Notes under the pieces: model-generated
Told to the model about the DNA's origin: nothing
What the model saw: the letters and a program-made list of their open reading frames with translations, nothing else
The model's database searches: none
Shown: piece after piece, positions 1-64,000 of the stretch
Layout: every line of letters begins with the position of its first letter
How positions within the stretch are numbered: the first letter of the stretch is position 1
Made by a program: the position numbers and the translations under genes
Assembly: GCF_000732945.1 (NCBI RefSeq)
Contig: NZ_CP008944.1
Coordinates: 62,001 to 126,000 of the forward strand
Length of the DNA stretch: 64,000 nucleotides
Origin: Corynebacterium atypicum
GTDB taxonomy: Bacteria > Actinomycetota > Actinomycetes > Mycobacteriales > Mycobacteriaceae
Direction: 5' to 3'

Positions 1-1970
1 AACCAATCGAGCGCCCCCATATCGGCAGCCGAGACCATGCGCCCAGTCTTGTCGGCCGCCAACAGGATCTCCAAGGCCGGTTTTTCCGCACGCACGGTAG
101 GCGGCGCCCACAGTGCGCTCAGGACGACGCTCGCCGCAATGACACTCGCACCAGCCGCCGCACCAACTCGGCGATGCGGGCGGGCGTCCGTTGCGCGAGG
201 GCGCTGTGCACTGGGGCGAGGCTCGCGCGTGAGCGCCTCGTCGTGCGCCGCAGTGCTGCGGGTGGTGGGGGCGTCGTTGATCGTGGCCGCGGCGAGCCTG
301 CCCGCGCCTCGAGCCAGCGGAATGAATACCAAGTACAAGGCCAGTAGCCCCACGCCGCTGGCCACCGCCATGGCCGCGATCAGCGCGATGCGGTGCGGGG
401 CGTTGTAATTCAGCGACGTAAATGCGCCCACCAGCTGGCCAAACACGCCGTCGAAACGATGCAAGGAGTGCGCAGTTCCCACGATAGCGACCACCGCCAG
501 CCCTGCCAGCCAGGCACCGCCGCGCGCGCACGCGACCAGGAGACCGACAAGCCCCAGAACAACCAGGGCGTACCAGAAGGTGCGATCCTCGTAGAAGTCG
601 AAGAACTTGGTCTGCATGAAGATGGCGCGTGACCAGGCTCCGCTCAGCGTGTCGGTTTCCTGCCCAACGGTCTCGGCGACCTCGCTGACGTTGCCTAGGC
701 CCACCCGGAACTGCGGGTAAAAAGGAGCCGCCGTCAAGACGGCCGCGAGTGTGAGGTGAAAAACGATCCGCATCCGAGTCGTCCCGGGAGTAGGGCGCAC
801 AAGTTGCTGGATAAACCACAGTCCCAGTGCGGCGGCGAGCAGCGTCGCCGTGGAGGCGTGCGTCTGCACGGCGCCGAGAATGCTCAAGGCGGCGGCTATC
901 GACGCCACCCACGCCCTCCGCTGCGACGTCACCGCCTGGATGGTGACGGCGGCGGCAATTCCGCCGAGACCCAAACCGAAGCCGACCGGCCAAGAGCCGT
1001 CAAAAAAGATGATCTGCCAGGCGGGAAGCAGCGCCCCGGCCAGCGCCGCCGTGGTGACGGCTGCCCACCTCAAGGCGCCGGCGGCGACGCCCGTGTGCCG
1101 CACGGCGCGGCGGGAAACAACCCACGTCAACGCTGCGGCCGAGCCCGCAGCAGCCAGGGTGATAGACAGCGCCATGAAGAGGTTGATGGCCTCGACGTCG
1201 TCCCACTCGCGCCCCGTGAGCCGCCAGGCGATGCTGGTGGCAAAATCGCAGGCCGTATGCCAGCCGGTGGGGTAGTAGACCAGCATATGGTCTTCGGCGT
1301 AGCGCAGCTCCCCGGTGTGCGTGGGAGAAATGATCCCAGCCGTGTGCACCCAGTGGACCAGCGAGGCGTGCCAGTGCATGTCCCAGCCCTGCGGGATGGA
1401 GCGCAATCCGCGGTCGCCCAACCGGATCATGATCTGGCAGCAGTAGATCGTGGCCCAGATCGTGATGGCGGCAACCGAGGCCGCCGACGCTAAGGGGGCT
1501 AGCCACGGCATAGAAAGCCCTGCCGGAGCCTGTAGGTGGCCGGGCGGAACGCGTGAAGAGGAAACCGGTGACGAGGAGCCGGACGCCGCCGCAGGCGAGT
1601 TCTCTGCCTCGCGCCCGGGACGGGGGGCGTCTGCATCGCGAGCGGCTTCGTTGGCGGGGCCGCGCCGGAAATTTCCGGTGGCGTTGCTTGCCCTGGCCGC
1701 GACGCTGCCTAAAGCAAGCGCAACGATGAGGGTGACGACGCAACCGGCAGTCAGGCTGGCTACAGTGACGGGGATCTCTTGGGCCCCGTATACCCAGCTG
1801 AACAGGCCGAGGATGCCGATCGTCGTCGGAACAGAGGCGGCCAAAGACAGCCCCGGCCTCCGGGTGAAAGCGAAGGTGACCGTAGCTCCGGGGATGACGA
1901 GCGCCAGGAGGCTGAGAACCGCCAGGAGGGCAAGCTCGGATGCGCTTGCGGTGGTGGCTGCCATGGTCAC
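1..1970 (-). CDS. Large multi-pass membrane protein (DUF6541-like), cut by left edge
   Basis: An open frame runs from a GTG at 1970 off the left edge, giving about 656 codons without a stop. The translation starts VTMAATTASASELALLAV and is dominated by hydrophobic segments, first at about residues 12-35 and 42-62, with a hydrophilic Ser/Pro/Arg-rich loop around residues 115-145. The GTG is chosen because AAGGAA (about 1981-1986) lies 9-10 bases upstream; the ATG at 1964 is about 15 bases away. Overall pattern and size resemble the DUF6541 actinobacterial membrane proteins, thought of as envelope-glycosyltransferase-like; this is recognition from memory. The function is unknown. The C-terminus is missing from the window. 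Confidence 0.75.
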   Translation of the reverse strand, partial: MTMAATTASASELALLAVLSLLALVIPGATVTFAFTRRPGLSLAASVPTTIGILGLFSWVYGAQEIPVTVASLTAGCVVTLIVALALGSVAARASNATGNFRRGPANEAARDADAPRPGREAENSPAAASGSSSPVSSSRVPPGHLQAPAGLSMPWLAPLASAASVAAITIWATIYCCQIMIRLGDRGLRSIPQGWDMHWHASLVHWVHTAGIISPTHTGELRYAEDHMLVYYPTGWHTACDFATSIAWRLTGREWDDVEAINLFMALSITLAAAGSAAALTWVVSRRAVRHTGVAAGALRWAAVTTAALAGALLPAWQIIFFDGSWPVGFGLGLGGIAAAVTIQAVTSQRRAWVASIAAALSILGAVQTHASTATLLAAALGLWFIQQLVRPTPGTTRMRIVFHLTLAAVLTAAPFYPQFRVGLGNVSEVAETVGQETDTLSGAWSRAIFMQTKFFDFYEDRTFWYALVVLGLVGLLVACARGGAWLAGLAVVAIVGTAHSLHRFDGVFGQLVGAFTSLNYNAPHRIALIAAMAVASGVGLLALYLVFIPLARGAGRLAAATINDAPTTRSTAAHDEALTREPRPSAQRPRATDARPHRRVGAAAGASVIAASVVLSALWAPPTVRAEKPALEILLAADKTGRMVSAADMGALDW

Positions 1971-2156
1971 TAGTGGTTGTTCCTTTCGCTGTGCTGCCCC
2001 GAAGTGTGCCTGCCCTGGTGGTTTACCTGAAACTCAGATGGCAGTAGGTAGCGCTTGTGATGGGTGGTGTCTTGCTCAGAAGGCTTACTGAGCTGCCGGT
2101 GTTCGGTGGCGAGCCTGTTCCAGTGGGGTTTATCTAGCCTGCCTTTGTTGGTGGTG

Positions 2157-2192
2157 TTCGGGTTGGTGTTCGGGTTGGTGTTCGGGTTGGTG
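2157..2192. repeat. 12-bp tandem repeat, three perfect copies
   Basis: The unit TTCGGGTTGGTG occurs three times head to tail, preceded by a degenerate copy. It lies in the intergenic region upstream of the minus-strand membrane gene. Such arrays change copy number easily; no coding role is apparent. Confidence 0.9.
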
Positions 2193-2356
2193 CGTAGGGC
2201 TAGGAGGTGGGCCAAAGGTTGTCTTATCCAGGGGTCGTTTCCGCCTGGAACGAGGCCAATAGCCCATATAGCTAGACCTACATTCATCATGGTCTATTCG
2301 CGGGCCGCAGGACGAAACTGACACGGTTGTTTATGGGGAAATCGCAGGTATGCGGT

Positions 2357-2469
2357 GGTTGGCGCAAAGCCGGGGGCGGGGCAGGGACTCTGGCCGGGGC
2401 GGAAGCCATGGAGGCGGCAGGAACTGAGGTTGGCGCAAAGCCGGGGCGGGGTAGGGACCCTGGCCGGGG
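2357..2469. repeat. Pair of ~43-bp direct repeats
   Basis: Units at 2357-2399 and 2428-2469 share the start GGTTGGCGCAAAGCCGGGG and the end CTGGCCGGGG, differing at a few bases and one G. They are separated by 28 bp and lie in non-coding DNA. Their origin is unclear. Confidence 0.8.
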
Positions 2470-2612
2470 TGGTAGCTGTGGCTGCGGCGGCAAAAGAAAA
2501 CTCCCGGGCTTGGCTAACCACCTGGGCTCGAGAGAGAGGGCTGACCACCCGAGCCGGCGAGCTGCCTCTCGGGCTCGGGGCTAAAGCTTGCTCAGCTCGG
2601 GGCCAAAATCGC

Positions 2613-3035
2613 TTAGTTTCGTTCGAGCGAGGAAGTAATGGGGCTGACCACCGCGTTGACCACCCCGAGGACGATGGCGCCGAAGAGTGCCGCCCAGAAA
2701 CCGCTGATGGAAAGGCCCAGCCCAAAAGCCTGGGCGATCCCTGCGGCGATGAGCAGGATCACTGCGTTAATGACCCAGCAGAAGAGCCCAAGCGTGACAA
2801 TGGTCAACGGTAGGCCGATGAGTTTGAAGATGGGCTTTATGAACATGTTGAGCGCGGCGACGATGGCGCCGGCGCCGAGGAACGCCCAGAGGCGGTCGTG
2901 GCTGCCGTCGCCGATCGCGGGGGAAGCCTCTGCGGTGAGGGTGACGCCTGGCACGAAGGCAGTCACGACGAGCAAGCCGAAGGCGGTGGCTGCCGCGTGC
3001 ACGAAGAAGTTCCAGAGCATGCGCATGCCCGTCAT
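2613..3035 (-). CDS. Small four-helix membrane protein, phage-holin superfamily IV (PF04020 type)
   Basis: 140 residues with four hydrophobic segments at roughly 8-28, 50-70, 74-98 and 108-130, the last followed by a short charged tail ending SSLERN. The pattern FIKPIFKLIGLPLTIVTLG between helices 2 and 3 is typical of the PF04020 family of small bacterial membrane proteins (YvlD-like). Despite the family name there is no phage context. The function is unknown; a YvlD-like role in the envelope is only family analogy. The gene stands alone, transcribed towards the repeat-rich gap. Confidence 0.8.
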   Translation of the reverse strand: MTGMRMLWNFFVHAAATAFGLLVVTAFVPGVTLTAEASPAIGDGSHDRLWAFLGAGAIVAALNMFIKPIFKLIGLPLTIVTLGLFCWVINAVILLIAAGIAQAFGLGLSISGFWAALFGAIVLGVVNAVVSPITSSLERN

Positions 3036-3111
3036 CCTACGGTGGAGCGTTGGTAATTGCGGTGGAGCTCTAGGAATTAGGCCTTTTTAGCTCCTGCGCA
3101 TCCTGTTGCAA

Positions 3112-3151
3112 CCCCGGTACAAGCGGTGATTCCCCGGTGCAAGTGATGATT
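3112..3151. repeat. Two 20-bp direct repeats in an intergenic control region
   Basis: CCCCGGTACAAGCGGTGATT is followed directly by CCCCGGTGCAAGTGATGATT (17 of 20 identical). The 20-bp period equals two helical turns and the pair sits between the divergent holin-like gene (start 3035) and the HAD gene (start 3311), so tandem regulator binding is possible but unproven. Confidence 0.6.
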
Positions 3152-3310
3152 ATCGACGCCCCGGTCGTGGCGCCCGGCTCACTAAAGTAGGGCAGGGATT
3201 CCAACTGCGGCAGGGCAACGACGGTGACAGAGTGGCCAACACGCTGCAGTAACCAGAACGCTACTGTAACAATGCCACGGTAACGACGACGCCAGAGGAG
3301 GATCGATACG

Positions 3311-3904
3311 ATGGGCCGGCCGGCGCTCCTGTTCGATATGTACGGCGTTTTGATGCACTTGCCTGGCCCTCAGCATGGGGCGGGGATTCTAGACGCCATC
3401 GGCGCGGATGCCCGCGTCTGGACTGTCTATGAGGAGCTGCGCTATCGGCTCGACGCGGCGCTGATCACTGAAACCGCGTATTGGCAGCAGATCGGGGAGC
3501 GCGTGGGGTTGGGCTCGATCGATTCTGCGCGCGCGATCGAAGCTGATTACGCCGGTTGCCTCGAGGCAGACATCGGAACCGTAAAGCACGTGCTTGATCT
3601 GATCGGTGATGGGTGGAAGGTAGGCATCCTATCGAACATTCCGCCAGGGTTGGCGGCTCGTGTGCGAAGCAAGCATGGGCACTGGTTAGAGGCTTTCGAT
3701 GCGGTCACGTTCTCGTGCGATATCGGGGTGGCTAAGCCGGAGCAGGAAGCATATGAGGTGGCCGTCGATGCGCTGCAGGCAGACCCTAAGGGCACCGTAT
3801 TTTTCGACGACCGCCCCGACTACCTCGCCGGCGCCGAAGCGGCGGGCCTTAAAGCGGTGCGCTTTAGCGGCTGGGATTCGGTAGCAAGTGCACTCGGCCT
3901 GTAG
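3311..3904 (+). CDS. HAD-superfamily hydrolase (YihX-like)
   Basis: 197 residues. HAD motif I is LLFDMYGVL at about residues 6-14 (nucleophile Asp9); the usual second Asp is Tyr, as in HAD members with an altered motif I. Motif II is LSNIP near residue 114, the motif III Lys-Pro is in GVAKPEQEAYE near 141, and motif IV is FFDDRPDYLAGAEAAG near 166. A strong AGGAGG lies about 10 bases before the ATG. This predicts a cytosolic phosphatase of the haloacid dehalogenase fold; the substrate cannot be told from sequence. It precedes the carbonic anhydrase gene by about 150 bases on the same strand. Confidence 0.85.
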   Translation: MGRPALLFDMYGVLMHLPGPQHGAGILDAIGADARVWTVYEELRYRLDAALITETAYWQQIGERVGLGSIDSARAIEADYAGCLEADIGTVKHVLDLIGDGWKVGILSNIPPGLAARVRSKHGHWLEAFDAVTFSCDIGVAKPEQEAYEVAVDALQADPKGTVFFDDRPDYLAGAEAAGLKAVRFSGWDSVASALGL

Positions 3905-4056
3905 AGGTCACGACTTGCCGAGACTTCCGTAGACATCGAAATAGATGAAATAGATATTGGCCAACAGCAATTGAAGGGCACCGCTACGGGCGAGCGATGG
4001 AATACGCTAAGTGGAAAGACCAACAAGAGCGAGGATTAAGGAGGAACGCGAAGATT

Positions 4057-4683
4057 ATGGCTGCGCCAAACCACACCGATAGGACGGATAGAAAAGACGC
4101 GGACGGGTCGGCGGGGGTCTTGGGTCAGGGGCCGTATTTTTACGAGTTCAACGGCAAGCGCCCCCGGGTGCACCCCGATGCGTGGATTGCGCCGACGGCG
4201 ACATTGATCGGAGACGTCGTCGTCGAGGCTGACGCCAGCGTCTTTTACGGCGTCGTCTTGCGCGGTGACATCGGCCCGATCCGCGTGGGTAGGGGATCAA
4301 ACATCCAAGATAATTCCGTGCTTCACGTTGAAGAGGGCCAAAGTTGCATCCTTGGGGAGAACGTCACGGTTGGGCATTTGGCTCTCGTGCACGGAGCTGT
4401 TGTTGAGGATGGCTGCCTGATCGGAATGGGATCCAAGGTGCTCTCACACGCTGTTATCGGGGCTGGATCTTTGGTGGCTGCTGGAGCAGTGGTACTGGAA
4501 AATGCACAGGTACCGCCGCGATCATTGATGGCAGGCGTTCCGGCTAAGGCGCGCCGCGAACTGAGTGAAGAGCAATCGCAAGCGTTTATCCCGCACGCAG
4601 AGAACTATGTGGAGATCGCGAAGAACCAAGGCGAGCGAGTGCAACCGGCGCCTTGGGAGGGTTCGGCCACCGAGGAGCGATGA
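4057..4683 (+). CDS. Gamma-class carbonic anhydrase family protein (left-handed beta helix)
   Basis: 208 residues. After a short polar N-terminus the protein is built of hexapeptide repeats: AWIAPTATLIGDVVVEADAS, then GVVLRGDIGPIRVGRGSNIQ, DNSVLHVEEG, TVGHLALVHGAVVEDGCLIG and MGSKVLSHAVIGAGSLV. His residues in DNSVLHV, VGHLALVHG match the three zinc ligands of gamma carbonic anhydrases (YrdA/PaaY group). The start at 4057 is preferred over an in-frame ATG at 3997 because AAGGAGG at 4038-4044 is correctly placed. Family members hydrate CO2 or act as hexapeptide transferases; activity here is inferred. Confidence 0.88.
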   Translation: MAAPNHTDRTDRKDADGSAGVLGQGPYFYEFNGKRPRVHPDAWIAPTATLIGDVVVEADASVFYGVVLRGDIGPIRVGRGSNIQDNSVLHVEEGQSCILGENVTVGHLALVHGAVVEDGCLIGMGSKVLSHAVIGAGSLVAAGAVVLENAQVPPRSLMAGVPAKARRELSEEQSQAFIPHAENYVEIAKNQGERVQPAPWEGSATEER

Positions 4684-4862
4684 GGCCAACTGGATTTACC
4701 AGGAGGCTTTTCCGAACGAAAGCGCAGGCTGAGCTTCGCGCCAGCCGCGCTGGCTGAGCCGCCACCGACCCCGCCGCTGGCCGCCTTCAAAGGCCCTCGC
4801 GCTAGCCGCGCTACCGAAAGGCGCGGCGGGGAGGGATATTATCTCCGGAGCCGCGCCCGTGT

Positions 4863-6908
4863 TCAGGCGGCGTCTTCAGGTACCTCCGGCGATAGCTCGC
4901 TGAGGTAATCCAGATAATCGGTCCAGTGAGCGTCGTCTTCCTCGTACTTCACCCGAGATGCTCCCCAAGGCGCTGTGGGTGGCTCGCCGGTGGGCATGGT
5001 TGGTTGCTCTGCCGGTGGTGTGGTCGGTTGCGCGGTGAATGGCTGTACTGGCGGCGTGTTTGATGAAGCCGCTGGCGAAGCGCCTGGCGGAGTGTTCGGT
5101 GTAGCGGCTGCTCCGCGGGGCGTGCTTGCATGGCGGCGGCCCCCGCGGCTCCAGCGCCCGTCGCGGCGATGCTCATGACTCTGATCCTCACCGCTCCGGT
5201 GCTGGTGCATCGTGTACGCATCACTGCGCTGCTGGTGCATCGAAGACTCACGATCCTGATGCCCATCACCTCGATGGTCGCCATCGTTGTCGTAGAAAAC
5301 CTGTTCGCGCTCCCTTATGCGTGCGCTAGCAGACATTCGTGCAGCTTCCGAGTCATTGAACCTGATCTCCTGTTCTTCCCAATTTCTCAACCTGCGTTGT
5401 GATCCCTGAGGTCTGTATTGTCTGCGCGACCTGGGATAGGTGCGGCCCACCCGCCCGGTTTGCTCGTCGCGCGTCATGTAGGGCCGCTTGCGCTCCGGAT
5501 CCCGGGCATCGTTGTTGTCCACGTGATGCCTGCGGCACAGCGTGGTCAGGTTGTCAATCAGCGAGTCCCCGCCGAAGGAAAATGGCCACAGGTGGTGAGT
5601 ATCGCAGTTGATCGCCGGCTCGTCGCATCCTGGAGCCGTGCACACGAGCTCGGAGGCGACGAGCGCGATCTTTTTATCCAGGCTCGCCGAGCGCTCGAAC
5701 CTTCCTAGCGCCAACGGGTTGCCCTTCTTGCTGTGCAGGCAGGTGAACCCGAGCTTGGCTGCGCCGAGCCTGGCGTGCGTGTTGGTTGCAAAGGTAGCTT
5801 TAGCTGCTAGTGCAGGCTCATCAAGCAGGTCGATGTCCTCTTTTGTCAGGGAGACCACGATGGATCCCACGCCGGAGCGATTCTTGGTGTCGGCGGCGCC
5901 GTAGGCGTGCAAAGCTGCGAAGAGGGCATCGGCGCGCCGTTGCTTTGCGGTGCGAAGATCCGTCTTTTCCCCATCGTGGGGCGGTCGCTTCGCCGGAGCT
6001 AGGCAGTTCTCGAGCAAAGCCAGCAGCGCGGGTGGGGCGTAGCCGCTGAAGCGCGCGCCTCCCATCGCATCCGGAGGAGAAACAGTGAACTCGCGCAGCC
6101 CGTGTATCTGGGCAGGATTGCGCGCAGCGCCGTTCTCTTTATCTATTCGGTTTCGCAACCACCTGCGTAGATCCCGGATGTTGCGATGCCGGGCCTCTTC
6201 CATCGCCAGCGCCGTGAGCTCCTTCTTTCCGATCGGCGCACTGGGCAGCAGCCGCTGCATCTCCTTTGTGATGACGGCTCGGCGTTCCGGGTCGACCGGA
6301 TTCTCTTTGAGGTCGTCCTGAAGTTTCTTCTGGGCTTCGCGCTCCCGGCGGAGGCGTTCGGCTTCTTCACGCTCGGCCTGGGCGCGACGCTGGGCACCGG
6401 CCTCTGAGCCTGCGTTGGTGCCGGCCTCAGAATCAGACCCGGGATCGCCCTCAGGATCAGACCCACTACCGGTGCCGGAACCAGACTCTGAATCTGGTCG
6501 GCCCCGTGGGCCTTCGGAATCGTGTGCGTCGGAATCGGGTTCTTCCTGACCGTGGGGGCCTAAGTGCTGGTTGATGAAGTCTTCCAAGCTCGGCGCGGTC
6601 GCCTCCCCGTAGAGATCCCGCCCCTGTGCGATGCGGGAGGCGGCCTCGGGAAAGGAGATGCCAAAGATCTTCATAAGGAAGTCTGCCGGTTTAGAGGAGT
6701 ACACCAAGTTGCCAGCGCCGTTTTTATCCGCCAGAAACGCAATGAGGATATCGAGGTCCGCCTTGGCTTGGGTGACTTTGCGCAGCTCGCGGAGAGCCGG
6801 AAGAGCATCCCTGAGTTCAAGGAGGGGCGTATCGGGGGAGAAGTGTCGCCGCACATCCTGGAGCGCGGCGTGTAGCGCGTGCACAGATTGTTCAAGGCTG
6901 CGGTTCAT
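4863..6908 (-). CDS. DUF222/13E12-type protein with C-terminal HNH nuclease domain
   Basis: 681 residues. The N-terminal half has the DUF222 organisation; a Ser/Asp/Gly-rich acidic linker (about residues 140-175) and a charged coiled-coil-like segment RAQAEREEAERLRREREAQK follow. The HNH motif begins near the CTAPGCDEPAINCDTHH stretch and ends with NLTTLCRRHH, with the paired Cys and His residues of a zinc-containing HNH fold. The C-terminal 200 residues are His/Gln/Arg- then Pro/Thr-rich and repetitive (MHQ..RS units), probably disordered. The start at 6908 has a purine-rich GGAAGGGGGG just upstream; an in-frame ATG at 6947 is also possible. Such proteins are abundant and variable in actinobacteria; nuclease activity is inferred. 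Confidence 0.85.
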   Translation of the reverse strand: MNRSLEQSVHALHAALQDVRRHFSPDTPLLELRDALPALRELRKVTQAKADLDILIAFLADKNGAGNLVYSSKPADFLMKIFGISFPEAASRIAQGRDLYGEATAPSLEDFINQHLGPHGQEEPDSDAHDSEGPRGRPDSESGSGTGSGSDPEGDPGSDSEAGTNAGSEAGAQRRAQAEREEAERLRREREAQKKLQDDLKENPVDPERRAVITKEMQRLLPSAPIGKKELTALAMEEARHRNIRDLRRWLRNRIDKENGAARNPAQIHGLREFTVSPPDAMGGARFSGYAPPALLALLENCLAPAKRPPHDGEKTDLRTAKQRRADALFAALHAYGAADTKNRSGVGSIVVSLTKEDIDLLDEPALAAKATFATNTHARLGAAKLGFTCLHSKKGNPLALGRFERSASLDKKIALVASELVCTAPGCDEPAINCDTHHLWPFSFGGDSLIDNLTTLCRRHHVDNNDARDPERKRPYMTRDEQTGRVGRTYPRSRRQYRPQGSQRRLRNWEEQEIRFNDSEAARMSASARIREREQVFYDNDGDHRGDGHQDRESSMHQQRSDAYTMHQHRSGEDQSHEHRRDGRWSRGGRRHASTPRGAAATPNTPPGASPAASSNTPPVQPFTAQPTTPPAEQPTMPTGEPPTAPWGASRVKYEEDDAHWTDYLDYLSELSPEVPEDAA

Positions 6909-7151
6909 GTTCCCCCCTTCCTGTGGCACCCGTCCAGTAGCCTTCACTCGGCGACACTCGCCCGGTGACCTTCACCTGGTGCGGCATCGCGCATCTGACT
7001 CGAGTATGGCTCAAAAATTCGATATACTCCGCCGAGAGTCAAGAGGGTACAATCAAAGTACCTTTGCACCTGCATAAATGCAATAGTAAAGTCTGTAGCC
7101 TTGAGGAAATAGCGCTTTTTTCGAACACTTGGGTGCACCCGCTAGGCCTGG

Positions 7152-8450
7152 CTAGGTTGCCGCAGCCCCCGTGCTGTTAGCCCCCGCGCTGTCGGCCACC
7201 GCAATCGGCTCGCGCAGTAGCTTGTCTAGGGCGACGGCCCGCGCGATCGACAGAACGATGTCGCGGTGGCCCGGGATAAGCCGCAGGTCTACGTCGTGGC
7301 CTCGGCCAACTTCCTCGTGAAAGGCGCGAGCGAACGTCCGCGGTGCCTGCTCATCTGCGGTGAACGCGCTTCCGGCAAGCACAACGGTGTGCGGACGGTG
7401 CTTCGTGATCAGCTTGCCGACGACCGCGGCGAGTGCGCGTGAGCGGGCGTCGAGAAGCGCGCGCAGGTGGGCGTTTCGCCCCGCCCTTTCCGTGACCTGG
7501 GTGAGTGTGAGGCTGCCGTGCCCCGCGGCGGCGACCTGCGCCATCAAGCCCTCCGTGCTCAGCCGTTCCTCTGTACTGGTTGGGGCCGTTCGCAACATGT
7601 CCTCGGTTCTGCGCACATCCGGCCGCACCTTCTCTGACGTGCTGGCCGCGGCCGCCCGCACGTCTGCGGGCGTCGAACCTCCCGGCTGTACTGCCGGGGT
7701 GGGGAACGTGACGTGAGGAAGCGTGTCCAGCTGCGCGACCCCGCCGGGGCGGGCAAGGGCGGCCGAGACTGAGTCGTCGGCGAATATCGCAAGGGTGGCC
7801 GGTGTGTCGTCACTGTCGGTGGGCAGCGGCGCGAGCTGGGTCTCGGCGCCCAGTATGGCGGAGGTGGCCGCCGTGACCGTGACGGGGACGTCGAAGTGGT
7901 AGCGCAAGGTGCTGGTGAAATCGACAGCCTGCCAGCCGAGGTTGGGCGCGGTGACGAGGCCGCGGTGGTCGACTCGCCCGGAAGTGGTCACCCCCACAGC
8001 GGCGAGCGGGCGGTTGATGCGGGCGAGGATGCGGTTGATGCCGGCGACCAGGTGCTCGAGAAAGTCCCCGGCGCTTTCGTCTACCACCCGTACCGGTATT
8101 TCGGAGTGGCGTAGCCGGCGTCCGTGGGCGTCGTAAATCCCGATGTAGGTGGTTTCTGTGCCCACGGCGGCTCCGGCGAGGACCGGGCGAAAGGGCGCGA
8201 GCTCGAGGGGTGTGGTCGGCCGCCCGGGGCCGTGGACCTGCGTGAGGTCCTCGCGGGGGCGGATCAGCCCGGCATTGAGAAGGGCCGTCACGGCCCGGGT
8301 GATGGTGGGCTGGGATAGTCCGGTGGCCTCGATGAGCTGGGGGCGTGTGGTGGGGCCGCCCAGCCGGATGAGGTGCAGGCACTTGGCGGCCGGTGTCTGT
8401 GGTCGGGCAAAAGGCGTGGTCTCGGGGCGGCTCCGCATGCGCTGAAGCAT
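7152..8450 (-). CDS. ROK-family transcriptional regulator, degenerate kinase domain
   Basis: About 432 residues. A winged helix-turn-helix near residues 20-70 contains TRPQLIEATGLSQPTITRAV, typical of ROK/NagC-type repressors. A ROK domain follows with GAAVGTETTYIGIYDAHGRRL and VGVTTSGRVDHRGLV, but the zinc-binding His..CxCGxxGCLE motif of sugar-responsive members is missing and replaced by an Ala/Thr/Pro-rich stretch. It may therefore bind DNA without being a zinc-stabilised sugar sensor. No clear ribosome binding site precedes the ATGs at 8450 or 8438; a TTG at 8474 is in frame. The AT-rich stretch just upstream (8470-8500) probably contains the promoter. The target is unknown. Confidence 0.75.
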   Translation of the reverse strand: MLQRMRSRPETTPFARPQTPAAKCLHLIRLGGPTTRPQLIEATGLSQPTITRAVTALLNAGLIRPREDLTQVHGPGRPTTPLELAPFRPVLAGAAVGTETTYIGIYDAHGRRLRHSEIPVRVVDESAGDFLEHLVAGINRILARINRPLAAVGVTTSGRVDHRGLVTAPNLGWQAVDFTSTLRYHFDVPVTVTAATSAILGAETQLAPLPTDSDDTPATLAIFADDSVSAALARPGGVAQLDTLPHVTFPTPAVQPGGSTPADVRAAAASTSEKVRPDVRRTEDMLRTAPTSTEERLSTEGLMAQVAAAGHGSLTLTQVTERAGRNAHLRALLDARSRALAAVVGKLITKHRPHTVVLAGSAFTADEQAPRTFARAFHEEVGRGHDVDLRLIPGHRDIVLSIARAVALDKLLREPIAVADSAGANSTGAAAT

Positions 8451-8531
8451 AGCCAGGCAGACAAAGCAGTTCAATAATTTAACCTATAAATGAACCATTC
8501 GGTCTACTCCATGGAGCGCTTGCCGACGCCC

Positions 8532-8561
8532 GCGCATCACCGCAGGGCGCATCACCGCAGG
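8532..8561. repeat. 15-bp tandem duplication
   Basis: GCGCATCACCGCAGG occurs twice head to tail in the gap between the sirtuin and ROK regulator genes. No function is evident. Confidence 0.85.
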
Positions 8562-8623
8562 GCGCCCCGTGGGCACGCTTGGCCGCGCCACCGCCCCCGC
8601 GCCGCTCCCACTGCCCTGCGCCG

Positions 8624-17711: not shown

Positions 17712-18509
17712 ATGAGCAACACGTCCTTCAGCGATAGCAGTGATAGCAGCGGCAGCAGCGGCGGCACTGCGAACAGAGCAGACACGGAAAAGACCAGAGG
17801 TGCCGGCCGAGTGGCCGTGGTGACCGGGGCGTCCTCGGGGATCGGGGAGGCCAGCGCCCGGGCGCTGGCCGCAGACGGCTGGCGGGTCGTCGTGGCTGCC
17901 CGTCGGTGGGACCGGCTCGAGAAGATCGCCGCCGAGATCGGCGGGCGGGCCATCGCGCTCGACGTGACTGACGATGCCTCCGTGGCGCGGTTCGCCGCCC
18001 AGCTTGATCGCGTCGACGTGCTGGTTAACAACGCCGGCGGAGCAAAGGGGCTGGACTACCTCAAGGACGCGGATCTCGACGACTGGCGCTGGATGTTCGA
18101 GACGAACGTGTTGGGCACGGTCCGTGTGACCAAGGCGCTGCGCGAGAAACTGGTGGCCTCCGAGGGGCTCATCATCAACATGGCCTCCATGGCCGCGTTC
18201 ACGCCCTACGCCGGCGGCGCCGGCTACAACGCGGCCAAGTTCGGACTGCGCGCGCTCACCCGGGTCCAGCGCATCGAGGAGGTTCTCGATGGCACCCCGA
18301 TCCGCGTCACGGAGATCGATCCCGGGCGGGTCAAGACGGACTTCTCGCTGGTGCGTTTCAAGGGCGACAAAAAGCGTGCCGACGCCGTCTACGCCGACAA
18401 GCTCAACCTGTCGGCCGACGACATCGCCGAGGCCGTTCGTTGGGTGGCGTCGCTGCCCAAGCACGTGAACGTAGACACGATGAACATCATGGCGCGCGAC
18501 CAGGCGTAG
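17712..18509 (+). CDS. Short-chain dehydrogenase/reductase (YdfG-like)
   Basis: About 265 residues. A Ser/Gly-rich N-terminal tail encoded by AGC-rich repeats precedes the Rossmann motif TGASSGIGEA (about residues 39-48), NNAGG near 109, catalytic Ser in NMASMAA and Tyr-x3-Lys in GYNAAKFGL. The C-terminal segment contains the conserved ITEIDPGRVKTDFS. This is an NADP-dependent cytosolic oxidoreductase close to the serine/3-hydroxy acid dehydrogenase YdfG; the substrate is inferred only from family. An in-frame ATG three codons upstream (17703) is also possible. Confidence 0.87.
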   Translation: MSNTSFSDSSDSSGSSGGTANRADTEKTRGAGRVAVVTGASSGIGEASARALAADGWRVVVAARRWDRLEKIAAEIGGRAIALDVTDDASVARFAAQLDRVDVLVNNAGGAKGLDYLKDADLDDWRWMFETNVLGTVRVTKALREKLVASEGLIINMASMAAFTPYAGGAGYNAAKFGLRALTRVQRIEEVLDGTPIRVTEIDPGRVKTDFSLVRFKGDKKRADAVYADKLNLSADDIAEAVRWVASLPKHVNVDTMNIMARDQA

Positions 18510-18549
18510 CTGAAAAACGCCTGGTGTAGCTGCGTTAACCTCGAAAATT

Positions 18550-19236
18550 ATGACGGGAAGTTCCATCGCCTCGCTGCTCGCCGCGTGGGTCGCCATGATG
18601 GTGGCGCCCGGCCCGGACGTGGTGCAGATCACCAGGCAGAGCGCGCGCTCACGCGCGGCCGGCGTGTGGTGCGCGCTGGGGGTGATGGGCGGGATCGCCG
18701 TGTGGATCACGGCCACACTCGTGGGCCTGGCCGCGCTGCTGCGCACCCATCCGGCGATTCTCAGCTGGATGCAGCTCATCGGGGGCTCTTACCTGGTCTT
18801 AATGGGGGTACGCTCGATGGCCGGCGGGTGGCGCACCGGCAGGCTGGCCCGGGAGGCTCGGCGAGTGCGGCCGGTCGCCGCGGCCAGCGGCGCCGGAGCG
18901 CCGGATGATGGAGCTCGGGATGACGGAGCGCCCGATGACGAGGCGCCAGGCGGTGGCAGTGCGGCGCACGCCGCGCTTCGCGGCGCTGATCAGCCCTGCC
19001 CTGAGGGCCCCGCTCAACCCGGCCCCGGGCGGGCATTCCTCGCGGGACTCACCACCAACCTGGCCAACCCGAAGGCGCTCCTCTTTTTCGGCGCCGTGTT
19101 TGCGTAGTTCATCGCCCCGGGCATGGGCTGGCAGTGGGCCGTGGCCATGGCGCTGATGCTCATCGTCGCCGGGGCGATTTTCTTCGCGGTGGGTGCGGTG
19201 CTGGCCGTCCAGGGGTTCGCGGAGCTAGCTGGCTGA
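18550..19236 (+). pseudogene. LysE-family exporter interrupted by an in-frame amber codon
   Basis: The frame starts MTGSSIASLLAAWVAMMVAP and carries the family features PGPDVVQITRQ and the late TTNLANPKALLFFGAVFA. A TAG at 19105-19107 (codon 186) stops it; in the same frame the typical FIAPGMGWQWA continues to a TGA at 19234-19236. Glutamine (CAG) is the residue usually found at the TAG position, so a C-to-T change is likely. About 45 residues of Ala/Gly/Asp-rich sequence are inserted between the central helices (about residues 100-150) and the extreme C-terminus looks shortened. Intact relatives export amino acids or homoserine lactones. Confidence 0.85.
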
Positions 19237-19257
19237 GGCCTCGATAGACTGGCCGGC

Positions 19258-19554
19258 ATGCAGGACAATCAAGTCCCCGTGCGCGGCGGGGAGATTAAGC
19301 TGGGCCAGTTTCTTAAGCTCGCCAATCTGGTAGAGACCGGCGGCGAAGCCAAAGAGGTGATCGCGCAGGGCGAGGTCACCGTCAACGGTGAGACGGACAC
19401 CCGCCGCGGCCGCCGGCTGGTGGCCGGCGACCAGGTGCGCGTGGGCGGGATGACCGCCGCGGTGGCCGATGCCGCCGCTACCGGCGAGGACGATTACTTC
19501 GACGAGGCCACCGCCGACGACGATTTTGATCCCGAGAAGTGGAGGAACCTGTAA
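19258..19554 (+). CDS. S4-domain RNA-binding protein (YbcJ-like)
   Basis: 98 residues. The S4 motif occupies about residues 12-65: IKLGQFLKLANLVETGGEAK, then IAQGEVTVNGETDTRRGRRL and a beta strand DQVRVGG. The C-terminal 30 residues are acidic. Small S4 proteins of this type bind structured RNA, often ribosomal. It follows the broken LysE gene and is followed, after one base, by the VOC gene at 19556, so the two are probably co-transcribed. Confidence 0.85.
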   Translation: MQDNQVPVRGGEIKLGQFLKLANLVETGGEAKEVIAQGEVTVNGETDTRRGRRLVAGDQVRVGGMTAAVADAAATGEDDYFDEATADDDFDPEKWRNL

Positions 19555-19555
19555 C

Positions 19556-20386
19556 GTGCCAGCGTTTCACGCCCAGAGCGGGATGCCGTACTGGATCGAC
19601 CTGAACACCCCGGACCCGGAAGCCGCGGCCCGGTTCTACGCGAGCCTCCTCGGCTGGCAGGTTGCCGAGGAGCAGCCGGGTTCGGGCTACCGGATCGCGC
19701 GGGTGCAGGGCCTGCTGGTGGCGGGGATCATCGCCGCCACGGGCGGGGCGACCACCTGGGTGACGTACTTCCTGGCCGATCACCTCGCGCGCGCCCTCGA
19801 GCGGGTGGTCGAGCTGGGCGGGCAGGTGCTCTCCCAGCCGGCTCAGGTGCAGCTGGGGACGATGGCCGTGGTGGCCGACCCTGCTGGTGCGCTCTTCGGG
19901 TTGATCGAGCCGGCCGGGGAGGAGGCCTTTGTGGCCGCCGGGGAGCCCGGGTGCGCGGTGTGGCACGAGCTGAGTGCCACGCGTAATTTCGACGCCTGCG
20001 TCGAGTTCTACCAGCGGCTTTTCGGCTGGGAATCGGCGACCATCGGCGGCGAGGACACCGGGCTGCCCAAGTACGCGACGTTGCTTGCTGACGCCGCGCC
20101 CTTTGCCGGCTTGCGCGACGCCGCGGCGGCGTTTCCGCCCGGCACGCCCAGCTTTTGGCAGACGTTCCTTGGGGTCAAGGACCTCGCCGCGGCCACGGCT
20201 TCCGTGCCAGGACTGGGTGGGGAGGTTGTAGTCGAGCCCTTCGATGCCGAATTCGGGCGGCTCGCGGTGATCTCTGATGCCACCGGCGCCAAGGTGACGC
20301 TCTGCGAGGTTGAGGAATATACGCACCTGGACGTCGAGGAAGGCAACGACGTGTTCGAAGCCCTGCGCCAGCAGGGGTTGGCGTAG
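19556..20386 (+). CDS. VOC-family protein with two glyoxalase-like domains (CFP32/Rv0577-like)
   Basis: 276 residues starting at a GTG (VPAFHAQSGMPYWIDLNTPD) that has GGAGG about 11 bases upstream and overlaps the end of the S4 gene region. Two VOC modules are visible: residues about 10-130 (PEAAARFYASLLGWQV) and about 140-270 (FDACVEFYQRLFGWE). The architecture matches the mycobacterial 27-kDa VOC antigen. Such proteins bind metal and small molecules; a role in methylglyoxal or cofactor metabolism has been suggested for relatives but is not established here. Confidence 0.87.
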   Translation: MPAFHAQSGMPYWIDLNTPDPEAAARFYASLLGWQVAEEQPGSGYRIARVQGLLVAGIIAATGGATTWVTYFLADHLARALERVVELGGQVLSQPAQVQLGTMAVVADPAGALFGLIEPAGEEAFVAAGEPGCAVWHELSATRNFDACVEFYQRLFGWESATIGGEDTGLPKYATLLADAAPFAGLRDAAAAFPPGTPSFWQTFLGVKDLAAATASVPGLGGEVVVEPFDAEFGRLAVISDATGAKVTLCEVEEYTHLDVEEGNDVFEALRQQGLA

Positions 20387-20461
20387 GTCATCACTGCCCG
20401 GGTCAAGGACAGTGGGCCATTGTGGTAAAAGCGTAGGGCGCTGGCGCTAGGGCCCCTGCCT

Positions 20462-21412
20462 TTAATCCGGCGTCGGAACGGCACGCAAAAAGTCGGCCAC
20501 CTGGCGGATCTTTTCGCGGGTGACCTCGGGGGTCTGGATCCGGTGGCGAGCGACGAGCTCTGCGACGGTGATGCCAGCGACGCCGTCGATGCCCTCGGGG
20601 CGTTCGGCTACCTCATCCTGGCGGCCGATCTGGACCAGGGTGCGCGGCCAGGTTTCCGGGGTACAGAGCTTTACGTCCCCACGCACCGCGTCGGGTAGCT
20701 TGGCCACCGACCCGAGATCGGGGAAGGTGAGCACCAGGGTGTCGGCCGTGTCGGCGCTGAGTACCGCGAGTGCGCCGCCGGAGGAGTAACCCCAGACGGT
20801 CACCGATGTGGCGCCGTGCGACCGCGCGTAATCGGCCGCGCGGTGCACGGCGGCGACCATCTCTGGGAGGGTGTGTTCGGGCGCCAGCGGGTAGTCAAGA
20901 TCGAGGATCGTGGTGCCGGATAGGACGGCCGCTGCGGCGACCTCGGGCCGCCACTGCATCTCGAGCGCCTCGCCGGCGCCGCGCCACCAGCCGCCAGAGT
21001 GGAGCGATACGGCCCAGGCGCCGGTGGGCTCGGGTGGTGTGAAGAGCGCCGCCGACACCTCGGGTACCTCGGTGACCCCGGCTGCAGTGCCGTAGGCGAC
21101 ACCGGGCATCGAGTGGTCTAGCCCGCTTCCCAGCATGAGCATCGCCGCGTGGGTGATGCGATCCGGAAGAAGCGCAGTCCATTTGTCGGCGGGGTCTGGG
21201 TCCCCGTCGCCGCCGGCCCAGGGCGGGGTAAACGACGGCAGCGGATAGTGGGCGTCGATGTAGGAGCCCAGCTGCTCGAGCTGCTCTTCTTGGGTGAGTT
21301 GGCGGTCGACGCCGCCGACCTGGAAGGACTCGCGCTCGTGTTCCGCGTCGGCCCAGTTTCCGCCCTCGGGGGCGTTGGTTACGGCCGCGTTGGGTTCAGC
21401 TGTGTTCGTCAT
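20462..21412 (-). CDS. Alpha/beta hydrolase (HSL-type esterase-like)
   Basis: 316 residues. HSGGWWRGAG near residue 150 is the oxyanion-hole HGG-type motif, and GYSSGGA near 228 is the GxSxG nucleophile elbow. LDYPLAPEHTLPE is typical of the hormone-sensitive-lipase branch. The expected acid is in the IGRQDEV segment and the His is in the VARHRIQTPEVT segment, both typical distances. No signal peptide is seen, suggesting a cytosolic esterase. The start at 21412 has AAGGGC just upstream. A large hairpin lies in its 5' leader region. Confidence 0.82.
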   Translation of the reverse strand: MTNTAEPNAAVTNAPEGGNWADAEHERESFQVGGVDRQLTQEEQLEQLGSYIDAHYPLPSFTPPWAGGDGDPDPADKWTALLPDRITHAAMLMLGSGLDHSMPGVAYGTAAGVTEVPEVSAALFTPPEPTGAWAVSLHSGGWWRGAGEALEMQWRPEVAAAAVLSGTTILDLDYPLAPEHTLPEMVAAVHRAADYARSHGATSVTVWGYSSGGALAVLSADTADTLVLTFPDLGSVAKLPDAVRGDVKLCTPETWPRTLVQIGRQDEVAERPEGIDGVAGITVAELVARHRIQTPEVTREKIRQVADFLRAVPTPD

Positions 21413-21443
21413 GCCCTTAAGCCTAGGCGGAGGCGGATTTCTA

Positions 21444-21477
21444 CCACGCTGCCCCGGACTTTCCCGGGGCGGCGTGG
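21444..21477. other. 14-bp stem-loop between divergent genes
   Basis: CCACGCTGCCCCGG pairs with CCGGGGCGGCGTGG (one G:T pair) across a 6-base loop. It sits about 32 bases before the start of the minus-strand hydrolase gene and about 170 bases before the plus-strand gene, so it is not positioned as a terminator of either. It may be a leader-RNA structure. Confidence 0.6.
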
Positions 21478-21647
21478 CCCCAGGGGGCTTTTGCGTCGGA
21501 CCCGCACCGGATCTGTGCCCGCTCGAGGGACGCGTCGCGGCGCATTCGGCGAGAGGCACAGCATATACCGGGCAGATTCCCAGGTTAGGTCACATAAAGT
21601 GTGGTAATAACGAAGGGTAGTCCGATCAGTAGAAAGTTAGGGTGCTC

Positions 21648-22229
21648 ATGAGCCAGGATCTCCCTTACCTCGACCTCGCCCGTAGGTTTGCCGGCTTCAC
21701 CGAGGTAGCCGGCGTGTGGTCTGTGCCCGACCCAAAGGCGCGGATACGCCTCGATGTGATCATGGGCCGCGACCTTTACGGGCGCGTGCTGCAGTTTCCG
21801 GTGACGGTCCGCGAGGATGCGTCCGACCTCGATCCGCAGGTGCAGCTGACCGAGCTTGATTCCACAGCGATCGTTTCGATGGCCACCGGAGACCCCGATG
21901 CAGTGCGCGCCGTGGTCAGCGCCATTGTGAACGCCAGCTCCATCGAGTCCGCCGAGTGCGGCTTGCGCGTCCAGGGCACGGGAGAGGCTGCCGACGCCGC
22001 CTCGATCGGCGAGGTCCGCTTGCGCGAGGTGACCCGCCAGCGTGCGGTGGGCGCGGCCCGCATCGGCGATACCGAGCGGAACTTTGTCCTGCGCCTTGCA
22101 GCTCAGCCGGGGTTGGTGCGGCCTTCGAGCACCGCGTACCAGACCCCGCGGCTGCGCCTGGACGGGAGTTCCGTGGAGCTTTTTGGCGAGCAGCCCCGGG
22201 TGCTCGCGGACCTCTACTGGCAGAGCTAG
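21648..22229 (+). CDS. Conserved hypothetical protein, possible maltokinase-cap-like fold
   Basis: 193 residues from ATG 21648 (a GTG at 21642 is also in frame). There is no signal peptide or membrane segment. The segment DLYGRVLQFPVTVRED near residue 45 resembles the yqvPLtyR region of the N-terminal cap of maltokinases, and the rest (VQLTELDSTAIVSMATGDPD) also fits loosely; this is a weak resemblance. The protein ends without a kinase domain. The gene stands alone, convergent with the MaoC gene. The function is unknown. Confidence 0.6.
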   Translation: MSQDLPYLDLARRFAGFTEVAGVWSVPDPKARIRLDVIMGRDLYGRVLQFPVTVREDASDLDPQVQLTELDSTAIVSMATGDPDAVRAVVSAIVNASSIESAECGLRVQGTGEAADAASIGEVRLREVTRQRAVGAARIGDTERNFVLRLAAQPGLVRPSSTAYQTPRLRLDGSSVELFGEQPRVLADLYWQS

Positions 22230-22372
22230 TTCCCGCAGGGGTGGGTTTCGCGCCGGGCGTGTCGATTTTGTCGCGCATCCGAGGGGGCTGCGGCCGCTCA
22301 ACGCTATAGCTTGCTTAGTCGCCCCACGGCGTGGATGATCTCCGGCTTGGTCGCTGACCGCAGCTGGAGAGA

Positions 22373-23323
22373 TCAGTCGCGCTCTGCGGTGAACGCTACG
22401 CGTCCGGGTATCCGCACGAGTTTGCCAAATTCGACGTCAAAGTGCAGTTTGCGCGGTACTAAGCCCTCCATCCGAGAGAGCATGAATGCCGCCTGCCACA
22501 TACCGTGGGCGATCGTGGTGGGAAAGCCGAAGGCTTTAGCCCCCAACTTAGAGACGTGGATCGGGTTTTTATCGCCGCTGGCATTTGCGTAGGAGGCGAT
22601 GGTGCGCTGGTCGACGTTGAAGAAGGCGGGCTGGGCCTCGGGGATCCGGGCATGGTCGATCGCGCTCGGGCCGACCGCAGGCAGGCCGTCGGTAGCAGCA
22701 CCCTTGCCTAAGAACCCCGAGACCTGCCGCCAGAGGAGTCGCCCGGCGTCACTCGGGGTTGTAGTGCCGCTGTCAACGGCTTGAGGCCTACCCGGGGCAG
22801 CGGCGCCGGGTTTTTCGCTTCCGGTGCCGGCGCAGACCTCGGTGATCACGTCGATAAGCACCCCGGCACGGTGCGCTCGCGGGTTGCCGGCAAAGACGCG
22901 GAAGTCGAGCGGAGTCCCAACCGGGATTGGGGCGAACTGTTCGATGCTGTTGGTCAGGTGCACGGTGCCTACTGCCGCGAAGAGAAAGCCTGGGGCGTTC
23001 ATCAGCTTGATGGCCAGCGGAAAGCCCAACACGTAGGGATAGGTCGCCGGCAGCCACTGGCCCAGCCGCAGGCCGGTGGCCAGGCAGTATTCGGCGAGGT
23101 GGTTGAGCTCCGGGACCACCCCGGTGACCTCGAATCCGGTGCAGGGGACACGATCCCTGGATCCGGGAGCAGTGTGCGGGGTGGCGAGCTTCCCGGGTTT
23201 CCATACTCCCGGCAGCATGCCGCCGAGGGCCCGGCGATATTCGGTCATGAGTTGTGGGATGGCCGGTAGCATCTCGAAGCCAATCCTGGCGGGTGCGTCC
23301 TTGTGCAGGCGGTTATCGGTCAT
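22373..23323 (-). CDS. MaoC-type 3-hydroxyacyl thioester dehydratase (HtdX-like)
   Basis: 316 residues with a double hotdog layout. The N-terminal half has LRLGQWLPATYPYVLGFPLA; the C-terminal half carries the hydratase-2 motif YANASGDKNPIHVSKLGAKA followed by GFPTTIAHGMW, including the catalytic Asp and His. It matches the mycobacterial HtdX (Rv0241c) and stands in the same order relative to the FabG4-like gene. The reaction would be reversible hydration of trans-2-enoyl thioesters. It starts 5 bases after the stop of the FabG4-like gene, so the two are one transcription unit. Confidence 0.85.
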   Translation of the reverse strand: MTDNRLHKDAPARIGFEMLPAIPQLMTEYRRALGGMLPGVWKPGKLATPHTAPGSRDRVPCTGFEVTGVVPELNHLAEYCLATGLRLGQWLPATYPYVLGFPLAIKLMNAPGFLFAAVGTVHLTNSIEQFAPIPVGTPLDFRVFAGNPRAHRAGVLIDVITEVCAGTGSEKPGAAAPGRPQAVDSGTTTPSDAGRLLWRQVSGFLGKGAATDGLPAVGPSAIDHARIPEAQPAFFNVDQRTIASYANASGDKNPIHVSKLGAKAFGFPTTIAHGMWQAAFMLSRMEGLVPRKLHFDVEFGKLVRIPGRVAFTAERD

Positions 23324-23328
23324 TGGCC

Positions 23329-24699
23329 CTAGGCTCCCAGCAGGTTTTGCCCGCAGACGCGTACCGTGTTGCCGCTCACGGCCGCGGATGCCGGGGCGGC
23401 GAAGTAGGCGATGGTCTCGGCGACGTCGATAGTCTGGCCGCCTTGGTTAAGCGAGTTGAGCCGGCGGCCCACCTCACGCGGGCCGAACGGCATCGCGGCC
23501 GTCATCGCGGTCTCGATGAACCCGGGGGCGACAGCGTTGATGGTCCGCCCGGTGCCGGCGAAGCGCTCCTTCAGCGCGTCGACGAGCCCGATCACGCCGG
23601 CCTTGGTTGTAGCGTAATTGGTCTGGCCGCGGTTACCCGCGATACCGGCCATGGAGCTGACTCCGATGACGCGCGCGGCATCGGAAAGCGCACCGAGCTC
23701 GAGCAGCTTTTCGGTGATGCGCACTGGGGCGACTAGGTTGATGCTTTGTACGAGGTTCCACTGGCCCTCGTTCATGTTGGCCAGAAGTTTATCGCGGGTC
23801 ACGCCGGCGTTGTGGACGATGATGTCCACCTGACCGCCGTAGCGTTTCTCGGCGTTGCTGGCGATGGTCTCCGCCGCATCCGGTGAGGTCACGTCCAGCG
23901 GCAGCGCGGTGCCCTTTGTCCTATTCGCGGTCTGGGCCAGGCCCTCGCCGGCCGCCGGAACGTCCACGCAGATCACCCGAGCTCCGTCGCGGGCAAGCAC
24001 CTCGGCGATGGTGGCTCCGATGCCGCGCGCGGCGCCAGTGACCACGGCCACCTGCCCGGCCAGCGGCTTTTCCCAGTTTTCCGGCAGCTGTGGAGCCTGG
24101 GTACCTACCCGGATCACCTGGGCGTCGACGAAGGCGGACTTACCCGAGAGGACAAACCGCAGCGTAGAGGCGAGCTGGTCGAGGCTGCCGTCCTGGGCGT
24201 GCAGCTGTGGATCGGTGTAGACGAGTTGTGCGGTAGCGCCGCGGCGTAGCTCCTTGGCGAGTGAGCGGCTAAAGCCTTCCAGGGCGCGCTGGGCGACGCG
24301 TTCGTCGACGTCGCTGACAGCCTCTGGATGAGCTCCGAGGACGACGACGCGCGCGCAGGGCAGGAGCTTGCGTAGCTGTGGGTGGAAGAACTCGTAGAGC
24401 TGATACAGCTGTTCGGGCCGGGTGATGCCGGTGGCGTCGAAGACGCGGGCAGCGCGCCGGGAGTCGGCCTGGGCGTCGAGGAACTGGTAATCGGGGCCAA
24501 GGGTGTCGCGCAGCCTGGAGAGGAGACGGCCTGAGCCTCCGAGGACGACGGGGCCGCAAAGGAGCGGCTCGCCGGGCTGGAATCGACGCAGTGGTTCGCC
24601 CTGCGGGATGCCGGCTTTGGCGGCGAGCGGGGAATTGATGGCAGCCTCTAGCAGGCTGCGCTTTTTCTGCGGCGATTTTGAGGGCTTTTTCTGAGGCAT
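23329..24699 (-). CDS. fabG4: FabG4-like 3-oxoacyl reductase with N-terminal flavodoxin-like domain
   Basis: 456 residues, close to mycobacterial FabG4 (about 454). Residues 1-200 are the extra domain (PQGEPLRRFQPGEPLLCGP; FDATGITRPEQLYQLYEFFH) that distinguishes this high-molecular-weight FabG. The SDR half has VTGAARGIGATIAEVLARDG (NAD(H) site), HNAGVTRDKLLANM, SSMAGIAGN and the Tyr-x3-Lys NYATTKAGVIGL. It reduces 3-oxoacyl-CoA/ACP in a fatty-acid cycle in the cytosol. The start MPQKKPSKSPQKK at 24699 is preferred; the frame extends upstream into Arg-rich sequence with no ribosome binding site. Confidence 0.9.
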   Translation of the reverse strand: MPQKKPSKSPQKKRSLLEAAINSPLAAKAGIPQGEPLRRFQPGEPLLCGPVVLGGSGRLLSRLRDTLGPDYQFLDAQADSRRAARVFDATGITRPEQLYQLYEFFHPQLRKLLPCARVVVLGAHPEAVSDVDERVAQRALEGFSRSLAKELRRGATAQLVYTDPQLHAQDGSLDQLASTLRFVLSGKSAFVDAQVIRVGTQAPQLPENWEKPLAGQVAVVTGAARGIGATIAEVLARDGARVICVDVPAAGEGLAQTANRTKGTALPLDVTSPDAAETIASNAEKRYGGQVDIIVHNAGVTRDKLLANMNEGQWNLVQSINLVAPVRITEKLLELGALSDAARVIGVSSMAGIAGNRGQTNYATTKAGVIGLVDALKERFAGTGRTINAVAPGFIETAMTAAMPFGPREVGRRLNSLNQGGQTIDVAETIAYFAAPASAAVSGNTVRVCGQNLLGA

Positions 24700-25048
24700 C
24701 GTGGTTCTTTCTGTCTCGGTTTCTCGATCGTGTTTTTGCAAGTGGCCGGGCCGTGGGCTTTCGCGTTGGCGGTCTGGCCTGCGTGCGCGAACACGACTGA
24801 TCTCTGGTCCCGCGTGGCCCCGTGCTCGTGGCCTGGCGCAGGCGGTGGCACACACAGTAGCAGGATTTAAATGTGACTGACATCAAAAATAAGACGCCAT
24901 ATTGCCTGCAGCACGTTACACTAGGTGGAAATCTGCGTGGTGTGCTCGCTTGCATCGCAGAGGCCGCGCTACCGCAAAGCAGCTTTTGGGTGTGTGAGCA
25001 CCGCGCTCTGATGCTCAAAGGTACAACGCGTCGAAGGAGAATAGCCCC
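24700..25048. other. Divergent promoter region between fabG4 and the thiolase gene
   Basis: The region has an AT-rich centre (about 24865-24930) expected to hold back-to-back promoters. TACACT at about 24919-24924 matches the corynebacterial -10 pattern TANANT. A short GAAGGAG before 25049 is the thiolase ribosome binding site. I see no operator as clear as the one at 26414-26435. Confidence 0.45.
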
Positions 25049-26377
25049 ATGTCTAACCACTCAGCCTCGGACCACTCAGCGCCCAAATCGACCCGCCGCG
25101 TCGCCATCCTGGGCGGCAACCGGATCCCGTTTGCCCGGTCGAATAAGGAGTACGCGGATGCCTCGAACCGGGACATGCTCACCGCGGCCATCGACGGGCT
25201 GGTCGCCCGCTACGGCCTGCAGGACGAGCGGCTGGGCATGGTCGCCGCCGGCGCCGTGCTCAAGCACGTGCGGGACTTTAACCTCACCCGCGAGTGTGTG
25301 CTCGGCAGCTCATTAGCGTCGACGACTCCGGCGATCGACGTGCAACAGGCTTGCGGCACTGGGCTGGCCGCGGCGGTGTATGTCAGCGACGCGATCGCCC
25401 GGGGTCGCATCGATGTTGGGCTCGCAGGCGGGGTGGATACGACGTCGGACGCGCCCCTGGCCGTTGGCGATCAGCTGCGCCGCACGCTGATTAAGCTAAC
25501 CCGGGCCAAGTCCGCCAGCCAGCGTGCCAAGCTGATTGGCTCGATCAGGCCAGCCCAGTTCGTGCCCGAGCAGCCACAGAATGGCGAGCCGCGCACCGGG
25601 TTGTCGATGGGGGAGCATGCGGCGATTACCGCGCGGGAGTTTGGCATCACCCGCCAGGAGCGGGATGAGCTAGCCGCGCGTTCGCATCAGAACCTGGCCC
25701 GAGCGTACGGGGAAGGCTTTTTTAGCGATCTGATCACGCCGTTTTTGGGCGTGCAGCGCGATACCAATCTGCGTCCGGATTCCACCGTGGAGAAGTTGGC
25801 GGCGCTGCGTCCGGTATTTGGTAAGAAGGACGCTGAGCTGCACGGAGCGCAGGCCACGATGACGGCCGGGAATTCGACGCCGCTTACTGACGGCGCGTCG
25901 GTGGCGCTGTTGGCTTCGGAAAAGTGGGCCGAGGAGCATCGTCTGCCGGTGCGTGCGTGGCTGGTTGACACCGAGACGGCGGCCGTGGACTTTGTGCATG
26001 GTCCCGACGGGTTGCTCATGGCGCCTACCTACGCGATCCCGCGGTTGTTGGATCGCAACGGGCTTACGCTGCAGGACTTCGACTTCTATGAGATTCACGA
26101 GGCCTTTGCCTCTCAGGTGCTGGCCGCTCTCGCGGCGTTTGAGTCTGCGGAGTATTGCCGGGATCGGTTGGGCCTAACGGAGGCGTTGGGTGCTATCGAT
26201 CGCGAGCGCCTGAATGTCAAGGGTTCCTCGTTGGCGGCTGGGCACCCGTTCGCCGCGACGGGTGCCCGCATCCTGGCTACCGCGGCGAAGATGCTGGAAG
26301 AGGCCGGTGGTGGTCGCACTTTGGTGAGTATTTGCGCGGCCGGCGGGCAGGGCATCGCGGCCATTGTGGAGCGGTAG
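25049..26377 (+). CDS. Acetyl-CoA C-acyltransferase (FadA2-like thiolase)
   Basis: 442 residues. The nucleophilic Cys is in IDVQQACGTGLAAAV (Cys102); the His is in EIHEAFASQV near 350; GHPFAATGAR near 395 and the second acid/base Cys in SICAAGGQG near 430 complete the thiolase active site. GAAGGAG is well placed before the ATG. The neighbourhood (HtdX, FabG4, then acyl-CoA oxidase type) parallels mycobacterial Rv0241c-Rv0244c, where the third gene is fadA2. This suggests a beta-oxidation-like or chain-remodelling cycle. Confidence 0.9.
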   Translation: MSNHSASDHSAPKSTRRVAILGGNRIPFARSNKEYADASNRDMLTAAIDGLVARYGLQDERLGMVAAGAVLKHVRDFNLTRECVLGSSLASTTPAIDVQQACGTGLAAAVYVSDAIARGRIDVGLAGGVDTTSDAPLAVGDQLRRTLIKLTRAKSASQRAKLIGSIRPAQFVPEQPQNGEPRTGLSMGEHAAITAREFGITRQERDELAARSHQNLARAYGEGFFSDLITPFLGVQRDTNLRPDSTVEKLAALRPVFGKKDAELHGAQATMTAGNSTPLTDGASVALLASEKWAEEHRLPVRAWLVDTETAAVDFVHGPDGLLMAPTYAIPRLLDRNGLTLQDFDFYEIHEAFASQVLAALAAFESAEYCRDRLGLTEALGAIDRERLNVKGSSLAAGHPFAATGARILATAAKMLEEAGGGRTLVSICAAGGQGIAAIVER

Positions 26378-26413
26378 CTGATTCTAGGAGCTCAGGCGGT
26401 GGGTTCTCGGAAA

Positions 26414-26435
26414 AATACGAGTAATCATTCGTATT
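26414..26435. promoter_or_regulatory. 22-bp interrupted palindrome, likely operator
   Basis: AATACGA and TCGTATT flank an 8-bp centre; 9 of the 11 position pairs are complementary. It lies 37 bases after the thiolase stop and 64 bases before the acyl-CoA oxidase start, in the most AT-rich part of the gap. The layout is typical of a TetR-family (FadR-like) operator; the regulator is not in the window. Confidence 0.6.
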
Positions 26436-26498
26436 TCGCTTAAACTGTCCGCGTCGATAGATATAGTGATCTACACCATAAACAGGAAGGGGGATAAG

Positions 26499-28596
26499 AT
26501 GAGCCATAAAAAATCTGATGCCCCGAAGCCGGAGACCGGCAGCCCGCAGACTCTGCCCACGCAGCCCGACGCCCGCGTGGGCCGGGGTTTGAAAGCGATT
26601 CTTGACGGCCCCTGGGCCCCGCTGCGCCGCGAGGTTCGTGAGCGCCTCGATGACCCCGCGCTACTCCCGGACCCCGGGCTCAGCCTGGACGAGCAGCGCG
26701 AGCGACTGTTGGGCCAGGTACGCATGATGGCGAGTTCAGACGTGCAACGCGGAGCGTTCTCCACGGCCAACGGGGGCGGGGGCAAAAACGGCGATATGCT
26801 CACCACCCTTGAGATGGTCGGCGGGGTCAACCTGCAGCTCATGGTCAAGGCCGGTGTGCAGTGGGGGGCTGTGGGGCGGAGCCATCGATGCGCTGGGCAC
26901 CGAGCGCCATCAGCGCTACATCGAGGACACAATCAACCTTGACCTTCTTGGCGTCTTCGCCATGACTGAGCGCGGGCATGGCTCCAACGTCCGAGATCTG
27001 GAGACGACCGCCCATTTCGAACCGGATACCGGCGAGTTTGTGATCCACTCGCCCGCGCCCTCATCAGAGAAGGTTTACTTGGGCAACGCGGGCAAGCACG
27101 GCCGCATCGCGGCCATCTTCGCGCAGCTGTTTACCCCAGAAAGCGAGATGAGCCGCGGGGTGCACTGTTTCATCGTGCCGATCCGCGACGCTGAGGGCAA
27201 CGTGCTGCCAGGGGTCGCACTGAGCGATAACGGGCTCAAGGGCGGACTCAACGGCGTGGATAATGGCTCCATCAAATTCGACCGCGTGCGCGTGCCGCGT
27301 GAGAACCTGCTCAACCGCTTTGGTGACGTAGCCGAGGACGGGCACTATACATCGAGCATCGACTCGGATAATCGCCGCTTCTTTACCATGCTGGGCACGC
27401 TCATTCGCGGCCGCATCGCGGTGGGTGCGGCCGGCGGTGCGGCTGGTCGCACCGCGCTGGCCATCGCGGTGAAGTACGCCACTCGGCGGCGCCAGTTCGA
27501 GATGGTGCCCGGCGAGGAGACCCTCCTGATCAACCACCGCTACCACCGTAGGCGGCTCCTGCCCAGAGTCGCGCGCTCTTACGCGCTGGCATTGCTGCAG
27601 AACCAGCTGATCCAAACCGCAGACGAGCGGCTGCGCGATACACAGTACACCGCGCAGACCGACGAGGAGCAGTGGAAGCAGCGGGAGTTCGAATCGCGGG
27701 CCGCGGCCGTCAAGGTCGCCTCGACCGCTCATGGCCTGGAGTCGATCCAGGTCGCACGCGAGGCCTGCGGCGGCGCCGGATACATGGCCGAGAACCTCTT
27801 GACCACGTTCCGCGCTGACGCCGACGTCTTTGTCACCTTCGAGGGTGACAACACGGTACTCGCTCAGCTGGTGGGCAAGGAGATCATCACCGCCTACTCG
27901 CGGGGGCTTGCAGAGATGAGCGGCATCGACGTGGTCAAGTTCGGGGTGGAAAGCGTCAGCGACATTCTGCGCCGGCGCACACCCATTCCGTTGACCGTGC
28001 AGAACTTTGTCGAGGCGATGTCGCGGAACAACGAAAACTCGCTGTTTAGCGCTGCCTACCAGCTGAAGCTCTTCCAAGAGCGCGAGCAGAGCATGCTCAA
28101 GTCGCTCGGACGCCGGTTGCGCGCGGCCAAAGATCTGCCGCTGGCCGAGGCCGCGCAAGTGGTGGACAAGTGCCAGGACCACCTGATCGACTGCGCTTGG
28201 GCGCGGATCGACACGCTCGCCTTAGAGGCGATCCTGGAGGCCGAGGCAGGCTTGTCGGATCTTCCGGAGGACTCACTTTTGCGGGCCGTATTCGAGCAGA
28301 TCCGCCAGCTCTTCGCGCTCGAAACCATCCTCAAGCACTCGGGGTGGTACCAGGAGAAGAACGTGCTCGCCGGCGGGCGCATTTCCGCGGCTCGGGCGGC
28401 GGTCAACGACCTGGTCGATTCCCTTGGCCCATGGGCCGAACAGCTCGTCGACGGTTTTGGGGTGCCCGCGGCGGTGCTCGACGTCCCGATGCTGACTACC
28501 CATGCCGGGGTGGACGGGGTCAGCGGCCGGGCGGGCGAGCCAGCGGAGACGGTAAGCCCGGCCGCGGGCATCGCGGAACGCAGCTCGCGGAGCTAA
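26499..28596 (+). pseudogene. Acyl-CoA oxidase/dehydrogenase (ACOX type) with a one-base frameshift
   Basis: The first frame (MSHKKSDAPKPETG...) runs to LMVKAGVQWG; the second continues with LWGGAIDALGTERHQ and TERGHGSNVRDLETTA to the stop at 28594-28596. The switch is at a run of six G (26863-26868); five G restores QWGLWGGAID and one protein of about 698 residues, the size of ACOX enzymes. Family features are AMTERGHGSN, VRVPRENLLNRFGD, ACGGAGYMAEN and FVTFEGDNTVLAQ, with a C-terminal ACOX-like helical domain. The enzyme would oxidise acyl-CoA to enoyl-CoA using FAD. It is either a pseudogene or an error in a homopolymer. Confidence 0.88.
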
Positions 28597-28629
28597 CGGT
28601 GCCGTAAAACTAGCCGCACCGCGGGGCCG

Positions 28630-30621
28630 TCACCAGATGGTCACGCGGTCCTCTTCGGCCACGTACATCGCGGAATCGGGGCCCACCTCGGGGAAGGCCT
28701 GATAGAACTCGTCGATGTTGCCGGCGATGACGTTGCATCGAAACTCCGCCGGGGAGTGCGGGTCGATGGCCAGGTACTGGGCGGCCAACTCCGGGCGGAT
28801 CGCCGTGCGCCAGACGCGGGCCCAGGCCAAAAAGAGGCGCTGCAGGCCGTCGAAGGTTGTGCTTGCGATCTCCGGGTCGGCGCCCTCGACCTTGAAGGGC
28901 AGCCGCTCGGTACCCGAGAAATCTTTGCCGTGCTCAGCGAGGTAGCGCCGGTAGGCCACCACCGCGATGCCAAGCCCGCCGAGGTCGCCGATGTTCTCGC
29001 CCAGCGTGAACCGCCCGTTGACCCCGCTGGATTCGATGCCGTTTTGGGCCAGCACCGTAGGCACCAGGCCGTCGAACTGCTCGACGAGCTTCTCCGTCAG
29101 CTCGCTGAACGCTTCCTGGTCCTCGCTGGTCCACCAGGAGTTCAGGTTGCCCTGGTCGTCATAGCGGGAGCCTTGATCGTCAAATCCGTGGCCGATCTCG
29201 TGGCCGATGACGGCTCCGATTGCGCCGAAGTTCTCGGCGGCGCTTGCCGTGGGGTCGAAAAACGGCGGGCGCAGGATCGCGGCGGGGAAGGTGATGTCAT
29301 TGACCACCGGGTTGTAGAAGGCGTTGACGGTCTGCGGCGTGGTCACCCACTCTGAGCGATCAGCGGGCCGGCCGATCTTGGCTAGCTCGAAATCGTGGTT
29401 AAAGGCCGCGCCGCGGCGCACGTTGGTCACCAGGTCCGCGCCGGCATCGGAGAATTCCAGGCCGGAGAAGTCCCGCCAGTGGTCGGGGTAGCCGATCTTC
29501 GCCTGGAAGGCGTCGAGCTTTTCCAAGGCGCGCTCGCGGGTGGCCTGCGTCATCCAGCCAAGCGTGCTGATGCGCTCGCGGTAGGCCGCCACCAGATAGT
29601 CGACGAGCTGGAGCATCTGCTCCTTCGACGACGCGGAGAAGTGCCTTTCCACGAAGGCCTTGCCGATGTCCTGGCCCACCAGGGACTCGGCCAGCGACAC
29701 CCCGCGCTTCCAGCGCTCGCGCTGTTCTTGCGAGCCGGAGAGCACGCGTCCGTAGAAGTCGAAGTTTGCGGCGGATACATCCTCGCTGAGCACCCCGGCG
29801 CGGGCGCGCAGCAGCGTCCAGGCCGCCCAGAGCTGCCAATCGGCGAGGCGGGAATCAACAAACAAGCCAGCGAGGTGCTCGAGGTAGCTCGGCATCATCA
29901 CCACCAGGCGCTCCTCGGGCAGCTTGCCGCCGCGCAGGATCTCGCGGACAACGCCCGGCAGCTCGGCGAAGTCGGTGGGGTTGTAGGTCTTGACCGCGTC
30001 GCGCGCGGCGACGACGTCCCAATGCCCGGCCGCGATCTGCGTCTCCAGCGCGACGATGCGCGCGGCCGCCGCCCTGGCCACCTCGGCGGGCTCCTCGGGG
30101 GCGTCGCCGGACGCGGCGCTGACCCACCTGGCAAGCAGCTCAGTCGGCAGGAAGGCCAGCATCTTGGCCACGTGCTCCCGGTAAGCGCTCAGGGTCTCCG
30201 CGTGGGCGGGCTCGCGGTAGTAGGCTTCGTCGGGCAGCCCCAGGCCGGACTGCACGAGGTAGGCCACAGCGTTCTCGCCCTGGGAGTCCTTTTCTACCCA
30301 GAACGCCACCGGGGAACCTGAGCCGGTGCGCTCGAGCTCGCCGATAGCGCGGGCCAGCTGGGCCGCATCCTTGGCGTCGGCGATGCGGTCGAGGTCCGCG
30401 ATCAGCGGCGCGGTGCCGGCGGCGTTGACCGCCGCGACGTCCATAAATGACGCGAAGAGGCGCGCGCCCAGCCCGTCGCCGTGGGCGAGGATGTCGCGGA
30501 CGTCGGTCTCCGCGGCGTCGCGAAGCGCGTGGAAGGTGCCGTCGATGCCGCGATCGGCGGGGATCGTGTGGTTGTGCACCCAGGGGCCGTTGACGTAGTG
30601 GTAGAGATCCTTCATGCGCAC
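28630..30621 (-). CDS. M13-family zinc metallopeptidase (neprilysin/PepO-like)
   Basis: 663 residues. The zinc site is VIGHEIGHGFDDQGSRYD near residue 468 with the third ligand Glu in GENIGDLGGLGI near 545, and the substrate-backbone motif NAFYNP lies near 425. The N-terminal helical domain starts DLYHYVNGPWV. No signal peptide is seen, so it is probably cytosolic, as for several actinobacterial M13 enzymes. It cleaves peptides. GTG 30621 is chosen because AGGAG is 10 bases upstream; the ATG two codons later is the alternative. Its start faces the divergent membrane-protein gene about 50 bases away. Confidence 0.9.
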   Translation of the reverse strand: MRMKDLYHYVNGPWVHNHTIPADRGIDGTFHALRDAAETDVRDILAHGDGLGARLFASFMDVAAVNAAGTAPLIADLDRIADAKDAAQLARAIGELERTGSGSPVAFWVEKDSQGENAVAYLVQSGLGLPDEAYYREPAHAETLSAYREHVAKMLAFLPTELLARWVSAASGDAPEEPAEVARAAAARIVALETQIAAGHWDVVAARDAVKTYNPTDFAELPGVVREILRGGKLPEERLVVMMPSYLEHLAGLFVDSRLADWQLWAAWTLLRARAGVLSEDVSAANFDFYGRVLSGSQEQRERWKRGVSLAESLVGQDIGKAFVERHFSASSKEQMLQLVDYLVAAYRERISTLGWMTQATRERALEKLDAFQAKIGYPDHWRDFSGLEFSDAGADLVTNVRRGAAFNHDFELAKIGRPADRSEWVTTPQTVNAFYNPVVNDITFPAAILRPPFFDPTASAAENFGAIGAVIGHEIGHGFDDQGSRYDDQGNLNSWWTSEDQEAFSELTEKLVEQFDGLVPTVLAQNGIESSGVNGRFTLGENIGDLGGLGIAVVAYRRYLAEHGKDFSGTERLPFKVEGADPEIASTTFDGLQRLFLAWARVWRTAIRPELAAQYLAIDPHSPAEFRCNVIAGNIDEFYQAFPEVGPDSAMYVAEEDRVTIW

Positions 30622-30674
30622 CAGGATAGAGCTCCTGAAAGTTCCGCCGCCGCCGGGCTCGGGATTGTTTTAGC

Positions 30675-31703
30675 ATGAACCCTATGCCCTTCGACCACGA
30701 CCACAACTTGGGTCGCCCTGCCCAACCCGACGACTCCCCGGCGCGGCGCGGCTGGGGACGCCCTCCCGAGCCGGCCGCCGCCGGGTGGGGCGGGCGGTCT
30801 GCTTACGACGAGCGCGCCGGGCAGTGGGGCACCACGGTGGCAACGGCGGGCGCGGGGAGCGCGGGGGGTGCGCAGCAGTCGCCGCAGTGGCGCCCCGGGC
30901 CGGCGCCCGCCAAGCGGGCCTGGTGGACGCTCGCCGGGATGCTGGCGGTGCTCTTCGGGTTTCCTGCCCTGATCGACTTTGCCGTGCCCACTAGCCAGGC
31001 CTACCAAGACGAGGTGGTCTTAAGCGCCGACGGCTTCGACTGGGAGCTACCCGTCGCATCCCCCGACGGCGGCCCGCTGACCTGCCACGCGACGAGCGAC
31101 TCGCTGACGGGCACGCTCTACGAGTGCGGCGACTTTGTGATCGACACCTTCGGCCAGGAGCGCTACCGCGACCGCTCGCGGGCACTCGCCCGCTCGCTGC
31201 GCTTCCTGCTGACGTCCGGGGACAGCGAGGACACCGCTGCCAGCGCCGACGTCGCCTGGGAGGGCCCGCGCGGGCTGTACCTGACGCGCGATATCTCCGG
31301 CAGTGTGGCGCTCGGCATTGCGCTGATCGGCGGGCAGAACGCGAAGGACGGCGGTGCCGACGGCGCGAAAGACTCGGCGGCTGCAGTAGACGATTCGGGT
31401 GAGGACCCGGAGCCGATGCTGGTGACCGGCATCCGCGGGAAGGACGCGCACACGCTCCTGGCCCTAGGAGAGCAGGTGTGGTCGGCCGTCGGCGGGGACC
31501 CGGCCTACTTCCGGGGCGCTTTTGCGGACCTGGCCGCGCAGCAGGGCGTGCGCGTGGGCGAAGCGCCCGGCCAACCCGCCCCGTGGCCGCGGCGCGACGA
31601 GCGCCCGGGTGAGGGTTTCAGCCCCGGGCTGCCTCGCTTCGAGCCCCCGGGCGTGCGGCTCGACGCCCTGCTGGACCGCCCGCGCGACAAACAGGAGGTA
31701 TAG
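30675..31703 (+). CDS. Hypothetical one-pass membrane protein with Pro/Gly-rich N-terminus
   Basis: 342 residues. Residues 1-75 are Gly/Pro/Arg-rich and likely cytosolic and disordered; a hydrophobic segment AWWTLAGMLAVLFGFPALID (about 81-100) anchors it; the rest faces outside by the positive-inside rule, with two Cys (CHATSD, YECGDF) close enough for a disulfide. No family is recognised. It is followed after 4 bases by the PrsW gene, so it may be a partner or substrate of that protease. In-frame ATGs at 30675 and 30684 are both possible. Confidence 0.7.
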   Translation: MNPMPFDHDHNLGRPAQPDDSPARRGWGRPPEPAAAGWGGRSAYDERAGQWGTTVATAGAGSAGGAQQSPQWRPGPAPAKRAWWTLAGMLAVLFGFPALIDFAVPTSQAYQDEVVLSADGFDWELPVASPDGGPLTCHATSDSLTGTLYECGDFVIDTFGQERYRDRSRALARSLRFLLTSGDSEDTAASADVAWEGPRGLYLTRDISGSVALGIALIGGQNAKDGGADGAKDSAAAVDDSGEDPEPMLVTGIRGKDAHTLLALGEQVWSAVGGDPAYFRGAFADLAAQQGVRVGEAPGQPAPWPRRDERPGEGFSPGLPRFEPPGVRLDALLDRPRDKQEV

Positions 31704-31707
31704 ACCC

Positions 31708-32568
31708 GTGAGCTCGCTTTTTCGCACCACCAACTGGGTGCTTTTCTGGCTGTTCGCGCCGGCCAGCCTGGTCTTTTTGATCGTGGGCACCATCATCGCC
31801 TCCCCGGCTGGCTTAAGCATCAGCGTGCCCATCGCGCTGGTCTACGGCGCCGCGTGGGTGTTCCTCTTCAGGTTCTCTGCGATGTGGCCGCAGGCCGGGG
31901 CCAAATGGGTGTTCGCCACCCTCGGCGCCGGGGTGGGCACGTGCGGCGCGGTGCTCCTCGTCGCCGGGCCGGTAAGCGACCTGGTGGAAAAGCTCGGCTG
32001 GGAGGCCGCATTGGCCTCCTTCGCCGGCGCCTACCCCGAGGAGATCCTGAAGGCCGCCTGCGTCGTGGTGATCCTGCTGAGCTTCCGGGAGCTCGACCGG
32101 CCCTGGCACGGGCTGATCACCGGCGCGATGGTGGGCCTGGGCTTCGAGGTCTATGAGAACGTCTTGTACGGCGCCACCGGCGCCCTGCTCGACCCGAACA
32201 CGGACGTCGAGGGGGCGTTGACCATGTGGGGGATGCGCATCGTCGCCGGGCCGGGCCTGCACATCATGTTCAGCGCGCTAGCCGGCTGGGGCATCGGGGT
32301 GGGGCTGTTCAGCGCCCGGCTGACCTCCGCCCAGCGCTGGTTGGCCGCCGGCGGGTGGACCGCGCTGGCCTTTGCGCTGCACTTCGGCTGGAACTTCATG
32401 CCCGGCTCCCCGGTGCTGCAAGTAGTGGGGATGGTCGCGGTAGCCCTCGTGGGCTACCCGCTGGCGATCTGGCTTGCGATCAAGGGCCACCGCGCCGCGA
32501 AGGAGGACCTCCGGGCGCGGCCGCAGTGGCACGCTGCGCTTGCCGCCGGCCAGGCCCGCCTGGGCTAG
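31708..32568 (+). CDS. PrsW-family intramembrane metalloprotease
   Basis: 286 residues from GTG 31708, with AGGAGG at 31693-31698. Seven or more hydrophobic helices are seen. The family's catalytic features are AYPEEILKA (Glu111/112), GLGFEVYEN (Glu147/150) and the His residues in GPGLHIMFSALAGWG and ALHFGWNF. PrsW of Bacillus cleaves an anti-sigma factor in response to stress; here the substrate is unknown, and the single-pass protein encoded immediately upstream is a candidate. The gene is convergent with the emb gene. Confidence 0.88.
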   Translation: MSSLFRTTNWVLFWLFAPASLVFLIVGTIIASPAGLSISVPIALVYGAAWVFLFRFSAMWPQAGAKWVFATLGAGVGTCGAVLLVAGPVSDLVEKLGWEAALASFAGAYPEEILKAACVVVILLSFRELDRPWHGLITGAMVGLGFEVYENVLYGATGALLDPNTDVEGALTMWGMRIVAGPGLHIMFSALAGWGIGVGLFSARLTSAQRWLAAGGWTALAFALHFGWNFMPGSPVLQVVGMVAVALVGYPLAIWLAIKGHRAAKEDLRARPQWHAALAAGQARLG

Positions 32569-32592
32569 GCGCGCTCCGGCGAGGTCGAGGCC

Positions 32593-35500
32593 TTAGCCCT
32601 GCTTATCCTGGGTTTCGATGTTCATCTTGGACGGTCGCCACAGCCCGCTGCGCATGATCTCCTCGTGGTCGATCTCGGCCACCTTCGGCTCCTTGCCCAG
32701 CGAGTTCGCCCGCGGCGTGTAGATCTCGATGGAGCCCCAGTCGCGCTGCCAGTCCCCGTCGAGGTAGGCGGGCAGCTCGTAAGACCAGTTCACGGCCTCT
32801 GCGGTGCCCATGGCGCCGCCGCCCGAATAGCTCTGCACCGGCGAAAGGGTGCGCTTGCCGGGGGCGTCGGGAGAGATCCGGTACTCCGGGATCTCGGCTA
32901 CGCCGGCGAAGTGCTCGTAGGGCCGCTGGCACGGGAACTGCAGGGCCACCGGCCAGTCGATGAGCCCCGGCGAGTCCTCACCCAGGAAGTCGCCCAGCGG
33001 CTGCAGCTCCGGCACGCGCGGCGGGGTGAACGCCAGCCACTCGTCCTCGGCGAGCGAGGTATCGCGGGCGTTGATCCGCACCACATTCGCCTCGTCGGGC
33101 AGCGCGTCGAGCGGCAGGCGCAGGTTGCGCCAGGTCGGCGAGAGGCCGACGTCGTAAAGCTCCGCGGTGCCCGTGTCGGTGACCGTGCCGTCTGCGCGGC
33201 GGGTGCCGTACTCCAAGACCAGCTTCTGGCCGTCCTTGGTCACGCCGTTGATGTCCGTGTGCTCGATCGAGCCGGCCGCGGAGATCGCGAGCACCGGGGC
33301 CTTGCCCGAGCGCTGGGCGGGCAACTCGTACCAGGCGGTCTTGGCCGCCGCGGCGTGCTCGGCCTCGCCCTCCGGCGTGTAGGAGCCGATCACCGGCACG
33401 CGGATGAAGTCCAGGTTGAACGGGAGATCCTGGGTCGAGCCGTTGACGCCGCGGGCCTCCCCCTCGCGCTCGCCGCCGGTGGTGTCCGGCGAAGAGTTGT
33501 CGCCCCCGGTGGTCTGCTGCTGTTGCTGCCCGGCCTGTTGGGCAAAACCGCCCGCGTCCGAGGTGCTGACGTCATCGGGCGCGATGTCGCTCGGCACCGC
33601 GTTCGGATCGAAGCCGTAGTTCTCGCCCGCCTCGAGCGATGCGCCCAACGGGATGCCGTCGACGGGCCGCAAGAAGGAATCGTTGGTGTTCGTCTCGACC
33701 AAGACGTCCGACGCGAGCGCGCAGGTCCGGCCACGCAGGTCGTTCAGGTTGCCCTTGCCCGCGGAGTACGCCGGATATTGGTCGACGAAGCCCTTGCCCA
33801 GGCTGGCCATAGAAAACGCGACGGTGATCACGCCGAGTACCGCGATCGGCGCGGCGGCGATCCGGGTGGCCGTGGTGCTGGGGGTGCGCGGCTTGGTGCC
33901 GGTCAGCTCGGCGCGAAGGGCCTGGACCACCCCGACGGCGAGGACCGCCATCGCGATCACGAGCATGACCGTCGTAGCGAAAATGGCATGGTACTGCACC
34001 GGACGGTCCCACCAGGGTACCGCGAAGCTGGAGACGTACCACCAGCCGTTGTCGCCGGCCAGCGCGAGCGCGTAGAGCATCAAGAACCCGCCGACGATGA
34101 GCGTCTGCGCGCGCCGGGTGCGCAGCGCAAGCCGGGAAACCACCACCGCCGCGGCCGCGGCGAGCGCAGCCCCGATGCCCGCGTAGACGCCGAAGTGGTG
34201 CGTCCACTTGGTGGGGGTGAACATCATGAAGAACATCGCGCCGATCACGATGCCCATGAGCCGCAAGACCGGGCCGCGGTTCAGCTGCGGGATCTCGCGC
34301 CAGCGCAAAAACGCCACGGCCACCGCGGCGAGCGAGACGAACAGGATCAGCATGGGGAACCGGCGAGTAAAGGCGCCATCCACGGAGCCGACCTCGAAGA
34401 GCGACTGGTAGCGGGCGAATTCCTGGTACCAGGGCAGCGAGGGGCCGATCTCGGAGCGCACCCGCGTGGACTCGAGGACCCCGGCCAAGGTCTGGTCGGC
34501 GAACACGGCGACCAGGATGGCGGTGCCGGCGCCCAGGAACGGGGCTAGCTGGGCCAGCGCGGAGCCGACCAGTTGACGGCGCTCGTAGAGCACCCGGATG
34601 AGCTGCGGCAGGCTGACCAGGAACGCGGCGACGGCCATCAGGCCCGTCGGGCCAGCGCCCAGGGTGAAGGTGGCGATGATGAGCGCGATCGCGGCGGGGA
34701 ACAGACGCCGCGTGGCGATGGCGCGCTCGAAGACCACCCAGGTGACCAGCGCGCCCATGGCAATGACGGGCTCGGGCCTCGTGCCGTTATCGTAGGGCAG
34801 CCAGAACGCCAGGAAGATCGCAGCGATGGTCCACAGGGCCAAGCGCCGGTTCGCCAGGTTGGCGCCCAACCGGGGCAGTACCTTGCGCGATAGCACGAAC
34901 CAGATGATCAGGGCGCTGACGAGCGCGGGCAGCCGCATCCAGGCGGACGCGGTGCTCACCCGCGTCATGAGCGTGAGCAGGTCATAGTACGGCGAGCCGA
35001 AGGGTGATTCGGGCACGCCGAACCACCGGTAGTAGTTGGCCATATAGCCGGAGGCCCGGGCCTCGCGGGCCATGGTGAGCAAGTAGCCGTCGTCGGCGGT
35101 GTTGGCGCCGAAGATGTGCCAGAAGCCCAGGACAGCGCCCACCACGGCGTCGATCGGGCGGGGCCGCAGCTCGCCGGAGCGGATGAGCGGCGGGAGCGTG
35201 CGTCGGTCGAGGCGGTCCATCCGCCACAGGCACCACAGCGAGAGCAGCAGGAAGATCCCGCCGCCGATCATGGCGGCCAGCTTCCAGGCGCTCGGCGTGG
35301 AGGTGAACCTGGAGTTGATCTCGACCTCGGCGCCGATCCCGGCCGCGGCGAGCTCGGCCCGGTTGCCCGGGGTATCGGCGATCTCCGTGTAGATGCCCGT
35401 GACCTGCGGGCGCAGGTCTTCCTCTTCGTCTTCCGCCGTGGTCTCTTGGTGCAGGTCGTCGCGGGAGAGCGTGCCGGTGACGGGGCCGGAGTGCCCGGTG

Positions 35501-35970
35501 ATCTCCGCGGTGGCGGCCTCGTCGGTGACTGCTACCGTCAGGGCGGCCTGCGGGTCGAGGGCGGCGACCTCTTGGGCGGACAGCCGGAAGATGACCGTGC
35601 CTCCGGTAGCCACGTCGAGGTCGCCGCCGGTGGATCGGATGAACAGCCCGCGGTTGCCCGCCTTCTCCGAATCCGGGGGCACCGTGCCCAGGACCAGGTT
35701 CTGACCCGGGTTCAGCTTGTCTAGGGCGGAAAGCGGAACGGTGGCCGTCAAGCTCTCCGGAGCGTAAGACATCAGCGGCGCGTTGACCGATTCCAGGGTG
35801 CCGCCCTGCGGCCAGCTCAGCTGCGACTGCGTCTGCTTGATGGGCAGGAACGGAACGGCGAGGAAGAACACGAAAGCGAGGACGCCGCTGACAATCGCCA
35901 GGGTGCGCAGCCAGTGTGGTGCCGCGGGGGCCGAGGGCGAATCGTCTGGGCTTAAAGATCGGTCGGTCAC
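32593..35970 (-). CDS. emb: Arabinosyltransferase of the Emb (EmbC) family
   Basis: 1125 residues. A signal-anchor helix (about 22-44) is followed by a first periplasmic beta domain, about 12 further membrane segments between residues 210 and 720, and a large C-terminal periplasmic carbohydrate-binding-like domain. The GT-C Asp-Asp pair lies in FGANTADDGYLL near residue 292. It polymerises arabinofuranose from decaprenyl-phosphoryl arabinose onto arabinogalactan/lipoarabinomannan at the outer face of the membrane and is the family target of ethambutol. It is the last gene of the run dprE1-dprE2-aftA-emb. A Gln/Asp/Gly-rich insertion (AGQQQQQTTGGDNS) is seen near residue 805. Confidence 0.93.
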   Translation of the reverse strand: MTDRSLSPDDSPSAPAAPHWLRTLAIVSGVLAFVFFLAVPFLPIKQTQSQLSWPQGGTLESVNAPLMSYAPESLTATVPLSALDKLNPGQNLVLGTVPPDSEKAGNRGLFIRSTGGDLDVATGGTVIFRLSAQEVAALDPQAALTVAVTDEAATAEITGHSGPVTGTLSRDDLHQETTAEDEEEDLRPQVTGIYTEIADTPGNRAELAAAGIGAEVEINSRFTSTPSAWKLAAMIGGGIFLLLSLWCLWRMDRLDRRTLPPLIRSGELRPRPIDAVVGAVLGFWHIFGANTADDGYLLTMAREARASGYMANYYRWFGVPESPFGSPYYDLLTLMTRVSTASAWMRLPALVSALIIWFVLSRKVLPRLGANLANRRLALWTIAAIFLAFWLPYDNGTRPEPVIAMGALVTWVVFERAIATRRLFPAAIALIIATFTLGAGPTGLMAVAAFLVSLPQLIRVLYERRQLVGSALAQLAPFLGAGTAILVAVFADQTLAGVLESTRVRSEIGPSLPWYQEFARYQSLFEVGSVDGAFTRRFPMLILFVSLAAVAVAFLRWREIPQLNRGPVLRLMGIVIGAMFFMMFTPTKWTHHFGVYAGIGAALAAAAAVVVSRLALRTRRAQTLIVGGFLMLYALALAGDNGWWYVSSFAVPWWDRPVQYHAIFATTVMLVIAMAVLAVGVVQALRAELTGTKPRTPSTTATRIAAAPIAVLGVITVAFSMASLGKGFVDQYPAYSAGKGNLNDLRGRTCALASDVLVETNTNDSFLRPVDGIPLGASLEAGENYGFDPNAVPSDIAPDDVSTSDAGGFAQQAGQQQQQTTGGDNSSPDTTGGEREGEARGVNGSTQDLPFNLDFIRVPVIGSYTPEGEAEHAAAAKTAWYELPAQRSGKAPVLAISAAGSIEHTDINGVTKDGQKLVLEYGTRRADGTVTDTGTAELYDVGLSPTWRNLRLPLDALPDEANVVRINARDTSLAEDEWLAFTPPRVPELQPLGDFLGEDSPGLIDWPVALQFPCQRPYEHFAGVAEIPEYRISPDAPGKRTLSPVQSYSGGGAMGTAEAVNWSYELPAYLDGDWQRDWGSIEIYTPRANSLGKEPKVAEIDHEEIMRSGLWRPSKMNIETQDKQG

Positions 35971-36102
35971 ATAGTGGGAGTCTACGGCAGGCCGCCAGCT
36001 AACCCTAAGGACGTTTCCCGCTGGGCCTGCCGCCAGTCTTGCCGCGTTCGCCCCCGGTGCGGTGCGCCCGCTGCCGCGCGCCCGGCGCGTGAGCGGGTTC
36101 CG

Positions 36103-38061
36103 TTAGGTCCGAGCGCCCACGACGAAGGGCCCGATCTGGGTGAGCTTCCAGTCCGAGGACTCGAAGGCCTGCGGGTTGAAGAAGACGGCGCGGTAGCGCA
36201 CGTTCGGTTGGTTGGGGTAGATGTCCTCGGACAGGTGCAGCTTGAAGGCGTCCTCGCCGGCCTGGGCGGCGTCGAGATCGGCGCGCATGATGAAGGCGTC
36301 CGGCCCGCGCCACCGGGCGCCGTCGAACTCGCCCAGCAGGGCCTCCGGATCTTCGGCCGGACCCCAGGAGGCCTCGGCCCAATGCTCGATGGTCTGGTTG
36401 CGCTGGGTATATTCGCCGAGGGGATTGGCGTAGTGGCTGGTGAAGGCCTGGAACCCAAAGTAGGGGTAGTAGCTTAAAAACCGGATTTCATCGGTGAGCA
36501 CCACCGTGTCTTCCGGCGGGTGCCCGGCTGCGCGCAGGTACTCGTCGATCTCCTGGTAGTACTGTGCGGCGTCGGGGGCGAAGCGGTCGGCGCGCTCCCC
36601 GCTGCCGTCGGTATCCGTGTAGGCGTGATCGATGTGTTCCTCGTTGCGGCTCGGAATCTGCTGGGCGTAGGCGAGCCCGCCGAGCCCCAGGATGACCACG
36701 AGCACTAAGGAGAACATCCGCCGCATCCGGGGGCTCACGCGGTCCGGGTACAGGTAGTCCGCCCCGCGGGCGCGCAGGTGGGCGAACCCCAAGATCCCGG
36801 CGGTGGCCAGCACCGCGGTGACCAGAACGTCCACCCTAAAGCCCAAAAGCGTGGTGCCCACAGCGGTGACGACCATGCTCAGCAGGATCCAGCCGTAGAA
36901 GCACACCGTGGCGCAGGCCAGAGCCCTGATATCGGGTCGGTCGAACCCGGACACAAGGTAGATGAGCCCTACCAGGCACAGCAGGCCGACCACGGTGAAC
37001 GAGAAGAATGGCAGCGGCAGCTGGGTGCCCTCCCGCGGCAGGAAGTGCATGGCCGTCGCGTGCGCGTCGTAATTTCCGGTGAGCTGCTCAAGCAAGTAGG
37101 GGCCCCACACGATGAGCGCGATGGCGATCGAGACCACGCCGGTGACCAGCAGATGCCACAGGGCGACTAGCGAGCGGCGGACGATAGCGGTGAGCAACGC
37201 GATGACCACCGCGGTGCCGGCGACCAGCGCCGTGTACAGGGTGTACATCGACGCCGAGACGCCGAGGAAGATGGCCAGGCCGCAGGAGGCAAACCAGGAG
37301 CCGTGGCTGCTGCGGCGGGCCAACAGAATCGCCGCCGGGGTACCCAGGGCGATAATCGCCGCATAGGGCTCGTCCGGGTGCATGACCAAGATGATCGCGG
37401 TGGTGGTCAAGGCGATGGCGACGCCCTGGGGCAGCGACCCGGTCAGCCGCTGCCAGACCGGTACCAGCATGCAGGCTGCGGCGGCGATTGAGATCAGCGC
37501 CCAGGGCTGGAACACCGCCCAGCCCTCTAGGCCCAAGAGGTTGGCCAGGCGGCCCCCGCCCCAGAACCAGGCCGAAGGGTAGTAGCTGGGAAGGCCCCAG
37601 TAGTTCATGTCCGCCAGGTGGGCGGTCTGCGTCATGCGCGTTAAGAATTGGGTACGAAACGCCTGGTCGACCTGCAGGCCGTCGAGGTAGAGCGCGGTGG
37701 CAGACAGCGGCAGGCCCGTGGTGGTGAGTACGAGGCCTGCCGGGCAAAGGTAGCCCACGGCCACGGTGAGCCACTGCCGCCAGCGCGGCCGCGGTGCCGG
37801 GTGGTCGCGGTCCCGGGACCACAGGGCCACGAGCACCACCGCCGCCGCGATGATCAAGACAGTGCCCGCCGTGGCCAGCGCCCGCGTGACCATCGAGGTG
37901 TTGAAGGCCGGCAGGCTCACCGCGCGCAGCACCAGCCACCCGGCCAAGGTGACCAGCGCGCCGAACCCGCCGGCTAAGACGATCGCCGCCCCGGTCGCAG
38001 GCGCCGACCAGCGATCTGTGGGAGTGGGCGAGACGGCCATGGCCGAACTGGAACTATCCAT
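36103..38061 (-). CDS. aftA: Galactan arabinofuranosyltransferase AftA
   Basis: 652 residues from ATG 38061 (GGGAG 10 bases upstream; ATG 38067 is too close to that site). About 11-13 hydrophobic helices occupy the first 470 residues, with the luminal motif MNYWGLPSYYPSAWFWGGGR near residue 150, and a soluble C-terminal domain follows. AftA adds the first arabinose residues to the galactan chain, using the DprE1/DprE2 product. Position between dprE2 and emb is as in mycobacteria and corynebacteria, which supports the name more than any single motif. Confidence 0.9.
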   Translation of the reverse strand: MDSSSSAMAVSPTPTDRWSAPATGAAIVLAGGFGALVTLAGWLVLRAVSLPAFNTSMVTRALATAGTVLIIAAAVVLVALWSRDRDHPAPRPRWRQWLTVAVGYLCPAGLVLTTTGLPLSATALYLDGLQVDQAFRTQFLTRMTQTAHLADMNYWGLPSYYPSAWFWGGGRLANLLGLEGWAVFQPWALISIAAAACMLVPVWQRLTGSLPQGVAIALTTTAIILVMHPDEPYAAIIALGTPAAILLARRSSHGSWFASCGLAIFLGVSASMYTLYTALVAGTAVVIALLTAIVRRSLVALWHLLVTGVVSIAIALIVWGPYLLEQLTGNYDAHATAMHFLPREGTQLPLPFFSFTVVGLLCLVGLIYLVSGFDRPDIRALACATVCFYGWILLSMVVTAVGTTLLGFRVDVLVTAVLATAGILGFAHLRARGADYLYPDRVSPRMRRMFSLVLVVILGLGGLAYAQQIPSRNEEHIDHAYTDTDGSGERADRFAPDAAQYYQEIDEYLRAAGHPPEDTVVLTDEIRFLSYYPYFGFQAFTSHYANPLGEYTQRNQTIEHWAEASWGPAEDPEALLGEFDGARWRGPDAFIMRADLDAAQAGEDAFKLHLSEDIYPNQPNVRYRAVFFNPQAFESSDWKLTQIGPFVVGART

Positions 38062-38115
38062 GCCCATTAGTCTCCCACAGTCACGCCCTCCGCCTGAGTC
38101 AGCCCGGAAGGTCGA

Positions 38116-38877
38116 TCAGAGGGGCAGCCGGTTGAAGATCTTCCGGGGGATGAACTTGAACACGTCGGTGACGAGCTCAAATGCGGGGTGGCAGAAGATG
38201 ATGTCCTTGCCCTTGAGTACGGCGTCGACAGTCGCCTTTGCCACGTCCTGCGGGTTCACCGTCAGTGGGGCCTCCGCGCTGCCGGCGGTCATCTTGGTGC
38301 GTACCTGGCCGGGGCGCACGACGAGAACGTTGACCCCGCTGTCCTTGAGCGCCACGCCGAGCTGGGTAAAGAAACCGTCCATGCCGGCCTTGGAGGCCCC
38401 GTAGACAAAGTTCGAGCGGCGCACGCGCACGCCGGCGACCGAAGAGATCGCGACGATGGTGCCGTGGCCCTGGGTGCGCATCCGCTGGCCGAGCAGCACG
38501 CCCACCGACACCGGACCGGTGTAGTTCGTCTGCGCGCTGGCCACTGCGGCCTCCTGGTTCTGCCAGAGCTCCTCCTGGTCGCCGAGGGTGCCAAAGGCCA
38601 CGATCGCGACGTCGATGTCGCCATCAGCAAACGCCTTGTCGATCACTTCGGGGTGCGTCTCGGGTGCGCGCGCATCGAAGTCGAGGACCTCAACGTCGGT
38701 GGCGCCGGCGGCCTTGAGCTTATCGACGGCCCCCTCGATGCGCGGGGAGTCCTTGCGGGCGGCGAGCACGACGCGCGCCGGGCCCCGGGAAAGGAATTCT
38801 GTTACGGTAGCCAGGCCAATCTCAGAGGTGCCGCCGAGCAGCAGGATGTTCTGGGCCTGACCCACAGCGTTGAGCAT
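38116..38877 (-). CDS. dprE2: Decaprenylphosphoryl-2-keto-erythro-pentose reductase DprE2
   Basis: 253 residues, an SDR enzyme. The nucleotide motif is LLGGTSEIGLA (about 13-23); catalytic Ser in AISSVAGV (145-146), Tyr159 and Lys163 in VYGASKAGMD. It reduces the keto intermediate made by DprE1 with NADH, giving decaprenyl-phosphoryl arabinose. The start at 38877 is set by AAGGAGA about 9 bases upstream; the frame extends to 38934 without another signal. It lies 60 bases after dprE1 and 54 bases before aftA. Confidence 0.93.
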   Translation of the reverse strand: MLNAVGQAQNILLLGGTSEIGLATVTEFLSRGPARVVLAARKDSPRIEGAVDKLKAAGATDVEVLDFDARAPETHPEVIDKAFADGDIDVAIVAFGTLGDQEELWQNQEAAVASAQTNYTGPVSVGVLLGQRMRTQGHGTIVAISSVAGVRVRRSNFVYGASKAGMDGFFTQLGVALKDSGVNVLVVRPGQVRTKMTAGSAEAPLTVNPQDVAKATVDAVLKGKDIIFCHPAFELVTDVFKFIPRKIFNRLPL

Positions 38878-38937
38878 TTGGTGTGGTCTCCTTAAATGAG
38901 TTTTAAAGAACGTCGGATGGCGGAACGCCGACAAGCG

Positions 38938-40362
38938 CTAGTGCAGCTCCAGGCGGCGCGACATGTCCGAGGCGAATACCCCCGTGGGGTCGATGTCATT
39001 GCGGGTCTTCAGCCAGGCGTCCATCTGCGGGTGCATCTTGTGGAAGATCTCCGGGGTGGTGCGCGACTCCTTGGCCAGGTAGAGGCGCCCGCCGAACTCG
39101 AGCACCTGGCGGTCAAGATCGTCGAGTAGTTTGTTCAGGCCCGGGCGGATGGGGAAGTCTACGCAGACGTTCCAGCCCGGCATCGGGTAGCTCAGCGGGG
39201 CCTTGTTTCCGGGGCCGAAGAGCTTGAACACGTTGAGCGCCGAGTAGTGGCCGCTGGCCTGCATCTGCTTGATGATGTTCTTGAACGGCTCGACGGCGTC
39301 GGTGGGCACCACAAACTGGTACTGCAGGAAGCCGGCTTTGCCGTAGCCGCGGTTCCACTCGCCGATCAGGTCGAGCGGCTGGTAGAACTGCGTGAGGTTC
39401 TTGACCTGGTTCTTCGCGGGCCCGCCCATGAGGTAGTAGGCCTCGCCGATGGCAGAAAGGGTCAGCTTGTTCATGGTCCAGGACGGGAAGATATCCGGCA
39501 CCGTCATCAGCTGCGGCGCGTTGAACTTCAGCGGGTCCTCCGCCAGCTTCGGCGCGAACTCCTGGAGCTGGTCCAGGGTGGCCAGTGAGCCGCGCGAGAT
39601 GGTCGCCCGCCCCAGCTTCGGCTCCGGGGAGATGACGTCGAACCAGGCCGAGGAATAGGAGTAGTTCTTCTCCGAGCCGTCTGAGTGGGCGGCGATCGTC
39701 TCATCCAGGTTGGCGGTGCGCTCGGTATCAGCGATGAAGTAGGCGGTCTCCGTCTTCGTCATCTTGATGGAGGCGCGCACGATGATGCCGGTCAGTCCCA
39801 TGCCGCCGACGGTGGCCCAGAACAGCGTGCCCTCCGGGTCGTCGGCAGAGCCCTCCGGCTCGAGGTGCAGGATGCGGCCGTCGGCGACGAGCAGCTCCAT
39901 CGAGGTGACGTGGTTGCCAAACGAGCCGTCGGAGTGGTGGTTCTTGCCGTGGATATCCGGGCCGATAGCGCCGCCGATGGTCACCTGTCGGGTACCGGGA
40001 AGCACCGGGACCCACAGGCCGTAGGGCAGCGCCGCCTTCATCAGCTGGTCAAGAGTCACCCCGCCGTCCACGTCGACGATGCCGGAGTCCGGGTCGATCG
40101 AGTGGATCTTGTTGAGCGGCTGCATGTCCACGACGAGCCCGCCGCCGTTTTGGGCGGGGTCGCCGTAGGAGCGGCCCATGCCGCGGGCGATGACGCCGCG
40201 TCGCTGGTGCTCCGGGAGGGAGGAGTTGCGCTCGGCGATTTCCTTGACGGCGCGGACGATCGTGTCGAGGTCCTCGGTGGCGAGTACCTCAGCGGTCGAC
40301 GGGGCGGTTCGCCCCCACCCGTGCAGGGACTGTTCCGTGGTGGGGATGTTCTCTAGTTTCAT
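38938..40362 (-). CDS. dprE1: Decaprenylphosphoryl-ribose 2'-oxidase DprE1
   Basis: 474 residues. An FAD-binding (PCMH-type) domain contains [17 protein letters not shown] and [20 protein letters not shown] near 130-155; the substrate domain contains [10 protein letters not shown], in which Cys400 corresponds to the residue trapped by benzothiazinones in mycobacterial DprE1 (Cys387). It oxidises decaprenyl-phosphoryl ribose, the first of two steps to the arabinose donor. ATG 40362 has AGGAAAG about 12 bases upstream; a longer frame to 40416 is less likely. It is the first gene of the minus-strand arabinan operon. Confidence 0.94.
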
Positions 40363-40712
40363 AGGGAAGCTATCTTTCCTCGTGCTCGGTTCCAGCGGGT
40401 CCGGCCGGCGGGGCATGACAATTGGCCCGCGCAGGCTGGCTTGACTCGGTTCTTTCTGGCGCTTCGGGCGCGGCTCGGCGCGCTTGATGTTTGATGTTCG
40501 CGTGCGTTCCTCGCGTGTGGCGTTAGGGGTCTAGCTCGGTCCCGCTGGGGGAGTGATACCTGCCTTAGAGTACCCGGCAGAAAGTTGGAATCCACAACGC
40601 GTCGGGGGTGTGTGGCCGTTATATGTCTCACTTTTTGCCCGGTTTTGCCCGATTCTGCCCGGATGGTGTGTTTCGCCTGCCAGGGCGGTGGATTTTGGCG
40701 TGGAGAAGCCGA
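40363..40712. other. Control region upstream of the arabinan operon
   Basis: About 350 bases with no gene. The region near dprE1 is a leader with a weak ribosome binding site. A 10-bp tandem repeat (40633-40662) lies about 270 bases upstream of the dprE1 start. The promoter of the whole operon is expected here; I cannot single out a -10 element with confidence. Confidence 0.5.
40633..40662. repeat. Three 10-bp phased repeats TTTTGCCCGG
   Basis: TTTTGCCCGG, TTTTGCCCGA and TTCTGCCCGG follow one another with an exact 10-bp period. One-helical-turn spacing places all copies on the same DNA face, as for cooperative regulator binding or a bend. It lies between dprE1 and the small gene at 40713. 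Confidence 0.65.
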
Positions 40713-40937
40713 CTAGAGGTCTAGCAACTCGCGGATCCGGGCGGGCAGTTCCTCTTGGCTGGTGATCGTCGGGCCCTCGTAGGAGTTGAGCTCCCGCATG
40801 ACGAGCGCCTGGCTGGTGGAATCGACCATCGGCAGCTCCTGGGCCAGCATCCGCACCATCAAATCGTTGAGTGGCAGATTTGTGCGCTGAGCAGACTCGT
40901 GCAGGCCGTCGCGTTCATCGTCTTTTCTTTGCCTCAT
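40713..40937 (-). CDS. Small conserved-looking hypothetical protein
   Basis: 74 residues, highly charged, no membrane segment. The middle NLPLNDLMVRMLAQELPMVD and the end EELPARIRELLDL look helical. No family is recognised. The start lies only 30 bases from the divergent gene at 40968, leaving little room for a leader, so a leaderless transcript is possible. Composition is that of a real protein rather than a frame shadow, but the call is tentative. Confidence 0.45.
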   Translation of the reverse strand: MRQRKDDERDGLHESAQRTNLPLNDLMVRMLAQELPMVDSTSQALVMRELNSYEGPTITSQEELPARIRELLDL

Positions 40938-40967
40938 GGGCCCAGGCTAGCGGTAACCTTGAAGCCC

Positions 40968-41615
40968 ATGACCAAGCCCCCAGCCGCCACGTCCGCTGAG
41001 CCCGGCAGCCAACCGCCAGGCGCCCCCGCCACGCACCCGGTGATCGCGGTCGTGGATAAGCAACCCGACGCCACTGTGGTCTGGCACGTGCAGACGGACC
41101 CAGAGGCTACCTCGTTTGCCGCCATCATGTCCGGCGCCTGGGTGCTCTCGGCGGCCGCCGGCGACGTCGAGCCGGGTCGCATGGAGGACCTGCTGCGCGG
41201 CACGTTCGTTGTGCGCAGCGCCAGCTACCAGGACACCGGCCAGGAGCAGTTCCCCTCGGCCGCCGGCGTGCTCCCGGGGACCGGGGCGCAGGCGCTCCAG
41301 CTGTGGGCCGAGCGCCTGGGCGCCGCGCGCGCGGAGCTGCTCGCGGCGATTAAAGACGCCGTGGCAGAAAACCCGAAGCTGAAGGCCGTGCGCCTCCCAG
41401 AGGCCCAGGTGCCGGACCCGGAGGCCCTGGCGGCGACCTACCGCGGCGAGCGGCAGGCCGAGACGGCTTGGGCGCTTGCGCGCGGCGCCGCCGAAATCGT
41501 CGAGCACTGGCACGAGCTGGAGAGCAAGCGGCGCAGCAGGGCCTACTTAAAGGCGCGCTTCGGCGAGCAAATCCGCCCAGTGCCCCTCCCCGGGACCGAG
41601 AGCAGCGCAGACTAG
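40968..41615 (+). CDS. Conserved hypothetical cytosolic protein
   Basis: 215 residues from ATG 40968. After a Pro/Ala-rich start, PVIAVVDKQPDATVVWHVQT suggests a beta-rich N-terminal part, and the second half (WAERLGAARAELLAAIKDAV; WALARGAAEIVEHWHELESK) is helical. No signal peptide or recognised domain. The frame extends upstream to 40755 but crosses the opposing small gene, so the shorter start is taken. It precedes a second unknown gene and gtrA on the same strand in the cell-wall block; the function is unknown. Confidence 0.65.
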   Translation: MTKPPAATSAEPGSQPPGAPATHPVIAVVDKQPDATVVWHVQTDPEATSFAAIMSGAWVLSAAAGDVEPGRMEDLLRGTFVVRSASYQDTGQEQFPSAAGVLPGTGAQALQLWAERLGAARAELLAAIKDAVAENPKLKAVRLPEAQVPDPEALAATYRGERQAETAWALARGAAEIVEHWHELESKRRSRAYLKARFGEQIRPVPLPGTESSAD

Positions 41616-41763
41616 ATTTTCCCACGTCATGGCCCACGCCTGAGCGGGCGTTGGAGCGGCTCGTGCGCCCTGGTTTCCGGCCAGGTGCGCGCGCTGGTGG
41701 GCCGCCAGAAAGGAAAACGGGCAGCCCCACCCGCGGCGCAAAAATCTGGCTAGTCTGGGGGCC

Positions 41764-42378
41764 ATGCGACCCGCAGCGCCTGGCCCATCTGGCCCCGCCC
41801 GCAGTGCTCCCGGCACCGTGGTGAGCCTGGCTTCCGCGCGCCGGGCCCGCTCGGTGGGCGGAAACTTAAGCTCTGCCGCGCGCCGAGTGCGCACCGTGGT
41901 GCTCCAGGCCGCCGGCGCGGGCCGCGACGAGGTATACCGGCACCTCGGCGTCAGCGACACCCTTTGCCTGGCCCAGCTGCGCCGCGTGCTCGATTTAAGC
42001 CTGGGATTTTTTCCCGCCGCTGCACCCGCGACCGCGCGCGAGGCCGGCGCCCGCCGCGCCGGCCCGCGGCGGGGGAGCGCGTCGCCCCAGGTGCCTCAAC
42101 TTGCCGCCGCGCAGCCGGCGTGGTGGTTTAGCCGCGACGGCGTGCCCGTCGACGCAGGCGTTCCGGTGCACCGCGTCCTGCAGGCCGACGGCGCGGAGCT
42201 CACCTACCACTGGGGGCTGTGGCTAGTGGCCGTGGGAGTGGTCAGCTCCTTTCCGCGCGAGGCGGGATCGCCGCCGGCCGTGTGCGTTGGGGGTTCCGGA
42301 AGCTTTAGTCGCGATCCCTTCGACGCGGACCGGATCAACGCTTTGCTGGCCGCGGAGCTACCCGCGGAAGTGGACTAG
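41764..42378 (+). CDS. Hypothetical protein, weakly like the pRiA4b ORF-3 family
   Basis: 204 residues. The segment VYRHLGVSDTLCLAQLRRVLDLSLGF (about 58-83, given by its ends) loosely follows the w-R-x-v-p-d-tl-x-x-Lh-x-v-i-x-x-a-x-GW signature of the PF07929 (pRiA4b ORF-3-like) fold, and a later LTYHWGLWLVAV is aromatic. The rest is Ala/Arg/Pro-rich. It ends 11 bases before gtrA, so the two are probably co-transcribed. The function is unknown and the family resemblance is uncertain. Confidence 0.55.
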   Translation: MRPAAPGPSGPARSAPGTVVSLASARRARSVGGNLSSAARRVRTVVLQAAGAGRDEVYRHLGVSDTLCLAQLRRVLDLSLGFFPAAAPATAREAGARRAGPRRGSASPQVPQLAAAQPAWWFSRDGVPVDAGVPVHRVLQADGAELTYHWGLWLVAVGVVSSFPREAGSPPAVCVGGSGSFSRDPFDADRINALLAAELPAEVD

Positions 42379-42389
42379 GCTTTCAGCTC

Positions 42390-42926
42390 ATGCACGATTC
42401 CGATGCTTCCGGCGAAGGCCCCCAGACCGGCCCGTCCAGCTCACTTCCCGGCGCGGAGCCGGCGGCTGCGGCCGGGGCGCCGGGCATGGACACGAGTGAA
42501 ACCATCCTCAAGGGCACCGACGAGCTCAGCCTGCGTACTCAAGCGGTGCGCTTCCTCATCTCTGGGGTTGCCTCCGCCGTTGTCGACTTAAGCATCACGG
42601 CGCTCGCGCAGTACGCCTTTGGCCAGGGGTTGGCCGTGGCCAGGACGCTCGGGTTCATCTTTGGCACGCTGAGCGCCTACATGATCAACCGGCGCTGGAC
42701 CTTCCGGGCGCAGCCCTCGCTGCGGCGCTTCCTGGCCGTCTGCCTGCTCTACAGCGTTACCTATGTGATCAACGTCGGTGGCTACAAGTACGGCTTCGAG
42801 TGGCTCACCGGCTGGGGCCTGGCCGACTGGTTGGCCACGCTCATCGCATTCGGCATCGCCCAAGGCACGGCGACCGTCACTAACTTTGTGATCCAAAGGA
42901 CGGTAATTTTCAAAGGCGCACGCTAA
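42390..42926 (+). CDS. gtrA: GtrA-family membrane protein (Rv3789-like)
   Basis: 178 residues. A polar N-terminus of about 45 residues is followed by four membrane helices: FLISGVASAVVDLSITALAQ, the segment after VARTLGFIFGTLSAYMINRR, then FLAVCLLYSVTYVINVGGYK and WLATLIAFGIAQGTATVTNF. Mycobacterial Rv3789, beside dprE1, is a GtrA protein linked to arabinan synthesis, first as a flippase candidate and then as an AftA anchor. A later start at 42486 (MDTSETILKG) would give a 146-residue protein of more usual length. It is convergent with glfT1. Confidence 0.87.
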   Translation: MHDSDASGEGPQTGPSSSLPGAEPAAAAGAPGMDTSETILKGTDELSLRTQAVRFLISGVASAVVDLSITALAQYAFGQGLAVARTLGFIFGTLSAYMINRRWTFRAQPSLRRFLAVCLLYSVTYVINVGGYKYGFEWLTGWGLADWLATLIAFGIAQGTATVTNFVIQRTVIFKGAR

Positions 42927-42980
42927 GCAGCGCGAGCCAGCTGCAGGGGAGTGCGCACGCGCGGCAATGGGCGGTTACGG

Positions 42981-43892
42981 CTAGGGCCGCTCGAAGCGCT
43001 CGCGCCGGCCGAGGCGGTGCAACCGCAGCCACTCGACAAAGCCCTTCCAGTCGCGGCGCTGTACCAAGAAGAACCAGCCGAAGCGGGCGTACTCCTGCGG
43101 CAGCAGGCGGCGCATTCCGGGCTGGTTCATCAGGTATCCGCGGTTGCGGTACGTAAAGAAGCGCTTGGCGGCATTGTCTGGGTATTGGGTGTGCATCCGC
43201 CCACCGAAGATGGGCCGGAACTCCCCAGCCCCGTCCGGGTGCAGGTAGGCGGTGTTCAGCGCGGTGCCAAAGTTGAGGCCCGAGCGCGTGAGCCGGCGGT
43301 GGTACTCCACCTCGTCGCCGCGGATGAAGAGCCGGTAATCCGGCACCCCGATGACCTCCATCGCGCGCGCTGAGATCAAAGCACCGTTGAAGAGACTGGC
43401 GATGCCGGGCAGGAACTCGCCGCGCAGCTCGCTGTGGCTGCGCTTCCACTCGAGGCCCTGGCGGAGCGGAAAAGCGAGGTTATCGGGGGCGTCGATGTTG
43501 CTGACGACGGGTGAGACCTCGTGGAGGCTGTGCGACTCGGCAACCTGCATCAGGGTTTCGAGTACGTGCTCGTCGGCGGGGCGGCCGTCGTCATCGGCGC
43601 ACCAGACCGCCTGAGCGCCGAGAGCGAGTGCGGAAAGGAAACCGTAGGCGAAGCCGCCCCCGCCACCGAGGTTCGTGCGGCTGGGAAGGTAGACGCCGCG
43701 CTCGCCCGCGACCTCATCAAGCACTTCCCGTACTGCCTCCTCGCACCCGTTATCCACCACGATGATCCGGTCAACTGGGTGGGTCTGCGCGGCGACTACC
43801 TCGAGCGATCGGCGCAATAGCTGGGCACGGTGGTGCGTGACGATCACCGCGGCGACCGAGTCGGAGGAAGAAAGGCTGGGGATTGTTGTCAT
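42981..43892 (-). CDS. glfT1: Galactofuranosyltransferase GlfT1
   Basis: 303 residues, a GT2-family enzyme. The nucleotide fold begins AAVIVTHHRAQLLRRSLEVV; the metal-binding Asp cluster is CADDDGRP (Asp100-102); GGGGGFAYG near 77 and FIRGDEVEYHRRL near 215 are typical of GlfT1. It adds the first galactofuranose residues to the rhamnosyl-GlcNAc linker lipid from UDP-galactofuranose at the cytosolic membrane face. It follows wzt/wzm on the same strand as Rv3782 does, but a 198-bp gap with palindromes suggests separate control. Confidence 0.92.
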   Translation of the reverse strand: MTTIPSLSSSDSVAAVIVTHHRAQLLRRSLEVVAAQTHPVDRIIVVDNGCEEAVREVLDEVAGERGVYLPSRTNLGGGGGFAYGFLSALALGAQAVWCADDDGRPADEHVLETLMQVAESHSLHEVSPVVSNIDAPDNLAFPLRQGLEWKRSHSELRGEFLPGIASLFNGALISARAMEVIGVPDYRLFIRGDEVEYHRRLTRSGLNFGTALNTAYLHPDGAGEFRPIFGGRMHTQYPDNAAKRFFTYRNRGYLMNQPGMRRLLPQEYARFGWFFLVQRRDWKGFVEWLRLHRLGRRERFERP

Positions 43893-43971
43893 GGGTTTCG
43901 TGAGCCTCTATCTGCCGGGGTTAGTGCTAGAAGGGACGCATTTAGACTACTGGCAGTGCCACTGGGCACGG

Positions 43972-44071
43972 CTACTCGAAACACGGAGGTTCGAGCAGGG
44001 GGAGGGGTTGAGCTGCGGAAACGCTAGGGCAGGCGGGTTACTCGAAACCTACTCGAAACGGTTTCGAGTAG
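43972..44071. promoter_or_regulatory. Cluster of CTACTCGAAAC sites, incl. a perfect 23-bp palindrome
   Basis: CTACTCGAAAC-G-GTTTCGAGTAG at 44049-44071 is a perfect inverted repeat of 11 bp arms. Another CTACTCGAAAC lies at 43972-43982, facing an imperfect GTTCGAGCAG, and TTACTCGAAAC occurs directly before the palindrome (44038-44048). The cluster is between wzt and glfT1, 80-180 bases upstream of the glfT1 start. No U-run follows, so it is more like a multi-site operator than a terminator. Confidence 0.6.
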
Positions 44072-44090
44072 ATGGCGCCTAGCGGCCCGT

Positions 44091-44990
44091 CTATCCTTCG
44101 GCGCCTGCGTCAGGGTCCGACCCGTCCGACTGTGCAGCGCGCCTTCTGGCTACCTGCGCCAGGTGCGCCTCCTCGTCGTCCTCGCGCACGGAAACCGCCG
44201 CCGAGTCGCCCTGGAACTGCCGGACCATCCGGCGCATGTGGGCGCCGGTCTCTGGGCCCTCGTAGGCCTCGACCACCTCGTCGACCAGCCCTACCTGGCG
44301 TACCTGGCCGTGGTCGATCCACAGCGCGGTGTTGCACAGTTGCGCCAAGAAATCGTTCGAGTGCGAGGCAAAAACGAGGATGCCCGAGCGCTTGACCATG
44401 TCCTGTAGCCGAACCCGGGCCTTGGCCATGAACGCCGCATCGACTGCCCCGATGCCTTCGTCGAGAAGCAAAATTTCCGGTTCGATGGAGGTCACCACCC
44501 CCAGGGCGAGCCGCACCCGCATGCCCGTCGAGTAGGTGCGAAGCGGCATGTTGAGGTACTCGCCGAGCTCGGAAAACTCGGCGATATCGTCCATCTTCTT
44601 TCTCATGGACCGCCGCGTCTGGCCCAAAAATAGCCCGCGGATGATGATGTTCTCGTAGCCCGAGATCTCCGGGTCCATGCCCACGCCCAGGTCAAAGACC
44701 GGGGCGACGCGCCCGCGCACCGTGGCCGAGCCGCGGGTGGGCTCGTAAATGCCGGAAAGTAGGCGCAGCAGGGTGGATTTGCCCGCCCCGTTGTGCCCGA
44801 CCAGTCCCACCCGGTCGCCCTCGCGCAGGTGCAGGCTGATGTCCTTTAAGGCCTCGACCACGACGACGTTGTTGGTGTTGCGGCCGATCGCCCCGCCGGC
44901 GGCGCCCAGGAAGGCCTTCTTCAGGGAGCGGGTTTTGGCGTCGAAAATGGGGAAGTCGACGCAGGCGTTGTGGGTATCGATGGATACCAT
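44091..44990 (-). CDS. wzt: ABC transporter ATP-binding protein for galactan export (Wzt/RfbE-like)
   Basis: 299 residues. Walker A is GHNGAGKST (65-73), the signature is YSTGMRVRLALG near 154, Walker B is ILLLDEGIGAVD near 174, and the switch His is in FASHSND. The N-terminus (VDFPIFDAKTRSLKKAFLG) is typical of polysaccharide-export ATPases. The last 50 residues are acidic and lack the carbohydrate-binding domain of O-antigen Wzt. It pairs with the permease gene starting 21 bases upstream in the same direction (Rv3781/Rv3783 counterparts), predicted to flip the lipid-linked galactan. Confidence 0.92.
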   Translation of the reverse strand: MVSIDTHNACVDFPIFDAKTRSLKKAFLGAAGGAIGRNTNNVVVVEALKDISLHLREGDRVGLVGHNGAGKSTLLRLLSGIYEPTRGSATVRGRVAPVFDLGVGMDPEISGYENIIIRGLFLGQTRRSMRKKMDDIAEFSELGEYLNMPLRTYSTGMRVRLALGVVTSIEPEILLLDEGIGAVDAAFMAKARVRLQDMVKRSGILVFASHSNDFLAQLCNTALWIDHGQVRQVGLVDEVVEAYEGPETGAHMRRMVRQFQGDSAAVSVREDDEEAHLAQVARRRAAQSDGSDPDAGAEG

Positions 44991-45011
44991 GTGGCTTTCC
45001 TCGTTTTCTTC

Positions 45012-45908
45012 CTAGACCCAGTAAAAGACCCTGAAGCGCCACTGGCGCATGGCCACCAGGGCGAGGATCACGCCGGCAACGGTCATTCCGATGACGATCC
45101 ACCAATGGTAGGTGGGCAGTGGGGCGCCGATCAGCGGGGCGCGCACAATCTCCAGGTAGTGGTAGAGGGGGTTGAGCTGGGCAAGCTTCGCCCGGCCGCC
45201 CATCTCTGACATGTTTTCTTGCAGCGTGGTGGTCATCCACACGATCGGGGTGACGTAGAACAGCAGCTGGGTGCCGGCCTCGAGCAGCGGCGAGATGTCG
45301 CGGTAGCGGGTGGCCACGATGCCGAAGAACATGGCGACCCAGACCCCGTTGATGATGAGCAGCGCAAACCCGGGGATCACCAGGAGCAGGTGCCAGCCGA
45401 GCTGCCGGGGAAAGATGATCACCAAAATCAGCCAGATGACCATGTTGTGGGCCAAAAAGAGCGTCTGTTTCCACACCAGACGATAAACGTGCACCGAAAG
45501 CGCGGAAGGTAGCTGTTTAATCAGCCCTTCATTATCTATAAAGATATCTGCACCTTCTTTAATGCACCCTGAGATGAATCCCCACATAATTAGACCCACC
45601 GTCACGTGGGGTAGGAACACCTCGATGGAAACCTTGAAAAGAATCGAGTACAGCAGGCCTAAGGCGAGTGCCATGACGCCGGTGGCGATGGTGATCCAGA
45701 GCGGGCCGAGCACGCTGCGTCGGTAGCGCTGCTTGATATCCTGCCAGCCAAGTAACAGCCAGAGCTCGTGTTGCCCCAAGCCTCTGACCAGGTCTTTCCA
45801 TGCGGCCTTCATCGTGCGCGACTCGGAGGGCGGAGCGGCTTCCGCGGGCGCGGACGTCATCCTCTCGATGTCCGCGCGCAGCTGCTGGGTCTTTGTATGG
45901 TCCTGCAC
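45012..45908 (-). CDS. wzm: ABC transporter permease for galactan export (Wzm/RfbD-like)
   Basis: 298 residues. An amphipathic N-terminal part is followed by six hydrophobic segments of the ABC-2 type, starting after ELWLLLGWQDIKQRYRRSVLG, which is the typical cytosolic gate-helix sequence of Wzm proteins. Conserved YRDISPLLEAGTQLLFYVTP lies near 215. It forms the membrane channel for the ATPase encoded downstream. Start ATG 45908 faces a long divergent control region. Confidence 0.92.
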   Translation of the reverse strand: MQDHTKTQQLRADIERMTSAPAEAAPPSESRTMKAAWKDLVRGLGQHELWLLLGWQDIKQRYRRSVLGPLWITIATGVMALALGLLYSILFKVSIEVFLPHVTVGLIMWGFISGCIKEGADIFIDNEGLIKQLPSALSVHVYRLVWKQTLFLAHNMVIWLILVIIFPRQLGWHLLLVIPGFALLIINGVWVAMFFGIVATRYRDISPLLEAGTQLLFYVTPIVWMTTTLQENMSEMGGRAKLAQLNPLYHYLEIVRAPLIGAPLPTYHWWIVIGMTVAGVILALVAMRQWRFRVFYWV

Positions 45909-46271
45909 AGTTACCTAACCCTAGTCAGCCGGGGCAGCCAGCAGAAAGATTTGGGCCTCCACGGGGGCGCGAGTCGCCGCGTCAAGCTGGGGTTATGTCG
46001 GTTTTTTGAGAGGTGGGGCAAGCCTCGGCGCCGCGCCGGGCGCAGCTGCGGGGCGCTGGGGAACGGCCGCGGGGGCGCAAGAAAGTGGGGGACTATCCCT
46101 CTGCTATACCTGAGGCGGCCTCAGGGCACTAGGGTGTAGAGCAAGAAACGGTGACTTAAGCGACGCGCACCCATATTAGTTTTTCTTTTCCGTCTGACCT
46201 GGCGATGTGTTATCTCGGCGGCGGTTCGGCATACTAATGTGCGTTAATGTGCGGAATATTCAGGGAGATCT
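45909..46271. other. Divergent control region between wzm and the class V gene
   Basis: 363 bases without a gene. The right half is AT-rich (about 46165-46265) and holds a short direct repeat TAATGTGCGTTAATGTGCGG (46236-46255) just before the class V gene, likely near its promoter; GGGAG precedes that ATG. Nothing else stands out. Confidence 0.5.
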
Positions 46272-47606
46272 ATGGTTTACGACGTCCCGGAGGTTCGCGG
46301 GCAGTATGTCTCTTTAGGCGATGGCTGGACGTACCTCAATGCGCACGAGCGACCGCAGATCCCGCAGCGGGTGGCTACGGGTGTGGCGCGCGCGTTTCGA
46401 ACCTCTACGTCTCCGCTTGCGGGCAGCGGCGCGCCGACGGGCAGCCACGCCGACCACCGCGACGGGCAGTTTGAGGGGCATTTGCACATCAGCGCGGCGC
46501 GGCGGGCGATCGCGGATCTGGTGGGTGGCTCTGCGCGCGCCGTCGTGCTCGGCCCCAGCTTGGAGGCCCTCTACGGCATGCTCGCACGCGCGATGGGCCC
46601 GATGCTCCGGCGCGGCTCGCAGGTGTTGCTGAGCAACCTGGATCGCCCGCAGCTTTCCCACCAACTGAGCCAGGCCAGCGTCAATGCGGTGTGGGCGCAG
46701 CCGGACCTGGCCACCGGCGAACTGCCGGCCTTCCAATTCGCGGAGCTAGTCGATCCGGCCACCAGGTTGGTCGCGTTTCCGGCGGCGCAGGATTTGCTCG
46801 GGACGGTGACCCCCGTCGCGGAGATCACCGACATGGTGCATGAGGCGGCCCGCTCGTGGGTGCTTGTCGACGCCACGGCCTACGCCTGCTACCGGCCGGT
46901 GGACATGTCGGAGTGGGGCGCGGACATCGTGGGCGTTGACCTGGCGCGGCTGGGTGGGCCGCGGATCGCGGCGCTGGTCTTCCGCGACGAGCTGATGCTC
47001 AACCGGCTCGATCCGGTGGATCCGATGGCGGAGCGCGGCAGCGTGGAGGCCCTCGAAACCCCGGTGTCTGAGGGGCTGGCGGGCGGGGTCTCCCCGCTGG
47101 TGGATCACCTGGCTAACCTCGCCCGCCGCGGCGGGCACCAGGGCGCAGGCAGCTACGGTGGGCGGCGCAGCGCGTCCCGGGCCGGGTGGGCCGCCGGGGA
47201 GGGCTCTGGTGGCGGCCAGGCCGGGCCCGCGCTGTCTAGGCGCGAGCGGCTGATTTACTCCATGGGTGAGATGTCGACCTACCTGCAGGACCTGGGCCGG
47301 GACTTGGAGACGTTTATAGGGTCGCTGCCGTCGGTACACATATTGGGCGTCAGTGGCGAGGCCGCCCAGGGCTCGCACAACGATCGGGTGCCGCGCATCT
47401 CGTTCGCGGTGCGCGGCGTTCCCGCGCGCACGGTCTACCAGCGCCTCCTAGATAACGGCCTGGTCACCACCGTCACGCCGGTGACGCCCCTGGTGCGCGA
47501 GATGGGGGCCGAGGAGATCGGCGGCGCGGTGACAGTGTCGTTGGCGCCGTTTAACCAGGATCACGATATAGAGCATCTGACGCGGGTGGTGGCCTCGCTC
47601 GCCTAG
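46272..47606 (+). CDS. Cysteine-desulfurase-like (class V aminotransferase fold) protein lacking all lysines
   Basis: 444 residues, equivalent in position to mycobacterial Rv3778c. The fold-type I pattern is visible: LGPSLEALYGMLARAM, the cofactor-binding-like VLVDATAYACYRPVDMSEWG, then ADIVGVDLARLGGPRIAALV, which aligns with the segment that normally carries the Schiff-base lysine (S-x-Y-K-x-x-G-P). Here that residue is Arg, and I find no lysine anywhere in the protein. It therefore cannot form the usual internal aldimine with PLP and is probably a non-catalytic or structural homologue. A Gly/Arg/Ala-rich insertion lies near 290-320. The function is unknown. Confidence 0.88.
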   Translation: MVYDVPEVRGQYVSLGDGWTYLNAHERPQIPQRVATGVARAFRTSTSPLAGSGAPTGSHADHRDGQFEGHLHISAARRAIADLVGGSARAVVLGPSLEALYGMLARAMGPMLRRGSQVLLSNLDRPQLSHQLSQASVNAVWAQPDLATGELPAFQFAELVDPATRLVAFPAAQDLLGTVTPVAEITDMVHEAARSWVLVDATAYACYRPVDMSEWGADIVGVDLARLGGPRIAALVFRDELMLNRLDPVDPMAERGSVEALETPVSEGLAGGVSPLVDHLANLARRGGHQGAGSYGGRRSASRAGWAAGEGSGGGQAGPALSRRERLIYSMGEMSTYLQDLGRDLETFIGSLPSVHILGVSGEAAQGSHNDRVPRISFAVRGVPARTVYQRLLDNGLVTTVTPVTPLVREMGAEEIGGAVTVSLAPFNQDHDIEHLTRVVASLA

Positions 47607-47631
47607 CCGGCCCAGCACGCGCTGGGCCGAG

Positions 47632-48639
47632 CTAGCTGGCGACGCGTAGTGCCAGCTTGCCGGTCACCTTGCCGGAGTCAAGCGTGCGGTGGGCGAGCGC
47701 GGCGTCGGCAAGCGGGAAGACCTGGTGCACGTGGTGCCGGATGGCGCCGGCCTCGACCAGGGGCCACACGTTGGCGACGGTGCTGGCGACGATACGCGAT
47801 TTATCAGCAACCGAGCGGGCGCGCAGCGTGGTGCCGTGGATGCTCAGGCGGCGGGGGAGGAGAGACCCGAGGTTGATTTCGGCCTTGGTGCCGCCCTGCA
47901 TGCCGATGATGATGAGCTGGCCGTCCGGGGCAAGCGCGCGCAGGTTGCCCTTCAAATACTTCGCCCCGATGATATCGAGGATCACGTTCACCGAGCCCTT
48001 CAGCCCCTCGGAAAAGTCCTGCTCGTGGTAGTTGATCAGCTCGGTGGCGCCGAGCTTGCGGCAGTAATCGAGCTTGTCCGGGGAGCCCGCGGTGACCGCC
48101 ACGTCCAGCCCGAGAGCCGCGCACAGCTGGATGGCGAAGCTGCCCACGCCGCCTGCGCCGCCGTGGATGAGCACCCGCTTGGGCGCAGCGCCGTGGTCCC
48201 CAGCGTTTTGTTCCCTCGGGTTTTGCTCGCCCAGCCTGGCGACCATGCCGAGGTTGGACCACACGGTGCAGGCGACCTCCATAAGCGAGCCCAGTTCGTC
48301 CACCGTCAGGCCTGCCGGCAGGGGCGCGGTCTGCCCAGCAGGTACGGCAACGTACTCGGCGTAGCCGCCTCCCGCGAGCAGGCAGCCGACGGGCGAGCCC
48401 ACGGCAGGCCCGCGCCCGGCGCGATTTTCGACGATGGTGCCGGCGCACTCCATGCCGAGGATTTGGGAGGCCCCGGGCGGGGGCGGGTAGTGGCCACGCG
48501 TCTGCAGAATGTCGCCGCGGTTGACGCCAGCGGTGTGGACCTTGACCAGTAGCTCTCCCTCGGCCGGTGTGGGGGTGGGCACCTCGGCCAGCTGCAGGCT
48601 GGCGGGGTCTTTGGGGTCGGTTTGCACGATTGCCTTCAT
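47632..48639 (-). CDS. Zinc-free MDR oxidoreductase, quinone reductase-like (Rv3777-like)
   Basis: 335 residues. The N-terminal GroES-like domain has GVNRGDILQTRGHYPPPPGA and LGMECAGTIVENR; the NADPH motif is HGGAGGVGSFAIQLC (about 160-174). There are no zinc ligands, as in quinone oxidoreductases (QOR/PIG3 type). The C-terminal HQVFPLADAALAHRTLDSGK is typical. It is a cytosolic NADPH-dependent reductase with unknown natural substrate, convergent with the class V gene as Rv3777 is with Rv3778c. Confidence 0.88.
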   Translation of the reverse strand: MKAIVQTDPKDPASLQLAEVPTPTPAEGELLVKVHTAGVNRGDILQTRGHYPPPPGASQILGMECAGTIVENRAGRGPAVGSPVGCLLAGGGYAEYVAVPAGQTAPLPAGLTVDELGSLMEVACTVWSNLGMVARLGEQNPREQNAGDHGAAPKRVLIHGGAGGVGSFAIQLCAALGLDVAVTAGSPDKLDYCRKLGATELINYHEQDFSEGLKGSVNVILDIIGAKYLKGNLRALAPDGQLIIIGMQGGTKAEINLGSLLPRRLSIHGTTLRARSVADKSRIVASTVANVWPLVEAGAIRHHVHQVFPLADAALAHRTLDSGKVTGKLALRVAS

Positions 48640-48845
48640 GGTCTACCACCCTATGGGTGTGAGCAGGTGCTCGCCAGGGATCTCCTTGGGGGTGCCGAAG
48701 ACGTGTTCCCGGAAGAGAGGAAGGAGCACGGGCTCCGGCCGGAATCGCCCACGGGCGCGTGGCTTTCACAGGCAGTTGGGAAACCTCTGGGCGGCGTGCG
48801 ATAATGAGCGCGTTCCGGGAGTGGCCATGTCTGTTCCCGGGCGAA

Positions 48846-48930
<85 letters not shown>

Positions 48931-48956
48931 CGCTTATCGCTCTGCGTATAAAGACA

Positions 48957-48990
48957 ACCACCCCTACCGCCTTTCGGCAGTGGGGGTGGT
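48957..48990. terminator. Strong hairpin between tRNA-Ser and the yhdH-like gene
   Basis: ACCACCCCTACCGCC pairs with GGCAGTGGGGGTGGT across a short TTTC loop, about 12 bases beyond the minus-strand stop at 49002 and 27 bases beyond the tRNA. On the minus strand TGTCTTTATA follows; it may terminate transcription from both sides. Confidence 0.7.
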
Positions 48991-49001
48991 CTCAACAGGT
49001 A

Positions 49002-50009
49002 TTAGTCGATGCGAACGACGGTGCGCCCGTGGCGCTTGCCTGCAAGGAGTTCTTCGCCTGCGGCGATCACCTCGTCGAGGCCGACCTCTTGCGTCATCTG
49101 CTCGAGAACATCCAGATCCAAATGCCTGGCGATGATGCCCCATGCCCGCTCACGCATCCGCAACGGGGCGTCGACCGAGTTTGCGCCAACGAGCGTGACG
49201 CCGCGCAGAATAAATGGAAGCACCGTGCCGGGAAGATCCGGGCCTTGAGCCATTCCGCAGGCCGCGGCGGTAGCACCCCACTTAAGTTGCGCGATGGCAT
49301 TGACCAGGGTGTGGGACCCGACAGTGTCGATCACGCCTGCGAAACGCGCCTTCTGCAGTGGCTTGCCTTTCTCCGCGAACTCGGCGCGGTCGAGCACCTT
49401 GGCGGCGCCCAACCCACGAAGGTAGTCGCCGTACTCGTCGGAGCGACCTGTGAGAGCAGCGACGTTCACGCCCAACTGAGACAGCAGGTGGATAGCGATG
49501 CTGCCCACCCCGCCGGTAGCGCCGGTTACCAGCACCGGATCGCTTTCCTCGGCGGTCAGTCCGTGATCGATCAGCGCCTGCACACACAAGGCAGCAGTAA
49601 AGCCAGCGGTCCCTATCGCGGCGGCCTGCCGCGCATTAAGCGGGCCCGGCAGCGCGATCGTCTGCCCCGCGGGCACCCGGACCCGCTGCGTGTATCCGCC
49701 GTTGCGGAACTCTCCGAGACCTGCGCCGTTGACCAGAACCGCCTGCCCCTCGCGGAACTGGCCGCCGGGGGCGGCGCTGACCGTCCCCACGGCATCGATA
49801 CCCGGCACCAACGGGGTAGTGCGCACGATGCCTGGATTTCCGGCCAAGGCCATCGCATCTTTGAAGTTGAGCGAGGAATACTCGACGTCGATTAACAGCT
49901 CGTCGTCCGGCAGGTTTCGGTCTTCTACCGCAACCTCTCCCATGTGGGCCGGCGTTTTCACGGCGTCGACAATGATGGCGCGTGCGCGCGGTAGATTGCT
50001 CTGAGTCAT
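49002..50009 (-). CDS. YhdH/AcuI-family MDR oxidoreductase
   Basis: 335 residues. SSLNFKDAMALAGNPGIVRT near residue 45 and PLVPGIDAVGTV are signatures of the YhdH/AcuI (acrylyl-CoA reductase) branch; TGATGGVGSIAIHLLSQLGV (about 163-182) binds NADPH. GMAQGPDLPGTVLPFILRGV and LVGANSVDAPL near the end are also typical. It reduces 2-enoyl thioesters or similar toxic electrophiles; the substrate is inferred. It stands 65 bases after the aminotransferase gene, on the same strand. Confidence 0.88.
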   Translation of the reverse strand: MTQSNLPRARAIIVDAVKTPAHMGEVAVEDRNLPDDELLIDVEYSSLNFKDAMALAGNPGIVRTTPLVPGIDAVGTVSAAPGGQFREGQAVLVNGAGLGEFRNGGYTQRVRVPAGQTIALPGPLNARQAAAIGTAGFTAALCVQALIDHGLTAEESDPVLVTGATGGVGSIAIHLLSQLGVNVAALTGRSDEYGDYLRGLGAAKVLDRAEFAEKGKPLQKARFAGVIDTVGSHTLVNAIAQLKWGATAAACGMAQGPDLPGTVLPFILRGVTLVGANSVDAPLRMRERAWGIIARHLDLDVLEQMTQEVGLDEVIAAGEELLAGKRHGRTVVRID

Positions 50010-50074
50010 GGGGCCCCAGTCTAGGGGCCAGGCCGCTGCGGTGGAAGGGTTTTGCTCCGCAAATTCGGGCCCGG

Positions 50075-51118
50075 TTATCGGCCGCTAGTACAGCCTTGCC
50101 AGGCCTTGAGGAGGCGGTCGTTTTCGGCGCGGCTGCTCACGGTGACGCGCACGCCCTCGGGGAAGGCTCGGACGAGCACTCCGGCGTCGGCAAGCTTGGA
50201 GGCTACGCGCTGCGGGAAATCCGCGTCGCCTTCCGGGGTGGGCAGCCAAAGGAAGTTCGCCTGCGAGTGCTCCGCGCCGATGAGGTCCGCCACGCGGTCA
50301 CGATCGCTGACAATTTCCTCGACGCGCGCGAGGAGCTCCTCACGGGCGCTAAGGGAGGCGAGCGCGCCTGCTTGGGCCGGCGTGCTGAGCGCAAAGGGGA
50401 TGGCGACCTTATCGAGGGCGCTGATGATCTCTTCGGCGCCGAAGACGTAGCCCACGCGCGCCCCAGCCAAGCCGTAAGCCTTGGAGAAGGTGCGCAGCCC
50501 CACCACGTTGGCATGGCGCGCAATCTCCTCCGTGGCCACCGGGGTATCGGTGGCGCGGTTGAACTCGAAGTAGGCCTCGTCGAGCGCCACGGTGACGCGC
50601 TCGGGGACCTGGGCCATGAAGCGCGCAAACTCCTCGGTGGTGACCGTCTGCCCTGAAGGGTTATTGGGGTTGCAAATAAATACCAGGCTGGTCTTGTCTG
50701 TGATGCGCGCGGTCATCGCGTCCAGATCGAGGCCCCCGGTTGCAGTCAGCGGGACCGCAACGGGCGTGGCCCCGACTACCTGCGCAAAGATGGGGTAGGC
50801 CTCGAAGCTGCGCCAGGGGAAGATCACTTCGCTCTCCGCGGTGCTGGTGATCTGTACAAGCTGCTGGCACAGCGCCGAGGAGCCGCAGCCCACGGCCACC
50901 TGGCTCGCGTCGAGCCCCAGCTGCGCCGCGAGGGCGCGGACAAGCTCTTGGGCCGGCATGGGCGGATAGCGATTGGCTCCCGCAGCGGCCGCGCTCATCG
51001 CCTCCACTGCCGCTTGCAGCGGCGGGAAAGGGACCTCGTTAGAGGAAAGCTTGAGCGCGCCCTCTTGGCGCTTGCCTGGAGCGTAGGAGGGTAACCGGTC
51101 GAGATCTGGCCTAATCAT
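50075..51118 (-). CDS. pat: Aromatic/histidinol-phosphate-type aminotransferase (Pat/HisC2)
   Basis: 347 residues. LSSNEVPFPPLQAAVEAMS near 24, the PLP-contact Asn in FICNPNNPSGQ, Asp/Tyr in VALDEAYFEF and the Schiff-base lysine in TFSKAYGLAGARVGY (near residue 218) are all present. The length and sequence fit the actinobacterial phenylalanine aminotransferase that makes Phe/Tyr from their oxo acids; a HisC role is possible. In mycobacteria the equivalent Rv3772 is near this same cell-wall region. It is divergent from the tRNA pair. Confidence 0.88.
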   Translation of the reverse strand: MIRPDLDRLPSYAPGKRQEGALKLSSNEVPFPPLQAAVEAMSAAAAGANRYPPMPAQELVRALAAQLGLDASQVAVGCGSSALCQQLVQITSTAESEVIFPWRSFEAYPIFAQVVGATPVAVPLTATGGLDLDAMTARITDKTSLVFICNPNNPSGQTVTTEEFARFMAQVPERVTVALDEAYFEFNRATDTPVATEEIARHANVVGLRTFSKAYGLAGARVGYVFGAEEIISALDKVAIPFALSTPAQAGALASLSAREELLARVEEIVSDRDRVADLIGAEHSQANFLWLPTPEGDADFPQRVASKLADAGVLVRAFPEGVRVTVSSRAENDRLLKAWQGCTSGR

Positions 51119-51212
51119 GGCTCTACTGTAGCCGCATGGCCTTGGATTTTGCGTGCAGCTACGGGACTCAGATAGACTGGCCCGGGTCCAGCCTAGTAGC
51201 TGGGCTTGGTGT

Positions 51213-51303
51213 GGAGACGTGCCAGAGCGGCCGATTGGGGCTCACTGCTAATGAGTTGTCCTTGTGATGAGGACCGGAGGTTCAAATCCTCTCGTCTCCG
51301 CCA
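51213..51303 (+). tRNA. tRNA-Ser (anticodon GCT)
   Basis: Acceptor GGAGACG pairs fully with CGTCTCC; anticodon GCT at 51247-51249 in the loop between CTCACT and AATGAG; long variable arm with a CCTTGTGATGAGG-type stem; T arm GAGGTTCAAATCCTC. CCA is encoded. One base separates it from the next tRNA. Confidence 0.95.
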
Positions 51304-51304
51304 G

Positions 51305-51377
51305 GCGCCCGTGGCTCAACGGATAGAGCATCTGACTACGGATCAGAAGGTTGGGGGTTCGAATCCCTCCGGGCGCA
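51305..51377 (+). tRNA. tRNA-Arg (anticodon ACG), copy 1
   Basis: 73 bases; acceptor GCGCCCG / CGGGCGC, anticodon stem TCTGA / TCAGA with ACG at 51338-51340, T arm GGGGGTTCGAATCCCTC. CCA is not encoded. It is identical to the copy at 54858. Confidence 0.96.
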
Positions 51378-51402
51378 CGTACATTACGTACCGCACAAAG
51401 AG

Positions 51403-51434
51403 TCCCGTCTAGCGCAAGAGCTAGGCGGGATTTT
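51403..51434 (+). terminator. Rho-independent terminator after the tRNA pair
   Basis: TCCCGTCTAGC pairs with GCTAGGCGGGA (one G:U) and is followed by TTTTC. It lies 25 bases after tRNA-Arg and before mgtE. Confidence 0.85.
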
Positions 51435-51516
51435 CACTTCCCTGAGGCGACGTACCCTGAAGAGGCTTTTTGGTTCTGTAGAGTTCGCCCGGGCTGGTTA
51501 GTAAAGGAGGTGCGCC

Positions 51517-52884
51517 GTGAGTGATACCCGCACCGAAAACAACAACCTTGATGATCTGAAGCGTATTTTGCGCTCCGAGGAACTGCGCCCGGGGCGCGCC
51601 CGGGAACTTGCCCAGCGGCTCGCCGAACCTCCGATCCAAGACATCGTTGCGCTCGTCGAACGCTTCGACGCCACCCGCGGTGCGCTCGTTTTGCGGCTGC
51701 TGTCCAGACAGCGTTCCATCGAGGTCTTTGACGCCCTCGACCCGCGCCACCAGGCCGACCTGATCGGGGCGCTGCAGAACCAGGACGTCCTCGAGTTCTT
51801 CGACGAGCTTGATCCTGATGACCGGGTCTCGCTGCTCGACGAGCTGCCCGCAGAGATCGCCGAGGCCCTGCTGCGGCAGCTCGACCCGGGCGAGTCTAAG
51901 ATCACCGAGGTGGTCATGGGCTACCCCAAGGGCTCGGTGGGCCGTCGCATGAGCCCGGAGGTCCCCACCATCTATTCGACGATGACGGCCGGGCAGGCCC
52001 TGGACAAGCTGCGCCGCACCGCCGACGAGGTGGAGACCATCTACGCCGTGCCCATCGTCGCCCACGATCGCAAGCTCGAGGGTTTCTGCTCCTTCGCCGA
52101 TATCTTCACCGCTGAAGACGACGTGCAGCTTCGCGACATCATGGTGGATCCGGTGTTTGCCTACGCGCACGACGACGCGGAGGACACGGCGCGCTGGTTT
52201 TTGCCGCTGGACTACCTCGCTTTGCCCGTGGTCGATGACACGAATCGGCTCGTTGGACTGTTGTCCTGGGACGACGCCCAGGACATCGTCGAGGAGGAGG
52301 ATTCCGAGGACACCGCACGTTCCGGCGGCGCCGAGCCGCTGCAACAGCCCTACCTGTCCACCCCGGTGATGAAGCTGGTGCGCTCGCGCGTCGTCTGGCT
52401 GTTGGTGCTCGCGGTCTCCGCCCTGCTCACCGTCCAGGTGCTCGATCTTTTCGAGGAGACGCTGGCCCAGGTGGTCACGCTCTCGCTATTCATCCCGCTG
52501 CTGACCGGCACCGGAGGCAACACGGGCAACCAGGCGGTGACCACGGTCACCCGGGCACTGGCGCTTGGCGACGTGCGCAAGCGGGACATGCTGCAGGTGA
52601 TGTGGCGCGAGATGCGGGTGGGCGTCATGCTGGGCACGCTGCTCGGTGTGCTTGGCTTTGCGCTCGCCTCGCTCGTCTATGGGCTGCCCATCGGCATCGT
52701 CATTGGCACGACGTTACTGGCCGTATGCACGATGTCGGCCACGGTGGGCGGGGCCATGCCCATCATCGCGAAAGCGGTGGGTGCGGATCCGGCGGTGTTT
52801 TCTAACCCGTTCATCTCCACCTTCTGCGACGCCACGGGCCTGATTATCTACTTCTTCATCGCCATCTCGGTGCTTGGGCTCTGA
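51517..52884 (+). CDS. mgtE: Magnesium transporter MgtE
   Basis: 455 residues from GTG 51517 with AAAGGAGG at 51504-51510. The helical N domain (ELAQRLAEPPIQDIVALVER), two CBS domains (about 140-270; MSPEVPTIYSTMTAGQALDK and IMVDPVFAYAHDDAEDTARW) and five helices in the C-terminal membrane domain are seen, with the pore motif PLLTGTGGNTGNQAVT near 330 containing the conserved Gly-Gly-Asn. It is a Mg2+ channel gated by cytosolic Mg2+ through the N and CBS domains. No Mg riboswitch is evident upstream. Confidence 0.94.
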   Translation: MSDTRTENNNLDDLKRILRSEELRPGRARELAQRLAEPPIQDIVALVERFDATRGALVLRLLSRQRSIEVFDALDPRHQADLIGALQNQDVLEFFDELDPDDRVSLLDELPAEIAEALLRQLDPGESKITEVVMGYPKGSVGRRMSPEVPTIYSTMTAGQALDKLRRTADEVETIYAVPIVAHDRKLEGFCSFADIFTAEDDVQLRDIMVDPVFAYAHDDAEDTARWFLPLDYLALPVVDDTNRLVGLLSWDDAQDIVEEEDSEDTARSGGAEPLQQPYLSTPVMKLVRSRVVWLLVLAVSALLTVQVLDLFEETLAQVVTLSLFIPLLTGTGGNTGNQAVTTVTRALALGDVRKRDMLQVMWREMRVGVMLGTLLGVLGFALASLVYGLPIGIVIGTTLLAVCTMSATVGGAMPIIAKAVGADPAVFSNPFISTFCDATGLIIYFFIAISVLGL

Positions 52885-53172
52885 GCGGGAGGGCGCGGAC
52901 CGGCTCGAAGCGGGTAGACGCGTCTGGACTTGATTCGGGTAATCGGGGGTTGGAGGCTACCCCCGGGCCCGCTGAGCGGCAGCGAACGGACCTGCAATAA
53001 TGTCAAATGGTACTTTGTTTTGTGTGAAGATTCTGTGAGGAAAAGACGTCTGCGGTTAGGATCGTGACTGAAACCGCAGGTGGGGTAGGTGTAGTAGCCA
53101 CCCTCGCTCCGTCGGGCACATGTACTCCTGGCCAACACTGGTCCGGCTGAACACGAAGGGGCGCAGATAGTC

Positions 53173-54756
53173 ATGGCCACTCCGAAGGTGCAGCAGAGTT
53201 CGTCGCACGCCATAGGCGAAGACTCCCGCACTCCAGACTTCAAAGACATTCGCCGCAGGGCCATCGGGCTGCTGATGGGTATCCTGCTCGCGGTCATCAT
53301 TTACCTGATTTTCCCGGATGACGCGGGCCAGCGGATCACCGAGGCCTATCCGGAGAACGGAGAAACCTACTCCTCGGACGCGATGCGGATCACCGCCGCC
53401 GTAGCCGTGCTCATGGGCGCGTGGTGGATGACCGAAGCGATCCCGCTGGCCGCTACCGCGCTCGTGCCGCTGGTCGCATTCCCCCTGCTCCAGGTGATCA
53501 AGTTCGGCGACATCTCTTCCTCTTACGCCGAGCCGACGATTTTCTTGTTCATGGGCGGGTTCATCCTGGCGCTCGGGATGCAGCGATGGAATTTGCATCG
53601 GCGCCTCGCGCTGAATGTGGTGCTCCTCGTGGGCACCCAGCCCAAGCGCCTCGTTCTTGGCTTTATGTTGGCCACGGGCTTTCTTTCTATGTGGGTGTCT
53701 AACACCGCGACCGCGGTCGTCATGCTGCCGATCGGCATGTCGGTGCTGCAACTCACCGCAGAAACGGTGGGTGGCATGCGAAAGTAGCGCCGCTTCGGTA
53801 CCGCGCTTATGCTCGCCATCGCGTACTCCGCGTCGATTGGCTCGGTGGGTACCATCATCGGCACTCCGCCGAACGCGCTGCTCGTGGCGTACATGTCGAA
53901 CACGCACGGAATCGAAATCGGTTTTGGGCGCTGGATGCTCGTCGGCGTGCCGCTGGCCGTCACCTTCCTCTTCATCGCGTGGCTGGTGCTGGTGACCGTG
54001 TTCAAGCCAGAGATGAAAGAGATCCCTGGCGGGCGTGAGCTGATCAAAGAAGAGCTAGCCAAAATGGGCAAGATGAAGCAGCCCGAGGTGCTCACCGCGA
54101 TGATCTTCGGTGCGGCCGCCCTGTGCTGGATCTTCGTCTCGCTGGCCATCGATAGCTTCGGCTGGTCGGTCACCATCGCCGACGCCGCCATCGGCCTTGC
54201 GGCCTCGCTGCTGCTGTTCATGACCCCTTCCGGGTACAAGCCCGGCGTGAACCTCATGGATTGGAAGACGGCCAACGACCTGCCCTGGGATGTGCTGTTG
54301 CTCTTCGGCGGTGGCCTGGCGCTGTCCAAGATGTTCTCTGATACTGGGCTCTCGCTGTGGATCGGGGACCTTGCGCAGGAACTCGCCGGCCTGCCCACTT
54401 TCTTGCTCGTCGCCGCCGTGGCGCTTGTGGTTCTCGCGCTGACCGAGTTCACTTCGAACACCGCGACCGCGGCAACCTTCCTGCCCATCTTCGCCGGTGT
54501 TGCCGTGGGCATTGGGCTTACCGCCGGCGGCCAGGAGCAGAACATCCTCCTGCTGACGATCCCGGTTGCGCTGGCGGCCACCTGTGCGTTCATGCTGCCG
54601 GTGGCTACGCCCCCGAACGCGATCGCATTCGGCTCTGGCTACGTGCGGATCAGCGAGATGATCAAGGGTGGCCTGTGGCTGAACTTGGTCGCCGTCATCC
54701 TGATCACCCTGACGGTCTACTTCATCGCGGTGCCTGTGTTCGGGATCGTCGGCTAG
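53173..54756 (+). pseudogene. SLC13/DASS-type anion symporter interrupted by an in-frame amber codon
   Basis: The frame starts MATPKVQQSSSHAIGEDSRT and carries the family features MGAWWMTEAIPLAATALVPL, MGGFILALGMQRW and the first SNTATAVVMLP motif. TAG at 53785-53787 (codon 205) follows GGMRK; the same frame continues RRFGTALMLAIAYSASIGSV, IGTPPN and the second SNTATAATFLP motif to a stop at 54754-54756. Reading a sense codon at TAG gives a normal 527-residue Na+/dicarboxylate-type transporter with 11 or more helices. Glutamine would fit the TAG position by one C-to-T change. Confidence 0.88.
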
Positions 54757-54857
54757 GCGGACTGAACAGGCAGTTTGATTCCCCTGGGCGGCAGGGGTAT
54801 CGTTTCGTTCGTTGCACGGGAAGCCGGCAGATAGGTTGGCTCCCCTGGCAGCAGTTA

Positions 54858-54930
54858 GCGCCCGTGGCTCAACGGATAGAGCATCTGACTACGGATCAGA
54901 AGGTTGGGGGTTCGAATCCCTCCGGGCGCA
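54858..54930 (+). tRNA. tRNA-Arg (anticodon ACG), copy 2
   Basis: Identical over all 73 bases to the copy at 51305-51377, but with different flanks. It is followed by CTTTTTT, a likely simple U-run terminator, and then by the 22-bp tandem repeats. Confidence 0.96.
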
Positions 54931-54949
54931 CTTTTTTATGCCCGCCGCC

Positions 54950-55059
54950 GGGTTCTAACCTGGGCCGACCCGGGTTCTAACCTGGGCCGACCCGGGTTCT
55001 AACCTTGGCCAACCCGGGCTCTAGCCTCGGCCAACCCGGGCTCTAGCCTCGGCCAAGGC
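54950..55059. repeat. Five tandem copies of a 22-bp repeat
   Basis: Consensus GGGTTCTAACCTGGGCCGACCC; copies 1 and 2 are identical, copies 3-5 diverge stepwise (TTGGCCAACCC, then GGGCTCTAGCCTCGG). Each unit contains complementary GGGTT/AACC and GGGcc/ggCCC-type segments, so the array can fold. It lies between tRNA-Arg and tyrA and its last unit contains the tyrA stop codon (55043-55045). There are no spacers, so it is not a CRISPR. Confidence 0.92.
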
Positions 55060-56353
55060 AGATGCATGCGCCCGCAGCCTCTGCGGTTAGCAGGTCTTTT
55101 ACCCAGCCATTTTCTCCAGGGGCAATTGGCACAGTTCTACCCGCGTTGGTCGAGATCACGTGTTCGAAAGAGCCCGCCCTCTCGATGTCTGAGGGTGCGA
55201 TTGGGGGCCCTTCCGACGTCGTCCTCTCGACGAAGGGGAAGCGGCGGTAAGCCGCAAAACCGGCTTCCGCGAGCCGCGCAACGGACGGCTCCGAAGCGGT
55301 GTCTGTGTCGGTACGGGTGCCGGCGAGCTCGTTGCGGGCGCGGTTAAGCTCCGCGATCACCTCGTCGAGAACCGGCACCAGAGCCTCCGCATTCGTCTCG
55401 CACATGGCGCGGACCAGCGCCGGGGCGGTGCCTGCCACGCGAGTGCCGTCGCGAAAGCTTCCCGCTGCAAGCGAGCGGGCCAGCGCGCCACCGCGATCAC
55501 CGGTCACGGCGAGAGTTTCTGCCAAGATGTGGGGCAGATGGGAGATGCGGGCTACCGCGGCGTCGTGAACCGGGGCCTGAACAGGGAAGATGCGCGCCCC
55601 GGTGAGGCTTATGAGCGCCGCGGTTTCGGCCCAGAGGCTGGTCCAGGCGGCGATTTCCGGGGCGCTCAAGAAAACGGCAGGCTCGGCGGCGCGGGCCCCG
55701 GCTGTGTGAGCCTCGGCGGCGCGGGCCCCGGCGTAGCCGGCTTCAGCGGCGGCGCCTCCGCCGCAAGGCGCGGCCTGGGCTGCGTCGGTTGCGCCGGCCG
55801 CCTCGCCTTCGCGTGCAGCGCGCGACCGCTCGTTTTCCAGCCCGGCTACCTGGTCGAAGCCGATCACCCAGGGCGCCCCGGCGAATAGCCCCGCGCGCCC
55901 GGCCGACCACCCGGAAAAGGCGGTGCCCGCCATGGGGTGGGTGCCCACGTACCTAGCGGCCAGCCCGTATCGCCAGGCCAGGTCTAAGACGGGTTGTTTT
56001 ACAGAGACGACGTCAATAACCGCGCAGTTGGGGCACGCCGCGGCGATCTGGCGCAGGAGCGACTCGACTGCACCCATGGGCACGGCGATGACGATGAGTG
56101 CGCCCAGTTTGTCGGCTTGCTGGAGTGCCGTGGTGACGTCGCCGGAAGCGTCGAAGCCGTCAGCGCGCGCGGCGGCGGCTTGCTCGGGTGCGGCGTCGGC
56201 CCCGAAGGCGGGGACATCGCTGGCCACAAGGTCGCGTAGCAGTGAGCCGCCGATTAGTCCGAGCCCGATCACGCAGACGGGCCGGTGGGCTCGGCGGGTG
56301 TGCCCTGGGCTGGCGTTTACACGGTGCGAGATCACCTGACAAGCATGGCACAT
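55043..56353 (-). CDS. tyrA: Prephenate dehydrogenase TyrA
   Basis: 436 residues. The NAD fold starts VCVIGLGLIGGSLLRDL (about 25-41); VSVKQPVLD near 122 and the catalytic His in YVGTHPMAGTAFSG near 140 are diagnostic. It converts prephenate to 4-hydroxyphenylpyruvate (or arogenate to tyrosine). An Ala/Gly/Glu-rich insertion of about 55 residues with internal repeats (AGARAAEAHTAGARAAEPA) near 200-245 is unusual. The C-terminal residues CLGRG and the stop are encoded by the 22-bp repeat array. ATG 56353 is preferred over longer frames because it is divergent from the gene at 56373. Confidence 0.88.
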   Translation of the reverse strand: MCHACQVISHRVNASPGHTRRAHRPVCVIGLGLIGGSLLRDLVASDVPAFGADAAPEQAAAARADGFDASGDVTTALQQADKLGALIVIAVPMGAVESLLRQIAAACPNCAVIDVVSVKQPVLDLAWRYGLAARYVGTHPMAGTAFSGWSAGRAGLFAGAPWVIGFDQVAGLENERSRAAREGEAAGATDAAQAAPCGGGAAAEAGYAGARAAEAHTAGARAAEPAVFLSAPEIAAWTSLWAETAALISLTGARIFPVQAPVHDAAVARISHLPHILAETLAVTGDRGGALARSLAAGSFRDGTRVAGTAPALVRAMCETNAEALVPVLDEVIAELNRARNELAGTRTDTDTASEPSVARLAEAGFAAYRRFPFVERTTSEGPPIAPSDIERAGSFEHVISTNAGRTVPIAPGENGWVKDLLTAEAAGACICLGRG

Positions 56354-56372
56354 TCCGACTACCGTAGCGTCT

Positions 56373-56906
56373 ATGCAGTCCCAGACCACCGGTAGTGTGG
56401 ATGACCAGGGCGAAGACGAGTTTTTTGCCAATTTTGCGGTGACGGTGACCCTGGTGGATGGCCAGTGGCTGGTCCACGAGTTTGCTGATGACTTCACCGG
56501 TCTTGATGCTTCCTTGCGCGCGGTGCGCGCTCTGCGTTCGGAGGGGCCGGCGTTTGCCCTGTTGTGCGTGGATGATGACTACTTTTTGATCGTGCGCCCC
56601 TCGCCGACGCGCACGCGGCTGCTGCTTTCTGATGCCACCGCGGCGGTGGACGATGACATAGCGGCGGACGCCCTCGATGAGCTGGGCATTGAGGTGCCGG
56701 ATTTGAGCGATGATGAGCTCGAGGAGACGGATCCCTGGCCGGAGGGGGATTTTGACATCCTGGCGGATCTGGGGCTGGCGGAGCAGGTGATGGAGATCAT
56801 TGCCGACGACCCGGAGAGTTGGGCGAGCGAGCAGATTGTACGCATTGCCGAGGAGCTCGACTTTGTCGATGAGCTTTACGGCGCGGTGGACATTCCGAAC
56901 CGCTGA
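56373..56906 (+). CDS. tRNA adenosine deaminase-associated protein
   Basis: 177 residues, acidic, no membrane segments. FFANFAVTVTLVDGQWLVHE and FADDFTGLDASLRAVRALRS are typical of the actinobacterial family that sits next to tadA (Rv3753c type); the C-terminal half is a helical acidic domain (DLGLAEQVMEIIADDPESWA). It ends 9 bases before tadA. A partnership with TadA is inferred from this conserved linkage, not from a known mechanism. Confidence 0.88.
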   Translation: MQSQTTGSVDDQGEDEFFANFAVTVTLVDGQWLVHEFADDFTGLDASLRAVRALRSEGPAFALLCVDDDYFLIVRPSPTRTRLLLSDATAAVDDDIAADALDELGIEVPDLSDDELEETDPWPEGDFDILADLGLAEQVMEIIADDPESWASEQIVRIAEELDFVDELYGAVDIPNR

Positions 56907-56915
56907 GCTGGGATT

Positions 56916-57422
56916 ATGGTGGTTGAGGGCTCCGGGGACGCGCTGCCGCGGGCGAGGTTTCTGGTGCGCGCCGAGGCGCGCATGCGCCGTGCCTTGGAGG
57001 TTGCCGCGGCGACGCCGGCGGGTGATGTCCCGGTGGGCGCGGTGGTTTTTGCGCCCGACGGCCGGGAGTTGGCGAGTGCGACCAACAGGAGGGAGGCCGA
57101 TTGCGATCCGACGGCGCACGCGGAGGTGTTGGCGTTGCGGCAGGCGGCGCGGGTGTTCGGCGATGCGTGGCGGTTGCCGGGTTGTGAGCTGGTGGTGACG
57201 TTGGAGCCGTGCACGATGTGCGCGGGGGCGTTGACGAGCGCCCGTGTGGAGAGCCTTGTCTTTGGGGCGTTTGAACCGAAGACGGGCGCGGTGGGCTCGG
57301 CGCTCGATGCGGTGCGCGCGCCGGGCCGTGAGCTGGTCCCTGAGGTGCTGTCAGGGGTGCTAGCCAGGGAATGTGCCGAGCTACTGCAAGGTTTCTTCGA
57401 CGCGCTGCGGGAATCTCGGTAG
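56916..57422 (+). CDS. tadA: tRNA(adenine34) deaminase TadA
   Basis: 168 residues. The zinc site is HAEVLALRQA (His68, proton-shuttling Glu70) and EPCTMCAGAL (Cys99 and Cys102). It deaminates A34 to inosine in tRNA-Arg(ACG), the tRNA encoded twice in this window. It is co-transcribed with the associated-protein gene upstream. The N-terminus is slightly longer than in E. coli TadA. Confidence 0.92.
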   Translation: MVVEGSGDALPRARFLVRAEARMRRALEVAAATPAGDVPVGAVVFAPDGRELASATNRREADCDPTAHAEVLALRQAARVFGDAWRLPGCELVVTLEPCTMCAGALTSARVESLVFGAFEPKTGAVGSALDAVRAPGRELVPEVLSGVLARECAELLQGFFDALRESR

Positions 57423-57463
57423 ACTTATCCGAGTACACAAAGGTCGAGCAAAGGAGACTGCTT

Positions 57464-57667
57464 ATGGGTGACATTGAGAACAAGGCTGAGGAGTTCGCCG
57501 GAAAGGCCAAGGAGGCCGCCGGCGATGTGACTGACAACGATAGCCTGAAGGACGAGGGCAAGGCCGACCAGGTCACCTCGGACGTTAAGGAGAAGATCTC
57601 TGACGCAGGCGACGCCATCAAGGACAAGGCCAACGAGGTTATTGGCAAGTTCAAGGATGACGAGTAA
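57464..57667 (+). CDS. CsbD-family stress protein
   Basis: 67 residues, extremely hydrophilic and rich in Lys/Asp/Glu/Ala. The motif NKAEEFAGKAKEAAGDVTDN is the CsbD signature. AAAGGAG is placed 7 bases before the ATG. Family members are small, abundant general-stress proteins of unknown mechanism. It has its own start region 41 bases after tadA. Confidence 0.88.
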   Translation: MGDIENKAEEFAGKAKEAAGDVTDNDSLKDEGKADQVTSDVKEKISDAGDAIKDKANEVIGKFKDDE

Positions 57668-57742
57668 TCACGCTTGGGGTCTAAGCGGGCGCCTGGCCTG
57701 GTGATTTGAATTTTGGCCAGGTAGTCCATTAGCGTAACCGGC

Positions 57743-57833
57743 GGTGGCGTGTCCGAGCGGCCGAAGGTGATCGCCTCGAAAGCGATTGTCGGGTAATCCC
57801 CGACCGGGGGTTCGAATCCCCCCGCCACCGCCA
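57743..57833 (+). tRNA. tRNA-Ser (anticodon CGA)
   Basis: Acceptor GGTGGCG pairs with CGCCACC; anticodon stem ATCGC / GCGAT with CGA at 57777-57779; long variable arm TGTCGGGTAATCCCCGAC; T arm CGGGGGTTCGAATCCCCCC. CCA is encoded. Confidence 0.95.
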
Positions 57834-57842
57834 GCGTGAGAG

Positions 57843-57879
57843 CGCGCCGTGGGCCAGTTTCTGGCCGCGGCGCGTTTTT
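57843..57879 (+). terminator. Rho-independent terminator after tRNA-Ser(CGA)
   Basis: CGCGCCG / CGGCGCG outer stem with an inner GGCCAG-TTT-CTGGCC hairpin, followed by TTTTTCTTT. A textbook intrinsic terminator 10 bases past the tRNA. Confidence 0.93.
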
Positions 57880-58062
57880 CTTTGCCTCGAGGCGCAGATG
57901 CCCAGATAGCCAGATGGTTAGATGCCGGGATGTCTACCGCGGGCCCCGAGAGACTTACACTCAGTGTGCAACGAGGCGGTGGCGGGCGGCGATGCCGGTA
58001 AAGCCCCCGGGTAGACTTGCGCCATTGAAAGCTTAAACCGTGGATAGGGGAGCCGGAAGCGC

Positions 58063-60567
58063 GTGGCTGAATTACTGTTCAAGTTGGGCCGCTGGTCTTT
58101 TCGCCGCAAGTGGATCGTTGTCGCCGCTTGGCTGGTGATCCTCGCCGCGGTCGGTGGGCTGGCCGCGGGGCTGAGTAAGCCGTTTTCTAGCCAGTTTTCC
58201 ATCGGCGGGACGCCTTCGATCGAGGCGACGAAGCTGATGATGCAGAACTTCCCGGAGGCAGGCAACCCGGCCGACGCGGCGACGGTGAACCTGGTGTTTG
58301 CCACTAAGGACGGTTCCAAGCTCACTGAGCCTGCCAACAAAGAGGCCATCGACCAGGTGGTCGATCGGGTTGATGAGACCCTCGGCGACCAGATGCGTAA
58401 TACGCAGCGCTTTGGCAACCCGGTTGAGCTTTCGCCCAAGCTGGTGGACACGGTCTTTGAGATGATGTCTCAGCAGGGCCTGCCCGAGGAGACGGCCCGC
58501 GAGGACGCGGAGAACCTTGCGATGGTCTCGGCAGATGAGACCATCGCGTACACCACGTTTGATTTCGACGTCGACTCGGCGATGGAGGTCACCGACGAGC
58601 AGCGCGCCGCGGTCGCGGACGCGATGGAGCTGGGCCGCGAGGCCGGCTTGCAGGTGGAGGCCGGCGGCGCCGGCTACGGCGATCCGATCGCGGTGAAGGC
58701 TACGAGCGAGGTCGTGGGCCTGGCGGTGGCTTTTGCGGTGCTGGTGTTCACGTTCGGCTCGTTGATCGCGGCGGGATTGCCGCTGATTACCGCGGTGATC
58801 GGGGTAGGCATCGGCGTGCTGTCGATTCTGCTGTTGACTTCGGTGGTGGAGCTTAACGACGTCACGCCGACCTTGGCGATCATGATCGGGTTGGCCGTGG
58901 GCATCGATTACGCGCTGTTTATCTTGTCGCGGTACCGCGTGGAGCGCGCCCGGATGAGCGCCGCGGACGCTGCCGGAATGGCGGTGGGCACGGCGGGCAG
59001 CGCCGTGGTCTTTGCCGGGGCGACCGTGATTATCGCGCTGGCGGCGTTGACGGTCGCGGGCATCGAGTTTCTCTCTTGGATGGGCCTGTTGGCCGCGTTG
59101 ACCGTGTTCGTTGCGATGTTGGTGGCGCTCACGTTGATTCCGGCGCTGCTGGGCATCTTCGGTGACCGCGCCTTTGGGGCGAAGGTGCCGGGTATCGCGG
59201 GCAACAAGCGCCGTAATGGCCAGTGGCCGAAGCGTTTCCGCCAGGGCATGACGATGGGCCGGCGGTGGGTGCACTTTGTGCACCGTGTGCCGGCGTTGTG
59301 CCTGGCGGTGGTGGTCATCGGCTTGGGGCTGTTGTCCGCGCCGGTGTTGCGTCTGGAGATGGCGCTGCCCTCGGATACGACGGGAAACGTCGATACGACG
59401 CAGCGAAAGGCCGCGGATCTGATGGCGGAGGGCTTCGGCGACGGCGTCAACGCGCCGCTGCTTTTCATTGTCGATGCCCACGGGGTAGACCCGGAGGCAT
59501 CGGCGTTGGCGCCGCTGGTAGATGCGCAGCGCGCGGAGGCCGAGGCCGCTGCCGAGGAACCATCCGGCGAGGCCGCTGCCGAGGGGCCGGGAGGGGCGTC
59601 GGAAAGCGTGCCTGACGCGGCGGGTGAGTTTGACGAGCAACAGGCGGCGGCGATGGCGTCGTTTATGTACACCGTGGACAAGATCGACGGTATGGCCGAG
59701 GTCAAGAACGCGCAGATCGCTGGCGTGAACGAGGACGCGACCGCGGCGCAGGTGCTGATCACGCCGTATACGGGCCCGGAGGAGCAGGAGACGGTCGAGC
59801 TTTCGCACGCGCTGCGGGAGCGGGCCGCGGAGATCGAAGCTGCCACGGGCACCACGGTGGGCATGACCGGGTTGACTGCGGTGCAGATGGACATCACCGA
59901 GGAGCTGGGCCACGCGATGCCGCTCTATCTTTCCATCGTTGTGGGCCTGGCCATCGTGCTGCTGCTGTTGGTGTTCCGCTCGATTATGGTGCCGGTGGTC
60001 GCGGGCCTGGGCTTCTTGCTCTCGGTGGGGGCGGCCTTTGGCGTGACGGTGCTGTTCTGGCAGGAGGGCCTGTGGGGCTTCGTCAGCTCGCCGGGCCCGC
60101 TGATTTCCTTCATGCCAATCTTCCTGATCGGCGTGACGTTCGGCCTGGCGATGGACTACCAGGTGTTCCTGGTCAGCCGGATGCGCGAGCACTACACGCA
60201 CAACCAGGGCAGATCTCGAGAGGGCTCGAAGTTCAACGGCGTGGAGGAGTCCGTGGTGGAGGGGTTCTCCGCGGGCGCTCGGGTAGTCACGGCCGCGGCG
60301 CTGATCATGATCGCGGTGTTCGTGGCGTTTATCGATCAGCCGCTGCCGTTCATCCAGATCTTCGGGTTTGCGCTGGGCGCCGGCATCCTCTTCGACGCGT
60401 TCTTTGTACGGATGACGTTGGTGCCGGCCACGATGTTCCTGATGGGTCGGGCCACCTGGTGGATGCCGAAGTGGCTGGACAAAGTGTTGCCGAGCCTGGA
60501 CGTGGAGGGCAACAAGCTCGAGGAGGACGTGCAGGCCGGGCTGATCGGCGGCGATCCGAGGGATTAG
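58063..60567 (+). CDS. MMPL-family (RND superfamily) exporter
   Basis: 834 residues from GTG 58063. Two repeats, each with one helix, a large extracellular domain and a five-helix bundle: helix 1 near 18-37, helices 2-6 near 210-370, helix 7 near 400, helices 8-12 near 620-800. Proton-relay Asp-Tyr pairs are in GLAVGIDYALFILSRYR and GLAMDYQVFLVSRMR. A Glu/Ala/Pro repeat (AEAAAEEPSGEAAAEGPGG) extends the second loop. Relatives export lipids such as trehalose monocorynomycolate in corynebacteria; the substrate here is not determined, and no lipid gene is adjacent. Confidence 0.9.
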   Translation: MAELLFKLGRWSFRRKWIVVAAWLVILAAVGGLAAGLSKPFSSQFSIGGTPSIEATKLMMQNFPEAGNPADAATVNLVFATKDGSKLTEPANKEAIDQVVDRVDETLGDQMRNTQRFGNPVELSPKLVDTVFEMMSQQGLPEETAREDAENLAMVSADETIAYTTFDFDVDSAMEVTDEQRAAVADAMELGREAGLQVEAGGAGYGDPIAVKATSEVVGLAVAFAVLVFTFGSLIAAGLPLITAVIGVGIGVLSILLLTSVVELNDVTPTLAIMIGLAVGIDYALFILSRYRVERARMSAADAAGMAVGTAGSAVVFAGATVIIALAALTVAGIEFLSWMGLLAALTVFVAMLVALTLIPALLGIFGDRAFGAKVPGIAGNKRRNGQWPKRFRQGMTMGRRWVHFVHRVPALCLAVVVIGLGLLSAPVLRLEMALPSDTTGNVDTTQRKAADLMAEGFGDGVNAPLLFIVDAHGVDPEASALAPLVDAQRAEAEAAAEEPSGEAAAEGPGGASESVPDAAGEFDEQQAAAMASFMYTVDKIDGMAEVKNAQIAGVNEDATAAQVLITPYTGPEEQETVELSHALRERAAEIEAATGTTVGMTGLTAVQMDITEELGHAMPLYLSIVVGLAIVLLLLVFRSIMVPVVAGLGFLLSVGAAFGVTVLFWQEGLWGFVSSPGPLISFMPIFLIGVTFGLAMDYQVFLVSRMREHYTHNQGRSREGSKFNGVEESVVEGFSAGARVVTAAALIMIAVFVAFIDQPLPFIQIFGFALGAGILFDAFFVRMTLVPATMFLMGRATWWMPKWLDKVLPSLDVEGNKLEEDVQAGLIGGDPRD

Positions 60568-60949
60568 CCGCCGGGCGGGGCTGGGCCCTGGGATCTCAGG
60601 TTTCTAGGTTGGGTGGCGTGGCCGGCTGAGGCTTGAGATCTGTGCCCGGCGCGGGTGCACTGCGGGGTGGCGTACCCCCGGAAGAGGGGGATCGGGGTCG
60701 AAAGGGGGCGTTCAGTTCGGGGCCGTGTGGTGCGTAGCCATTCGGTTGGGGTGCGCCGACAAAAGATGGGAGCTACCTGCCATTTTGCTAGGGGTAGGAA
60801 TAATTGTTGGGGTATGGAGGCGGCCCTGATGGGAAATGGTGGCTGAAGTCTCGGCGTGAGCTTGCCTGTCCGGAGTGCAAGAAGTGAAGGCCATTTAGTT
60901 ACTCATAAAAAGTGAAAATCGGTTACTTTATACGGATTGCGTCAACGAT

Positions 60950-60977
60950 GCACGTTTTGCCGATCGGTAAAACGTGC
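60950..60977. promoter_or_regulatory. 28-bp near-perfect palindrome
   Basis: GCACGTTTTGCCGATCGGTAAAACGTGC in two halves: 13 of 14 pairs are complementary, centre GATC. There is no following U-run. It is placed about 20 bases before the G10 tract and 310 bases before the pilin start, fitting a dimeric repressor or activator site, or less likely a recombinase site. (Ends given by coordinates; key arms are GCACGTTTT and AAAACGTGC.). Confidence 0.75.
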
Positions 60978-60998
60978 AGGTAGATGCAACCAAAATTC

Positions 60999-61008
60999 GG
61001 GGGGGGGG
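60999..61008. repeat. Homopolymeric run of ten G
   Basis: Ten G in a row, the longest homopolymer seen in the window, within the AT-rich control region upstream of the shaft pilin. Runs of this length slip during replication and are a known source of ON/OFF promoter phase variation in other bacteria. Whether it lies within a promoter here is not known. Confidence 0.9.
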
Positions 61009-61290
61009 TCTAAGAAATCGACACTTTTCCGGTATAGCATAACATGCATCTAAATATACATTGCGTAAGGTCGACTCTGGCCGAAGTGTAAAAATTTACT
61101 GCCTGGAAACGTGAAGTACCCTGGCAACGGCCTTGAAGGAGTTATGTGTCGCTGATAATATCTCGCTTGTGCAGTAATAAATCGGGTGTGGCTCTGAATA
61201 AGACGTGTGTCCGGTTATGCACATTGTATGTCCCAGTTTCCGCCAATCCCCTGATCGCAGCGGTGGTTGGCTCCGTAGACGAGGAAGAAA

Positions 61291-62846
61291 ATGAACGTCT
61301 TTAAGAAAGCGCTGGTTGCCACGGTGGCGTCAGCCTTCGTCGTCAGTGGCGGAGGCGTCATGGCGACCGCGCAGCCGGCCGGCAATCCAGCCACGAACGC
61401 GCAGGCAGCGGCAGCATCCATCGATGCGTCGCGCACCGCCACGTTGCACATCCACAAGTACAGTGGCGACCCCGTGCCAGGCGCTCAAAACAACGGCCTC
61501 GAGCAGACGGTGACTGGACAGCGTGACCCACTGGCGGGTGCTCAATTCCGTATTGAGCGGGTGACCAACGTCGATCTGACAACCGCAGCAGGCTGGCTGC
61601 AAGCCGAGCAGATTGCGAAGAACGCTGAAGGTGCACCCACTCCCACCTTCGGCGAGGGTCAGTCAGTCACCACCGATCAGAACGGTGCGGCGACCGTCAA
61701 CAACCTTCCGTTGGGTCTCTACCGAGTTACCGAGGTAGCAGCACCAGCTCGACACACCAAGGCCGAGCCCTTCTTTGTGACGCTTCCGCTGACGCACCCG
61801 CAGGAGCGCAACGCCTGGCTCTATGACGTTCACGTCTATCCGAAGAACAAGAAGGACGATCGCCCGCTGACCAAGACAGTGGCGGACGCGAACAAGAACG
61901 CCGGTGACGTGATTGACTACCGCCTTTCTTCTCCGATCCCGGATTATGAGAGGCTCGCTCGCTTCCAGATTCAGGACGTCTATCCGCAGGATCGCCTGGA
62001 ATTCCCCGACCAGGGCCAGGAAGGTCGCAAGGTTGAGGTCACCGCTGGCGGCACCACCATGACCGAGGGCACTGACTACGTGGTTACTGACAACGCGCCT
62101 CAGCCCGGCCGCCTGACCATCGCGTTTACCCGGGCGGGCCTGGACAAGTTGGACGCCCTGCCGCGAGGTGAGAATCCTGACCAGCGCCAGGTGAACGTGG
62201 TCTTGAGCTTCCGCGTTAAGGAAGTCACGGGTGAGACCTTGGGCCCGATCGAGAACACCTTCAACGTGGTCGAGAATCCGGACGGCGATCCGTCGGTCCC
62301 ACCGAACACTCCGCCGGAAACTCCGGCCAATCCGCCGGCGAACCCGCCGACGCCTGAGGAGACGCCGAAGACCTACCACGGCAACGTGAGGGTAATCAAG
62401 AAGAACAGCGGAGATGAAAACCTGGCGGGAGTTGAGTTCGATGTCTTCCGCTGCAATGACGCCAACAGCCTGCAAGGCGACGCGATCAAGAGGTCACTAC
62501 CGGAGAAAACGGTGAAGCGCTGATTCAGGGCCTGCACGTTAACGACTTTGTCGATGGCGCTGCCGGCACGTCGACACCGTCTGGCTACTGCTTGGTGGAG
62601 ACGAAGTCCCCCGAAGGCTACGAGCTGCAGCCCGGGCCGATCTACTTCCAGGTGCTCCGCGGAAGCGGGGATGTAGACACTGTGGCTCTGGTCAGCCAAA
62701 CCGTGACCGACGTTCCCAACAACGGCGGCTTCAACCTGCCGCTGACGGGTGGCAACGGCGTCTGGCTGATCCTGGCCGTCGGCGGTCTGCTGGTGGTCAT
62801 GGGTGGCGGCTACTACTACGTGGCTAAGCGCCGCGAGACGGCCTAG
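61291..62846 (+). pseudogene. Shaft pilin (SpaA/SpaH type), LPLTG, disrupted by a one-base frameshift
   Basis: The first frame gives a signal peptide (cleavage near ATAQPA), the pilin motif WLYDVHVYPK with the linking Lys185, several CnaB-type Ig domains and a Pro-rich spacer (about 345-370), then stops after KTVKR at 62523. In another frame the protein continues VTTGENGEALIQGL, the E-box GYCLVETKSPEGYEL, the sorting signal LPLTGG, a membrane helix and a KRRE tail to 62846. One missing G near 62492 (AGGTC for AGGGTC) explains this and restores 518 residues. Sortase polymerises such pilins covalently through Lys185 and the LPxTG threonine. Without the C-terminus the product would be secreted and not polymerised. 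Confidence 0.9.
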
Positions 62847-62858
62847 CCCTACGGGTAA

Positions 62859-62888
62859 CTCCACGCCCGCCTAGCCCGGGGCGTGGAG
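62859..62888 (+). promoter_or_regulatory. Hairpin between the pilin and sortase genes
   Basis: CTCCACGCCC pairs with GGGCGTGGAG (10 bp) around a 10-base loop, 12 bases after the pilin stop. There is no U-run. It could stabilise the pilin mRNA or cause partial termination, giving more pilin than sortase. Confidence 0.55.
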
Positions 62889-63009
62889 GGTCAGCAACGC
62901 ATTGCTGGCCCGCGTCGGAAGTTGTTGCCCGGGGCATAAGCCTCGGGTCGCCCGCTGGCTTCCCGCGTGGGCCTAAGACCAGGTTTGACGGAAAAGGAGC
63001 ACGGACACC

Positions 63010-63954
63010 ATGGCTATCGATCTCGCCGAGCGCCCCGCTTCGCGAGGAGGCGCGCACGCGCGCCGGCAAGACCGTTCAAAGCTGCAGAAATTCGTGCCCC
63101 TCATCCTGGTCCTTGCCGGGCTGGTGGTCATGTTGTACCCGGTGCTCGCGACGCTGCTGAATAACTCCCAGCAGTCGGGTGAGGCCCGGGCCTACACCGA
63201 ACAAATCCAAAGCGCCACCACCGCCGCCGAGCGCGAGGCTGCGATCGCCAGCGCCCGCAAGTGGAACGAGGAGAACCAGGGCCGCCCGGTCTTGGATCCC
63301 TGGTTGGCGCGCATAACTGAAGATAATGACGACTATCGCGCGTACCTGGCCGAGCTGAGCCTTAGCGATGCGATGGGGCGCGTGATCATCCCGTCCATCA
63401 AGTCGGATCTGCCGGTCTATCACGGCACCACAGAGAAAGTTCTGCAGAACGGCATCGGCCACCTCTTTGGCAGCTCCTTGCCGGTAGGCGGCGCGGGTAC
63501 CCATGCGGTGCTCACCGGGCACACCGGACTGGCCGCATCGATGTTGTGGGACAACCTCACCGATGTGCGTGAGGGCGACGCCTTCTACCTACAGGTGGCC
63601 GGGGAGAAGATGAAGTACGTCGTCGACGATATCCGTGTGGTCGAGCCGCAGGACACGGGAACCCTGGTGCCGGAGGAAGGACTCGACCAGGTCACCTTGA
63701 TTACCTGCACTCCCTACGGCATTAACACGCACCGGCTGTTGGTCACCGGCCAGCGCGCCCCGCTGGATCCGGACGACGAGCAGGTATTTGCCGCTCACCA
63801 CAGCCCCTGGCAGTGGTGGCAGACGGCGGTCCTGGCCGTGGTGGCCGTGGTGCTTGCCGTGATCATCTACCGCGCGCTGCGCGCCCGGCGGGCCACTTCG
63901 GTAGCACCCGTGGCTGGGGCTGGCCGCGCCGCTGAACCTGGAAAAGAGAAGTAA
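63010..63954 (+). CDS. Class C (pilin-polymerising) sortase
   Basis: 314 residues. A membrane helix at about 27-48 is followed by the class C lid motif Asp-Pro-Trp (96-98, in VLDPWLAR), the catalytic His171 in LTGHTGL, Cys233 in TLITCTPYG and Arg242 in INTHRL, and a second, C-terminal membrane helix (about 270-288) typical of class C. It joins pilin subunits by linking the LPxTG threonine to the pilin-motif lysine, outside the cell. AAAAGGAG precedes the ATG. Directly coupled to the next gene through TAATG. Confidence 0.94.
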   Translation: MAIDLAERPASRGGAHARRQDRSKLQKFVPLILVLAGLVVMLYPVLATLLNNSQQSGEARAYTEQIQSATTAAEREAAIASARKWNEENQGRPVLDPWLARITEDNDDYRAYLAELSLSDAMGRVIIPSIKSDLPVYHGTTEKVLQNGIGHLFGSSLPVGGAGTHAVLTGHTGLAASMLWDNLTDVREGDAFYLQVAGEKMKYVVDDIRVVEPQDTGTLVPEEGLDQVTLITCTPYGINTHRLLVTGQRAPLDPDDEQVFAAHHSPWQWWQTAVLAVVAVVLAVIIYRALRARRATSVAPVAGAGRAAEPGKEK

Positions 63955-64000
63955 TGCGTAACTTCATTGCTGTAGACGCCCGGGGAAATGAGCGCCTGCG
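63954..64000 (+). CDS. Start of the next gene of the pilus operon (cut by right edge)
   Basis: The ATG overlaps the sortase stop codon (TAATG, 63952-63956), the hallmark of translational coupling, and GAAAAGAGAAG upstream is a plausible ribosome binding site. Only 15 codons are visible (MRNFIAVDARGNERL). This does not look like a standard signal peptide, so whether it encodes a further pilin or another protein is undetermined. Confidence 0.5.
   Translation, partial: MRNFIAVDARGNERL

Follow-up and report, generated by a model that had tools for sequence, protein, structure and literature searches.

A lysine-free class V aminotransferase-fold protein of Corynebacterium atypicum is probably a pseudoenzyme from a family with a dismantled PLP site

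Within the window, the 64,000-nucleotide stretch of Corynebacterium atypicum DNA analysed here, the gene at 46272..47606 (+) encodes a class V aminotransferase-fold protein of 444 residues that groups with Mycobacterium tuberculosis Rv3778c by fold, tree and gene order. With a probability of roughly 0.78, we consider it to be a pseudoenzyme, that is, a vertically inherited and non-catalytic descendant of a lysine-bearing class V PLP enzyme that now acts by binding. The absence of lysine, its family-wide loss, erosion of the PLP site, a confidently predicted fold, purifying selection and the gene order are all shown by the analysis.

Translation gives a lysine count of zero over the 444 residues, as the initial annotation had stated. 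The segment at the Schiff-base column reads ADIVGVDLARLGGPRI, and alignment with the SufS encoded by the same genome places Arg226 (codon 46947..46949, +) opposite the lysine of its SGHK motif, in agreement with the earlier proposal that arginine replaces the Schiff-base lysine of PLP-dependent class V enzymes. Since the protein has no lysine at all, a PLP-lysine aldimine cannot form. Arg125 (46644..46646, +) occupies the place of the PLP-stacking histidine, present in 35 of 36 lysine-bearing relatives. Asp223 (46938..46940, +) stands in place of a serine and Thr421 (47532..47534, +) in place of an arginine, each found in 35/36 of the same relatives; the aspartate is shared by 118 and the threonine by all of the 120 listed close homologues. 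Asp200 (46869..46871, +), which touches the pyridine nitrogen in active relatives, persists across the main clade in 140 of its 141 sequences. The single cysteine of the window protein is residue 206, and the catalytic loop cysteine of cysteine desulfurases is absent: the C-terminal loop cysteine of the genome's own SufS, its catalytic residue, lies opposite a gap. The initial annotation had held that the protein cannot be a desulfurase or aminotransferase and, with lysine, other PLP-site residues and the desulfurase cysteine lost, such activity is indeed very unlikely.

The loss of the PLP lysine extends well beyond this protein. We compared 189 distinct sequences, comprising 36 lysine-bearing relatives with a conserved site, nine members of family f2, three of a subgroup of family f16 (f16-g37) and a main group of 141 from Corynebacterium, Gordonia, Williamsia, Actinokineospora, Saccharomonospora, Actinophytocola and others, which includes the window protein and Rv3778c (PDB 3cai). 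Within the main clade the lysine is missing from 139/141 sequences, Rv3778c among them, with A, S, E, R, Q, P, L, V, T, G, K, M and H all occurring at the column, and the stacking histidine, Ser223 and Arg421 are mostly lost. The loss, previously treated as an oddity of this protein, is therefore family-wide and already in print for Rv3778c, and a peculiarity of this species is rejected. An alignment of orthologues, suggested at the outset as a check on whether the lysine is lost throughout, thus bears out the loss in 139 sequences but not throughout, as two of the 141 and 11 of the 120 listed close homologues carry a lysine at the column. Such orthologues had been named, together with a local sequence error, as evidence that would count against the loss; they exist, but all 11 have the stacking histidine, Ser223 and Arg421 replaced, so that restored catalysis in these corynebacteria is rejected, and a sequence error is rejected by a database record identical at 443/444 positions. 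Neither an 11-column site set, picked after the contrast had been seen, nor an eight-column set, taken from SufS and including position 97, which is poorly conserved in the lysine-bearing relatives (Met in 23/36), is more conserved in the main clade than background.

For a careful tree, identity-based thinning reduced the 189 distinct sequences to 55, and the motif columns (residues 221–232) were excluded. In this unrooted tree the main group (22 rows, including 3cai and the window protein) lies on one side of a branch from the lysine-bearing relatives (support 100/99), and f2, in which all nine sampled members lack the PLP lysine and the site is partly eroded (L035, L172, L173, L175, L223–L227), is placed next to the main group (99/93). 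The three lysine-lost f16-g37 orthologues (L165, L166, L215) are nested within lysine-bearing f16 (100/98), the trio itself being held together at just 88/51; their site is mostly intact, and the lysine is changed to threonine twice and to arginine once. A single clade for all lysine-lost rows is rejected (AU p = 0.00077, log-likelihood lower by 69.4), a quick tree having been seen before the group was named for this test. The lysine was therefore likely lost two or more times, and the main group and f2 may share one of these losses; with the tree unrooted, regain of lysine is set aside on plausibility only, because it would require the entire site to be rebuilt. The series from conserved sites (36 sequences) through lysine lost in a mostly intact site (f16-g37, three) and partial erosion (f2, nine) to full erosion (main group, 141) provides a graded record of the passage from enzyme to pseudoenzyme. 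L215 and some f2 orthologues also have no lysine in their matched parts.

The complete absence of lysine is a separate matter from the loss of the catalytic one. A GC-by-codon-position filter, applied to the window and to 320 kb of further samples from across the genome, picked out 245 ORFs with 150 or more residues, in which lysine makes up 2.9% of residues; three of the 245 are lysine-free, and the window protein is the only such case among the 143 sampled ORFs of at least 300 residues. Homologues (119 of the 120 listed among 403) carry on average 3.1 lysines (0.76%; span 0–9), with none in six of the 119, and at this family rate the probability of zero lysines in 444 residues is 0.034. The lysine-bearing relatives are likewise lysine-poor, and in one of them (L036) the catalytic lysine is the only lysine. 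On these sequence comparisons, zero lysine is extreme for the genome but ordinary within the family, and mostly reflects the tail of a lysine-poor family. The initial annotation had regarded total absence as notable in itself, conferring resistance to acylation, Pup tagging and lysine-directed proteases. It is most improbable that selection favoured the absence as such, as an escape from acylation, pupylation or proteolysis directed at lysine: the protein's singular position among the 143 larger ORFs would favour it, whereas the range among the 119 homologues, the lysine-poor enzymes of the family and two alignment columns with lysine in 59/120 and 39/120 listed homologues, where lysine is evidently tolerated, argue against it. 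Selection for a lysine-free state is thus unsupported, because the window protein belongs to the tail of a lysine-poor family. Elsewhere in the window, a 204-residue ORF beside a GtrA gene (41764–42378, +) is also lysine-free; it has no Pfam or NCBIfam match, has same-place relatives in some other corynebacteria, and lies downstream of an ORF with a sub-threshold DUF6218 match at 40755–41615 (+) (22.9 bits, cut-off 26.8). The AftA homologue at 36103–38067 (−) has just two lysines in 654 residues.

The fold is retained. Pfam Aminotran_5 (PF00266) matches at 52.8 bits against a cut-off of 21.5, which assigns the protein to the class V fold, and the best NCBIfam profile is the cysteine desulfurase-like TIGR01976 (residues 3–439), whose hypothetical equivalog cut-off of 352.35 bits is not reached by the score of 197.3. 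The nearest solved chain, 3cai, shares the fold along its full length, and the structure prediction is confident except for a Gly/Arg-rich insert of low confidence (pLDDT <50; residues 289–314, 47136..47213, +) that is seen neither in the part of 3cai covered nor in the aligned lysine-bearing relatives. Selection is purifying, with a median dN/dS of 0.12 in the main clade, where pairs are non-independent, against a higher median of 0.255 in six lysine-bearing pairs. The catalytic residues are gone while fold and purifying selection are kept, as in a pseudoenzyme. Beyond departure from the annotation class, nothing speaks for a local sequencing error or a pseudogene in decay, and the probability of either is negligible given the 443/444-identical record (itself lysine-free and probably, although not certainly, independent), the unbroken frames in the strong matches listed among the genomes searched, the dN/dS of about 0.12 and the confident predicted fold.

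We propose descent from a lysine-bearing, cysteine-desulfurase-like (TIGR01976-type) class V PLP enzyme encoded beside a quinone-oxidoreductase gene, in which selection kept the fold while the PLP site was dismantled. This combination suggests that the protein most likely acts through binding, either of a second protein or of a small molecule in the former PLP pocket at Asp200, and not through PLP chemistry; no PLP would be bound, and we infer a role as scaffold or sensor, although non-covalent binding of PLP, PMP or some other ligand may still occur. Instead of standing idle, the pocket may have been put to new use, judging from aligned residues: in addition to Asp200, kept in all but one main-clade sequence, Tyr101, Asp223, Tyr207 and Thr421 are near-fixed in the 120 listed close homologues. 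A new PLP-independent enzyme, its pocket relined in corynebacteria with Asp200, Asp223, Tyr101, Tyr207 and Thr421, would account for the near-fixation of these five positions (117, 118, 119, 110 and 120 of 120, respectively) and for purifying selection on the gene; we nevertheless judge it unlikely, as site columns in the main clade do not exceed background conservation and no catalytic set is shared, position 223 being Asn in 3cai and Ser in Actinokineospora, where 421 is still Arg. Even less probable is an enzyme that still uses PLP without a Schiff-base lysine, in the manner of ColD, reportedly a histidine-based PLP dehydratase. The retention of Asp200 in 140/141 sequences and the f16-g37 orthologues, which lost the lysine yet kept most of the site, are compatible with such an enzyme, but it would have to operate with no fixed replacement among the thirteen residues found at the column, with the stacking histidine, Ser223 and Arg421 mostly lost and, in the window protein, with no lysine anywhere.

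The preferred pseudoenzyme reading can be extended, tentatively and with rather low confidence, to a second, non-PLP job that the orthologue beside the quinone-oxidoreductase gene (qor) had before lysine was lost; in Corynebacterium, new residues (Asp223, Thr421, Tyr101, Tyr207) would then have turned the pocket into that of a sensor or adaptor linked to the building of the envelope. This is suggested by lineages, not united in a single clade, that lost the lysine yet kept the gene, the fold and mostly the qor neighbour.

The gene order in the window is emb-aftA-dprE2-dprE1-...-glfT1-wzt-wzm-[gene]-qor-yhdH-hisC2, where the names emb, aftA, dprE1 and dprE2 rest on domains and position. Neighbour annotation places the galactofuranosyltransferase gene glfT1 at 42981..43892 (−), the galactan export ABC ATPase gene wzt at 44091..44990 (−), its permease gene wzm at 45012..45908 (−) and, convergent with our gene, the PIG3-family NAD(P)H quinone oxidoreductase gene qor at 47632..48639 (−), in the Rv3777 position. 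In the intergenic region between the gene and the divergent wzm (45909..46271), a simple search for sigma-70 sites was negative, and a promoter/terminator scan was likewise empty. The window locus has convergent qor and galactan export genes as in the Rv3778c orthologue group and around Rv3778c itself; together with fold and tree, this upholds the earlier assignment to the Rv3778c position. A pilin-like surface protein with GramPos_pilinD1 and SpaA domains is encoded farther along the window (61291–62523, +).

Convergent qor adjoins the gene in 127/138 judgeable main-group loci, 12/13 lysine-bearing f16 loci, all three f16-g37 loci, 6/9 f2 loci and 6/23 other lysine-bearing loci. Retrieved flanking sequence of at most 8 kb contains wzm, wzt or glfT1 in 85/95 main-group loci versus 0/24 others, and in none of the six judgeable loci of lysine-bearing f16 orthologues. 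Since qor also flanks lysine-bearing orthologues and, in these flanks, the galactan genes occur in the main clade alone, the pairing with qor probably predates lysine loss; qor is the more widely shared and hence probably the older companion, and the galactan export/GlfT1 block probably a later one. The cell-wall block as the original partner is rejected on these counts. The block proposed by the initial annotation is present at the locus, but its functional link to the gene is weaker than had been assumed, and gene order may reflect shared history only. In a sample of 150 order genomes, all 36 with a match of at least 343 bits to alignment A1 (35 read as lysine-less; G138 by score only) exceed the NF050109 cut-off used to define the exporter, but so do 11 of the 114 others (six with lysine-bearing f16, three with lysine-lost f16 and two with f14), and strict co-occurrence is thus unsupported. 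The two f14 genomes (G098 and G140) have the exporter and only weak matches to the gene; none of the nine f2 lysine-lost genomes reaches the cut-off.

In the part of a 2026 review consulted, Rv3778c is described as an expressed, noncatalytic and nonessential cysteine-desulfurase relative lacking the PLP lysine (PMC12910592), whereas passages of a Tn-seq paper report it as consistently required. Excerpts from other studies give a PhoP ChIP signal at Rv3778c/Rv3779 (PMC4038636), tabulate Rv3778c among proteins altered under zinc limitation, positive like Glf (PMC8121289), describe Rv3778 as an aminotransferase homologue whose specificity is not known (PMC4569260) and predict that the interval from Rv3778c to Rv3779 encodes a conserved small RNA (PMC3388012). 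The passages found in a paper on galactan assembly contain nothing on an Rv3778c-type protein (PMC10951656), those of a C. glutamicum envelope screen do not name the gene (PMC7775120), and the portion seen of PMC6522883 holds nothing relevant to recurrent lysine loss. Lysine loss as such was thus already known; what this analysis appears to add is that the loss recurred, that the site eroded in grades and that qor is a neighbour common to several groups. Public records label many family members as aminotransferases or cysteine desulfurases, and such activity should not be assigned to them. Being conserved, under purifying selection and apparently non-catalytic, and with conflicting reports on its essentiality, the Rv3778c-type protein offers a clean subject for functional studies.

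Compared with known systems, the window protein differs from SufS-type desulfurases (the genome's own SufS and solved SufS structures), which have the PLP lysine, stacking histidine, loop cysteine and carboxylate-side arginine, whereas the window protein is without all of these. Although its best NCBIfam profile is that of the VC1184 type (TIGR01976), it has neither the Schiff-base lysine nor most of the site residues. The aminotransferase-like FGM3 (PDB 9x4u), the second-best PDB sequence match (window residues 76–235), retains the lysine (WYKVYGP) that the window protein lacks. Actinokineospora, within the main group, has Ser at 223 and still Arg at 421, where the window protein has Asp223 and Thr421. 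Rv3778c, a 'possible aminotransferase' in PDB entry 3cai, has five lysines in the part covered, Asn at 223 and no Gly/Arg-rich insert there, in contrast to the zero lysines, Asp223 and insert of its C. atypicum counterpart.
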